Source of the DNA: Bryobacterales bacterium | GTDB lineage: Bacteria; Acidobacteriota; Terriglobia; Bryobacterales; Bryobacteraceae | Direction: 5' to 3' | NCBI GenBank assembly: GCA_019261985.1 | Contig: JAFAQY010000065.1 | Span: 1 to 37,016, forward strand | Length of the DNA: 37,016 nt | Shown: piece after piece, positions 1-37,016 of the stretch | Numbering within the stretch: the first letter of the stretch is position 1 | How the letters are laid out: each line of letters opens with the position of its first letter | Translations under genes and position numbers: made by a program | Notes under the pieces: generated by a model | What the model saw: only the letters and a program-made list of their open reading frames with translations | Told to the model about the DNA's origin: nothing | Databases searched by the model: none

Positions 1-97
1 AGAATTATCCAATGCAAGATGAGCATGAAATCGGACTTGTTTCCAATGCAAGATGAGCATGAAACTGGGAGGAGCGAGGTAGGCATGCTGCGGCCGG

Positions 98-1360
98 ATG
101 CAGGTGCAGATGCAGAATGCCGAACAGCTCACCCGGGAGCAGATCCGGGAGTTTCTGGATTCCAGCCGTGGGATCGAGTTCGCGGGACAGAGTCGAGCCG
201 AGGTGTACGCCTGGACCGAACGTGTACTGATAGCGCAGGAGTTTGGGCGGCTGAAGAAGAAAGAGCGCGGGCTGGTGCGGGTCTATCTGGGGAAGGTGAC
301 TGGATTGAGCCCAGCGCAACTGACGCGGCTGATCCGAATCTACCTGGACAGCGGGAGTGTGCGCGAGGCCGGCTATCGCCGGCACAAATTCACACGTCAA
401 TACACCGCCGCCAATATCGCTTTGCTCGCCGAGGTGGATCGCGCGCACGGGCGGCTAAGCGGCCCGGCTACACGCCGCATCCTGGAGCGCGAGTACCAGA
501 AGTTCGGCCGCAAGGAATTCCGACGGCTGGCTACGATTTCGGTGTCGCACTTGTACAATCTGCGCCGGAGCGCGGGCTACCGCAAGCACACCGCGGTGTT
601 CCAGCCCACGCGTCCTACGCCGGTTTCCATCGCCGAGCGGCGCAAGCCGGATCCGCAAGGCCGACCGGGGTTCCTGCGGGTGGACACGGTGCACCAAGGC
701 GACTGGGACGGAGCCAAAGGTGTTTATCACATCAATGCGGTCGATGCAGTGACGCAATGGCAAGTGGTAGGAAGCGCCAGCAAAATCAGCGAGCAGTTTC
801 TGATCCCGGTGCTGGAAGCGATGCTGCATCAGTTTCCATTTCGGATTCTGGGATTTCATGCCGACAATGGCTCGGAGTTCATCAACCATACGGTGGCGCA
901 GTTGCTCGAAAAGCTACGGATCGAATTCACCAAGAGCCGCGCCAACCGCAGTCAGGATCAGGCACTGGTGGAGGGCAAGAACGGAGCGGTCATCCGCAAG
1001 CACATGGGCTATGGCCATATCGCCAGCCAACACAGCCAGGAACTACAGAAGTTCTATACGGCATCTTTCAACCCGTACTTGAACTATCACCGGCCTTGCG
1101 GCTATGCGACGGTGAGTCTGGATGCGCGCGGCAAGCGCCAGCGGCGCTATCGGCTGGACGATTACGCCACGCCTTACGAGAAGTTCCGTTCCCTATCCCA
1201 GGCCAGTCAGTATCTCAAGCCGGGCATAACGTTCAAACAGATGGATGCTTGGGCGAGTGCGATGAGCGACACCGAGTGTGCCAAGAAGATGAACGTGGCC
1301 CGCATCAGACTGCTGCGCCGAGTCAAAAGCGAGTCGCCGATTCCCCCGAGCTTTCTCTAA
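98..1360 (+). CDS. DDE/rve-type transposase
   Basis: A 420-residue protein with an N-terminal helix-turn-helix region (about residues 50-180, basic and rich in R/K) and a central integrase catalytic core. The core shows the acidic triad in its usual settings: D in VDTVHQGD, D in HADNGSEF and E in LVEGKNGA. It would catalyse DNA cleavage and strand transfer of the surrounding element. The ATG at 98 is preceded by a purine-rich GGGAGGAGCGAGG at 67-79, rather far upstream, so the start could be slightly different. The reading frame is intact from HTH to C-terminus, so the element may still be active. The family is inferred from the catalytic core; a precise IS family needs a database comparison. 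Confidence 0.88.
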   Translation: MQVQMQNAEQLTREQIREFLDSSRGIEFAGQSRAEVYAWTERVLIAQEFGRLKKKERGLVRVYLGKVTGLSPAQLTRLIRIYLDSGSVREAGYRRHKFTRQYTAANIALLAEVDRAHGRLSGPATRRILEREYQKFGRKEFRRLATISVSHLYNLRRSAGYRKHTAVFQPTRPTPVSIAERRKPDPQGRPGFLRVDTVHQGDWDGAKGVYHINAVDAVTQWQVVGSASKISEQFLIPVLEAMLHQFPFRILGFHADNGSEFINHTVAQLLEKLRIEFTKSRANRSQDQALVEGKNGAVIRKHMGYGHIASQHSQELQKFYTASFNPYLNYHRPCGYATVSLDARGKRQRRYRLDDYATPYEKFRSLSQASQYLKPGITFKQMDAWASAMSDTECAKKMNVARIRLLRRVKSESPIPPSFL

Positions 1361-1560
1361 GAGTGCCTCCAGGGCTGTGGAAATGCCGGGGCGGTGGAAA
1401 GCGTGGAAAACCAAAAGCAGGTTTCCCACGCTTCCCACCGCCCCTTGGAAATCTCGCAAACCCCGCGAGATTTCCACATTCCCACAGCCCAGCGTACGCC
1501 GGATGGAAAAGTGGAAAACCAAACCCAGGTTTCCCACTTTTCCACGCGGCGCACGCGACG
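1361..1560. other. Strongly folded non-coding tail of the insertion sequence (three-way junction plus hairpin)
   Basis: An outer 9-base stem (1372-1380 with 1482-1490) encloses two hairpins. One is a 25-base stem, 1388-1412 with 1420-1444, with two mismatches. The other is a perfect 11-base stem, 1447-1457 with 1465-1475. A fourth hairpin follows (1504-1520 with 1528-1544). The first and fourth share nearly the same core and loop (GTGGAAAACC..AGGTTTCCCAC at 1403-1429 and 1511-1537) but have different outer stems that still pair. Its role is unknown; it may protect the element from read-through or regulate the transposase. Confidence 0.6.
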
Positions 1561-1719
1561 ACGATTACGAGATCTCTCTATTCAAAACCAAAAACCAAGA
1601 AAGGACGTCGGCCGCTACGCGGCCTCCTTCCCGATTTTCATGCTCATCTTGCATTGGAAACGGAATCCCATTTCATGCTCATTCTTCGATTGGAAAATGC
1701 TATGCATGAAAACCCAAGT

Positions 1720-1830
1720 GGGCAGCCTTCAGGCTGCGGCGGGCTTCAGCCCGCCCGCGCCAGCCTTCAGCCCGCCCCACCGCCTGGCGGACTAAAGTCC
1801 GCCGCAGCCTAAAGGCTGCCCCACCTCAGC
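1720..1830. repeat. Dispersed palindromic (REP-like) repeat cluster
   Basis: Several palindromes of the type CGGGCTTCAGCCCG, GGCGGACTAAAGTCCGCC and GGCAGCC..GGCTGCC lie back to back between the insertion sequence and rfbC. The same vocabulary (GGCGGGCT-AAGCCCGCC, CAGGCTGAAGCC, ending CCCCAC) recurs in other intergenic gaps of this window at 12322-12390, 17196-17254, 27336-27430 and 29961-29999. This is a dispersed repeat family. No associated transposase gene is visible here. Confidence 0.7.
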
Positions 1831-1860
1831 ATGACCCCTAGCATTTGTTACCCTACCTAA

Positions 1861-2415
1861 ATGAGCGCAGGCCCCGCTGAAGCTATCAGCATCGTTACCC
1901 CCGAGTGCGAGCCGGGAATCGGACGCCTGATCCGTACTCCCGAAGCTAGCGACCGGATCTCCGGCGTCGCAATCCGTGCTTATGATTTATGGCCGGATGA
2001 TCGCGGCTATTTTCTGGAAGTGATTAGGCTCCGCCAAGGATTGGCCGCCGAATTTCCCGCCGAAAGCACGCAAATATCGGCGGCTCTCAGTTATCCCGGC
2101 ACGATTAAAGCCTTCCATTTTCACCGTTATCAGACCGATCTGTGGGTGCCGGCTCAAGGCATGTTCCAAGTCGCTCTTGTAGACCTGCGTCCGAATTCAC
2201 CAACATTCGGCGCCAAAAACACGCTCTACGCCGGCGGCCTCAAGCCGTGGCAAATCCGCATTCCGCCGGGCGTCGGCCATGGCTATAAGGTCATCGGCGA
2301 ATGGCCGGCCATGTTGATATACGTGACCGACCGCCTCTATAATCCCCAGGACGAGGGGCGCATTCCCTACAACGATTCTTCTATTGCCTACGACTGGGAA
2401 CTCCAGCACAAATAA
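1861..2415 (+). CDS. rfbC: dTDP-4-dehydrorhamnose 3,5-epimerase family protein
   Basis: A 184-residue cupin of the RmlC family, of normal length. RmlC converts dTDP-4-keto-6-deoxyglucose to dTDP-4-keto-rhamnose in the cytoplasm, feeding rhamnose into surface polysaccharides. Recognisable blocks are DDRGYFLEVIR (46-56), KAFHFH (83-88, His86 at the position of the catalytic His of RGLHxQ), VALVDLRPNSPTFG (104-117), RIPPGVGHGY (133-142) and the C-terminal YNDSSIAYDW. The active-site loop differs from classic RmlC (KAFHFHRYQTDLW instead of RGLHYQ..PH), so a related epimerase of another dTDP-sugar route is possible. The stop codon TAA is directly followed by the ATG of rfbB, so the two are surely co-transcribed. 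No clear ribosome binding site precedes the ATG. The promoter side is occupied by palindromic repeats and an insertion sequence. Confidence 0.85.
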   Translation: MSAGPAEAISIVTPECEPGIGRLIRTPEASDRISGVAIRAYDLWPDDRGYFLEVIRLRQGLAAEFPAESTQISAALSYPGTIKAFHFHRYQTDLWVPAQGMFQVALVDLRPNSPTFGAKNTLYAGGLKPWQIRIPPGVGHGYKVIGEWPAMLIYVTDRLYNPQDEGRIPYNDSSIAYDWELQHK

Positions 2416-3432
2416 ATGAAATTCGTAGTAACCGGAGGCGCCGGATTCATCGGAAGCGCGTTCGTGCGTCTGCTGATCGGCAGCGGCCGGGCGTCTCTGG
2501 TCGTGAACCTGGACAAGCTTACATATGCGGGCAATCCGGAAAATCTCGCGGCGGTGGCGGACCATCCCCGCTATCGATTCGTGCATGGTGACATATGCGA
2601 CCAATCGCTGGTGAATGCTCTGATCGAGGAGACGCGGCCGGATGTGCTGGTGAACTTCGCCGCCGAGTCGCACGTCGATCGCAGCATCCTGTCGCCGGAG
2701 CCGGTATTCGAGACCAATCTTCGCGGCACGCTCACGTTGCTCGAAGCCGCTCGTTTGCACAAATTGCCCCGCTTCCTGCACGTGTCCACCGACGAGGTCT
2801 ACGGAAGCATCGAGCCGCCGCATGAAGCCGATGAGGATTTTCCGCTGCGCGCCAGCAGTCCTTATTCGGCATCCAAGGCCGGCTCGGATTTGTTGGCTTT
2901 GTCCTATTTCGTCACTTATAAGCTGCCGGTAACCGTCACCCGCGCTTCAAACAATTATGGGCCGTATCAATTTCCGGAGAAGTTGATCCCGCTCATGATC
3001 TCGAACGCCATCGAAGACCAGCCGCTGCCGATCTATGGCGATGGGATGCAAATCCGCGACTGGCTCTACGTCGACGACCACTGCCGCGCGATTCTCGCCG
3101 CCATCGAGCGCGGGAGGCCGGGCGAGATTTACAACATCGGCGGAAGCCGCGCCCTGCCGAACGTTGAAGTAGTGCAAAAAATTCTGGCCGCGCTCGGCAA
3201 GCCCGAAAGCTTGATGCAAACGGTAAAGGACCGCCCCGGCCACGACCGCCGCTACGCCCTTTCAAGCGAAAAGCTGATGCGCGAAACGGGCTGGAAGCCG
3301 GAGATGCCCTTCGAGCAAGGCTTGCGGGCGACGATCGAGTGGTACCGCGCCAACCCCGGCTGGGTGGCGCGCGTAAAATCGGGCGAGTACCAACAGTACT
3401 ACCAACGCAATTACGAGGGCCGCGCCGTGTAA
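2416..3432 (+). CDS. rfbB: dTDP-glucose 4,6-dehydratase
   Basis: A 338-residue extended short-chain dehydrogenase that removes water from dTDP-glucose to give dTDP-4-keto-6-deoxyglucose, the step before the epimerase encoded just upstream. The N-terminal NAD-binding GGAGFIGS (7-14), the active-site STDEVYGS with its Thr-Asp-Glu, the YSASK Tyr-Lys pair and SNNYGPYQFPEKLIP are all present. Length is normal and no motif is broken. The ATG abuts the rfbC stop codon. The other two rhamnose genes (rfbA, rfbD) are not in this window, so the final sugar could be rhamnose or another 6-deoxy sugar. Confidence 0.95.
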   Translation: MKFVVTGGAGFIGSAFVRLLIGSGRASLVVNLDKLTYAGNPENLAAVADHPRYRFVHGDICDQSLVNALIEETRPDVLVNFAAESHVDRSILSPEPVFETNLRGTLTLLEAARLHKLPRFLHVSTDEVYGSIEPPHEADEDFPLRASSPYSASKAGSDLLALSYFVTYKLPVTVTRASNNYGPYQFPEKLIPLMISNAIEDQPLPIYGDGMQIRDWLYVDDHCRAILAAIERGRPGEIYNIGGSRALPNVEVVQKILAALGKPESLMQTVKDRPGHDRRYALSSEKLMRETGWKPEMPFEQGLRATIEWYRANPGWVARVKSGEYQQYYQRNYEGRAV

Positions 3433-3532
3433 ACCCGGCGGTGAAGCTTCGTCCGCGAAATCGCAAGCTCCACGCCGTGGCAGCGGTTCTGCCGTCAATA
3501 ACACGCTTTTTGTACGCTATTGTCGAGACTGC

Positions 3533-4849
3533 ATGGATACAGGTGGTCATCCGCTAACGGGCTACGGGCCAGCCTGGAAAGGTCTGTGGGAAAAGACCGG
3601 CTGGTGGCATAGTTTCGAGCTACCGGGCGGCGAAGTAATTCGTGGAATGAACCCGCTGGAGGTTCTGAAGCGGCGGATTGCACAGTTTCCGATAGCCGCG
3701 GATCTGCGAGGCAAACGCGTGCTCGATATCGGCGCTTGGGATGGCTGGTTCACTTTCGAGATGGAGCGCCGCGGCGCCGAGGTGGTTGCGCTCGATTGCT
3801 GGGACAATCCACGTTTCCGCGAAATGCATGCGCTCTATAGATCGCGCGCGGAATATGTGCAGATGGACGCAATGGAAATTTCCCCGGCCACTGTGGGCAG
3901 ATTCGACATAGTACTTTTTTTGGGAGTGCTCTATCATCTCAAGCATCCGCTTTTGGCGCTTGAAAAAGTGTGCTCCATTACGACGGAACTCGCCGCAATT
4001 GACTCGTTTGTGCTCCGCGACGGTTTAGATCCCAATGCGCAGCCCGTGCTCGAGTTTTATGAGACCGATCAGATGGAGGGACAGACGGACAATTGGGTTG
4101 CCCCTAACCTCGCCTGCCTGATGGCGATGTGCCGCACGGCGGGTTTCGCTCGCGTAGAGTTCCGCAATGCCCTTCTTTATAGCGCGGCTGTGGCTTGTTA
4201 CCGCAAATGGGAACAGCCGGGTGTTGCCGGGCCTGTCGTGGAATTGAAAAGCGCCGTCCACAACACAAATCACGGCCTGAACTTTGACTCACGCCGGGAC
4301 GAATATTTAACATGCGGGTTTACTACTAAAGAAGAGAAATTAACTGTCAAGAACGTACAGCCGAGTGTCGGCGGCTACGGGGTGCGGCCAATAAGCGTCA
4401 CAAATATTGGCGGCGATCTTTGGCAGGCGAATTTTAAACTTCCCCCCGGCCTAACGCCGGGCTGGCACGACGTGAGCATAGCCGTATTTGGAGGCCCCGC
4501 GCACACCGGGCCTGCAATCGCCGTGGATCTACCGCTTATACCCTGCACACCCCGAATTATCGGAGTAAGGGACGGAACTAATTGGGCTAGTAATCAATTA
4601 GACCTGAAATCAGGACGCGGCATCGCGATTTGGTGTGAGGGACTTCCGGAGAATGCCGATCGCAACAACCTTAGGATTTTTCTGAGGAAAGTACTATGTT
4701 CTGTCGAATTCATTGCGGCATCTGGTGAAACCAGGCAAATCAACGTGCAAGTACCAGATTCTATTGGCGCTGGGCTCGCCGATCTCGAGCTCCGGATCGG
4801 TAATTCGACCGCGCCTCCGATCCAGATTCAAGTCCTTCCTGCCGCATAA
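3533..4849 (+). CDS. SAM-dependent methyltransferase with extra C-terminal beta-rich domain
   Basis: A 438-residue protein. Residues 1-215 form a class I methyltransferase resembling the Methyltransf_9/DUF1698 group: motif I VLDIGAWDGWFTFEMERRGA (63-82), an acidic D after motif I (VVALDCWD), and FDIVLFLGVLYHLKHPLLAL as the post-I/IV block. Such enzymes often sit in polysaccharide clusters and methylate sugars or related groups. This one follows rfbC-rfbB by 100 bases on the same strand. Residues 270-438 are unlike a methyltransferase: they look beta-rich and Ig/TIG-like (for example GLTPGWHDVSIAVFGG and the end DLELRIGNSTAPPIQIQVLP). The substrate is unknown. The ATG at 3533 is the first good start; no strong ribosome binding site is seen. 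Confidence 0.75.
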   Translation: MDTGGHPLTGYGPAWKGLWEKTGWWHSFELPGGEVIRGMNPLEVLKRRIAQFPIAADLRGKRVLDIGAWDGWFTFEMERRGAEVVALDCWDNPRFREMHALYRSRAEYVQMDAMEISPATVGRFDIVLFLGVLYHLKHPLLALEKVCSITTELAAIDSFVLRDGLDPNAQPVLEFYETDQMEGQTDNWVAPNLACLMAMCRTAGFARVEFRNALLYSAAVACYRKWEQPGVAGPVVELKSAVHNTNHGLNFDSRRDEYLTCGFTTKEEKLTVKNVQPSVGGYGVRPISVTNIGGDLWQANFKLPPGLTPGWHDVSIAVFGGPAHTGPAIAVDLPLIPCTPRIIGVRDGTNWASNQLDLKSGRGIAIWCEGLPENADRNNLRIFLRKVLCSVEFIAASGETRQINVQVPDSIGAGLADLELRIGNSTAPPIQIQVLPAA

Positions 4850-5051
4850 GTCCGCAATTTTTTTTCATACAGCCGGGATTTCTTTCGTCAAATCGAGTCA
4901 CATGACACACTTTAATCTTTACATCTGCATGCAGTTTTGGCATACTACCCGTAATCGGAGTATTGAAGTTTGACTTTCTGGACTGCTCTACAATTCCTCT
5001 ATACTCCGAGCATTTTTACTCCACCTCACGCAGTCATTACTCAAGGAGCTC
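4850..5051 (+). promoter_or_regulatory. Intergenic leader of the RRM gene, with T-tract and inverted repeat
   Basis: A run of eight T residues (4858-4865) lies just after the methyltransferase stop and may end its transcript, although no convincing stem precedes it. Further on, CGGAGTAT (4956-4963) and ATACTCCG (5001-5008) form an 8-base inverted repeat around a 37-base interval containing TTGACT and TACAAT. These resemble promoter hexamers but have poor spacing. The segment is AT-richer than its neighbours, as expected for a promoter and leader. Confidence 0.35.
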
Positions 5052-5054
5052 TTG

Positions 5055-5336
5055 GTGAAGAAGCTTTTTGTCGGAAATCTTCCATACGCCGCGACCGAGC
5101 AGGACGTACAAGCCTTTTTTTCTGAGCAGGGTGTAATCCCCGACACAATAACTGTGATGCGCGATCGTTTTACCGGTCAGCCCAGAGGTTTTGGCTTCGT
5201 GGAAATCAAAGATGACGGAGTAGCGCAAACGGCAATTGAATCCTGCCACGGCAAGGAATTGATGGGGCGTCCGCTGGTTGTAAATGAGGCGCGCCCGATG
5301 AACCGCGACCCTGGCCGGCGGCCCGCGCGAGGCTAG
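5055..5336 (+). CDS. RRM-type RNA-binding protein
   Basis: A 93-residue single-domain RNA-binding protein of the small bacterial RRM type. RNP2 is KLFVGNL (3-9) and RNP1 is RGFGFVEI (44-51), both with the aromatic residues needed for RNA stacking. A short basic tail (RDPGRRPARG) follows. GTG at 5055 is chosen because AAGGAG at 5043-5048 gives a normal spacing; TTG at 5052 is possible but closer. Relatives in cyanobacteria and other bacteria are often cold-induced and are thought to act as RNA chaperones. The long AT-rich leader with an inverted repeat would fit post-transcriptional control. It stands alone and converges with the regulator gene downstream. Confidence 0.92.
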   Translation: MKKLFVGNLPYAATEQDVQAFFSEQGVIPDTITVMRDRFTGQPRGFGFVEIKDDGVAQTAIESCHGKELMGRPLVVNEARPMNRDPGRRPARG

Positions 5337-5354
5337 AGCTCATCTCATAAATAC

Positions 5355-7136
5355 CTACTGCGCCGGTAACCCGACCATCGCTCGCAGAGCCTTCACACGC
5401 GGGTCGCCTCGCAGAAAAGCAAATTCCGGACTATTCAGTGTGAAGCCCATGCGTGCCGGGCCAACGCCGGTCCACTGATCCAACTCCTTAAGGGTGCGAT
5501 CTTTATTTCCCAGCCCGGCATATAGAAGTGCATATTGAAAGTGGCCGCGATTGCTCGGATGGGCTAACGGGCCTTCCGTCGCGAGTCTTTCGACTTCATC
5601 GCGGCGCCCCGCCTTGCCGTAAGCGTAGGCCAGATATCCCCAATTGTCCGTCCTGGCCAGCATTGCAATTGCCTCATCGGTTCTCCCTTGGCCGATCCTG
5701 GCCCGGGCGAGACAATCGTTTGTGAACTCGATACTGGCGACCGGCTTCCCACACTCTAGCGCTGCTTCATCGTATCGACCGACGGAAAGGAGTACGTCAC
5801 CCAGTTGAATGTGGGCTCTTGAAGATAAGGGGTCGTTTCGTACAGCTTTGCGGGCCTCCAGCACTGCTTCGTCCATACGTCCTAAAGGCCAAAAAAAGAA
5901 CCGGGAAAACTGACCATGTGCGACCGAAGAATTGGGATCAATCTCGATCGCGCGGCGAAAACTCCGTTCCGCCAGATCCCATTGGCCGTTACGCGCATAT
6001 GCCACTCCCAAAGCGCTGTGGGCCTCCGGTAATAGAGGATCCAACTGAATCGCCTTTTCTGCCGTCGGGCGCAAATTGGCGAGCTTCTCCTTTTGATTGC
6101 GGCCCCCGATGGACCCCCACGCGTACGCCACGGCGAGACCTGCTTGAGCCGGAGCCAGGGACGGATCTCTGGCTACCGATAGCTCAAACAAGCGAATCAC
6201 TTCGTCATCGCCCATGAATACCTGCGCTCCTAACGCGCGCGCACGCAGGTAAAGCTCATACGCTTCGGTGTTGGTATCGTAACGCCTCTGACCACGGCCG
6301 AGCTTTAACCGCAAGCTGTTGACGATGCCACGTGAGATTTCGTCCTGCACGGCAACTACATTTGATAACCCCCGGTCATATGAGGCCGACCACAACGGGA
6401 GATCATCGCGAATCCGAATCAATTGCGCATTGATCCGAAGCTGCTGTCCGGAACGCAGAACCGAGCCCTCCACGATGTAATCGGCTTCAAGTTGACTGCC
6501 TACCTCTCGCACATTCCGCGGCTTGCCCTTAAATGCGAAGGACGATGTTTGAGAGCGCACGGCGAGCCCGTCGATAATGGATAGATTGCGGATGATCTCG
6601 GCAGTCAAGCCGTCTGCAAAGTACTCGTTCGCCGCATCTTGGCTTAGGTTGATCAGTGGAAGAACAGCGATCTGAATCGGTGAATTTTGCGCCCCGAATC
6701 GAAACCAGACCAGGATCGCTATAGTCACGGCTGCTAACGCGGCACCGATCCACGGCCAAGTGGCCGCCTTCTGTCTCGCCTCGGCACCCTGCGGCGCGGC
6801 GAAATGGAACTCCGGTACATACCCGCCTTTTGGCAGCATGATCACTACCGGATCGTGACGGCCATCCGTCGAGTAGTACTTATCGAGCCGTGCCCTAAGG
6901 CGCACCGCCTCAGTTCGGACCGTGGAATCGGCCTTCGGGTCGTAGCCCGGATTCCGGCCGTAAACCTCCACTCCAATCAGAGATTCCTTAAGCTCGCTGT
7001 CCCGGCCCTCCAAGTGACGCTCCACCACGAACCGGAGCAGTTTCGATATGCGCTCAGCGCGAGCAAAACAACTGCTCCCCAGGACCCGTGTGAGCTCCTC
7101 CCGGTTCGCTTGCGCGTTCTCCTGCGCCTCGCCCAT
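5355..7136 (-). CDS. Membrane-anchored winged-helix/TolB-like/TPR protein
   Basis: A 593-residue protein of a type frequent in Acidobacteriota. Residues 1-110 form a predicted DNA-binding-like domain (SKLLRFVVERHLEGRDSELKE, VEVYGRNPGYDPKADSTVRTEAVRLRARLDKYY, LPKGGYVPEF). One membrane segment spans about 127-147. A TolB/FlgO-like domain starts at IAVLPLINLSQDAANEYFADG and runs to about 265, followed by tandem TPR units to the end (PEAHSALGVAYARNGQWDLAERSFRRAIEIDPNSSVAHGQ is typical). This suggests a one-component membrane regulator or scaffold; its signal and targets are unknown. The ATG at 7136 is preceded by GAAAGGAAAGGA. It is divergent from the kelch operon, which it might control, though that is only inferred from position. 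Confidence 0.8.
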   Translation of the reverse strand: MGEAQENAQANREELTRVLGSSCFARAERISKLLRFVVERHLEGRDSELKESLIGVEVYGRNPGYDPKADSTVRTEAVRLRARLDKYYSTDGRHDPVVIMLPKGGYVPEFHFAAPQGAEARQKAATWPWIGAALAAVTIAILVWFRFGAQNSPIQIAVLPLINLSQDAANEYFADGLTAEIIRNLSIIDGLAVRSQTSSFAFKGKPRNVREVGSQLEADYIVEGSVLRSGQQLRINAQLIRIRDDLPLWSASYDRGLSNVVAVQDEISRGIVNSLRLKLGRGQRRYDTNTEAYELYLRARALGAQVFMGDDEVIRLFELSVARDPSLAPAQAGLAVAYAWGSIGGRNQKEKLANLRPTAEKAIQLDPLLPEAHSALGVAYARNGQWDLAERSFRRAIEIDPNSSVAHGQFSRFFFWPLGRMDEAVLEARKAVRNDPLSSRAHIQLGDVLLSVGRYDEAALECGKPVASIEFTNDCLARARIGQGRTDEAIAMLARTDNWGYLAYAYGKAGRRDEVERLATEGPLAHPSNRGHFQYALLYAGLGNKDRTLKELDQWTGVGPARMGFTLNSPEFAFLRGDPRVKALRAMVGLPAQ

Positions 7137-7319
7137 CGGCTTTGAGGATATCCTTTCCTTTCAATGCCGCGCAACCGTTGTTACAACCCTTTTGCAACTC
7201 CGAACTGCTTGTCTTCAGGGCCGGGAAGGGTCACTCTTAAGTGCGAGATCGATAGGGGTCCAATCGGTGCTAACCTCTGCGCCCCGCTTGAGCCTATTTC
7301 GTGGAGCGGCTCTTAGGGA

Positions 7320-8852
7320 ATGATCGAAGGATGGATGGTTTTTTTGCTTTGCGCGGGAATGGCGGCGGCGCAATCTTCCGGCCGCTTCACCGCGACTGGA
7401 AGCATGATCACACCCCGCTTCTTCCACGCGGCCACCCTGCTTCCGGACGGCAAGGTACTGATTGCTGGGGGAGGCTCGGCGACCGTGGAATTGTATGACC
7501 CCTTCACGGGGATCTTTACCGCGACCGCAGCCAGCACGGCCTCGAAGTTCATCGGTTCTGCCACCCTGCTCCCGGATGGCAGGGTCCTGCTCATCGAAGC
7601 CTTTCGTATTCTGAGCGATGCCTATGACGGAACGTTTCGCTACACAGGAGGTGCGGAGCTGTACGATCCTCGCACGGGGACCGTCTCGGCCACCGGCGAC
7701 ATGATCGAAGGACAACGCGGCTACGCGGCCAACCTGCCCACTAACGGAAAGGTTCTGATTACCGGAAGCGGCTACTACACAGAATCGAACTGCTGCTCAA
7801 AGGCGGCCAACCCGGAGCTGTATGACCCCTCGACTCAGAACTTCAGCTTGGCGGGACCATATGCCGAGACGGGAGCCCGCTCCGAAGCGGGGGTGGCGGG
7901 ACTGCAATTCACCCCGGCCACCCTGCTGCCCGACGGCACGGTCTTGATCGCCTCGGAACCCGCCGCCGAGATCCTCGATCCAGCCACCAACACGTTCCGT
8001 CTCACCGCCAGCATGACCGCCGAAGCTTATGACATTGGTCCGTTTGGCACTAAGCCAGACCATCTTCCTGGCCGCACGGCGACGCTCCTCTTGAATGGAA
8101 AGGTGCTGCTTACGGGCGGCGAACCGGGCTATGGGGATTTCGATACCAGCTACTACACCTTGAACTCTGCCGAGCTGTACGATTTTCTTAGCGGCACATT
8201 CACACCCACCGGCGATATGTCGTTCGCCCGATTCTCGCATGCCGCAACACTCCTTACCGACGGCACGGTCCTGATCACCGGAGGTATCGGCAACCCTTAC
8301 GGTGGTACGCCTGTGGCCGAGCTTTACAACCCCGAAACCGGCGCGTTTTCTGTGGCAGGCAATATGGAATCGGCTCGCGTGTTTCACCAGGCGACGCTGC
8401 TCAGCGATGGCCGGGTACTGATCACGGGAGCAGTGTTATGGCCAGGGGGCGTATCACCAGGGGGCGAAGCGCTCGCCAGCGCGGAAATCTATACGCCGCC
8501 GGTGCGAATCCCCGCGCCGGCGTTATTTTCCTTCTCCGGCGACGGCCAAGGGCAGGGCGCCATCTGGCACGCGGCGACGGGACAGGTCGCATCGGCCGAT
8601 AATCCCGCCAGTGCCGGGGAAGCCCTGTCAATGTATACAAACAATCTTTTAGACGGGGGCGTAGTCCCTCCGCAAGTAGCTGTCGGCGGCCGTCTCGCGG
8701 ATATTTTGTTTTTCGGCCCCGCTCCCGGCTATTCGGGCTACTATCAACTGAATTTCAAAGTACCGGAGGGAATCCTATCAGCCTCCGATGTTTCGGTGCG
8801 GCTAATCTATCTCGGCCGATCCAGCAATGAAGTGACCATAGGTGTGCGATGA
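7320..8852 (+). CDS. Secreted kelch/galactose-oxidase-like beta-propeller protein with Solibacter C-terminal domain
   Basis: A 510-residue exported protein. A short signal peptide (WMVFLLCAGMAAAQ) is followed by tandem kelch-like blades carrying the recurring HAATLLPDGKVLIAGG-AELYDP pattern, which folds as a beta-propeller (residues about 20-400). The C-terminal 100 residues (VAVGGRLADILFFGPAPGYSGYYQLNFKVPEG..SNEVTIGVR) match the TIGR03437-type domain described from Solibacter. No copper-radical residues of galactose oxidase can be claimed, so a binding role at the cell surface is as likely as catalysis. Translation may start at 7320 or at the in-frame ATG 7335, which has a better GAAGG upstream. 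The stop overlaps the next start (ATGA), so the two paralogues are translationally coupled. Confidence 0.85.
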   Translation: MIEGWMVFLLCAGMAAAQSSGRFTATGSMITPRFFHAATLLPDGKVLIAGGGSATVELYDPFTGIFTATAASTASKFIGSATLLPDGRVLLIEAFRILSDAYDGTFRYTGGAELYDPRTGTVSATGDMIEGQRGYAANLPTNGKVLITGSGYYTESNCCSKAANPELYDPSTQNFSLAGPYAETGARSEAGVAGLQFTPATLLPDGTVLIASEPAAEILDPATNTFRLTASMTAEAYDIGPFGTKPDHLPGRTATLLLNGKVLLTGGEPGYGDFDTSYYTLNSAELYDFLSGTFTPTGDMSFARFSHAATLLTDGTVLITGGIGNPYGGTPVAELYNPETGAFSVAGNMESARVFHQATLLSDGRVLITGAVLWPGGVSPGGEALASAEIYTPPVRIPAPALFSFSGDGQGQGAIWHAATGQVASADNPASAGEALSMYTNNLLDGGVVPPQVAVGGRLADILFFGPAPGYSGYYQLNFKVPEGILSASDVSVRLIYLGRSSNEVTIGVR

Positions 8853-10309
8853 ACGGGAAGATCAATCTGCTTATTTCACTGCTGTTGTCCGGCATTGCGG
8901 TCGCGCAGTCGTCTGGCGCGTTTACCTCGACCGGCGCGATGACGACGGCACGTTCCGGGCACACCGCGACACTTCTGAACAACGGCCAGGTATTGATCGC
9001 GGGGGGCGGGCCGAATTTCAATTCGCCCACTGCTACGGCTGAACTCTACGATCCAACGCGGGGCACGTTCACTCCTACGGGCAACATGACCACGCCCCGC
9101 ACTGGGCATACAGCCAGCCTGCTGCCCGATGGGAGAGTAATAATCGCAGGAGGGTACAGTAGCAGCGGTGGCACTCTCACTCTCCTCCAACCGCTAAAGA
9201 CCGCGGAGATATACGATCCTGCCACCGGGATCTTCACCTCTACAGGCGATATGATCCATGCTCGCGCGTGCTCTGCAGCCACTGGGCTGAACAATGGCCA
9301 GATTTTGCTCTCGGGCGGGGTCGGTCCTGGGTTCCGTGTTCTCGATGCGGAGTTCTATGATCCCACGGTCGGCTCGTTCGCTGATGCCGGACCATACGCC
9401 ACCTTCCGAATCGCATTAGAAACCTGCCAAGGGGCTGCTGCGAGCTTGCTCCCAGATGGCCGAGTTTTGATCGTTTGGGAAGACACTTTCGCCGAGATTT
9501 ACGACTCTAAAACAGGCTTGTTCACTCCGGCAGGCAGATCGCCGGAGCTGTCCTACATTGATGGCGTGCCTACAGCGACGTTACTCATGACTGGAAAAGT
9601 CCTGGTGGCGGGTGGAGGAGATGACACCGGCGTTCACAAAAGCGCAGAACTCTTCGACATTTCCACTGGAAGTTTTACTCCTACCGGGGGCATGTCCAGC
9701 GCTCACGCGGGCCACTCAGCTACTCTGCTACCGAACGGAACAGTATTGATTGCCGGTGGCCCTTTTTTGAGTGCCACGACGGAGCTGTATGACCCTGTTT
9801 CAGGTACGTTCCGCACCGGGCCCCAGATGCGGACTGGGCGGTTGGGTCACACGGCCACGTTACTCAACGACGGCAGGGTGTTGATCGCCGGCGGAGAGGC
9901 GAGTTCATTATTAGCTAGTGAAGGCCCCTCATCGCTTGCCGAGCTTTACACTCCAGATGTATTGATTCCGGCTCCTGTCCTTTTTTCCGCAGCAGGCGAT
10001 GGGCAGGCGCAAGGCGCAATTTTGCACGCCGGTACGGCCCGGCTCGTTACGGCTAGCGACCCCGCTGCTGCCGGAGAGGCGGTGGAAATCTACTGCGCAG
10101 GTCTGGCGGAGGGCAGCGCGATCCCACCGCAAGTTGCGATCGGTGGCAGATTGGCCTCGATCTTGTACTTCGGAGACGCTCCAGGTTTCGGCGGTCTCAA
10201 TCAAATCAATGTCCGTGTGCCCGATGGCGTAGCGCCCGGGCCCGCGGTTTCAGTGCGCGTAAGCTATCTCGGCCGGATCAGTAACGAAGTCACCGTGGGT
10301 GTGCGATGA
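8849..10309 (+). CDS. Secreted kelch-like beta-propeller protein, tandem paralogue
   Basis: A 486-residue paralogue of the preceding gene with the same order of parts: signal peptide (INLLISLLLSGIAVAQ), mature start SSGAFTSTGAMTTARSGH, repeated HTATLLNNGQVLIAGG / AELYDP blades, and the same TIGR03437-type end (IGGRLASILYFGDAPGFGGLNQINVRVPDG..SNEVTVGVR). The final 60 codons are very similar at DNA level to those of the upstream gene, so a tandem duplication is clear. It begins in the 4-base overlap ATGA. The function is not known; beta-propellers of this kind bind sugars or proteins outside the cell. Confidence 0.85.
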   Translation: MNGKINLLISLLLSGIAVAQSSGAFTSTGAMTTARSGHTATLLNNGQVLIAGGGPNFNSPTATAELYDPTRGTFTPTGNMTTPRTGHTASLLPDGRVIIAGGYSSSGGTLTLLQPLKTAEIYDPATGIFTSTGDMIHARACSAATGLNNGQILLSGGVGPGFRVLDAEFYDPTVGSFADAGPYATFRIALETCQGAAASLLPDGRVLIVWEDTFAEIYDSKTGLFTPAGRSPELSYIDGVPTATLLMTGKVLVAGGGDDTGVHKSAELFDISTGSFTPTGGMSSAHAGHSATLLPNGTVLIAGGPFLSATTELYDPVSGTFRTGPQMRTGRLGHTATLLNDGRVLIAGGEASSLLASEGPSSLAELYTPDVLIPAPVLFSAAGDGQAQGAILHAGTARLVTASDPAAAGEAVEIYCAGLAEGSAIPPQVAIGGRLASILYFGDAPGFGGLNQINVRVPDGVAPGPAVSVRVSYLGRISNEVTVGVR

Positions 10310-10341
10310 ACAGGAAGATCAATCTGCTTATTCCGAGGTGA
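10306..10341 (+). pseudogene. Twelve-codon remnant of a third tandem kelch gene start
   Basis: The sequence at 10306 repeats the start of the second kelch gene at 8849: the first 27 bases differ at one position, including the ATGA overlap with the preceding stop. It then runs into a stop after MNRKINLLIPR. This is the scar expected where a further tandem copy was lost, or where a duplication ended. Confidence 0.65.
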
Positions 10342-10413
10342 GCGGTCGCTGGCCCGATGGACGCCAAGTCCAAATGCGGCAGGTGTGAGAAGCAGTGAGG
10401 AGGGAGTAGATCA

Positions 10414-11439
10414 ATGAGTAGAGGCCTGATAGCCATTGGTATTGTGATCGCCGCGGGCTACAGCAATCCAGCCCGAGGACAAGTAAGCGCGACGACCCTT
10501 GTGATCGGGCTTGAAAATGTCGTCGAGTACCAGGTGGACACCTCAGATCTTTCGAAATGGGGAACGAATCCCAATGTTACTTCCGGCAGCATCGGGAAAG
10601 GGGTGGGCATAGGGTGCTCAGGGTTCCAGGTTGTGGTCTACGGCGATATCGTCTCCGTAAACGGCGACCCTGCCAGGGGCACATACATCGGCCGGGGCGT
10701 CGGGCTTTGCATGAGCCCAACTCCCACGCCTGGCGTGGGCACGATCGCGGATGTCAGCGCGAACTCCTTGCGTGACGAAACCTACTACATCCTGCAGAGC
10801 GACGGCATTACGCCAATCGGCACCATCATGGTGAACGGCCTGAATGGCTCAGTGAGTCCCCTAACGCCCGGCCCGCCGCCCGGTGGGCAGGATTTCGCGA
10901 TTGTGGGCGGCACAGGCGCCTTCCTTGGCGCGCGCGGTCAAAAAGGTAGCGGAAACGGCGGCCTTACCGGCAACCTTGCAGCCTCAATCACGGAAGACCC
11001 GGCCAACCGCAGGCAACACGGCGGAGGGCACGGTTCTTTTACGTTCTATGTGATCCCAATGTTTCGCCCGAAAGTTGTCATTACGCCCAACGGGCCGGCC
11101 ATCACTCATTCCACCGACTTCTCGCTCGTCAGTTCTTCCAAGCCAGCTACAGCAGGCGAGATCTTGTCCCTCTTTGCCACGGGTCTCGGCCCGACGCGCA
11201 CCAGCCTCGCTCCCGGCCAGCCTTTCCCGTCGAATCCCCTGGCTGTAGTCAATTCGCCAGTCGCTTTAACCGTGAACGGAAAGGCCGCTGAAGTGTTGAG
11301 CGCAGTAGGGTATCCGGGCGCAGTGGACGGCTACCAAGTAAACTTCCGGCTGCCCCCGGACACGACCAAGGGAACGGTGTTCATCCAGGTAAGCGCCGCT
11401 TGGATTTCGAGCGACCCCGTCAGCATCGCCGTGCAATGA
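10414..11439 (+). CDS. Secreted dirigent/AOC-barrel-like protein with Solibacter C-terminal domain
   Basis: A 341-residue exported protein. The start ATG 10414 has GAGGAGGG nine bases upstream and a signal peptide ending about residue 24 (GYSNPARGQ). Residues 25-210 are beta-rich and contain DFAIVGGTGAFLGARGQ, the signature segment of allene-oxide-cyclase/dirigent-like barrels, after a GTIMVNGLNG strand. A GGGHG-rich strand completes this part. The last 110 residues (SKPATAGEILSLFATGLGPTR..VDGYQVNFRLPPDT..DPVSIAVQ) are a TIGR03437-type domain as in the two kelch proteins upstream, suggesting a shared export or surface fate. Enzymatic activity cannot be inferred. It is 104 bases after the kelch pair and may be expressed with it. 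Confidence 0.7.
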   Translation: MSRGLIAIGIVIAAGYSNPARGQVSATTLVIGLENVVEYQVDTSDLSKWGTNPNVTSGSIGKGVGIGCSGFQVVVYGDIVSVNGDPARGTYIGRGVGLCMSPTPTPGVGTIADVSANSLRDETYYILQSDGITPIGTIMVNGLNGSVSPLTPGPPPGGQDFAIVGGTGAFLGARGQKGSGNGGLTGNLAASITEDPANRRQHGGGHGSFTFYVIPMFRPKVVITPNGPAITHSTDFSLVSSSKPATAGEILSLFATGLGPTRTSLAPGQPFPSNPLAVVNSPVALTVNGKAAEVLSAVGYPGAVDGYQVNFRLPPDTTKGTVFIQVSAAWISSDPVSIAVQ

Positions 11440-11506
11440 TGGCAGGGCGGCTGACAGATACTAATTCAGTAGCGCCAAGGAGGAACGTCGTTATCGGGGG
11501 GAAGGC

Positions 11507-12303
11507 GTGAGCCAACTCGGAATTATGCGGTCCAACCGTGATCTCACCAATTTACAGTGGGCTGTTCTAGATCCACTGATACCTGAGCCTTCCCGACGCA
11601 AAGACCGTCGGGGTCGTCCCTGGAAAGATCGGCGAGCCGTACTCGACGGAATCCTCTGGATACTGCGAACCGGCGCCCCCTGGGCGGATCTACCTGATCG
11701 TTACCCGCCCTACCAAACCTGCCATCGCCGCTTCCAGCAGTGGGTGCGGTCCGGGATTCTGAAAGGAATATTCGAATCTCTGAGTGCCGATCTGCACGCG
11801 CGAGGCATCCTCGATGTCAGGGAGGCATTCATCGATGGCAGCTTCGCCCCGGCGAAAAAAGGGGCCCAAAAGTCGGGAAGACCAAGCGCGGGAAAGGAAC
11901 CAAGATCATGGCCGTGGCGGATAGCCATGGTCTGCCTGTTGGCCTGTCCATAGAAAGCGCGTCACCTCACGAAGTCAAGCTGGTCGCCTCCACGTTGGTC
12001 GAGATGGTCATTGCGGAAGCTCCCGAAAATCTGGTCGGCGACAATGCGTATGATTCTGACAAACTGGACGCTGAACTCAGGCAATACGGTATCGAACTAA
12101 TCGCACCCCACCGTTCCAACCGTAAGAACAAGACCCAAGACGGCCGCCGTTTGCGCCGCTACTGCAGACGGTGGAAAATTGAACGGCTATTCGCTTGGCT
12201 GCAAAACTTTCGACGACTTGTCGTGCGCTACGAGCAGTATGCCGAGAATTTTCTGGGCATGCTTCAACTGGGTTGCTGTCTGATCCTCTTGAGGCATTTA
12301 TGA
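11507..12303 (+). mobile_element. IS5-family transposase in two overlapping frames (-1 frameshift at an A6 run)
   Basis: The first frame (11507-11953) encodes the N-terminal part: [58 protein letters not shown] and the first catalytic Asp in [11 protein letters not shown]. The second frame, shifted by -1, continues as [28 protein letters not shown], with the second Asp in VGDNAYDSD and the final [20 protein letters not shown] (E in the usual R-x-x-E block), ending at 12303. The frames join exactly at GCGAAAAAAGGGG (about 11852-11864), a slippery-looking run. IS427-group elements are known to make the fused transposase by frameshifting, so this may be functional rather than broken. The first frame starts at GTG 11507 or ATG 11525. 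I could not identify convincing terminal inverted repeats. Confidence 0.82.
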
Positions 12304-12321
12304 GATGAGTTCTAGTGTTTA

Positions 12322-12390
12322 TTTGCGGAACTTCACGCACCGCCCAGGCGGGCTAAAGCCCGCCGCAGGCTGAAGCCCGCCCCACATCAG
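12322..12390. repeat. Dispersed palindromic repeat copy
   Basis: TTGCGGAACTTCACG is followed by palindromes GGCGGGCTAAAGCCCGCC and CAGGCTGAAGCCCGCCCCAC. The leading segment recurs at 27339 (TTGCAGAACTTCACG) and, inverted and shortened, at 17239-17253. The copy lies between the IS5 transposase and the superoxide dismutase gene, where it could act as a bidirectional transcription barrier. Confidence 0.7.
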
Positions 12391-12467
12391 CAATTATGTA
12401 TTAGCTTGGAGAACTCCGAAGCCGTGTCAGCAATGCGGCCCCGCTAAACAGGCCCGATATATCCGGA

Positions 12468-13079
12468 TCACTTCGCCGAATTAAAGCGCTTCTCAATCTC
12501 CGGCCAATTCACCACGTTCCACCAGGCCCCGATGTATTCGGGCCGGCGATTTTGATATTTCAGGTAATAGGCGTGCTCCCACACATCCAGCCCCATGACG
12601 GGGAATTTGCCTTCCATTACCGGGCTGTCCTGATTCGCCGTCGATTCGATTTCAAGCCCCTTTGACGTCTTCACCAGCCACGCCCAGCCGGACCCGAACC
12701 GGCTCGTCGCGGCGGCATTGAACTTCTCTTTGAAATCGGCGAAGCTTCCAAAAGTCGAATTAATGGCAGCGGCCACATTGCCGGCGGGGTTTCCCCCGGC
12801 TCCCGGACCCATGATCTGCCAGAACATGCTGTGATTTAGGTGCCCGCCGCCATTGTTGCGGACGGCTGTGCGGATGTTGTCCGGGACGATGGCGCAGTTG
12901 TTCGCCAATAATTCTTCGACGGTTTTGCTCTGAAGGTTGGACGCGGACTCCAGCGCTTTATTCAAATTCGTCACGTATGCGTTGTGGTGCTTGCCATGAT
13001 GAATTTCCATGGTCGCTTTGTCTATGTGCGGCTCCAAAACATCCGGAGCATACGGCAGGGGAGGCAGGGTAAACGCCAT
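12468..13079 (-). CDS. sodA: Superoxide dismutase, Fe/Mn family (probably Mn type)
   Basis: A 203-residue cytoplasmic-type enzyme (no signal peptide) that turns superoxide into oxygen and peroxide. The four metal ligands are in place: His27 ([13 protein letters not shown]), His83 (HLNHSMFW), Asp165 and His169 ([19 protein letters not shown]). The Gln in TANQDSP (about 150) is the outer-sphere residue typical of manganese rather than iron enzymes, so Mn or cambialistic use is inferred. AGGAG sits eight bases before the ATG. It lies 32 bases downstream of gatA on the same strand and may be the last gene of the dciA-gatC-gatA transcript. Confidence 0.96.
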
Positions 13080-13111
13080 TTGTGTTTTCTCCTATGTATA
13101 TGATGACTTCA

Positions 13112-14545
13112 TTAAGTTGAGCTTGCGCGCTGATATGCGTCCGCCAGCCGGAACATACCCGTTTCATCAAAATGCCGCGCAAGAATCTGCAAACCGACCG
13201 GCAGTCCCTGGGCGGTTTTGCCACATGGAACGCTCATGCAGGGGATTCCCGCAAGATCACCGGTAATCGTATAAATATCGGAAAGGTACATCGCGACGGG
13301 GTCGTCTAATTTCTCTCCCAGCTTGAACGCGGGAAACGGCGATACCGGCCCCACGATCGCATCTACGTCTTCGAATGCTCGCGCGTAATCCCGCGCCACC
13401 AGCGTGCGCGCTTTCTGCGCCTTCAAATAGTACGCATCGTAATAGCCGTGGCTTAATACATATGTGCCCAGCATGATGCGGCGCTTGCACTCCGCTCCGA
13501 AGCCTTCATCGCGCGTTACGCGGTACATTCCGGAAAGCGTGGTTTCCGAAGACGCGCGGGCGGTGTACCGCACGCCGTCATAGCGCGCAAGATTGGAGCT
13601 CGCTTCCGCGGTCGCGATCACGTAGTAGCTCGCGACCGCGTAGGGCGTGTGGGGCAGCCCGATATCGCGAACTTCGCAGCCGATTTTTTTGAGTTGATCG
13701 ACGGCAGCCAGAATCAGGTCTCCGACATCGCTCGCCAAACCTTCAAAGAATTCCTTCGGAATCCCGATCTTCATTCCGCGCACGTTTCCGTCAAGCGCCG
13801 CGACGTAGTCGGGCACGGGCGCGAACGCGGAAGTTGAGTCCATTTCATCGCGGCCCGCAATCACTTGCAGCAGCCGCGCTGAATCGCGAACCGCGCGCGA
13901 GAAAGGCCCAATGTGATCCAAAGAACTGGCAAACGCCGTCAAGCCATACCGCGACACGCGGCCGTAGGTCGGAGTAACTCCCGTAACGCCGCAGAACGAT
14001 GCGGGCTGGCGAATCGAGCCGCCCGTATCGGAACCGAGCGCCAGCACGGCTGTATCTTGCGCCACGGCTGCCGCGGAGCCTCCGCTCGATCCGCCCGGCA
14101 CGCGGTCGAGCGCCGCCGGATTGCGCACCGGACCGAAGGCGGAATTCTCGGTCGACGATCCCATAGCGAATTCGTCGCAGTTGGTTTTTCCGATAATGAC
14201 GCCGCCGGCCTGCTCCAGCCGCGTGACAGCAGTCGCGTCATACGGAGGAATGTAATTCGCCAGCAGGCGCGAAGCGCAAGTAGTCCGAACGCCGCGGGTC
14301 AGAATGACGTCCTTAATGGCGATTGGCGCTCCGGCAAGCGGCCCGGGATCCTCGCCCGCCGCCAGCTTCTCATCCACCCGCCGCGCTGCAGCCAGCGCAC
14401 GCTCCGGGCAAAAGGTGAGGTACGCGTTCGTTTTAGGATTTTCAGCCTCGGCAAACCCGAGCGTTTGACGCGCCAATTCTTCCGCGCTGAATTGCTTCGT
14501 CTCTAAGCCCGCGCGGATGGAATCGATGGTGTGGGGCATGTTCAT
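13112..14545 (-). CDS. gatA: Aspartyl/glutamyl-tRNA amidotransferase subunit A
   Basis: A 477-residue amidase-signature enzyme that frees ammonia from glutamine to convert Glu-tRNA(Gln) or Asp-tRNA(Asn) into the amidated form. The Ser-cisSer-Lys triad is complete: Lys78 (PIAIKD), Ser153 (PGGSSGGS) and Ser177 (GSDTGGSIRQPASFCG). Length and end (PVGLQILARHFDETGMFRLADAYQ) are those of GatA. The start may be ATG 14545 or 14539 (MPHTID); neither has a strong ribosome binding site. gatC lies 100 bases upstream with a palindromic repeat in between. gatB is not in this window, so the complex is completed from elsewhere. Confidence 0.96.
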   Translation of the reverse strand: MNMPHTIDSIRAGLETKQFSAEELARQTLGFAEAENPKTNAYLTFCPERALAAARRVDEKLAAGEDPGPLAGAPIAIKDVILTRGVRTTCASRLLANYIPPYDATAVTRLEQAGGVIIGKTNCDEFAMGSSTENSAFGPVRNPAALDRVPGGSSGGSAAAVAQDTAVLALGSDTGGSIRQPASFCGVTGVTPTYGRVSRYGLTAFASSLDHIGPFSRAVRDSARLLQVIAGRDEMDSTSAFAPVPDYVAALDGNVRGMKIGIPKEFFEGLASDVGDLILAAVDQLKKIGCEVRDIGLPHTPYAVASYYVIATAEASSNLARYDGVRYTARASSETTLSGMYRVTRDEGFGAECKRRIMLGTYVLSHGYYDAYYLKAQKARTLVARDYARAFEDVDAIVGPVSPFPAFKLGEKLDDPVAMYLSDIYTITGDLAGIPCMSVPCGKTAQGLPVGLQILARHFDETGMFRLADAYQRASST

Positions 14546-14560
14546 CGTGGCAAGCTATCT

Positions 14561-14602
14561 GGGGCGGGATGCGATCCCGCGCGCGGTTGCCAACCGCGCT
14601 GG
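14561..14602. repeat. Palindromic repeat between gatC and gatA
   Basis: Two short palindromes lie back to back: GCGGGATGCGATCCCGC and GCGCGGTTGCCAACCGCGC. The second has the TTGCCAA loop seen in the repeat at 23535-23580. The pair sits within the gatC-gatA gap and could tune mRNA stability inside the operon. Confidence 0.6.
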
Positions 14603-14645
14603 CCCGGCAAATCCACAACACCCCGGGTTGACCCGCAGCCGCCGC

Positions 14646-14945
14646 TCATCGCTCAATCACTTTAGGCACTTTAAAATACCCCGCCCCCGATACCGCCGCA
14701 TTCGTCAGCGCATCCTGGTTACTTAAGCACGGCCGCTCCCGGTCTTCCCGCAACGTCGCGGTCTCCTGGGCATCGTAGAGCACCTGAGCCATCGGTTCGA
14801 TATTGGATGTGTCCAGCTCATTCAGCTTGTCTACGTGCGCCAAAATCCCGCTCAGATCCTGCGCCATGCGCTCGATTTCGCGATCGGTAAGGGCTAAGTT
14901 CGCCAACTCGGCAACGCGCCGGACTTCTTCTTCGTTGATCCTCAT
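14646..14945 (-). CDS. gatC: Aspartyl/glutamyl-tRNA amidotransferase subunit C
   Basis: A 99-residue small subunit that wraps around GatA and stabilises the GatCAB complex. The N-terminal INEEEVRRVAELANLALTDREIERMAQDLSGILAHVDKLNELDTSNIEPM is the classic GatC pattern, and the C-terminal GYFKVPKVIE is also conserved in the family. Its ATG overlaps the stop of dciA (ATGA), so the two are translationally coupled. Order on the minus strand is dciA-gatC-gatA-sodA. Confidence 0.95.
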   Translation of the reverse strand: MRINEEEVRRVAELANLALTDREIERMAQDLSGILAHVDKLNELDTSNIEPMAQVLYDAQETATLREDRERPCLSNQDALTNAAVSGAGYFKVPKVIER

Positions 14946-15331
14946 GATGCGCTCTTTCGTGAGCGCTGATAGATCAGCGCGAGCACCGGATCTTGAATAC
15001 CAGGCGAGTTATGCGCGTGTTGCGCGCGCTGCGGCTCGCGGCGGGGCGGCATTGGGCGGAAGTCGATGTCATTCACCAGCTTTTCACCCAATTCCTTCTC
15101 CAGATTGTTCAAAAAGAAATGTTTCAGCGCGAAGAGCTGCCGCTGCCAGACCTGATCCTCCACTTCGACGATCAGCTTGTCCCGCACCAGGGCTCCGGCG
15201 CGCGTGTGCGCGGCGACTGTTTTCCCCGCCGCATTCCCCCACACGGCTCGTACCCGGGTTTCTGGATCGCCCAGTTCCGAGGGGAGTTTCACTTTCTTGA
15301 AGAGGCGTCCGGCGCGTTCCATCGTGCGCAT
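14942..15331 (-). CDS. dciA: DUF721/DciA-like protein
   Basis: A 129-residue protein when started at ATG 15331 (MRTMERAG; ATG 15322 is also possible). A longer in-frame extension would overlap the divergent maf gene and looks non-coding. The core (LGDPETRVRAVWGNAAGKTVAAHTRAGALVRDKLIVEVEDQVWQRQLFALKHFFLNNLEKELG, about residues 20-80) fits DUF721. DciA members of this family help load the replicative helicase DnaB in bacteria lacking DnaC. The C-terminal tail is rich in Pro/Arg/Gln and probably disordered. It overlaps gatC by four bases and is divergent from maf across about 35 bases, so the two promoters must be interleaved or lie inside the genes. Confidence 0.75.
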   Translation of the reverse strand: MRTMERAGRLFKKVKLPSELGDPETRVRAVWGNAAGKTVAAHTRAGALVRDKLIVEVEDQVWQRQLFALKHFFLNNLEKELGEKLVNDIDFRPMPPRREPQRAQHAHNSPGIQDPVLALIYQRSRKSAS

Positions 15332-15365
15332 TTGGCGGGCGAACCGACGATTGTAGCATGTGAGG

Positions 15366-15923
15366 ATGGATCTGGTCCTTGCATCGCAATCTCCGCGGCG
15401 CAGCGAGCTGCTGAGGAACGCCGGCTTCTCTTTCACGGTAAGGGTGAAACCGGTGGAAGAAGTCCGCGCCGTGGGGGAATCGCCGCGGCATTACGCCATC
15501 CGGCTCGCGCGGGCCAAGGCTGAGGCGGCCTGGAAGAATGCGGACGAAGTGGTGCTGGGCGCCGACACAATCGTTGTGCTGGGAGAAAAGGTTTTCGAAA
15601 AACCCGCCACTACAGGCGAAGCACAAGCCATGCTCACGGAGCTGTCTGGCCGCGAGCATACCGTCATCACGGGGATTTGCCTCCGCCACCGGGATGGAGA
15701 AATCGCGGATTGCGAATCCACGCGCGTGCATTTTGTGCCTCTCGACCGAGACGAAATTCAATCGTACGCGCAATCGGGCGAGCCGATGGACAAGGCGGGA
15801 GCGTACGCCATCCAGGGGCTCGCGTCGAAGTTCGTGGATCGAATCGAAGGATGTTATTTCAATGTGATGGGATTGCCGGTCGCGCGGGTATACCGGCATC
15901 TGAAGGCGCTGCGCGCCATATGA
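15366..15923 (+). CDS. maf: Maf-like nucleoside triphosphate pyrophosphatase
   Basis: A 185-residue house-cleaning pyrophosphatase of the Maf/YhdE family, which hydrolyses non-canonical or excess nucleoside triphosphates to monophosphates. Conserved blocks are LASQSPRRSELL at the N-terminus, RLARAKAEAA, GADTIVVL with the catalytic Asp, EKPATTGEAQAML, and DKAGAYAIQGLASKFVDRIEGCYFNVMGLPV. ATG 15366 is preferred because MDLVLASQSPRR is the usual start; GTG 15360 would add two residues. The gene diverges from dciA. Confidence 0.94.
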   Translation: MDLVLASQSPRRSELLRNAGFSFTVRVKPVEEVRAVGESPRHYAIRLARAKAEAAWKNADEVVLGADTIVVLGEKVFEKPATTGEAQAMLTELSGREHTVITGICLRHRDGEIADCESTRVHFVPLDRDEIQSYAQSGEPMDKAGAYAIQGLASKFVDRIEGCYFNVMGLPVARVYRHLKALRAI

Positions 15924-16062
15924 CCCGGTCCACATTTGCACCGCTGTGAAAGGCTCGCCACGACGTGAGATCCTAAACTCACGCAAGGCGTAAGTGTCGC
16001 CAGGAAAACAGGCTGTGAGATTTTCTTTGCGATCTTTGCGTCTTCGCGAGAGATGGAATTAA

Positions 16063-17190
16063 ATGGATTCGCCCCATCCAGAATTCACTTGCAACGTCTG
16101 CGGCGCGAAAAACGGACGGCCGGAGGCTGGGTTTGCAAGAGAGGCCGCGCATTGCGCCGCTTGCGGCTCAAACATGCGGGTCCGTGCGCTGATCGCCCTG
16201 CTCTCGCAGGAGATTTTCGGCGTCCCGATGGCGTTGCCCGAGTTCCCAACCATCAAGGCGATCCGCGGCATTGGCATGAGCGATTCACCCCACCTCGCGT
16301 CGCGCCTTGCGGACAAATTCGATTACACCAACACCTTTTATCATCAGGCCCCCTTTTTCGATGTAACCCAACCGGACGAACGAGACACCGGCCGCTTCGA
16401 CTTCATTCTCTCGAGCGAAGTAATGGAGCACGTCCCTCCGCCGGTGGAGGAAAGCTTTGCGAACATCTGCCGGATGCTGAAGCGCGACGGTCTCCTTCTG
16501 ATGACCACGCCATACACGATCGCCGGTAAGACGGCCGAGCATTATCCGGACCTTTACGAATACGCTTTGGCTTCCCCAGGCGGCAAAACGGTTTTGGTGA
16601 ATCGCCGCCGCGACCGGCAGATCGAGACGTTCGATAACCTGTTGTTTCATGGAGGGCACGGTTCCACTATGGAAGTGCGTGTTTTTAGCGAAGAGTCGCT
16701 AATCGAAACGCTTCGTGGAGCGGGCTTTTGCGAGGTGTACATCGCTACGGCGAATTCGCCGGAGTACGGCATCGAGCACGCCGAGACCTGGTCCTTGCCC
16801 ATCGCTGCGCGCAAAGGACACTTCGCCCGGCCGCCCGCCGAACTGGTCCTACAGTTCCAGCAGGCTAGCCGCCGCATCGAGTTCCTCAGCGGGGAACGGG
16901 ACCGGCTTGTTGGCCTGTATGAACAGATGAAGACGGAATCGGAGTCCCGGCTTCAGTGGGGCCGCAAGTTGGAAGCCGACTTCGAGGAGCGCACCAACTG
17001 GGCTCTAACCTTACAGCAGGAGCGAATCGAAGCCATGAAGGCTTTCGAACACGCCCGCAAGTCCGAAGAAGAAGCCTGGCAGTGCGTTCGGGCTCTCGAA
17101 AAGGAGCTGGACGAAACCCGGTCGCGCAAGGCGGATCTGGAATCACGCCGCTGGACGAAGCTCGGCCGCCGTTTAAACCTTGTCCCGTGA
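16063..17190 (+). CDS. Zinc-ribbon class I methyltransferase with C-terminal coiled coil
   Basis: A 375-residue protein in three parts. Residues 8-36 form a CxxC...CxxC zinc ribbon (Cys10, Cys13, Cys31, Cys34). Residues 60-250 form a SAM-dependent methyltransferase-like domain with the late motif RFDFILSSEVMEHVPPPVEESFANICRMLKRDGLLLMTTPY, while motif I is degenerate (IRGIGMSDSPHLASRLADKF). Residues 265-365 are long amphipathic helices rich in E/R/Q, predicted as coiled coil (QASRRIEFLSGERDRLVGLYEQMKTESES and so on). Similar proteins occur next to glycan genes, where they modify sugars or lipids; the substrate here is unknown. The gene stands alone, ending in a dispersed palindromic repeat. 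Confidence 0.72.
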   Translation: MDSPHPEFTCNVCGAKNGRPEAGFAREAAHCAACGSNMRVRALIALLSQEIFGVPMALPEFPTIKAIRGIGMSDSPHLASRLADKFDYTNTFYHQAPFFDVTQPDERDTGRFDFILSSEVMEHVPPPVEESFANICRMLKRDGLLLMTTPYTIAGKTAEHYPDLYEYALASPGGKTVLVNRRRDRQIETFDNLLFHGGHGSTMEVRVFSEESLIETLRGAGFCEVYIATANSPEYGIEHAETWSLPIAARKGHFARPPAELVLQFQQASRRIEFLSGERDRLVGLYEQMKTESESRLQWGRKLEADFEERTNWALTLQQERIEAMKAFEHARKSEEEAWQCVRALEKELDETRSRKADLESRRWTKLGRRLNLVP

Positions 17191-17195
17191 GCCGC

Positions 17196-17254
17196 TGTGG
17201 GGCAGGCTTGAGCCTGCGGCGGGCTTCAGCCCGCCTGAGCGGTTCTGCAATTAA
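17196..17254. repeat. Dispersed palindromic repeat copy
   Basis: GTGGGGCAGGCTTGAGCCTG is followed by CGGCGGGCTTCAGCCCGCC, then TGAGCGGTTCTGCAATTAA. This is the inverted counterpart of the arrangement at 12322-12390 and 27336-27430 (TTGCRGAAC then palindromes, then CCCCAC). It separates the methyltransferase from the quinoprotein gene and may end transcription. Confidence 0.7.
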
Positions 17255-17296
17255 CCACTACTGACCAAAATCGCCATATTGTATTGAGGTAATATC

Positions 17297-19171
17297 GTGA
17301 CTACACTCAACATGAAGAAAACTGTCTTGTGGACCTCCGCCCTCATCGCCGCCCTCACTCTAATTTCCACGATCATCGCCCAACAGCCGCGTCCAGTGGA
17401 CGCGAAAGTACTCAGAACCGCCGGCACCGCCAAAGACGCTATGCCGGGCGCCTGGCTCACCTACGGCCTGACGCAAACGGAGCAGCGGTACAGCCAGTTA
17501 AAGCAGATCGATGAGTCAAATATCGGCAAGCTGGGCTTGGCGTGGTCGGCGCCGCTCACAACACCCGGAGGCCGCGGCGGCACCGAAGGCACGCCTTTGA
17601 TGTGGAACAACACGATCTACCAAACCATGGACAACAGCATCGTGTACGCGCTCGACGCGCGCACCGGCGAGCAGAAGTGGATGTACGACGCCAAGATCGA
17701 TCCCATCACGCCGAGTCACATGTGCTGCGGCACGCACAACCGCGGGCTCGCCATCTCGGACGGCAAGCTCATCCTGGCCGCCAACGACGCCCGGCTCATC
17801 GCGCTCGATGCGATTAGCGGCAAGGAGTTGTGGCAGAGCAAAGTCGCCGACATTAATCAGTACTACTCGATAACCATCGCGCCGCGCATCGCCGGCGATA
17901 ACGTGATTATCGGTGTAGGCGGAGGCGAATACTTCATCCGCGGCTTCTTCGCGGCCTACAGTCTCAAAGATGGCAAGCTTGCATGGAAGTTCCACACGGT
18001 TCCACCACCGCCGGGCCAGCCGTTTGAGGACAAAGCGCAGGAAGATGCCGCCAAGACCTGGACCGGCGAGTGGGCCAAATACGGCGGCGGCGGGGCGGTG
18101 TGGGACGGCCTCGTGTATGACCCCGAACTCAATCTGGTGATCGCCGGAGTTGGCAACCCGGAGCCATGGCCGGTGGAGATGCGCGGCATGACCAAAGAGA
18201 ACTGGGCGAAGTTCGCCAACCTCTACACCAATTCCATCGTGGCCGTCGACGCCAAGACCGGCAAGCTGAAGTGGTACTACCAAACCGTGCCCAACGACGC
18301 CTGGGATCTTGACGCGGTGGGCGGATTCATCATGGCCGATATCCAGATCGATGGCAAGGCGCGCAAGGTCGTCATGCAGGCTCCCAAGAGCGGTGTGTTC
18401 TACATTATCGACCGTACCAACGGCCAGTTCATCTCGGCCGAGCCGTTCGTGCCGATCAACTGGGCCACCAGCTTCGATAAGAAAAACAATGGCCGGCCGG
18501 TTATCAATCCCGATGCCTTCTACGATCAGAACAAGGCCGTCATGATTTACCCCGGCGGAGGTGGCGCGCACAACTGGGCGCCCATGTCCTACAATCCGAA
18601 CGCCGGGTTGGTCTACCTGCCCTACACCGCCGGGAGCTACAACTTCGTTGCCGCGCCGGAACCAAACCCGAAGGCTGGCGGTGGCGCGCATGGTTTAGGC
18701 TTCGGTGGCGGCAAGGAAAGGCAGACCCCAATGCCGATCTGGGGGCCTGACAACGTGGGCCGCGGCGGCCTCCAGGCGCGCGATCCAAAAACGAATCAGA
18801 TCAAGTGGGTGAAGACCGGAAGAGGCGGCAACATAGGCGGCGGCACGCTGACCACGGCGAGCAATCTCGTCTTCCAAACGGCCGGCACAACGCTCTACGC
18901 CTACAAGGCGGATACAGGCGACGAACTGCTGGCGGTGCCCTTCAACCTCGGTGGTCCGGCTCCGCCGATCACCTACATGGTCGACAATACACAGTACGTC
19001 GGGTTCGCCACCCGCACGCATTTTTTGGCGATGAAGGTCGGCGGCACGGAGAAAATGCCCGACGCTCCTCCGCCCGCCGGTTTCGGGCGCGGTAAGGGCG
19101 ATCCCAAGGCCGCGCCCGCGCCTCCTCCGCCGGACGCCGGCAAGGAACTGCACGGTCAAGGCAAGCAATAA
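17297..19171 (+). CDS. PQQ-dependent dehydrogenase-like quinoprotein (no haem domain)
   Basis: A 624-residue exported eight-bladed propeller of the quinoprotein alcohol/glucose dehydrogenase family, which oxidises alcohols or sugars in the periplasm using PQQ. The signal peptide is TVLWTSALIAALTLISTIIAQQ. Typical parts are GAWLTYGLTQTEQRYSQLKQIDESNIGKLGLAW, repeated ALDARTGEQKWMYD-type blade ends, the vicinal Cys143-Cys144 (MCCGTHNRG) and NDAWDLDAVGG with a candidate catalytic Asp. No CxxCH haem motif is present and the tail is Pro/Ala/Gly-rich (PKAAPAPPPPDAGKELHGQGKQ), so electrons must leave to a separate cytochrome. GTG 17297 is preceded by GAGGT at good spacing; ATG 17312 is an alternative. 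A DUF6152 gene follows by 55 bases. Confidence 0.88.
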   Translation: MTTLNMKKTVLWTSALIAALTLISTIIAQQPRPVDAKVLRTAGTAKDAMPGAWLTYGLTQTEQRYSQLKQIDESNIGKLGLAWSAPLTTPGGRGGTEGTPLMWNNTIYQTMDNSIVYALDARTGEQKWMYDAKIDPITPSHMCCGTHNRGLAISDGKLILAANDARLIALDAISGKELWQSKVADINQYYSITIAPRIAGDNVIIGVGGGEYFIRGFFAAYSLKDGKLAWKFHTVPPPPGQPFEDKAQEDAAKTWTGEWAKYGGGGAVWDGLVYDPELNLVIAGVGNPEPWPVEMRGMTKENWAKFANLYTNSIVAVDAKTGKLKWYYQTVPNDAWDLDAVGGFIMADIQIDGKARKVVMQAPKSGVFYIIDRTNGQFISAEPFVPINWATSFDKKNNGRPVINPDAFYDQNKAVMIYPGGGGAHNWAPMSYNPNAGLVYLPYTAGSYNFVAAPEPNPKAGGGAHGLGFGGGKERQTPMPIWGPDNVGRGGLQARDPKTNQIKWVKTGRGGNIGGGTLTTASNLVFQTAGTTLYAYKADTGDELLAVPFNLGGPAPPITYMVDNTQYVGFATRTHFLAMKVGGTEKMPDAPPPAGFGRGKGDPKAAPAPPPPDAGKELHGQGKQ

Positions 19172-19226
19172 TTCAGGTGGCGCGCCTATAATGAGTTCGT
19201 AAGAAAAGCCAGACCGAGGTTTTTGA

Positions 19227-19700
19227 ATGCGACTCTCCAGCAACGCGCCGCCAAACGCGTCGGGTGCGGCGCGATTGCCGCGGATTCATCACGCCGCTCT
19301 GATTGGAGCGTTCCTGACGGCGTCTCTTCTCGCTGTTCCCATGTGGGCGCATCATGGGTCGACGGGATTCGACCGGAATAAACGAGTTCATTTAGTCGGA
19401 AAGGTTAGCCTGCTGGAGTGGAGCAATCCGCATGTAGTAATTCACCTCGATGTGGGCGGAGCGGACGGGAAGATCGATACGTGGCTGGTGAACACTATTC
19501 CTCCGAACACCGCGCGGAGGCAGGGCTCTTCGAAGGATTCGTTCGAGGTAGGAACGGAGATCTCCGTCGACGGCTATCAGGCAAGTGATGGATCGAATCA
19601 CGTCAACGGCGTCATCATTGTGCTCCCGGATGGAAAGAAGATTGTAACTCCCGATTGCTTCGATAATGGGCCGGGTTGCTACCGGCCGGCCGGCCGGTAA
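19227..19700 (+). CDS. DUF6152 family exported protein
   Basis: A 157-residue protein with an N-terminal export signal (AALIGAFLTASLLAVPMWAHH). The mature part begins AHHGSTGFDRNKRVHLVGKVSLLEWSNPHVVIHLDV, the hallmark start of DUF6152 (AHH..FD...L.G.V....W.NPH). The biochemical role is unknown; members are often found beside quinoproteins in Acidobacteriota, as here. Later residues include a CFDNGPGC pair of cysteines near the C-terminus. GAGGT lies just upstream of ATG 19227. Likely co-transcribed with the quinoprotein gene. Confidence 0.78.
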   Translation: MRLSSNAPPNASGAARLPRIHHAALIGAFLTASLLAVPMWAHHGSTGFDRNKRVHLVGKVSLLEWSNPHVVIHLDVGGADGKIDTWLVNTIPPNTARRQGSSKDSFEVGTEISVDGYQASDGSNHVNGVIIVLPDGKKIVTPDCFDNGPGCYRPAGR

Positions 19701-19776
19701 GGCAACCGTATCCGGTAGGCTCCACGTGCTCTCCCCCTGAGCCTTGGAGGATGCCGTCGTGGTGAGATAGTACCGG
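19701..19776 (+). promoter_or_regulatory. Possible structured leader of the DUF202 gene
   Basis: CCGGTA (19712-19717) can pair with TACCGG (19771-19776), the six bases directly before the start codon. GGCTC (19718-19722) can pair with GAGCC (19739-19743) inside it. GTATCC, overlapping the first arm, could instead pair with GGATGC near 19749, so two exclusive folds exist. The fold would hide the start region. No known riboswitch class is recognised. Confidence 0.3.
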
Positions 19777-20178
19777 ATGACCGGCCCGGCAACGATCGGA
19801 GCTTCAGACTATTTAGCCGCCGAACGAACATTTCTCGCGTGGATCCGCACCGGTCTTGCGCTTATGGGGTTCGGTTTCGTGGTCGCCCGTTTCGGCCTGT
19901 TTCTGGAGGTGCTGCAGGCGGAGCAGCACACTCGTCAAGCGCACTCCTACGGTCTGTCGTTCTGGTTTGGCACTGGTCTAATCGTGCTCGGAGTGTTGGT
20001 TAACATCCTGTCCGCATTCAGCCACATTCGTCTGGTGCATCAATTGGAGCGCGGCGGTCCTCCCGCGCATCGTCTCTCCACGCTGGCTGTGGCCGTTTCA
20101 ATAATTCTGGCCGTACTCGGGATGGTGATGGCGGCGTACCTGATCTGGGTTCGCGATCCGGCTACGGCGCATGCGTGA
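19777..20178 (+). CDS. DUF202 small membrane protein
   Basis: A 133-residue inner-membrane protein with three predicted helices (about 28-48, 65-87 and 100-125). The N-terminal block DYLAAERTFLAWIRTGLALMGFGFVVARFGLFL is the family signature of DUF202 (YidH type). The function of these proteins is unknown. It is followed after 18 bases by the DUF302 gene on the same strand. No ordinary ribosome binding site sits near ATG 19777, where the possible leader fold ends. Confidence 0.88.
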   Translation: MTGPATIGASDYLAAERTFLAWIRTGLALMGFGFVVARFGLFLEVLQAEQHTRQAHSYGLSFWFGTGLIVLGVLVNILSAFSHIRLVHQLERGGPPAHRLSTLAVAVSIILAVLGMVMAAYLIWVRDPATAHA

Positions 20179-20196
20179 ACGGTAACGGAGGAATTC

Positions 20197-20592
20197 GTGG
20201 CATCCGAACCCAACAATGGCATCATCTCGATACCGAGTCGTCACTCGGTAGATGAGACCGTAAAAAAGGCTGAAAGTGCCTTCGCTGCGAAAGGCATCAA
20301 ACTATTTTGTCTAGTCGATCACAGCGGAGAGGCTGAAAAAGCCGGAATGCAAATGCCGCCGGCCAAGTTACTAATTTTCGGCAGCCCCAAAGCGGGCACG
20401 CCCGTTATGCTCGCCGCCCCTAGCATTGCACTTGATCTTCCCTTGAAGATGTTGGTTTGGCAAGATAGCTATGGCAAGGTCTGGGTTTCGTATAACAGCA
20501 CCAGCTATTTAAAGGAACGACACGGCGTCTCGCAGGAGCGGATCCAGAATATAGCTGGCATTGACGCGTTGGCGGCCACCGCGGCTGCCTGA
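20197..20592 (+). CDS. DUF302 protein
   Basis: A 131-residue soluble protein of the DUF302 family. The pattern SVDETVKKAESAFAAKGIKLFCLVDHSGEAEKAGMQMPPAKLLIFGSPKAGTPVMLAAPSIALDLPLKMLVWQDSYGKVWVSYN covers nearly the whole length. The family has a ferredoxin-like fold of unknown role and often occurs with small membrane proteins, as with DUF202 here. The GTG start at 20197 is chosen for the GGAGG at 20187-20191. Last gene of a short DUF202-DUF302 unit. Confidence 0.9.
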   Translation: MASEPNNGIISIPSRHSVDETVKKAESAFAAKGIKLFCLVDHSGEAEKAGMQMPPAKLLIFGSPKAGTPVMLAAPSIALDLPLKMLVWQDSYGKVWVSYNSTSYLKERHGVSQERIQNIAGIDALAATAAA

Positions 20593-20847
20593 ATCCACGC
20601 CGCGCCCCGGCGAGTCGGGTTCAACCTTCCCGCGAGTAATCAAGCTGCGGTCGATCCGCTAACCTCCCGCGGCAGGAATCGGTTCCCGCAGGATTGGCGT
20701 ATCCACAGTCAACTCCCGGCATTTCCGCGATGAATTCCTCGCGGCCCCATGACGGCCACTATGGGGCTTACGATCTCGTGGGATGTCGCGAGGGTGGGCC
20801 CGTTCCGTATTCGCGCCAACGGTGCCGCTGAGGAGCCATTGTTTTTT
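20593..20847 (+). other. Gene-free interval holding a solitary CRISPR-repeat-like element, hairpins and a T-run
   Basis: No coding region is supported between the DUF302 stop and the rhodanese stop. The interval holds a near-exact CRISPR repeat copy (20721-20750), an 8-base hairpin directly after it (20743-20750 with 20761-20768 including a wobble), a weaker CTCG..CGAG stem at 20775-20792, and a T6 run at 20842-20847. The T-run is on the plus strand, so it could end a plus-strand transcript. Whether that is the DUF202-DUF302 mRNA or a separate small RNA is open. Confidence 0.5.
20721..20750 (+). repeat. Solitary CRISPR-repeat-like sequence outside the array
   Basis: Read on the plus strand, these 30 bases match the first 30 bases of the reverse-complemented array repeat at 28 positions. 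The differences are C for A at position 18 and C for T at position 27. The last six repeat bases are not conserved (only one match). The hairpin arms CCGCGA and TCGCGG and the central GAATTC are kept. No second repeat is found one spacer length away on either side. The chance of a 28/30 match in unrelated DNA of this size is negligible, so common origin with the array repeat is firm; function is not. Confidence 0.85.
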
Positions 20848-21183
20848 CTAATACCGCGGAATCGAGGAGTCCACGCTTAGGCTCCAGGCCTCGATGCCGC
20901 CGGACATGCTTTGGCAGTTTTCGATGCCCTGCTCGCGAAGCCAGTTTGCTACGTTCAGACTGCGAATCCCGTGGTGGCAATACACGATCAGAGCGCCTTC
21001 ATCCGCACGCGCTTCCAGGGTCTGGAGCGCGGCGGGAATGGCGCGCATCGGAATCAGCTCCGCTCCTTCCAGGCGGGCGAGCGCGTATTCGTGCGGCTCG
21101 CGGACGTCGATCAGGCGCAGCGGCTCCCCGGCATCGCGGCGGGCCTTGATGTCGCGCGGCGAGGCTTCCAATGGCAGAGGCAT
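20848..21183 (-). CDS. Rhodanese-like sulfurtransferase domain protein
   Basis: A 111-residue single-domain rhodanese. LIDVREPHEYALARLEGAELIPM (24-46) is the CH2A-type entry motif, and the active-site Cys69 lies in VYCHHGIRSLNVANWLREQG. The last conserved block is MSGGIEAWSLSVDSSIPRY. Such proteins carry sulfane sulfur on the cysteine for thiolation or detoxification in the cytoplasm. The gene is divergent from a small ORF that begins 18 bases away. Confidence 0.93.
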   Translation of the reverse strand: MPLPLEASPRDIKARRDAGEPLRLIDVREPHEYALARLEGAELIPMRAIPAALQTLEARADEGALIVYCHHGIRSLNVANWLREQGIENCQSMSGGIEAWSLSVDSSIPRY

Positions 21184-21201
21184 AAGCGTACACTAATCAT
21201 T

Positions 21202-21390
21202 GTGGCAAAGGGAAAAGAGCGCTATTCAAAATCGGTGGCCGATCGAATCAAACGCGCCCTGCGCCGAATCGCGAGGCGGCCGCCCGAACCGGAGCACCCG
21301 GACGATCCGTACGCGCTAGTCGGGGCGCCGAAAAAGCCGCGAACTCCGCTGCGGGGTTTGGCCGCGGCCGTCGATCCCGAGCGGGACTGA
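21202..21390 (+). CDS. Small basic hypothetical protein
   Basis: A 62-residue ORF starting at GTG 21202 (VAKGKERYSKSVADRIKRALRRI...). The N-terminal half is a strongly basic amphipathic helix, followed by PEPEHPDDPYALVGAPKKPRTPLRGLAAAVDPERD. I do not recognise a family. It fills the gap between two minus-strand genes, is divergent from the rhodanese gene and has a compact charge pattern, so I consider it likely real. The upstream reading frame stays open but overlaps the rhodanese gene antisense and is probably a shadow. Confidence 0.5.
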   Translation: MAKGKERYSKSVADRIKRALRRIARRPPEPEHPDDPYALVGAPKKPRTPLRGLAAAVDPERD

Positions 21391-21417
21391 AGCAACTCCG
21401 CCGCGGGATGGCGGCTA

Positions 21418-22113
21418 TTACACCGCCTCCGCCGTCTCCTCCACCACGCGCCCATCGAATAAATGGACGGACCGGTCGGCATACCGCGCATATCTCGGGT
21501 CGTGGGTTACGATGCAGATCGTCGAGCCCGCGCGGTGCAGTTCGCGGAGAAGGTCCATGACCTGCTCGCCATTCGCGGAGTCCAGATTTCCGGTCGGCTC
21601 ATCCGCCAACAAAATAGAAGGATCGCCGCCGAGGGCGCGGGCAACGGCCACGCGCTGTTGCTGACCGCCGGACAACTGGGATGGATAATGCTTCACGCGA
21701 TGGCTCATACCTACGCGCTCGAGCGCATCGTGAACGCGTTTTTTGCGCTCGGATGAAGGCATGCCTCGATAGGTCAGCGGAAGCTCGACATTCTCGTAAA
21801 CGGTCAGGTCGCCGATTAAGTTGAACGCTTGGAAGATGAATCCGATTTCGCGGTTGCGAATTCGCGCACGCTCGGAAAGCTTCAGCCCCTGCACGGGGTT
21901 ACCGTTGAGCGTGTAACTGCCCTCCGAGGGCGAATCCAACAGGCCCAGGATGGCCAGCAGGGTCGATTTTCCGCACCCCGAAGGTCCGGCGATGGAGATA
22001 TACTCGCCCTTATTAATATCCAGGTGAATGCCGGACAACGCGTGCGTCTCCACCTCGTCGGTCACGAAAACTTTCGTTACGGATTCCAGATGGATCAAAG
22101 ACTCTGCCATCAT
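21418..22113 (-). CDS. MacB/LolD-type ABC transporter ATP-binding protein
   Basis: A 231-residue ATPase. Walker A is GPSGCGKST (43-51), the Q-loop is FIFQAFNLIGDLTVYENVELPL, the signature is LSGGQQQRVAVARAL, Walker B plus D-loop is ILLADEPTGNLD, and the switch His is in IVTHDPRYARYAD. The FNLIGDLTVYENVELPLTYRGM segment is typical of the MacB/LolD/FtsE subgroup that drives mechanotransmission through FtsX-like permeases. It lies seven bases after the adaptor gene with AGGAG before the start (ATG 22113 or 22110). No permease gene is found downstream: the next feature is on the opposite strand. Confidence 0.94.
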   Translation of the reverse strand: MMAESLIHLESVTKVFVTDEVETHALSGIHLDINKGEYISIAGPSGCGKSTLLAILGLLDSPSEGSYTLNGNPVQGLKLSERARIRNREIGFIFQAFNLIGDLTVYENVELPLTYRGMPSSERKKRVHDALERVGMSHRVKHYPSQLSGGQQQRVAVARALGGDPSILLADEPTGNLDSANGEQVMDLLRELHRAGSTICIVTHDPRYARYADRSVHLFDGRVVEETAEAV

Positions 22114-22120
22114 ATTCTCC

Positions 22121-23374
22121 TTAATTTAGCCGGATGCGCGAACTCTGGTCCTGCGAGGACATGTCGGACAGGATAACCTGATCCCCCACTTTCAATCCGT
22201 CCACCACTTCGATGGAGTTCACAGAGCTTCGCCCCAATTTCACCGGCACGCGCGAGGCGCCCTTCCCGTCTTCCTCCAGTTTGAACAAGCTCACCTGACT
22301 GTTCGGCTGCCCGAATACCGGACGCCCAACATACACCACGTCGGGCAAGCGCTCAATCTCCACCGTTCCATCCACGCTCAAGTCCGGTACCGCGCCGGGC
22401 GGCAAAGGCCCTTCGAGCTTGCAGTCCACTGTGCGGGTGCCATTCACCACGTTCGGATCAATTCGTATTACGTGGCCAGGGATGATTCCGTTCCGTGTAT
22501 CGATTTGGGCCACCTGCCCCAACTGGACATCTTTCGCCTGGGTCTCCGCTATTTTGATCTCGGCTTTCAGCTTCCAAGGCTGTGCGACCTTAGCCAGCAC
22601 GTCACCGGTACGGACGCGCTGACCCGGCTGGAGCGTAATTTCCTGGACCACGCCTTCAATCCCGGCCCGAACGCTGAGCTCGCCCACCTGCTGTTTCTTC
22701 AATTGCTGCGCGGCGCGCAGTTTATCGATCTGCACCTGTTTTGCATCCATCTGCGCGCTGATCGATTCGGACATGATCTCAAGCCGCTTCTGCTCAATCT
22801 CGTACTTCTGCTTGAGCTGCTCCCATTTGGAGGTCGAGAGCTTAGCATCGATTTCGCTCTTGAGCTGCATTTTCAGCAACTGCTGGTCCTTATCTTTGGT
22901 AATTTCGGCTTGGCGCATATCGCTGGCGACCGTCGCCACCAGGGACTGCTGATCCAAACGCTGGCTTTCCAGCCGCACGCGAGTATCGGCCAAATCGGCC
23001 TCGGCCTGCTTCACCTGCCATTCAAAATCGTTCGCGGCGAGCTCCATGTCCGGATTGCTTAATACCACCAAAATCGTCTCCGGTTTCACTTTCGCCCCGG
23101 AATTCACGAGAACCTTGCTGACCTGACCCTCGGAGTTGGCCGGAATCCAAACGATGTCCTCGGGAATGAGCGTTCCGATGCCCTTGACGTCGCGGAGCAT
23201 GGGTCCACGCTTGACGGTATCGACCCAGACGGTCGCCCGCTCGACCGACGGAGCAGCCTGAGGGAGCTTGTAAATCCGCCAACCCACGACGCCCAGCACG
23301 GCCAGCACGATAATCAGGTAGATCGCCAGCCTGATCCGTTTGCGTCTGGCTACGCCCTCTCGCTTGATATCCAT
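22121..23374 (-). CDS. MacA/HlyD-like periplasmic adaptor protein
   Basis: A 417-residue membrane fusion protein when started at ATG 23374, which has AGGAG seven bases upstream; an in-frame ATG at 23404 lacks this. The parts in order are a basic N-tail, one membrane helix (IRLAIYLIIVLAVLGVVGWRIY), a lipoyl half-motif (GTLIPEDIVWIPANSEGQVSKVLVNSGAKVKPETILVVLSNPD), a long coiled-coil hairpin (about 120-240), the second lipoyl half (GVVQEITLQPGQRVRTGDVLAKVAQPWKLKAEIKI) and beta-barrel domains ending in VPVKLGRSSVNSIEVVDGLKVGDQVILSDM. It would bridge an inner-membrane transporter to the periplasm or an outer-membrane channel, together with the ATPase encoded next. Confidence 0.9.
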   Translation of the reverse strand: MDIKREGVARRKRIRLAIYLIIVLAVLGVVGWRIYKLPQAAPSVERATVWVDTVKRGPMLRDVKGIGTLIPEDIVWIPANSEGQVSKVLVNSGAKVKPETILVVLSNPDMELAANDFEWQVKQAEADLADTRVRLESQRLDQQSLVATVASDMRQAEITKDKDQQLLKMQLKSEIDAKLSTSKWEQLKQKYEIEQKRLEIMSESISAQMDAKQVQIDKLRAAQQLKKQQVGELSVRAGIEGVVQEITLQPGQRVRTGDVLAKVAQPWKLKAEIKIAETQAKDVQLGQVAQIDTRNGIIPGHVIRIDPNVVNGTRTVDCKLEGPLPPGAVPDLSVDGTVEIERLPDVVYVGRPVFGQPNSQVSLFKLEEDGKGASRVPVKLGRSSVNSIEVVDGLKVGDQVILSDMSSQDQSSRIRLN

Positions 23375-23534
23375 AGTTGTGCTCCTGCGCAATCGGGGTT
23401 CCACGCCCTTCGGCGGAATCCCATGTAACCAATAATAAGCAGGTATTGGATTTACGCGGCGATTGAGGACGCCGCTGATGAGTGGACCAGGGAAAGAAAT
23501 CGTCCGGTCATGGGACGGCGTGTGTCACTCCAAA

Positions 23535-23580
23535 GTGGGGCAGGTTGCCAACCTGCGCCGGCTTGCCAAGCCGGCTGCTA
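23535..23580. repeat. Dispersed palindromic repeat copy
   Basis: GTGGGGCAGGTTGCCAACCTG is immediately followed by CGCCGGCTTGCCAAGCCGGC (the first is given without its last base). Both use TTGCCAA-type loops as at 14561-14602. The flanking bases 23590-23660 are a low-complexity C-rich stretch with repeated CCCCTAG/CTGGCCCC words. The repeat lies in the 294-base gap between the adaptor and the GT-C-like gene; nothing else is seen there. Confidence 0.6.
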
Positions 23581-23668
23581 ATGGAGGGCCCAAACGGAAG
23601 GCACCCTGGCCCCTAGGCTTGTCCGCCAGCTAGCCCCGGACCCTAGCCCCTGGCCCCGGCAGCCACCA

Positions 23669-25312
23669 TCAACCCGGAGGCATGGTAGACAGTTTGGTTA
23701 GACGGATCGGCTTAGCATCTACCTCGAGAAGCCATACGGTGCGACCGGCAAAATATCTTATAAGGCGCACGTCCTCCTGAGGATCGATTTCACGCGCCCA
23801 AACAACTTTCGCTTTGTCGATGTCGGCGCGATTGTATATCCACCCGGCGTCGTATGGATGCCCCGGATTGGCGCGGACAAAAACCAGATGGCGGCCGGGG
23901 GCATTGGTGAGTTGCGATTCGAACTTCGCGCGGCTCACCGCGTAGCGCTCAACCCGGCTCCCAAGCACCTCGACAGGCTTGACGATAAATTTATCCCTGA
24001 AATTGATTACAAGGTGGAGGAGCAACAGCGTTACGACAGCAGAATGGCGGACCAAAGACGGGAGCACGCGCCAATTCCAGAGTTGCCGCAGCCCCAAAAC
24101 GACCAGACCGAATACGACGCCGGTTAGCGGAGCCAGATAATGGTTCACGTAGTACCAGTACAGAGAAGCTCCGAAACCAACAAAGATACAAACCGCGGCG
24201 AGTAGGTACATGCGCGGCTCCCTCCATGCCAAGGGCAGAAAACAGAGAGCCGCGATAAGGGGTCCTCCCAAATAAAAGCTCGCAAACGCGCGCCATTTCG
24301 TTCCGTTGCGCACCTGTGACCGCGCTTGCCACCGATAAACCGCGAGCTGGTCTTGCGTAAGGCCCGGGGGCTGGGGCGGCGGGGCCTGAAACGTTAACCC
24401 GCGCGGCACCCCATACATGGTTTGGCTCAGTTGGTACGGCATCAGCCACGGACTACCGGTGACCCGAAAGTTATAGTACGCGAATGCTGCCAAAGCGATT
24501 AGGATCACGGCGGTGATAGGAAGCATTACCGGAAACGTTCCCCGGACCAGTCCAGGCCATCCCGAGCCTTGCGCCCGCGCGCGCAATAATCCGCGCATCA
24601 GGCCGACGACGAGGATGATACCGAGCGCGCACGCAAAGAGCGCGCCTTCATAAGGGCGGATCGAAAAGACAATCGCCAGCCCCAATGCGAAAGCGAATGC
24701 GAGCGCCGGCCGTCTGGAATTTAGCAGGCGTGGAAGCGCGCCCAGAGCCAAAGCGCCTCCAAACGCCGTCATGCTGCCGCCCCAGTAACTGTTCATCCAG
24801 TAGCTAGTGATCCCGAGCTGAGTTGCCGAGAGCAACCCGCCCAGAAGCGCCCAGCCCGGGCTCACCCAAGCAAACAGCATCCAACCGATAGCGGCGCACA
24901 TCAGGCCACAACTGGCCCACACGCCCCACCAGGGGTGGCCGGCAATCACTTGACCGGCAGCCAGCACCAAACCTTGACCCGGAGTGTAAATAGATGCATA
25001 GACCGGCCGCTGAAATTCATACAACGTTTCAAAATGCCGCCAAAAAGGATGCGTTGGGTTTACGATGCGGCCCGAAGCGAACGTATCGGCGATAAGAAGG
25101 TGGCTAAACTCGTCTGCAACCTTCGGCTGCGGGATCGGGTACCAGTGGAGAACAGAAACCCGTATCAGTAAAGGCAGCGCGCCCAGGACGAAAACCGCGA
25201 GCCGCTGACGACGCGCTAGTTCAAACCAGAGGCCGTCCACGCGATTCCATAACTGCCGCGCCTTGCCGGATGCCGATTTACGAAGTGAAGCATTTCCGAT
25301 GGCTGCCGTCAT
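23669..25312 (-). CDS. GT-C-like polytopic membrane protein (putative glycosyltransferase)
   Basis: A 547-residue protein with about eleven predicted membrane helices and a soluble C-terminal domain of roughly 100 residues. After the first helix (LAVFVLGALPLLIRVSVLHWY) comes an acidic pair in the first outer loop, VADEFSHLLIADTFASGRIVNP (Asp67-Glu68), as in GT-C enzymes of the PMT/ArnT type that use polyprenyl-linked sugars. Repeated aromatic motifs (TSYWMNSYWGGSMTAFGGALALGALPRLL, IRPYEGALFACALG) are shared by uncharacterised acidobacterial relatives as far as I recall. The acceptor is unknown. ATG 25312 has GGAGG just upstream. It may be a single-gene unit. Confidence 0.65.
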   Translation of the reverse strand: MTAAIGNASLRKSASGKARQLWNRVDGLWFELARRQRLAVFVLGALPLLIRVSVLHWYPIPQPKVADEFSHLLIADTFASGRIVNPTHPFWRHFETLYEFQRPVYASIYTPGQGLVLAAGQVIAGHPWWGVWASCGLMCAAIGWMLFAWVSPGWALLGGLLSATQLGITSYWMNSYWGGSMTAFGGALALGALPRLLNSRRPALAFAFALGLAIVFSIRPYEGALFACALGIILVVGLMRGLLRARAQGSGWPGLVRGTFPVMLPITAVILIALAAFAYYNFRVTGSPWLMPYQLSQTMYGVPRGLTFQAPPPQPPGLTQDQLAVYRWQARSQVRNGTKWRAFASFYLGGPLIAALCFLPLAWREPRMYLLAAVCIFVGFGASLYWYYVNHYLAPLTGVVFGLVVLGLRQLWNWRVLPSLVRHSAVVTLLLLHLVINFRDKFIVKPVEVLGSRVERYAVSRAKFESQLTNAPGRHLVFVRANPGHPYDAGWIYNRADIDKAKVVWAREIDPQEDVRLIRYFAGRTVWLLEVDAKPIRLTKLSTMPPG

Positions 25313-25994
25313 TCATTCCTCCGCTTACGGTCAGTCTTCATGACACGGATCCCAAGAATTTCAAGCGGCCTAGCGTGTGTTCGTCGATCGTTCGCGGCGG
25401 AGCCGCGCCGCGGCGCTGTTTCCACCCGGGTTTCAAGCATTCTTCTCCGAGGGGATTCCCGGGGCTATACGAAGTTTTGAATCGAACGGCGGCACGGGCG
25501 CATACGTGGCATGCGCGTGCATTGCAACTCAGGAAGAGAAAAAACGGGCGCCTTACGTTACTTCTTTTCAGCAAACCGACGACTGAACGTTTGGCGTCGA
25601 CGCTGCAAACTGAGAAACCGTAAACCGCCCCTATCAAGACACCTATCCCGAACCCCAAAGAACTCCTCTTGTTACGACGGCTTAAGTAACTTCAGACTGC
25701 TCGAACCCCGACCGAGGGGGTGGGCCGCTACTTGGACCTGCTCTTTTAAAGGGAGTACTAAGGTCGTGAAGTTGGATAGTGATTTAGGAATTTTAATCTC
25801 CCCCTACGGCGCTGTTAAGTTACACATTCAAGAACAATTGATTGTGTTTTGTTTCGGGATTTTGGAGCGGGAGATGCGATTGAAAACCACGGCTCTGAGG
25901 GGCGATTTTGAAACCGTGGGTGTCACAACTTCGTCAGCACACTAGCGGTATGCTGAATGGTGCCGGTTGTGACGACCGGGGAAAGAAGTACGTC
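25313..25994. other. Gene-free interval of 682 bases
   Basis: No ORF here has recognisable protein features on either strand. The right part (25760-25880) is AT-rich and purine-rich and probably contains the promoter of the VWA gene. CCACGG near 25887 can pair with CCGTGG near 25914, and GCCGG..CCGG brackets GTTGTGACGA at about 25962-25978. The left part has a GGCGGAGCCGCGCC palindrome near 25396. A non-coding RNA is possible but no known family is recognised. Confidence 0.4.
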
Positions 25995-27323
25995 ATGCGG
26001 TCCTGCATTTTGCTCGGCTTTGTTGTGCTGGCATGTGGTGTGGCCGGCGCGGATGACGAGAGCGCTCCGGTTTTCCGAAGCGATGTTTCCGTCGGCCGGC
26101 TCGACGCGCTGGTTCTGGACCATTCGCAGCGCGTAATACTAGGGCTTCGCAAAGAAGATTTTGTCTTGCGGCAAGAAGGCAAGATCGTTCCCATTCGCGA
26201 AGTGGGCTTTGAAGATTTGCCTGTGGATGTGCTCATGCTGCTGGACGTCAGCGGCAGCATGCAGGTGCACATTCAGCGTGTGGCCGACGCCTCGCATCAG
26301 GCGATGTCGGTGCTGGGCGATCAGGATCGTGTGGGAATCATGGTCTTCGATACTCGCACGCGGGTGCGCCTGCCATTCCGCCAGGATCTAAGACAGGTGG
26401 AGCGCAAGCTGGACGATGTAGTGCGCAGCGAGGGGTTCAACGGCGGCACGAATATCAATGGCGCGCTGATGGATGCCGCTGCTTATATGGAAAAAGAAGG
26501 CCGGAAGCAGGCGCGGCATGCGATCGTCATCGTGACGGACGATCAGGCCAATCCTTGTAACCAAGCGCGCGTTTTAGCCGCACTCGATAAAGCGGACGCT
26601 GTTCTTATGGTATTGTTGGCGCCGCCATGGGCGGGCCCGGGAACTGTTTCCCCATACCCGGGCAGCGGCCGCCGCCAGCCCCCTATGTCATCGCCGATGC
26701 CGGGTGGGATTCCCGGTTTGGGCGGCGTAATCTTTGGTCCGCGGCGTCTTCCCGGCTCTGGGGGAGGCCCGCCGGTCATCGTCGGCCCCGGTCAGCCCGG
26801 CATTTTCGCGGGCTCGCCGGAGATCGCCCGCTCTTCGGGCGGAGATTCGTTAAGCATCAACGACGCGACCGCGGTGGAGACAACCTTCGAGCGGATCCGG
26901 CAGCGCTACGCGGTTTATTTTCATTTGCCGGAGGGCATGGATTCCGCGCGCGGAATGGATTTGGACTTGACCGATGCCGCTCGCCGCAAGCATCCCGATG
27001 CCGCTTTGCAGTATCGCCAGGTCACTCTGGCGAAGGATGGAGCACGGCCGGGTCTGATCTCGCGGGTTCCGGCTCATCCGCCGACGGGCCGCGATCCCGA
27101 ACCTGCGCAGGCGGGCGATTCAACTGATGACAAGCCGACGCTTGCGCACCGCAGGCCTGCCGTCAACGATGCGAGCGGAACGCAAGTGTCGCTGCCCGTT
27201 CAGACTCCCGGGGATCAGCCGGCGGATGCCGATACCTCAACGACCCCTACCACGATTAATCGCCGGCGGGGCGTGAGCGATCCGGGAAGCACGCCGCACA
27301 TAATTTTGCAGCCGGGGCCGTAA
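25995..27323 (+). CDS. VWA-domain protein (acidobacterial VWFA-related)
   Basis: A 442-residue exported protein from ATG 25995, which gives a clean signal peptide (MRSCILLGFVVLACGVAGAD); an earlier in-frame ATG at 25908 adds an unlikely N-terminus. A short domain before the VWA (FRSDVSVGRLDALVLDHSQRVILGLRKEDFVLRQEGK..PVDV) is typical of the VWFA-related acidobacterial group (TIGR03436). The metal-ion site is complete: DVSGS (84-88), a Thr in GGTNINGAL, and Asp in IVTDDQ. A Pro/Gly-rich insert (GPGTVSPYPGSGRRQPPMSS and onward) splits the domain before its last helix, and the C-terminal 90 residues are disordered. The role is probably protein or surface binding; the partner is unknown. Confidence 0.85.
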   Translation: MRSCILLGFVVLACGVAGADDESAPVFRSDVSVGRLDALVLDHSQRVILGLRKEDFVLRQEGKIVPIREVGFEDLPVDVLMLLDVSGSMQVHIQRVADASHQAMSVLGDQDRVGIMVFDTRTRVRLPFRQDLRQVERKLDDVVRSEGFNGGTNINGALMDAAAYMEKEGRKQARHAIVIVTDDQANPCNQARVLAALDKADAVLMVLLAPPWAGPGTVSPYPGSGRRQPPMSSPMPGGIPGLGGVIFGPRRLPGSGGGPPVIVGPGQPGIFAGSPEIARSSGGDSLSINDATAVETTFERIRQRYAVYFHLPEGMDSARGMDLDLTDAARRKHPDAALQYRQVTLAKDGARPGLISRVPAHPPTGRDPEPAQAGDSTDDKPTLAHRRPAVNDASGTQVSLPVQTPGDQPADADTSTTPTTINRRRGVSDPGSTPHIILQPGP

Positions 27324-27335
27324 TATCTTCAGCGT

Positions 27336-27430
27336 CAATTGCAGAACTTCACGTAACCGCTCAGCGGGCTTACCGCGCCGCCGCACGCTTAACCGTGCCT
27401 CAGCGGGCTGTACGCCAACTTCCGCAGAGG
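27336..27430. repeat. Dispersed palindromic repeat copy, degenerate
   Basis: CAATTGCAGAACTTCACGTA is followed by CGCTCAGCGGGCTTACCGC and CGGGCTGTACGCC segments. The leader matches that of the copy at 12322 (TTGCGGAACTTCACGCA), while the palindromes have decayed. It is located between converging genes, VWA (plus) and the Nramp-like transporter (minus). Confidence 0.6.
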
Positions 27431-27472
27431 GCAGGAGGTTCGCGGCTTTACGGCGGGCGGTGACCGCTGTTC

Positions 27473-28798
27473 CTAGACTATCCAGGTGACGACGAGTGCT
27501 ATCGTAGCGGCGAAAATCGTCGCGGTGGTAATCCAGCCCAGAATATTTATTCCCCGGCTATTGACGTGGTCACCCATGATGGTTCGATTGTTGGTCATGA
27601 ACATTATCAGCAGCATGAGCGGCGGCGTCGAGAATCCCTGCACGATTCCTGCAACGACAAGCGCTCTCATAGGATTGATTCCGAGAAAGTTCAGCGCCGT
27701 TCCGATCAAGGTAAAAAAAGCGATTGCGCCGTAAAAACGCTTGGCCTGACCTAGTCGCTTCCCGATCCCATATTTCCAGCCGAGTGTTTGACACAGATCG
27801 TAAGCGGCCCCACAGGTCATTACGGGCACGGCGAGAACACCAACACCAATCACTCCGAGTGCGAACAATACTTTGGCGGCATTGCCCGCAATGGGCGCCA
27901 GCGATTGGGCAGCCTGCGCGGCGCTGTCGATGTCCGTTTTTCCCGCTTTGAAGAGCGTCGTAGCGGTCGCAAGGATGATAAAGTACATGGCCACGTTGGA
28001 GAAGAACATGCCAATTAGCACGTCGGTTTGCGAGCGCTTCAATTCCTGTTTGGTGGCGCCTCTCCGCTGCGATAACAAAACCCGGCCAGACTCCTTTTCC
28101 TCCTCCACTTCCTCGTTCGACTGCCAGGTGTAAAGATAGGCGGAGAGTGTCGTTCCGATAACGGCTACGACCATGGCTAGGAAATCCCGTTCTAAACGAA
28201 TCGTGGGGATCACGGTGGCTTTTAGCACCGATGCCCAATCCGGCCGGGCAAGTATCGCTGCAGGCACATACGCCAGTAACGCCAGCGCGAGGGCGCGGAA
28301 GACGTTCCGGATCATCTTGTACGACCCCCAGATCTGAATACAAAGAAGTGCGAGACCCAACGCCGGCACCAACGCCGCGATCGGGATGGGTACTAGCAGG
28401 TTGATCGCAGCGGCGATACCGCCGAGATCGGCGCCGGCTTCAATAGTGTTTCCGATTAGGACACAAACGAGGGTGGGAACAAGCACCTTGCGCGAGTAAT
28501 TCTTTCGAAGCACAGCGAAAAGGCCTTGGCCCGTCACCTGGCCGAGTTTGCCGGAAAGGTACACGACCGCGAACATCATCGGAAACGTGACCGGGGCCAT
28601 CCACAACAAGGCAAGCCCGAACTTTGCGCCGGCGCTGGCGTAGGTTCCGATTGCGGACGGATCGTCGTCCGCAGCCCCGGTTATGAGGCCGAGTCCAACA
28701 GAACGAACGAACCCCGGCGGCTTTGCAATAGAACGGTCCACGGGCGTAGCCCGACTGTTCGCTATTGCAGTGTTTTCGTTGTTTTGAGCGTCGTCCAT
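27473..28798 (-). CDS. Nramp-family-like divalent metal transporter
   Basis: A 441-residue membrane protein with about eleven helices. The first helix carries GAADDDPSAIGTYASAGAKFG (41-61), which takes the place of the DPGN metal site of classical Nramp proteins. Helix 6 reads VIGTTLSAYLYTWQSNEEVEEEK, without the usual MPH methionine. Other blocks (GQGLFAVLRKNYSRK, GNTIEAGADLGGIAAAINLL, FALGVIGVGVLAVPVMTCGAAYDL, NFLGINPMRALVVAGIVQGFSTPPLML) are regular for the family. Because both metal-binding motifs are altered, the ion (Mn, Fe, Mg or other) cannot be assigned. The N-terminal 25 residues are cytosolic. It stands alone, convergent with the VWA gene. Confidence 0.85.
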   Translation of the reverse strand: MDDAQNNENTAIANSRATPVDRSIAKPPGFVRSVGLGLITGAADDDPSAIGTYASAGAKFGLALLWMAPVTFPMMFAVVYLSGKLGQVTGQGLFAVLRKNYSRKVLVPTLVCVLIGNTIEAGADLGGIAAAINLLVPIPIAALVPALGLALLCIQIWGSYKMIRNVFRALALALLAYVPAAILARPDWASVLKATVIPTIRLERDFLAMVVAVIGTTLSAYLYTWQSNEEVEEEKESGRVLLSQRRGATKQELKRSQTDVLIGMFFSNVAMYFIILATATTLFKAGKTDIDSAAQAAQSLAPIAGNAAKVLFALGVIGVGVLAVPVMTCGAAYDLCQTLGWKYGIGKRLGQAKRFYGAIAFFTLIGTALNFLGINPMRALVVAGIVQGFSTPPLMLLIMFMTNNRTIMGDHVNSRGINILGWITTATIFAATIALVVTWIV

Positions 28799-28906
28799 AG
28801 AACAATACAGGCGTTCGCCGCGCAGGTGAACGCCGACGCCTTCGGCGTTTACTTAGCACCTGGCGGGCCGCGCGAACGCGGCTCGGTCAACAGGAGAAGG
28901 GCCGGG

Positions 28907-29779
28907 TCACTTCGCGGCTGTCTGGAGCGTATCGCAAGCGGAGATTTGGCCCGAGTCGAGCCCGGTTTGGAACCAATGGGTACGTTGAGCCGAGGAGCCG
29001 TGGGTGAACGACTCCGGACTGACTCGCCCGGTGGCCATCCTCTGCAGACGATCGTCGCCTACGGATGCCGCGGCTCGTAGTCCATCGGCAACATCGCTTT
29101 GATCGATGATCTTCCGCTGCTCCGTAGAATGGCCCCAGATGCCGGACATACAGTCGGCCTGGAGCTCAAGCCCGACAGACAGCGGATTCTGCTCGGCCGG
29201 ATTTGCCTGCTGGAGGCGGTGGACTTTGGATTCAATCCCCAAAATCTTTTGCACGTGATGCCCGATTTCATGAGCGATTACATACGCCTCCGCGAACTCG
29301 CCGGGAGCGCCGAAGCGGCTGCGCAGTTCGTCGAAAAAGCCGAGATCGAGATAAACTTTCTCGTCCGCCGGGCAATAGAAAGGTCCGGTCGCGGACTGCG
29401 CCAAACCACACGCCGACTCGATACCGTCACGGAACAATACGAGTTTCGCGTGGCGGTAGGGGCGTTGCGTCTGGGCAGGCAGTAATGTGTCCCACGTATG
29501 CTGCACATCATCGAGAACGAAGGATACGAACTGGACCTGTTTATCGTTCGCATCGGCCGCCGGAGCGGCGCCTCCCCCGGTGGATATGTTGGCGGGATTT
29601 GACGAGTCATCCGTCCCGTAGAAGACATTGAAAAGGTTCTGGTGAAATATCAGGCTCAAAAGCCCGAGAAGGATTACCCCTCCAATGCCGAGATGCGGGC
29701 CGTATCCGCCGAACATCGGACCACTGCTGCTCCGCCGGTCTTCTATGTCCCCGCTGATTCCGCCTGGTGTCCAGCGCAT
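28907..29779 (-). CDS. YpfJ-like neutral zinc metallopeptidase
   Basis: A 290-residue membrane-anchored peptidase family protein (Pfam zinc_peptidase type, as in E. coli YpfJ). The start at ATG 29779 is set by the family's usual beginning, MRW....IEDRR (here MRWTPGGISGDIEDRRSSSG); the frame stays open upstream through repeat sequence. There is one membrane helix (LGIGGVILLGLLSLIF), then the conserved CGLAQSATGPFYCPADEKVYLDLGFF, the HEIGHHVQ zinc motif (170-177), and ELQADCMSGIWG carrying the third ligand. The C-terminal SFTHGSSAQRTHWFQTGLDSG is also typical. The substrate is not known. It is divergent from the DUF937-OmpA gene. Confidence 0.92.
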   Translation of the reverse strand: MRWTPGGISGDIEDRRSSSGPMFGGYGPHLGIGGVILLGLLSLIFHQNLFNVFYGTDDSSNPANISTGGGAAPAADANDKQVQFVSFVLDDVQHTWDTLLPAQTQRPYRHAKLVLFRDGIESACGLAQSATGPFYCPADEKVYLDLGFFDELRSRFGAPGEFAEAYVIAHEIGHHVQKILGIESKVHRLQQANPAEQNPLSVGLELQADCMSGIWGHSTEQRKIIDQSDVADGLRAAASVGDDRLQRMATGRVSPESFTHGSSAQRTHWFQTGLDSGQISACDTLQTAAK

Positions 29780-30164
29780 GCGTTTGAATAAGCAAGGCCG
29801 TTGCCAGTTCACGCCCGATTCATTTCGCGGCGGCTCCGGCAATCGCTTTCGATGCGGCGAGGTTGCACAATTTGCCGGGCCTGCAACGATTCGCGCGAGA
29901 ATTTCCGCCGTCAATTGGGCCGTGCGGGCGCAGTGCGGGTACGCGCGCACAGCAAGGGACGGGGTGAAGGCCGCCGCAGGCTGAAGCCTTCCCCACAGCG
30001 TTTGCATGGGGATAACGCGTCGTAAAACGCGCGGCTTTTTCAAAACATCTACCAGTTGAAGCCCGCCAAATTCGGTACTATGCCGTTCCGGCAACGACCC
30101 CCGAGCAGTACCCGAATAGAGGCGGAGTCTGCTCAAAAGCGCGGCTTCGGAAGGAGTAAATCTC
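29780..30164. other. Divergent intergenic region with a palindromic repeat
   Basis: This 385-base gap separates the zinc peptidase (minus) from the DUF937-OmpA gene (plus). It contains a short dispersed repeat copy at 29961-29999 (GAAGGCCGCCGCAGGCTGAAGCCTTCCCCAC). AAGGAG near 30149 is the ribosome binding site of the plus-strand gene. Both promoters should lie here, but no clear hexamer pair stands out. The open minus-strand frame through this gap is judged non-coding. Confidence 0.5.
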
Positions 30165-31451
30165 GTGTCAAGCGCACTCGTAAGCGGGATTACAGATGTT
30201 TTTAAATCTCAAGTTGCACGGCCTTTCGCGGCGAACACGGGAGAATCTGAATCCTCGGTTGTCCGCGGTTTCGAAACGAGCATCGGAACAATGGTCGAAG
30301 GCCTCGCGGTTAAATTCCGGCATACCGGAAATGCGAATCAATTGCTCGATCTAATCAACAGTCCGGCCAACGACCCACGGATTTTGGAAAATCCGCGCAG
30401 TCTGGTCGGCGCTCAGCAGGGTGATGGTCTCACTTCAAAATTTACTTCCATGCTGTTCGGCGCCCGAGTGTCATCGGTAACGGATGAAATCGGCAGTGCG
30501 ACCGGAATTCGAGGAGGAACGGCGGCGTCTTTGCTGACTGTGGGCGCGCCACTTCTGCTCGGAACGCTACGAAAGCGCGTGCGCGACAGCGGTATGGATG
30601 CGCCGCGCCTGACTCGATTTTTGAGCAGTGAAGCCGACGCTGTTCGCGGAAGCTTGCCTGCAAGAGTCGAGAATCTGATTACCTCCGAGACGCGATCCGG
30701 CGACACAGTTGCACCGGTCGCAAGTGGCGTGGTGGATGAGGAGTACAGGCCTCCCATCGCCAGCGGAGTGGTCGACGATCGGACCCTGGCGCGGCCGCCA
30801 GCCCGATCCACAGCCTGGTTATGGCCGCTGATCCTAGCGCTACTTATTCTTGGCGGAATATTGTGGTGGCTCAATTCGCGAAGACACGCGATGAACGTAC
30901 CGCCCCCCGCCGTTCCGGAAGCCACAGCTCCGGCGACCCCGGCGCCCGCAAATCCGGCAGCTCCGCTGGCAACGGCTCCAGCAGCGGGTCTGGGTGAGAT
31001 GGTGACGCGCCATTTACCGGGGAACATGGATATAAATGTCCCCGCTAACGGCGTTGAATCGCACCTGTTGAGCTTTATCCAGGATCCGTCCAGACCGGTC
31101 GATCAAACAACCTGGTTCGATTTTGACCGCCTTATGTTTGCTCCCAACTCTTCCACGCTGCTGGCGGGTTCAGGCGAACAATTGCGGAACGTCGGGGCCA
31201 TTCTCAAGGGATATCCGAACGTACATGTAAAGATCGGCGGATACACCGATAACACGGGCAATGCCGCCGAAAACATGACCCTGTCCCAACAGCGCGCCGA
31301 CGCCGTTAGACAGCAATTGATCGCCACGGGTGTTTCGCCGGATCGAATCGAAGCACAGGGATTTGGCGATCAGCATCCGATCGGGGATAATGCCACGGAA
31401 GCCGGGCGCCAGGCGAACCGCCGGATATCGCTCCGGGTGACACAGAAGTAA
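30165..31451 (+). CDS. DUF937-OmpA fusion envelope protein
   Basis: A 428-residue protein joining two families. Residues 1-165 resemble DUF937 (NQLLDLINSP, LLTVGAPLLLGTLRKRVRDSGMDAPRLTRFL). Residues 195-215 have an ASGVVD duplication, then a membrane helix (WLWPLILALLILGGILWW, 219-236) and a Pro/Ala linker. Residues 312-428 are an OmpA-like peptidoglycan-binding domain (WFDFDRLMFAPNSSTLL, GYTDNTGNAAENMTLSQQRADAVRQQLIATGV, NRRISL). The layout suggests a cytoplasmic DUF937 part tethered to the cell wall across the inner membrane. GTG 30165 is supported by AAGGAG nine bases upstream. First gene of a likely stress/envelope cluster with the two DUF2382 genes that follow. Confidence 0.85.
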   Translation: MSSALVSGITDVFKSQVARPFAANTGESESSVVRGFETSIGTMVEGLAVKFRHTGNANQLLDLINSPANDPRILENPRSLVGAQQGDGLTSKFTSMLFGARVSSVTDEIGSATGIRGGTAASLLTVGAPLLLGTLRKRVRDSGMDAPRLTRFLSSEADAVRGSLPARVENLITSETRSGDTVAPVASGVVDEEYRPPIASGVVDDRTLARPPARSTAWLWPLILALLILGGILWWLNSRRHAMNVPPPAVPEATAPATPAPANPAAPLATAPAAGLGEMVTRHLPGNMDINVPANGVESHLLSFIQDPSRPVDQTTWFDFDRLMFAPNSSTLLAGSGEQLRNVGAILKGYPNVHVKIGGYTDNTGNAAENMTLSQQRADAVRQQLIATGVSPDRIEAQGFGDQHPIGDNATEAGRQANRRISLRVTQK

Positions 31452-31490
31452 TCCGGAAAGGATCTCCCGGCGGGTTTCGAGGAACATGCA

Positions 31491-31925
31491 ATGTCAGAAG
31501 ATCAGTTCAACGAAACCACCAGCACGGAGCAAGACCGGAACGAAGACGGTGTTGTTATTCCGCTTTACTCCGAAGAAATTTCGGCGGAGAAGCGAGCCCT
31601 GACAACGAGCTCCGTGCAGGTCGCCAGAATCACGAAGGAGCACGAGCAGATCGTCAATGAGATGCTGGCTCGCGAGCGGGTTGAGGTGGAACGCAGAGCC
31701 ATTGGTAAACCCGTGGACACAGTGCCGGAGATACGCCACGAAGGAGACACAATCATCGTTCCGGTCATTGAGGAGGTCTTAGAACGGCGCCTCATTCTGA
31801 AAGAGGAGTTGCGAGTGAGAAGAGTTCGAGAGGAGCGGCCGCATCAGGAGCGCGTAATCGTGCGCAAACAGGAGGCGGTCGTTACACGTTCGCCGGTCGA
31901 CGAAAGCCGCCAGCGGACTGAGTAG
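31491..31925 (+). CDS. DUF2382 (YsnF/AvaK-like) protein, short form
   Basis: A 144-residue charged, soluble protein. The core (VVIPLYSEEISAEKRALTTSSVQVARITKEHEQIVNEMLARERVEVERRAIGKPVD..PEIRHEGDTIIVPVIEEVLERRLILKEELRVRRV, about residues 20-120) is the DUF2382 domain, found in stress-related proteins such as B. subtilis YsnF and cyanobacterial AvaK. The function is unknown. It follows the DUF937-OmpA gene by 39 bases and precedes a longer DUF2382 paralogue by 29, so the three are probably one operon. Confidence 0.85.
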   Translation: MSEDQFNETTSTEQDRNEDGVVIPLYSEEISAEKRALTTSSVQVARITKEHEQIVNEMLARERVEVERRAIGKPVDTVPEIRHEGDTIIVPVIEEVLERRLILKEELRVRRVREERPHQERVIVRKQEAVVTRSPVDESRQRTE

Positions 31926-31954
31926 CCAAGAATCGGGGGGAAAGGAAAACGGAG

Positions 31955-32794
31955 ATGAAGTACGAAAAGATTGTCACCCTATTCGATACACCGGAACATG
32001 CCGACGCAGCCAGGCACAACCTGGAGGCCGCCGGCTATGCGGCAAATGAAATCAGCATCATGAATAGCAAGACCCTGAGCAGCGGGGGCACGGCAGTCCG
32101 CGAGCCTGGGCTATGGCACCGGCTCTTCGGCCGTGACATCGAGCGGAACGAAGCGCTTGTATACGGCCGTACGGTTGAATCCGGCGGAGTGGTGCTTACG
32201 CTTCGTGCCCCGGAATCGGAAGTGCCCCGGGCAATGGGAATACTCAATGTCCACAAAGTAGTGGATGTACAGGAGCGCGCCGCGGAACACGGCTTGATCT
32301 CAGGCGCGCCGCAAGCCCCGGCGCCGGGCGCCACGGCCACCGGCGGAATGGGTATGGGCGCGGCGGGTACCCGGGCGGCGGAGAGTGTAGCGACTCCGAT
32401 AGGCCGGGATCAGGTCCTGCGTCTGGCGGAAGAGCAACTGGATGTCGGAAAGCGGCTGGTCCAGGAAGGAACGACACGAATCCGGCGGTTCGTAACGGAA
32501 AAGCCGGTGGAAGCGAAAGTTACTCTGCATGAGGAGCACGCGCAGGTCGTCCGCAGGGCCGTTTCCGATCCCAACTATGTGAAGGACATCGACTGGTCCG
32601 ACAAAACGATTGAAGTGACCGAGACAGCCGAAGAGCCGATTGTCCGCAAGACCGCACACATCGCGGAAGAAGTTGTCGTTTCAAAAGAAGGCACGGACCG
32701 CGAGGAAACCGTGCACGATACGGTGCGGCGTCAACAGATCGAAGTTGAGCGCGGAAGAGGATCTGAGAGGCCCCCTCTAAGGAAAGCCGGATGA
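31955..32794 (+). CDS. DUF2382 protein with N-terminal general-stress-like domain
   Basis: A 279-residue protein. Residues 1-105 match the general stress protein 17M-like fold (IVTLFDTPEHADAARHNLEAAGYAANEISIM.. then LWHRLFG and GGVVLTLRAPESEVPRAMGILNVHKVVDV). A Gly/Ala/Pro linker follows (APAPGATATGGMGMGAAGTRA). Residues 145-270 carry the DUF2382 domain (QVLRLAEEQLDVGKRLVQEGTTRIRRFVTEKPVEAKVTLHEEHAQVVRRAV..IEVTETAEEPIVRKTAHIAEEVVVSKEG). This two-domain layout is known from YsnF-type proteins. A GGAAAACGGAG stretch precedes ATG 31955. A strong hairpin directly after the stop probably marks the transcript end. Confidence 0.88.
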   Translation: MKYEKIVTLFDTPEHADAARHNLEAAGYAANEISIMNSKTLSSGGTAVREPGLWHRLFGRDIERNEALVYGRTVESGGVVLTLRAPESEVPRAMGILNVHKVVDVQERAAEHGLISGAPQAPAPGATATGGMGMGAAGTRAAESVATPIGRDQVLRLAEEQLDVGKRLVQEGTTRIRRFVTEKPVEAKVTLHEEHAQVVRRAVSDPNYVKDIDWSDKTIEVTETAEEPIVRKTAHIAEEVVVSKEGTDREETVHDTVRRQQIEVERGRGSERPPLRKAG

Positions 32795-32805
32795 CGACGA
32801 CGGCG

Positions 32806-32848
32806 GAATTCCTGCCCGGGAAAGATGTTTGTTCCCGGGCGGGAATTC
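32806..32848 (+). terminator. Strong 15-base-pair hairpin after the DUF2382 operon
   Basis: GAATTCCTGCCCGGG (32806-32820) pairs with CCCGGGCGGGAATTC (32834-32848) over a 13-base loop; the single difference is a U-G wobble in RNA. It lies 12 bases after the stop codon. No T-run follows, so it is either a non-canonical terminator or an mRNA 3'-end protector. Confidence 0.55.
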
Positions 32849-32949
32849 TCGCTCTATAGCGCGGGTTCGAGAAGCATTCGTGGGGAACCTCGCGGCATTA
32901 TCCACACCTAAACTTCGGTGGAGGAGGTGGGCGCGCCAGGTGACGGCCG

Positions 32950-33819
32950 ATGATTCATTGGATGTATTTCGTGCCGATTTGGCTGTCTGGTGTTCTCTGC
33001 GTATTGGTCGTCTGCGCGTTCGGAATTACCGGGCTACTCGCGACGCGAAGATGGGTTCCGGCGCTTCATGACTCTCCTGTTGGAAACAATGACATTGTTG
33101 GATACTTTTTGAACACCATTACCGTTCTGTATGGCATTACCCTCGGCCTGCTCACAGTCGGCGACTGGTCCAGCCGGACAGAGACACAGGAGAAGGTTGA
33201 TCACGAAGCCAGCGCGCTAGCGGCCTTTTATCTTGATGTCAGCCATTATCCCGAGCCGCATCGCGAACGCCTGCAAGACGATCTGCGGAAATACATCCGC
33301 GAAGTCATCGACGTGGCTTGGCCGGAACAACAGCGGGGCATTATCCAAACGGGCGACGTGGCGACCATTGCGACTCTTGCCAACGATCTTGCGGACTTTG
33401 AGCCCGCGTCGGAAGAGCAAAAAATCCTGCACCAGGAGACGTATAACAGGTTCAACGAACTGGTAGAGCGACGAAGGTCGCGCTTGTTGGGCGTGAGGGC
33501 GGGCCTTTCAGGCGCCTTGTGGGCGCTGATTTTTATCGGCGCGGCGATTACCATCGCGGTGACGTGGTGCTTTAACGTGCGCAATAGGAGAATGCACCTC
33601 TGGATGACGGTCCTGAGCTCGTCACTGCTCGGGCTGATGATTTTCCTCCTCTCGGCAATGGATCATCCATATTTAGGGCCGATATCGGTGTCTCTCGAAC
33701 CTTTCAAAATTATTTACGAGGATTTGATGAAGCCTGGCGCTAGTGCTCCCGATAATCGCGCGCCCTCAGCAGCGCAAACGCCGGTAAAACCACATCGACA
33801 ACCCGAAAACAACAAGTAG
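32950..33819 (+). CDS. DUF4239 (bestrophin-like) membrane protein
   Basis: A 289-residue inner-membrane protein. Two N-terminal helices (about 5-32 and 50-68) and two later helices (about 185-208 and 214-236) enclose a cytosolic helical region; GNNDIVGYFLNTITVLYGITLGLLTV and the E-rich WSSRTETQEKVDHEASALAAFYLDV are typical of DUF4239. The last 30 residues are Pro/Lys-rich and disordered. Some relatives resemble bestrophin channels, but transport is not shown. The start at 32950 gives a membrane helix at once; an upstream ribosome site is weak. It follows the stress cluster on the same strand, about 100 bases after its terminal hairpin. Confidence 0.8.
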   Translation: MIHWMYFVPIWLSGVLCVLVVCAFGITGLLATRRWVPALHDSPVGNNDIVGYFLNTITVLYGITLGLLTVGDWSSRTETQEKVDHEASALAAFYLDVSHYPEPHRERLQDDLRKYIREVIDVAWPEQQRGIIQTGDVATIATLANDLADFEPASEEQKILHQETYNRFNELVERRRSRLLGVRAGLSGALWALIFIGAAITIAVTWCFNVRNRRMHLWMTVLSSSLLGLMIFLLSAMDHPYLGPISVSLEPFKIIYEDLMKPGASAPDNRAPSAAQTPVKPHRQPENNK

Positions 33820-33837
33820 TAACTAAAATCAAAGCCT

Positions 33838-34071
33838 ATGAACATATTTCGGCGCTCGAAAACAACCACATCGTTAACTGGAGTTGCAACATTGGGTTTA
33901 GCCATAGGAGCCACAGCCGTGGGCGCGCTGGCGATCGGCGCCCTGGCGATCGGCGGTCTCGGCATAGTCCGCCTCCGAATTGGAGACGGCAGGATCGAAA
34001 AGCTGAGTATCGGTGAGTTGACGGTGGACAGGCTCATCCTGCGGGAACGGATTCCTGCCGCGGGAGCTTAG
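33838..34071 (+). CDS. Small Gly/Ala-repeat protein
   Basis: A 77-residue protein with a GALAIGALAIGGLGI repeat (about 28-43), predicted as a membrane helix or short beta-solenoid, then RLRIGDGRIEKLSIGELTVDRLIL in which a similar five-residue rhythm continues. Small proteins of this type are widespread but uncharacterised. It starts 18 bases after the DUF4239 stop, so the two are likely co-expressed. No name is assigned. Confidence 0.65.
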   Translation: MNIFRRSKTTTSLTGVATLGLAIGATAVGALAIGALAIGGLGIVRLRIGDGRIEKLSIGELTVDRLILRERIPAAGA

Positions 34072-34251
34072 CCGATCGCCCGCAGCCTGATTTATTTGCA
34101 AGAAGGTGTAAGCGGCCGCTTCCAGGGGTTTCTGCCGGCGCAATGCCTGTTACCCGATGCGGTTGCCTACCGATCCGCGCGCGCTGTTAGGAATAGGGCA
34201 GTTTATCGAAGCAATTGAGAGTTAGTATCCTCTTCCATCCGAGAACACCGT
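34072..34251. other. Left flank of the CRISPR array, no gene seen
   Basis: These 180 bases lie between the small repeat protein and the first array repeat. No ORF, strong promoter or AT-rich leader is evident. This agrees with this side being the trailer end, though the absence of a leader signature is weak evidence by itself. Confidence 0.4.
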
Positions 34252-37016
34252 GCTTCAATGAGGCCGCGATCAATTCATCGCGGAAATTGAAACAGCTCGC
34301 AGGCCGCAACTCATCGGATCTTGCAGCTTCAATGAGGCCGCGGTGAATTCATCGCGGAAATTTACTACAACGATATCCGCGTTCCGCACGCTGCAAGTGC
34401 TTCAATGAGGCCGCGATGAATTCATCGCGGAAATCGAAGCCAAAGCCAATGCCTTCATGAAGGCCGAGACGCTTCAATGAGGCCGCGATGAATTCATCGC
34501 GGAAATGTCTGGTAATAAACCAGACGCTCTTTTCGTTTTATTCCTTCAATGAGGCCGCGATGAATTCATCGCGGAAATGAACTCCGATGGCGCGACGGAC
34601 TGACGCTGCCGGGCCGCACTTCAATGAGGCCGCGATGAATTCATCGCGGAAATCCCAACTCTTCTGCCGTGTATGCAGGAAGGCCGGCGACTTCAATGAG
34701 GCCGCGATGAATTCATCGCGGAAATTACTTCGACCAGACGCCGGGCCTTGACAAGCTCTTTCACTTCAATGAGGCCGCGATGAATTCATCGCGGAAATCG
34801 CTTTGGCCAAGCCAGATTATCCTGCCTGCGCAGGAACTTCAATGAGGCCGCGATGAATTCATCGCGGAAATCGAGCTATACCGCAATGTCGCGATTTTCG
34901 CCCTCTCGACTTCAATGAGGCCGCGATGAATTCATCGCGGAAATAACTGCCAGGTGTCGGGCTACTAAGGGCGGCAATTTACTTCAATGAGGCCGCGATG
35001 AATTCATCGCGGAAATGCAACAGCGCTTCCTTGCGCGCCCGCTGATTATAGAACTTCAATGAGGCCGCGATGAATTCATCGCGGAAATGTCAGCGATTCA
35101 CGGCAGAATGCCTCATGGTTGTAACTTCAATGAGGCCGCGATGAATTCATCGCGGAAATCCAACGGCTTGATCAATGGCGCGACAGGAAGCCTGAACTTC
35201 AATGAGGCCGCGATGAATTCATCGCGGAAATGAGCTGTGCGGCCTCCGCTGGCGCCGGGTGAATCTACTTCAATGAGGCCGCGATGAATTCATCGCGGAA
35301 ATATCGGAGACCCTATTGAGATCTCCGACCCGGTACGACTTCAATGAGGCCGCGATGAATTCATCGCGGAAATGCGATCTATGGCGCGGAAATCGAGCAG
35401 GCCGAGAAAACTTCAATGAGGCCGCGATGAATTCATCGCGGAAATTCCAAGTACGGCGGAAGGAATCGCGCAAACGGCTACCACTTCAATGAGGCCGCGA
35501 TGAATTCATCGCGGAAATTTACTTCGGCTTTTCTGCCCTGGCGGAGGCCCGCGCACTTCAATGAGGCCGCGATGAATTCATCGCGGAAATGCCAGCCGGG
35601 AACCGGATTAAGCTCGGCGCTGACGTACTTCAATGAGGCCGCGATGAATTCATCGCGGAAATAGTAACACATATTACAGAGTTCTAGCTGAACCCTTCAC
35701 TTCAATGAGGCCGCGATGAATTCATCGCGGAAATGCGGTCCTTGCTGGCCGTGCAGGAATCGATAAGGCAACTTCAATGAGGCCGCGATGAATTCATCGC
35801 GGAAATATTTGCAACATGGACAATACGCTCTACTGGCTGGGATCACTTCAATGAGGCCGCGATGAATTCATCGCGGAAATTCCATTCGCGCCGCGGGCGA
35901 TGGTGCTGGTTATGGCGCACTTCAATGAGGCCGCGATGAATTCATCGCGGAAATCAGGCGCAAACAACACGACCGGAGTGGCCGGCCATACTTCAATGAG
36001 GCCGCGATGAATTCATCGCGGAAATGTCAACGCCCTCCGGCACATCGCCGGGGAAGCTGACAACTTCAATGAGGCCGCGATGAATTCATCGCGGAAATGA
36101 CTTGGACAAGTGGATTGAGCAAAGGAAGAGTTTTTACTTCAATGAGGCCGCGATGAATTCATCGCGGAAATATGCCCAACGTGGCAAGGTCCAACTGAGA
36201 AGGTTCGACTTCAATGAGGCCGCGATGAATTCATCGCGGAAATAACCGGCAGCGCGGCGGGGGATCACGCCGGGGCCGACTACTTCAATGAGGCCGCGAT
36301 GAATTCATCGCGGAAATTTACGATCAGGCCGACGGAGTTTTCCGGCATTCCCTGACTTCAATGAGGCCGCGATGAATTCATCGCGGAAATGGCGTGTTCC
36401 TCAAGGTGCAACTCAGCCAGGAGATGATCACTTCAATGAGGCCGCGATGAATTCATCGCGGAAATACCGCTCGAATTAACGATATACTTTGCGTTGTAAA
36501 GGACTTCAATGAGGCCGCGATGAATTCATCGCGGAAATCACAACAGAACCGACTCCAACCGTTTCAGACTGGCACTTCAATGAGGCCGCGATGAATTCAT
36601 CGCGGAAATAGCGCTGCCTGTTGCGCCATCATTGAGGCTTCGGTACTTCAATGAGGCCGCGATGAATTCATCGCGGAAATTAGAGCGCTGCATGCTCGGC
36701 GATCCTGGCGCATTGCCAACTTCAATGAGGCCGCGATGAATTCATCGCGGAAATGTGGAGGCTCGGCCTTGTGCCGCTTTCCCCGGAGGTCACTTCAATG
36801 AGGCCGCGATGAATTCATCGCGGAAATGATGATAACTGGATGGGCACACTATGCGGATCATCAACTTCAATGAGGCCGCGATGAATTCATCGCGGAAATG
36901 GGCTGAATTGTGTACGTTCCCCGCGGCAGCGGACCACTTCAATGAGGCCGCGATGAATTCATCGCGGAAATGTCGCGATTCACGAGGTTGCCCATCACGA
37001 GGTTGGAACTTCAATG
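34252..37016 (-). CRISPR. CRISPR array, 38 complete repeats plus one cut by the window end
   Basis: The repeat is 36 bases. On the plus strand it begins ACTTCAATGAGG and continues with the palindrome CCGCGATGAATTCATCGCGG and then AAAT. There are 38 full copies (first 34252-34287, last 36936-36971) and a 9-base start at 37008. The 38 spacers are 35-39 bases, mostly 36-37, and I see no duplicates. Repeats 1-5 differ: G at position 1 in repeats 1-4, C in repeat 5, plus internal changes in repeat 1 (C for G at position 20) and repeat 2 (G for A at position 18). Repeats 6-38 are identical. Decay at the left and an ATTGAAG(C/T) 3' end on the minus strand, like the usual type I/III crRNA handle, suggest minus-strand transcription. 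No cas genes are in the window, so the subtype is not assigned. Confidence 0.97.

What the first reader, a model, noticed from the sequence alone, without database searches (positions are those of the whole stretch)
20721..20750. Solitary CRISPR repeat copy 13.5 kb outside the array
Thirty bases in the DUF302-rhodanese gap match the reverse-complemented array repeat at 28 positions, keeping both hairpin arms and the central GAATTC, with no partner repeat one spacer away. A lone, conserved repeat away from an array can be a relic of a lost array, a scar of off-target Cas1-Cas2 integration, or a functional repeat or anti-repeat of a guide, tracr-like or regulatory RNA (compare CreR/CreA-type and tracr-L RNAs). 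Retained palindromy argues against simple decay, but cannot exclude a recent event.
Basis: partly seen in the sequence, partly recalled or inferred. Interest (0 to 1): 0.85.

Follow-up and report, generated by a model that had tools for sequence, protein, structure and literature searches.

The report
Stray CRISPR repeat at rearrangement scar
A single worn copy of this bacterium's CRISPR repeat sits 13.5 kb from its array beside broken copies of the DNA that borders the array, so it looks like a leftover of an old local DNA rearrangement and not a working RNA.

Summary
20721-20750 matches the array repeat at 28 of 30 positions and is the only copy outside the array within 3 mismatches in the 6.49 Mb assembly. 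The system is type I-G.

The 651 bp bordering the array's distal end have only two other matches in the assembly, both inverted and at the lone-repeat locus. One (20624-20715, 84%) is the 3' end of the small gene beside the array and stops 5 bp from the lone repeat. The other (19620-19717, 75%) matches a broken DUF6152 3' end that stops 3 bp before the array's terminal repeat. Each locus keeps one gene whole and one cut, each cut at a CRISPR repeat.

The lone copy differs from the array repeat no more than the adjacent gene remnant does. It has a broken hairpin pair, a damaged handle and no partner repeat, and no repeat was found at rhodanese or DUF302 loci fetched from relatives.

Verdict: a decaying relic at a rearrangement breakpoint. 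Partnerless single repeats also occur in relatives. "Retained palindromy" gives no evidence of selection. A functional ectopic repeat is unlikely but not excluded.

The parts
20721..20756 (+). Lone type I-G CRISPR repeat in the array's transcribed orientation; 28/30 over 20721-20750, the last six bases (crRNA handle) diverged
20624..20715 (-). Remnant of the 3' end of the small hydrophobic gene (reads ...ELTVDTPILREPIPAAGG*), 84% identical to 34015-34107; truncated 5 bp from the lone repeat
19620..19717 (+). 3' end of the whole DUF6152 gene and 17 bp beyond; 75% identical (inverted) to 34248-34151 beside the array
19227..19700 (+). DUF6152 gene (PF19649), full-length copy
19777..20178 (+). DUF202 gene (PF02656)
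20197..20592 (+). DUF302 gene (PF03625)
20848..21183 (-). Rhodanese-domain gene (PF00581)
33838..34071 (+). Small 77-aa hydrophobic-repeat protein gene, full-length copy; no Pfam or PHROG match; relatives at 50-52% protein identity in 3 of 60 genomes
34151..34248 (-). Broken 3' end of a DUF6152-like gene, with small indels; homology stops 3 bp before the array's terminal repeat
34252..36971 (-). Type I-G CRISPR array, 38 full 36-nt repeats in the window, spacers 35-39 bp; taken to continue on contig C122 (1-123), followed there by cas4/1, cas2 and further cas genes

Best explanation
The lone repeat is a decaying relic with no present function. It marks a breakpoint of an old local duplication and rearrangement of the type I-G CRISPR locus. 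SHOWN: the DNA beside the lone repeat and the DNA beside the array's terminal repeat are degenerate copies of one block (DUF6152 ... small gene) in inverted orientation 13.5 kb apart; each copy is cut within 3-5 bp of a CRISPR repeat, and a different gene is cut in each; the lone copy has changed about as much as its neighbouring remnant. INFERRED: a CRISPR array, or the cas-array module with repeats at its edges, once lay between two tandem copies of that block. An inversion of the segment 20757-34251, either by recombination between the two inverted repeats or with one breakpoint at the repeat, left one repeat stranded. Flipping that segment on paper gives [DUF6152 ... cut small gene]-repeat-[cut DUF6152 ... 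small gene], two direct tandem copies separated by exactly one CRISPR repeat. The stranded copy has since drifted.
For: A search of the whole 6.49 Mb assembly with the 651-bp array flank gives only two other matches, both at the lone locus. One ends 5 bp from the lone repeat; the counterpart of the other ends 3 bp from the array's terminal repeat. The reverse query with 19172-20620 gives the array flank back and nothing else apart from a self-palindrome. Divergence of the lone copy (2/30, or 5/36 with the gap) does not differ from that of the adjacent small-gene remnant (15/93; Fisher P 0.24 and 1.0). A long array and the main I-G cas genes are present elsewhere, so immunity need not rest on the lone copy. 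No partner repeat. No promoter-like site in 20500-21000, though only 0.2 are expected by chance, so this is weak. The flank block is absent as DNA (E <= 0.001) from 60 relatives. No rhodanese or DUF302 locus fetched from relatives has a repeat. An exact scan of 84,980 species genomes for the core found two stretches, both arrays of 9-10 copies, no solitary one. Elsewhere in the family, 15 stretches around single-looking repeats include 6 with a clear partner remnant one unit away, 2 borderline and 7 with none, so stray repeats, some of them plainly decayed arrays, are ordinary here.
Against: Against the 75%-identical DUF6152 flank the 30-base core is somewhat better preserved (2/30 v 25/100, P = 0.04; not for the whole 36 nt, P = 0.24), which could hint at constraint or at a later origin. 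The order small-gene remnant then repeat is not a plain copy of the array flank, so two or more events are needed. No relative searched keeps an intermediate arrangement. The breakpoints are as blastn scoring gives them; looser scoring draws the DUF6152 alignment some 30 gapped bases further, into the terminal repeat. One lone-copy change (T to C at position 27) is the state in 14 of the 24 genomes that the cut listing shows (9 have T, 1 has G), so the copy may stem from an older or different array. In the 140-nt RNA fold a 5-bp remnant of the repeat hairpin still forms. Array and cas genes lie on two contigs, and their adjacency is inferred.
Confidence: 0.77

Rival explanations
1. The lone repeat is the last trace of a separate, independently lost array (second locus or older system), and the neighbouring flank duplication is incidental.
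For: Position 27 is C, as in 14 of the 24 family genomes listed (cut listing). Relatives hold decayed mini-arrays and partnerless single repeats, so array loss looks common in the family.
Against: The only two other copies of the array flank in the assembly lie at this very locus, one ending 5 bp from the repeat. No second decayed repeat is detectable.
Confidence: 0.12
2. It is a functional ectopic repeat: a CreA-like or scaRNA-like guide that loads host Cascade and represses a nearby target.
For: Correct orientation and core. Ectopic repeats are described as degenerated, and one-repeat CreA genes exist (PMC9458426, passages read).
Against: The sequence after the repeat (20751-20796) has no match of 10 or more bases in 20300-21200, the 1.6 kb upstream of and into csb1, the leader or the array trailer (best 9 bases). 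The cas genes are on another contig, beyond the array. No promoter-like site (weak). Handle damaged. No conservation seen.
Confidence: 0.04
3. It is a host-held or stranded solitary repeat unit (Racr-like): an RNA that mimics the repeat and sequesters Csb2/Cas7.
For: Racrs are solitary repeats (PMC10651486, passages read). Csb2 binds the I-G hairpin alone (PMC9638904, passages read). A few viral contigs hold single I-G repeats. A 5-bp remnant of the repeat hairpin forms in the 140-nt fold.
Against: 21 proteins of the window searched with Pfam and/or PHROGs named no phage structural, integrase or plasmid function. Viral contigs held no exact copy of this core. One hairpin pair is broken, and a separate 8-9 bp hairpin takes up the bases just after the repeat stem; in the 70-nt fold it replaces the repeat hairpin. 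No promoter-like site (weak).
Confidence: 0.04
4. It is a scar of off-target Cas1-Cas2 integration, for example of a prespacer taken from the array itself.
For: The matched stretch (30 bp) is near spacer length (35-39 bp).
Against: The integrase copies its target site and does not deposit a repeat unless the prespacer came from an array (established knowledge, recalled). The match starts exactly at a repeat boundary. The truncated gene copies at the two loci are not explained. Flanking target-site duplications were looked for by eye only.
Confidence: 0.03

Closest known systems
Decayed or remnant CRISPR arrays (degenerate terminal or isolated repeats)
   Same: A degenerate repeat of the host's own type without a functional array, with damage in hairpin and handle
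   Different: Only one unit remains, and it sits at the junction of a truncated duplicate of the array's border
CreTA (CRISPR-regulated toxin-antitoxin) ectopic repeats
   Same: Repeat outside the array, degenerated, in a type I system
   Different: No second pseudo-repeat, no spacer-like match of 10 or more bases in the stretches compared, not in the cas locus, no toxin-RNA evidence
Racr / solitary repeat units of phages and plasmids
   Same: A single intergenic repeat matching the host's subtype
   Different: Chromosomal gene neighbourhood without a recognised mobile element, no promoter-like site, imperfect hairpin
Chromosome rearrangements with breakpoints at CRISPR loci (recalled for Thermotoga; not found in the held library by the searches)
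   Same: Breaks of gene blocks coincide with CRISPR repeats in inverted orientation
   Different: Small local event (13.5 kb) combined with duplication; inferred, not observed between strains

Membership tests
CRISPR array relic | Repeat clearly derived from the host's CRISPR repeat, beyond chance | tested here: met
   28/30, only copy outside the array at up to 3 mismatches; chance about 4.5e-8
CRISPR array relic | Divergence like neutral neighbouring DNA | tested here: met
   2/30 or 5/36 v 15/93 in the adjacent remnant, P 0.24 and 1.0; less clear against the DUF6152 flank (25/100), P 0.04 and 0.24
CRISPR array relic | A second decayed repeat one unit away | tested here: not met
   Gap flanks score no better than shuffles; 7 of 15 relatives' single-looking repeats also lack one. 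A relic may keep one unit, so this is not a strict requirement and does not exclude the filing
CreTA (creA) | One or two degenerated repeats plus a spacer-like stretch partly complementary to a nearby creT promoter | tested here: not met
   Longest match of the downstream stretch 9 bases (gap and leader), none of 8 or more in the trailer or the csb1 upstream stretch; second repeat absent
CreTA (creA) | Transcribed, Cas6-processed RNA | not testable with these tools
   No RNA data; no promoter-like site, with 0.2 expected
Racr / solitary repeat unit | Encoded on a phage, prophage or plasmid | tested here: not met
   No mobile-element gene named among 21 window proteins searched; no hit for the gap in plasmids; none for the core in viral contigs
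Racr / solitary repeat unit | Single intergenic repeat similar to the host's repeat | tested here: met
Racr / solitary repeat unit | RNA binds Cas6/Cas7 and blocks immunity | not testable with these tools
   Folding is ambiguous: repeat hairpin reduced to 5 bp in the 140-nt fold, lost in the 70-nt fold
tracr-L or other type II/V anti-repeat RNA | Host has a tracrRNA-using system | tested here: inconclusive
   The only Cas1 found belongs to a type I-G locus; cas9 and cas12 were not searched

The most novel reading that the evidence does not exclude
The lone repeat is still made as a short RNA whose I-G hairpin is bound by Csb2, so that the host carries its own weak decoy or guide for its CRISPR system outside the array.
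Probability: 0.05. Interest if true: 0.6.

Novelty: new member of a known kind. Interest (0 to 1): 0.25.

Why it matters
It shows that a well-kept solitary repeat, of the sort now mined for Racr or CreA candidates, can be a plain relic, and that reading the DNA beside it (here a broken copy of the array's own border) can largely settle the matter. It is also a small example of CRISPR repeats lying at the breakpoints of a local duplication and inversion, a way in which CRISPR loci may shift and shed repeats.

Tried and rejected
Chance match: rejected. Second hidden repeat in the gap: not found. The small gene's relatives in 3 of 60 genomes showed no DUF6152 neighbour in 1.5 kb flanks. The 37 spacers of the window against the window and the first 20 kb of C122: best alignments of 11-16 bases, E 0.019 or more; gap flanks against spacers: 7-13 bases, E 0.097 or more; no further genome DNA was compared with the spacers. 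Known RNA family: none at the gathering threshold. Relatives of the gap in plasmids: none. A similar-looking lone copy 13.1 kb from the array of G072, at first a hint of conserved geometry, turned out to be a decayed array of three or more units. Viral contigs with single I-G repeats were followed only to their repeat context; 10 ORFs gave no PHROG match, possibly wrong reading frames. Literature searches for CRISPR repeats at inversion breakpoints and for isolated or lone CRISPR repeats (listings only, except as follows) gave no direct precedent; two papers opened for this (passages) tie their inversions to rRNA operons and to an insertion element.

Full report
OBSERVATION. The array in the window runs from 34252 to 36971 and beyond (38 full repeats of 36 nt, spacers of 35-39 bp). 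It is taken to go on at the start of contig C122 (two more repeats), followed there by a cas4/1 fusion, cas2, a Cas3-extension-family gene, cas3, csb2 and csb1; NCBIfam assigns all of these to type I-G except cas2, which matches the general cas2 model. Degenerate repeats lie at the low-coordinate end and the cas genes beyond the other end, so the array is read on the minus strand and the repeat in RNA sense is ATTTCCGCGATGAATTCATCGCGGCCTCATTGAAG(C/T). The lone copy is at 20721-20750 in RNA sense on the plus strand, 28 of 30, and is the only copy outside the array within three mismatches of either pattern searched in the 6.49 Mb assembly. The next best 30-mer in the window outside the array has 20 matches.

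ANATOMY. Published work on type I-G (PMC9638904, passages read) finds that Csb2 cuts a 36-nt repeat 4 nt 3' of a 7-bp hairpin, leaving an 8-nt handle. The array repeat here fits that plan: hairpin CCGCGATG-AATT-CATCGCGG, then CCTC, then ATTGAAGC or ATTGAAGT. The lone copy has one hairpin pair broken without compensation and reads ATGACGGC where the handle should be. RNA folds of the plus strand show an extra 8-9 bp hairpin, GGCCCCAU...AUGGGGCU, that takes up the bases just after the repeat stem. In the 70-nt fold (20721-20790) it replaces the repeat hairpin; in the 140-nt fold (20711-20850) a 5-bp remnant of the repeat hairpin stands beside it, though not in the centroid. Energies are only modestly below shuffles (z -1.8 and -1.5; minus strand -0.9 and -0.1). 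No promoter-like site was found in 20500-21000, where 0.2 are expected by chance, so this says little. No second repeat is detectable on either side.

THE FLANKS. The key result came from searching the genome with the array's border. The 651 bp before the array (33600-34250) have two other matches in the whole assembly: 20715-20624 (84%) and 19717-19620 (75%), both inverted. The first is the 3' end of a 77-aa gene (33838-34071), reading ELTVDTPILREPIPAAGG* at the lone locus and ELTVDRLILRERIPAAGA* at the array; homology stops at 20715, and the lone repeat begins at 20721. The second pairs the 3' end of the whole DUF6152 gene (19227-19700) with a broken copy that ends at 34248, three bases before the terminal repeat at 34252. 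Looser scoring draws this alignment some 30 gapped bases into the terminal repeat, so the exact edge depends on scoring. A reverse search with 19172-20620 finds only the array border and a self-palindrome, so the missing parts are not in the assembly at this sensitivity. Hence the array side keeps the small gene whole and DUF6152 cut; the lone side keeps DUF6152 whole and the small gene cut; each cut lies within 3-5 bp of a CRISPR repeat.

MODEL. Turning the segment 20757-34251 round on paper places the cut DUF6152 copy directly after the lone repeat, giving two direct copies of the block with one CRISPR repeat at their junction. This suggests (inference) a CRISPR module lying between tandem copies, then an inversion that stranded one repeat. 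Other orders of events are possible, and no relative searched retains an intermediate: the block (33830-34249) has no DNA match at E <= 0.001 in 60 relatives. Rhodanese and DUF302 homologues were fetched from relatives (29 and 6 loci, flanks about 1.5 kb); none has DUF302 and rhodanese together, and none has anything closer than 6 mismatches to the family repeat motif. An exact scan of 84,980 species genomes for the core found two stretches, both arrays (records of the own genome may be left out there).

DECAY OR SELECTION. The lone copy's changes (2/30; 5/36 allowing one gap) do not differ from those of the adjacent remnant (15/93; P 0.24 and 1.0). Against the DUF6152 flank (25/100) the 30-base core is somewhat better kept (P 0.04), the 36-nt whole is not (P 0.24). 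Two random changes in 30 bases hit at most one of the 16 paired bases 72% of the time, so palindromy carries no evidence of selection. One change (T to C at position 27) is the state in 14 of the 24 family genomes shown in the cut listing (9 have T, 1 has G), compatible with origin from an older version of the array or from another one.

HOW COMMON. In the family, 51 of 237 genomes, the own one included, hold this repeat family at up to 3 mismatches. I read 15 stretches around single-looking copies in relatives: 6 have a clear partner remnant one unit away (3 or fewer mismatches in 14; random stretches reach this in under 1%), 2 a borderline one, and 7 none, one of these cut by a contig end. 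Stray single repeats are therefore ordinary here. The 15 were chosen from listings that were cut short, so they are not a complete sample, and two of them lie on one contig.

KNOWN FUNCTIONS CONSIDERED. CreA genes have one or two degenerated repeats and a spacer-like stretch matching a nearby promoter (PMC9458426, passages read); here the longest match of the downstream stretch is 9 bases in the four stretches compared, and the site is away from the cas genes. Racrs are solitary repeats on mobile elements (PMC10651486, passages read); no mobile-element gene was named among 21 window proteins searched, and no viral contig holds this exact core. Both remain possible in principle, since no RNA data exist.

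VERDICT. A real but ordinary relic, made worth noting by its position at the breakpoint of a duplicated and inverted array border.

Noticed in passing
L067 16053-18621 (relative G072): One I-G array changes repeat register part-way: from 17210 on, the units share a TTT before ATTTCC and lose the constant AAG(C) after CATTG, as if the duplicated unit had shifted by about 3-4 bases.
   Followed up: no
L070 1548-1581 and 4448-4481 (relative G084): A near-perfect I-G repeat lies in frame near the N-terminus of an ORF that looks by eye like a HigA/ImmA-type antitoxin (MNTDFRDRPIAAALKP...), in two copies of a 2.9-kb tandem unit (98.5% identical); no other copy within 3 mismatches in that assembly.
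   Followed up: partly
L082 2636, L083 178 (same flanks), L084 4681, L091 794 (IMG/VR contigs): Viral contigs with a single I-G repeat with hairpin and handle, candidate I-G solitary repeat units. Ten ORFs from L082, L084, L088 and L091 had no PHROG match, so viral origin was not confirmed.
   Followed up: partly
L088 1186-1325 (IMG/VR contig): Two I-G repeats around one spacer, followed directly by a G+C-rich hairpin and a run of T: a one-spacer mini-array with a terminator-like end.
   Followed up: no
L069 3282-3315 (relative G078): An intact-looking I-G repeat (0 mismatches to the family pattern) in a 98% complete genome with no other copy within 3 mismatches; it lies at the meeting point of two converging ORFs and seems to cut short the smaller one.
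   Followed up: partly
34252-34578 against 34618-36971: The four trailer-end repeats start with G and the fifth with C on the + strand, all later ones with A: the terminal base of the repeat changed during growth of the array.
   Followed up: no
7320-10309: Two adjacent ORFs (510 and 486 aa) built of the same degenerate repeats, with 84%-identical 91-bp ends at 8785-8875 and 10242-10332; the first matches phrog_16216.
   Followed up: no
1720-1831, 12344-12392, 17200-17240, 29955-30003, and C122 2087-2124: Dispersed G+C-rich palindromic element (...GGCGGGCTGAAGCCCGCC...).
   Followed up: no
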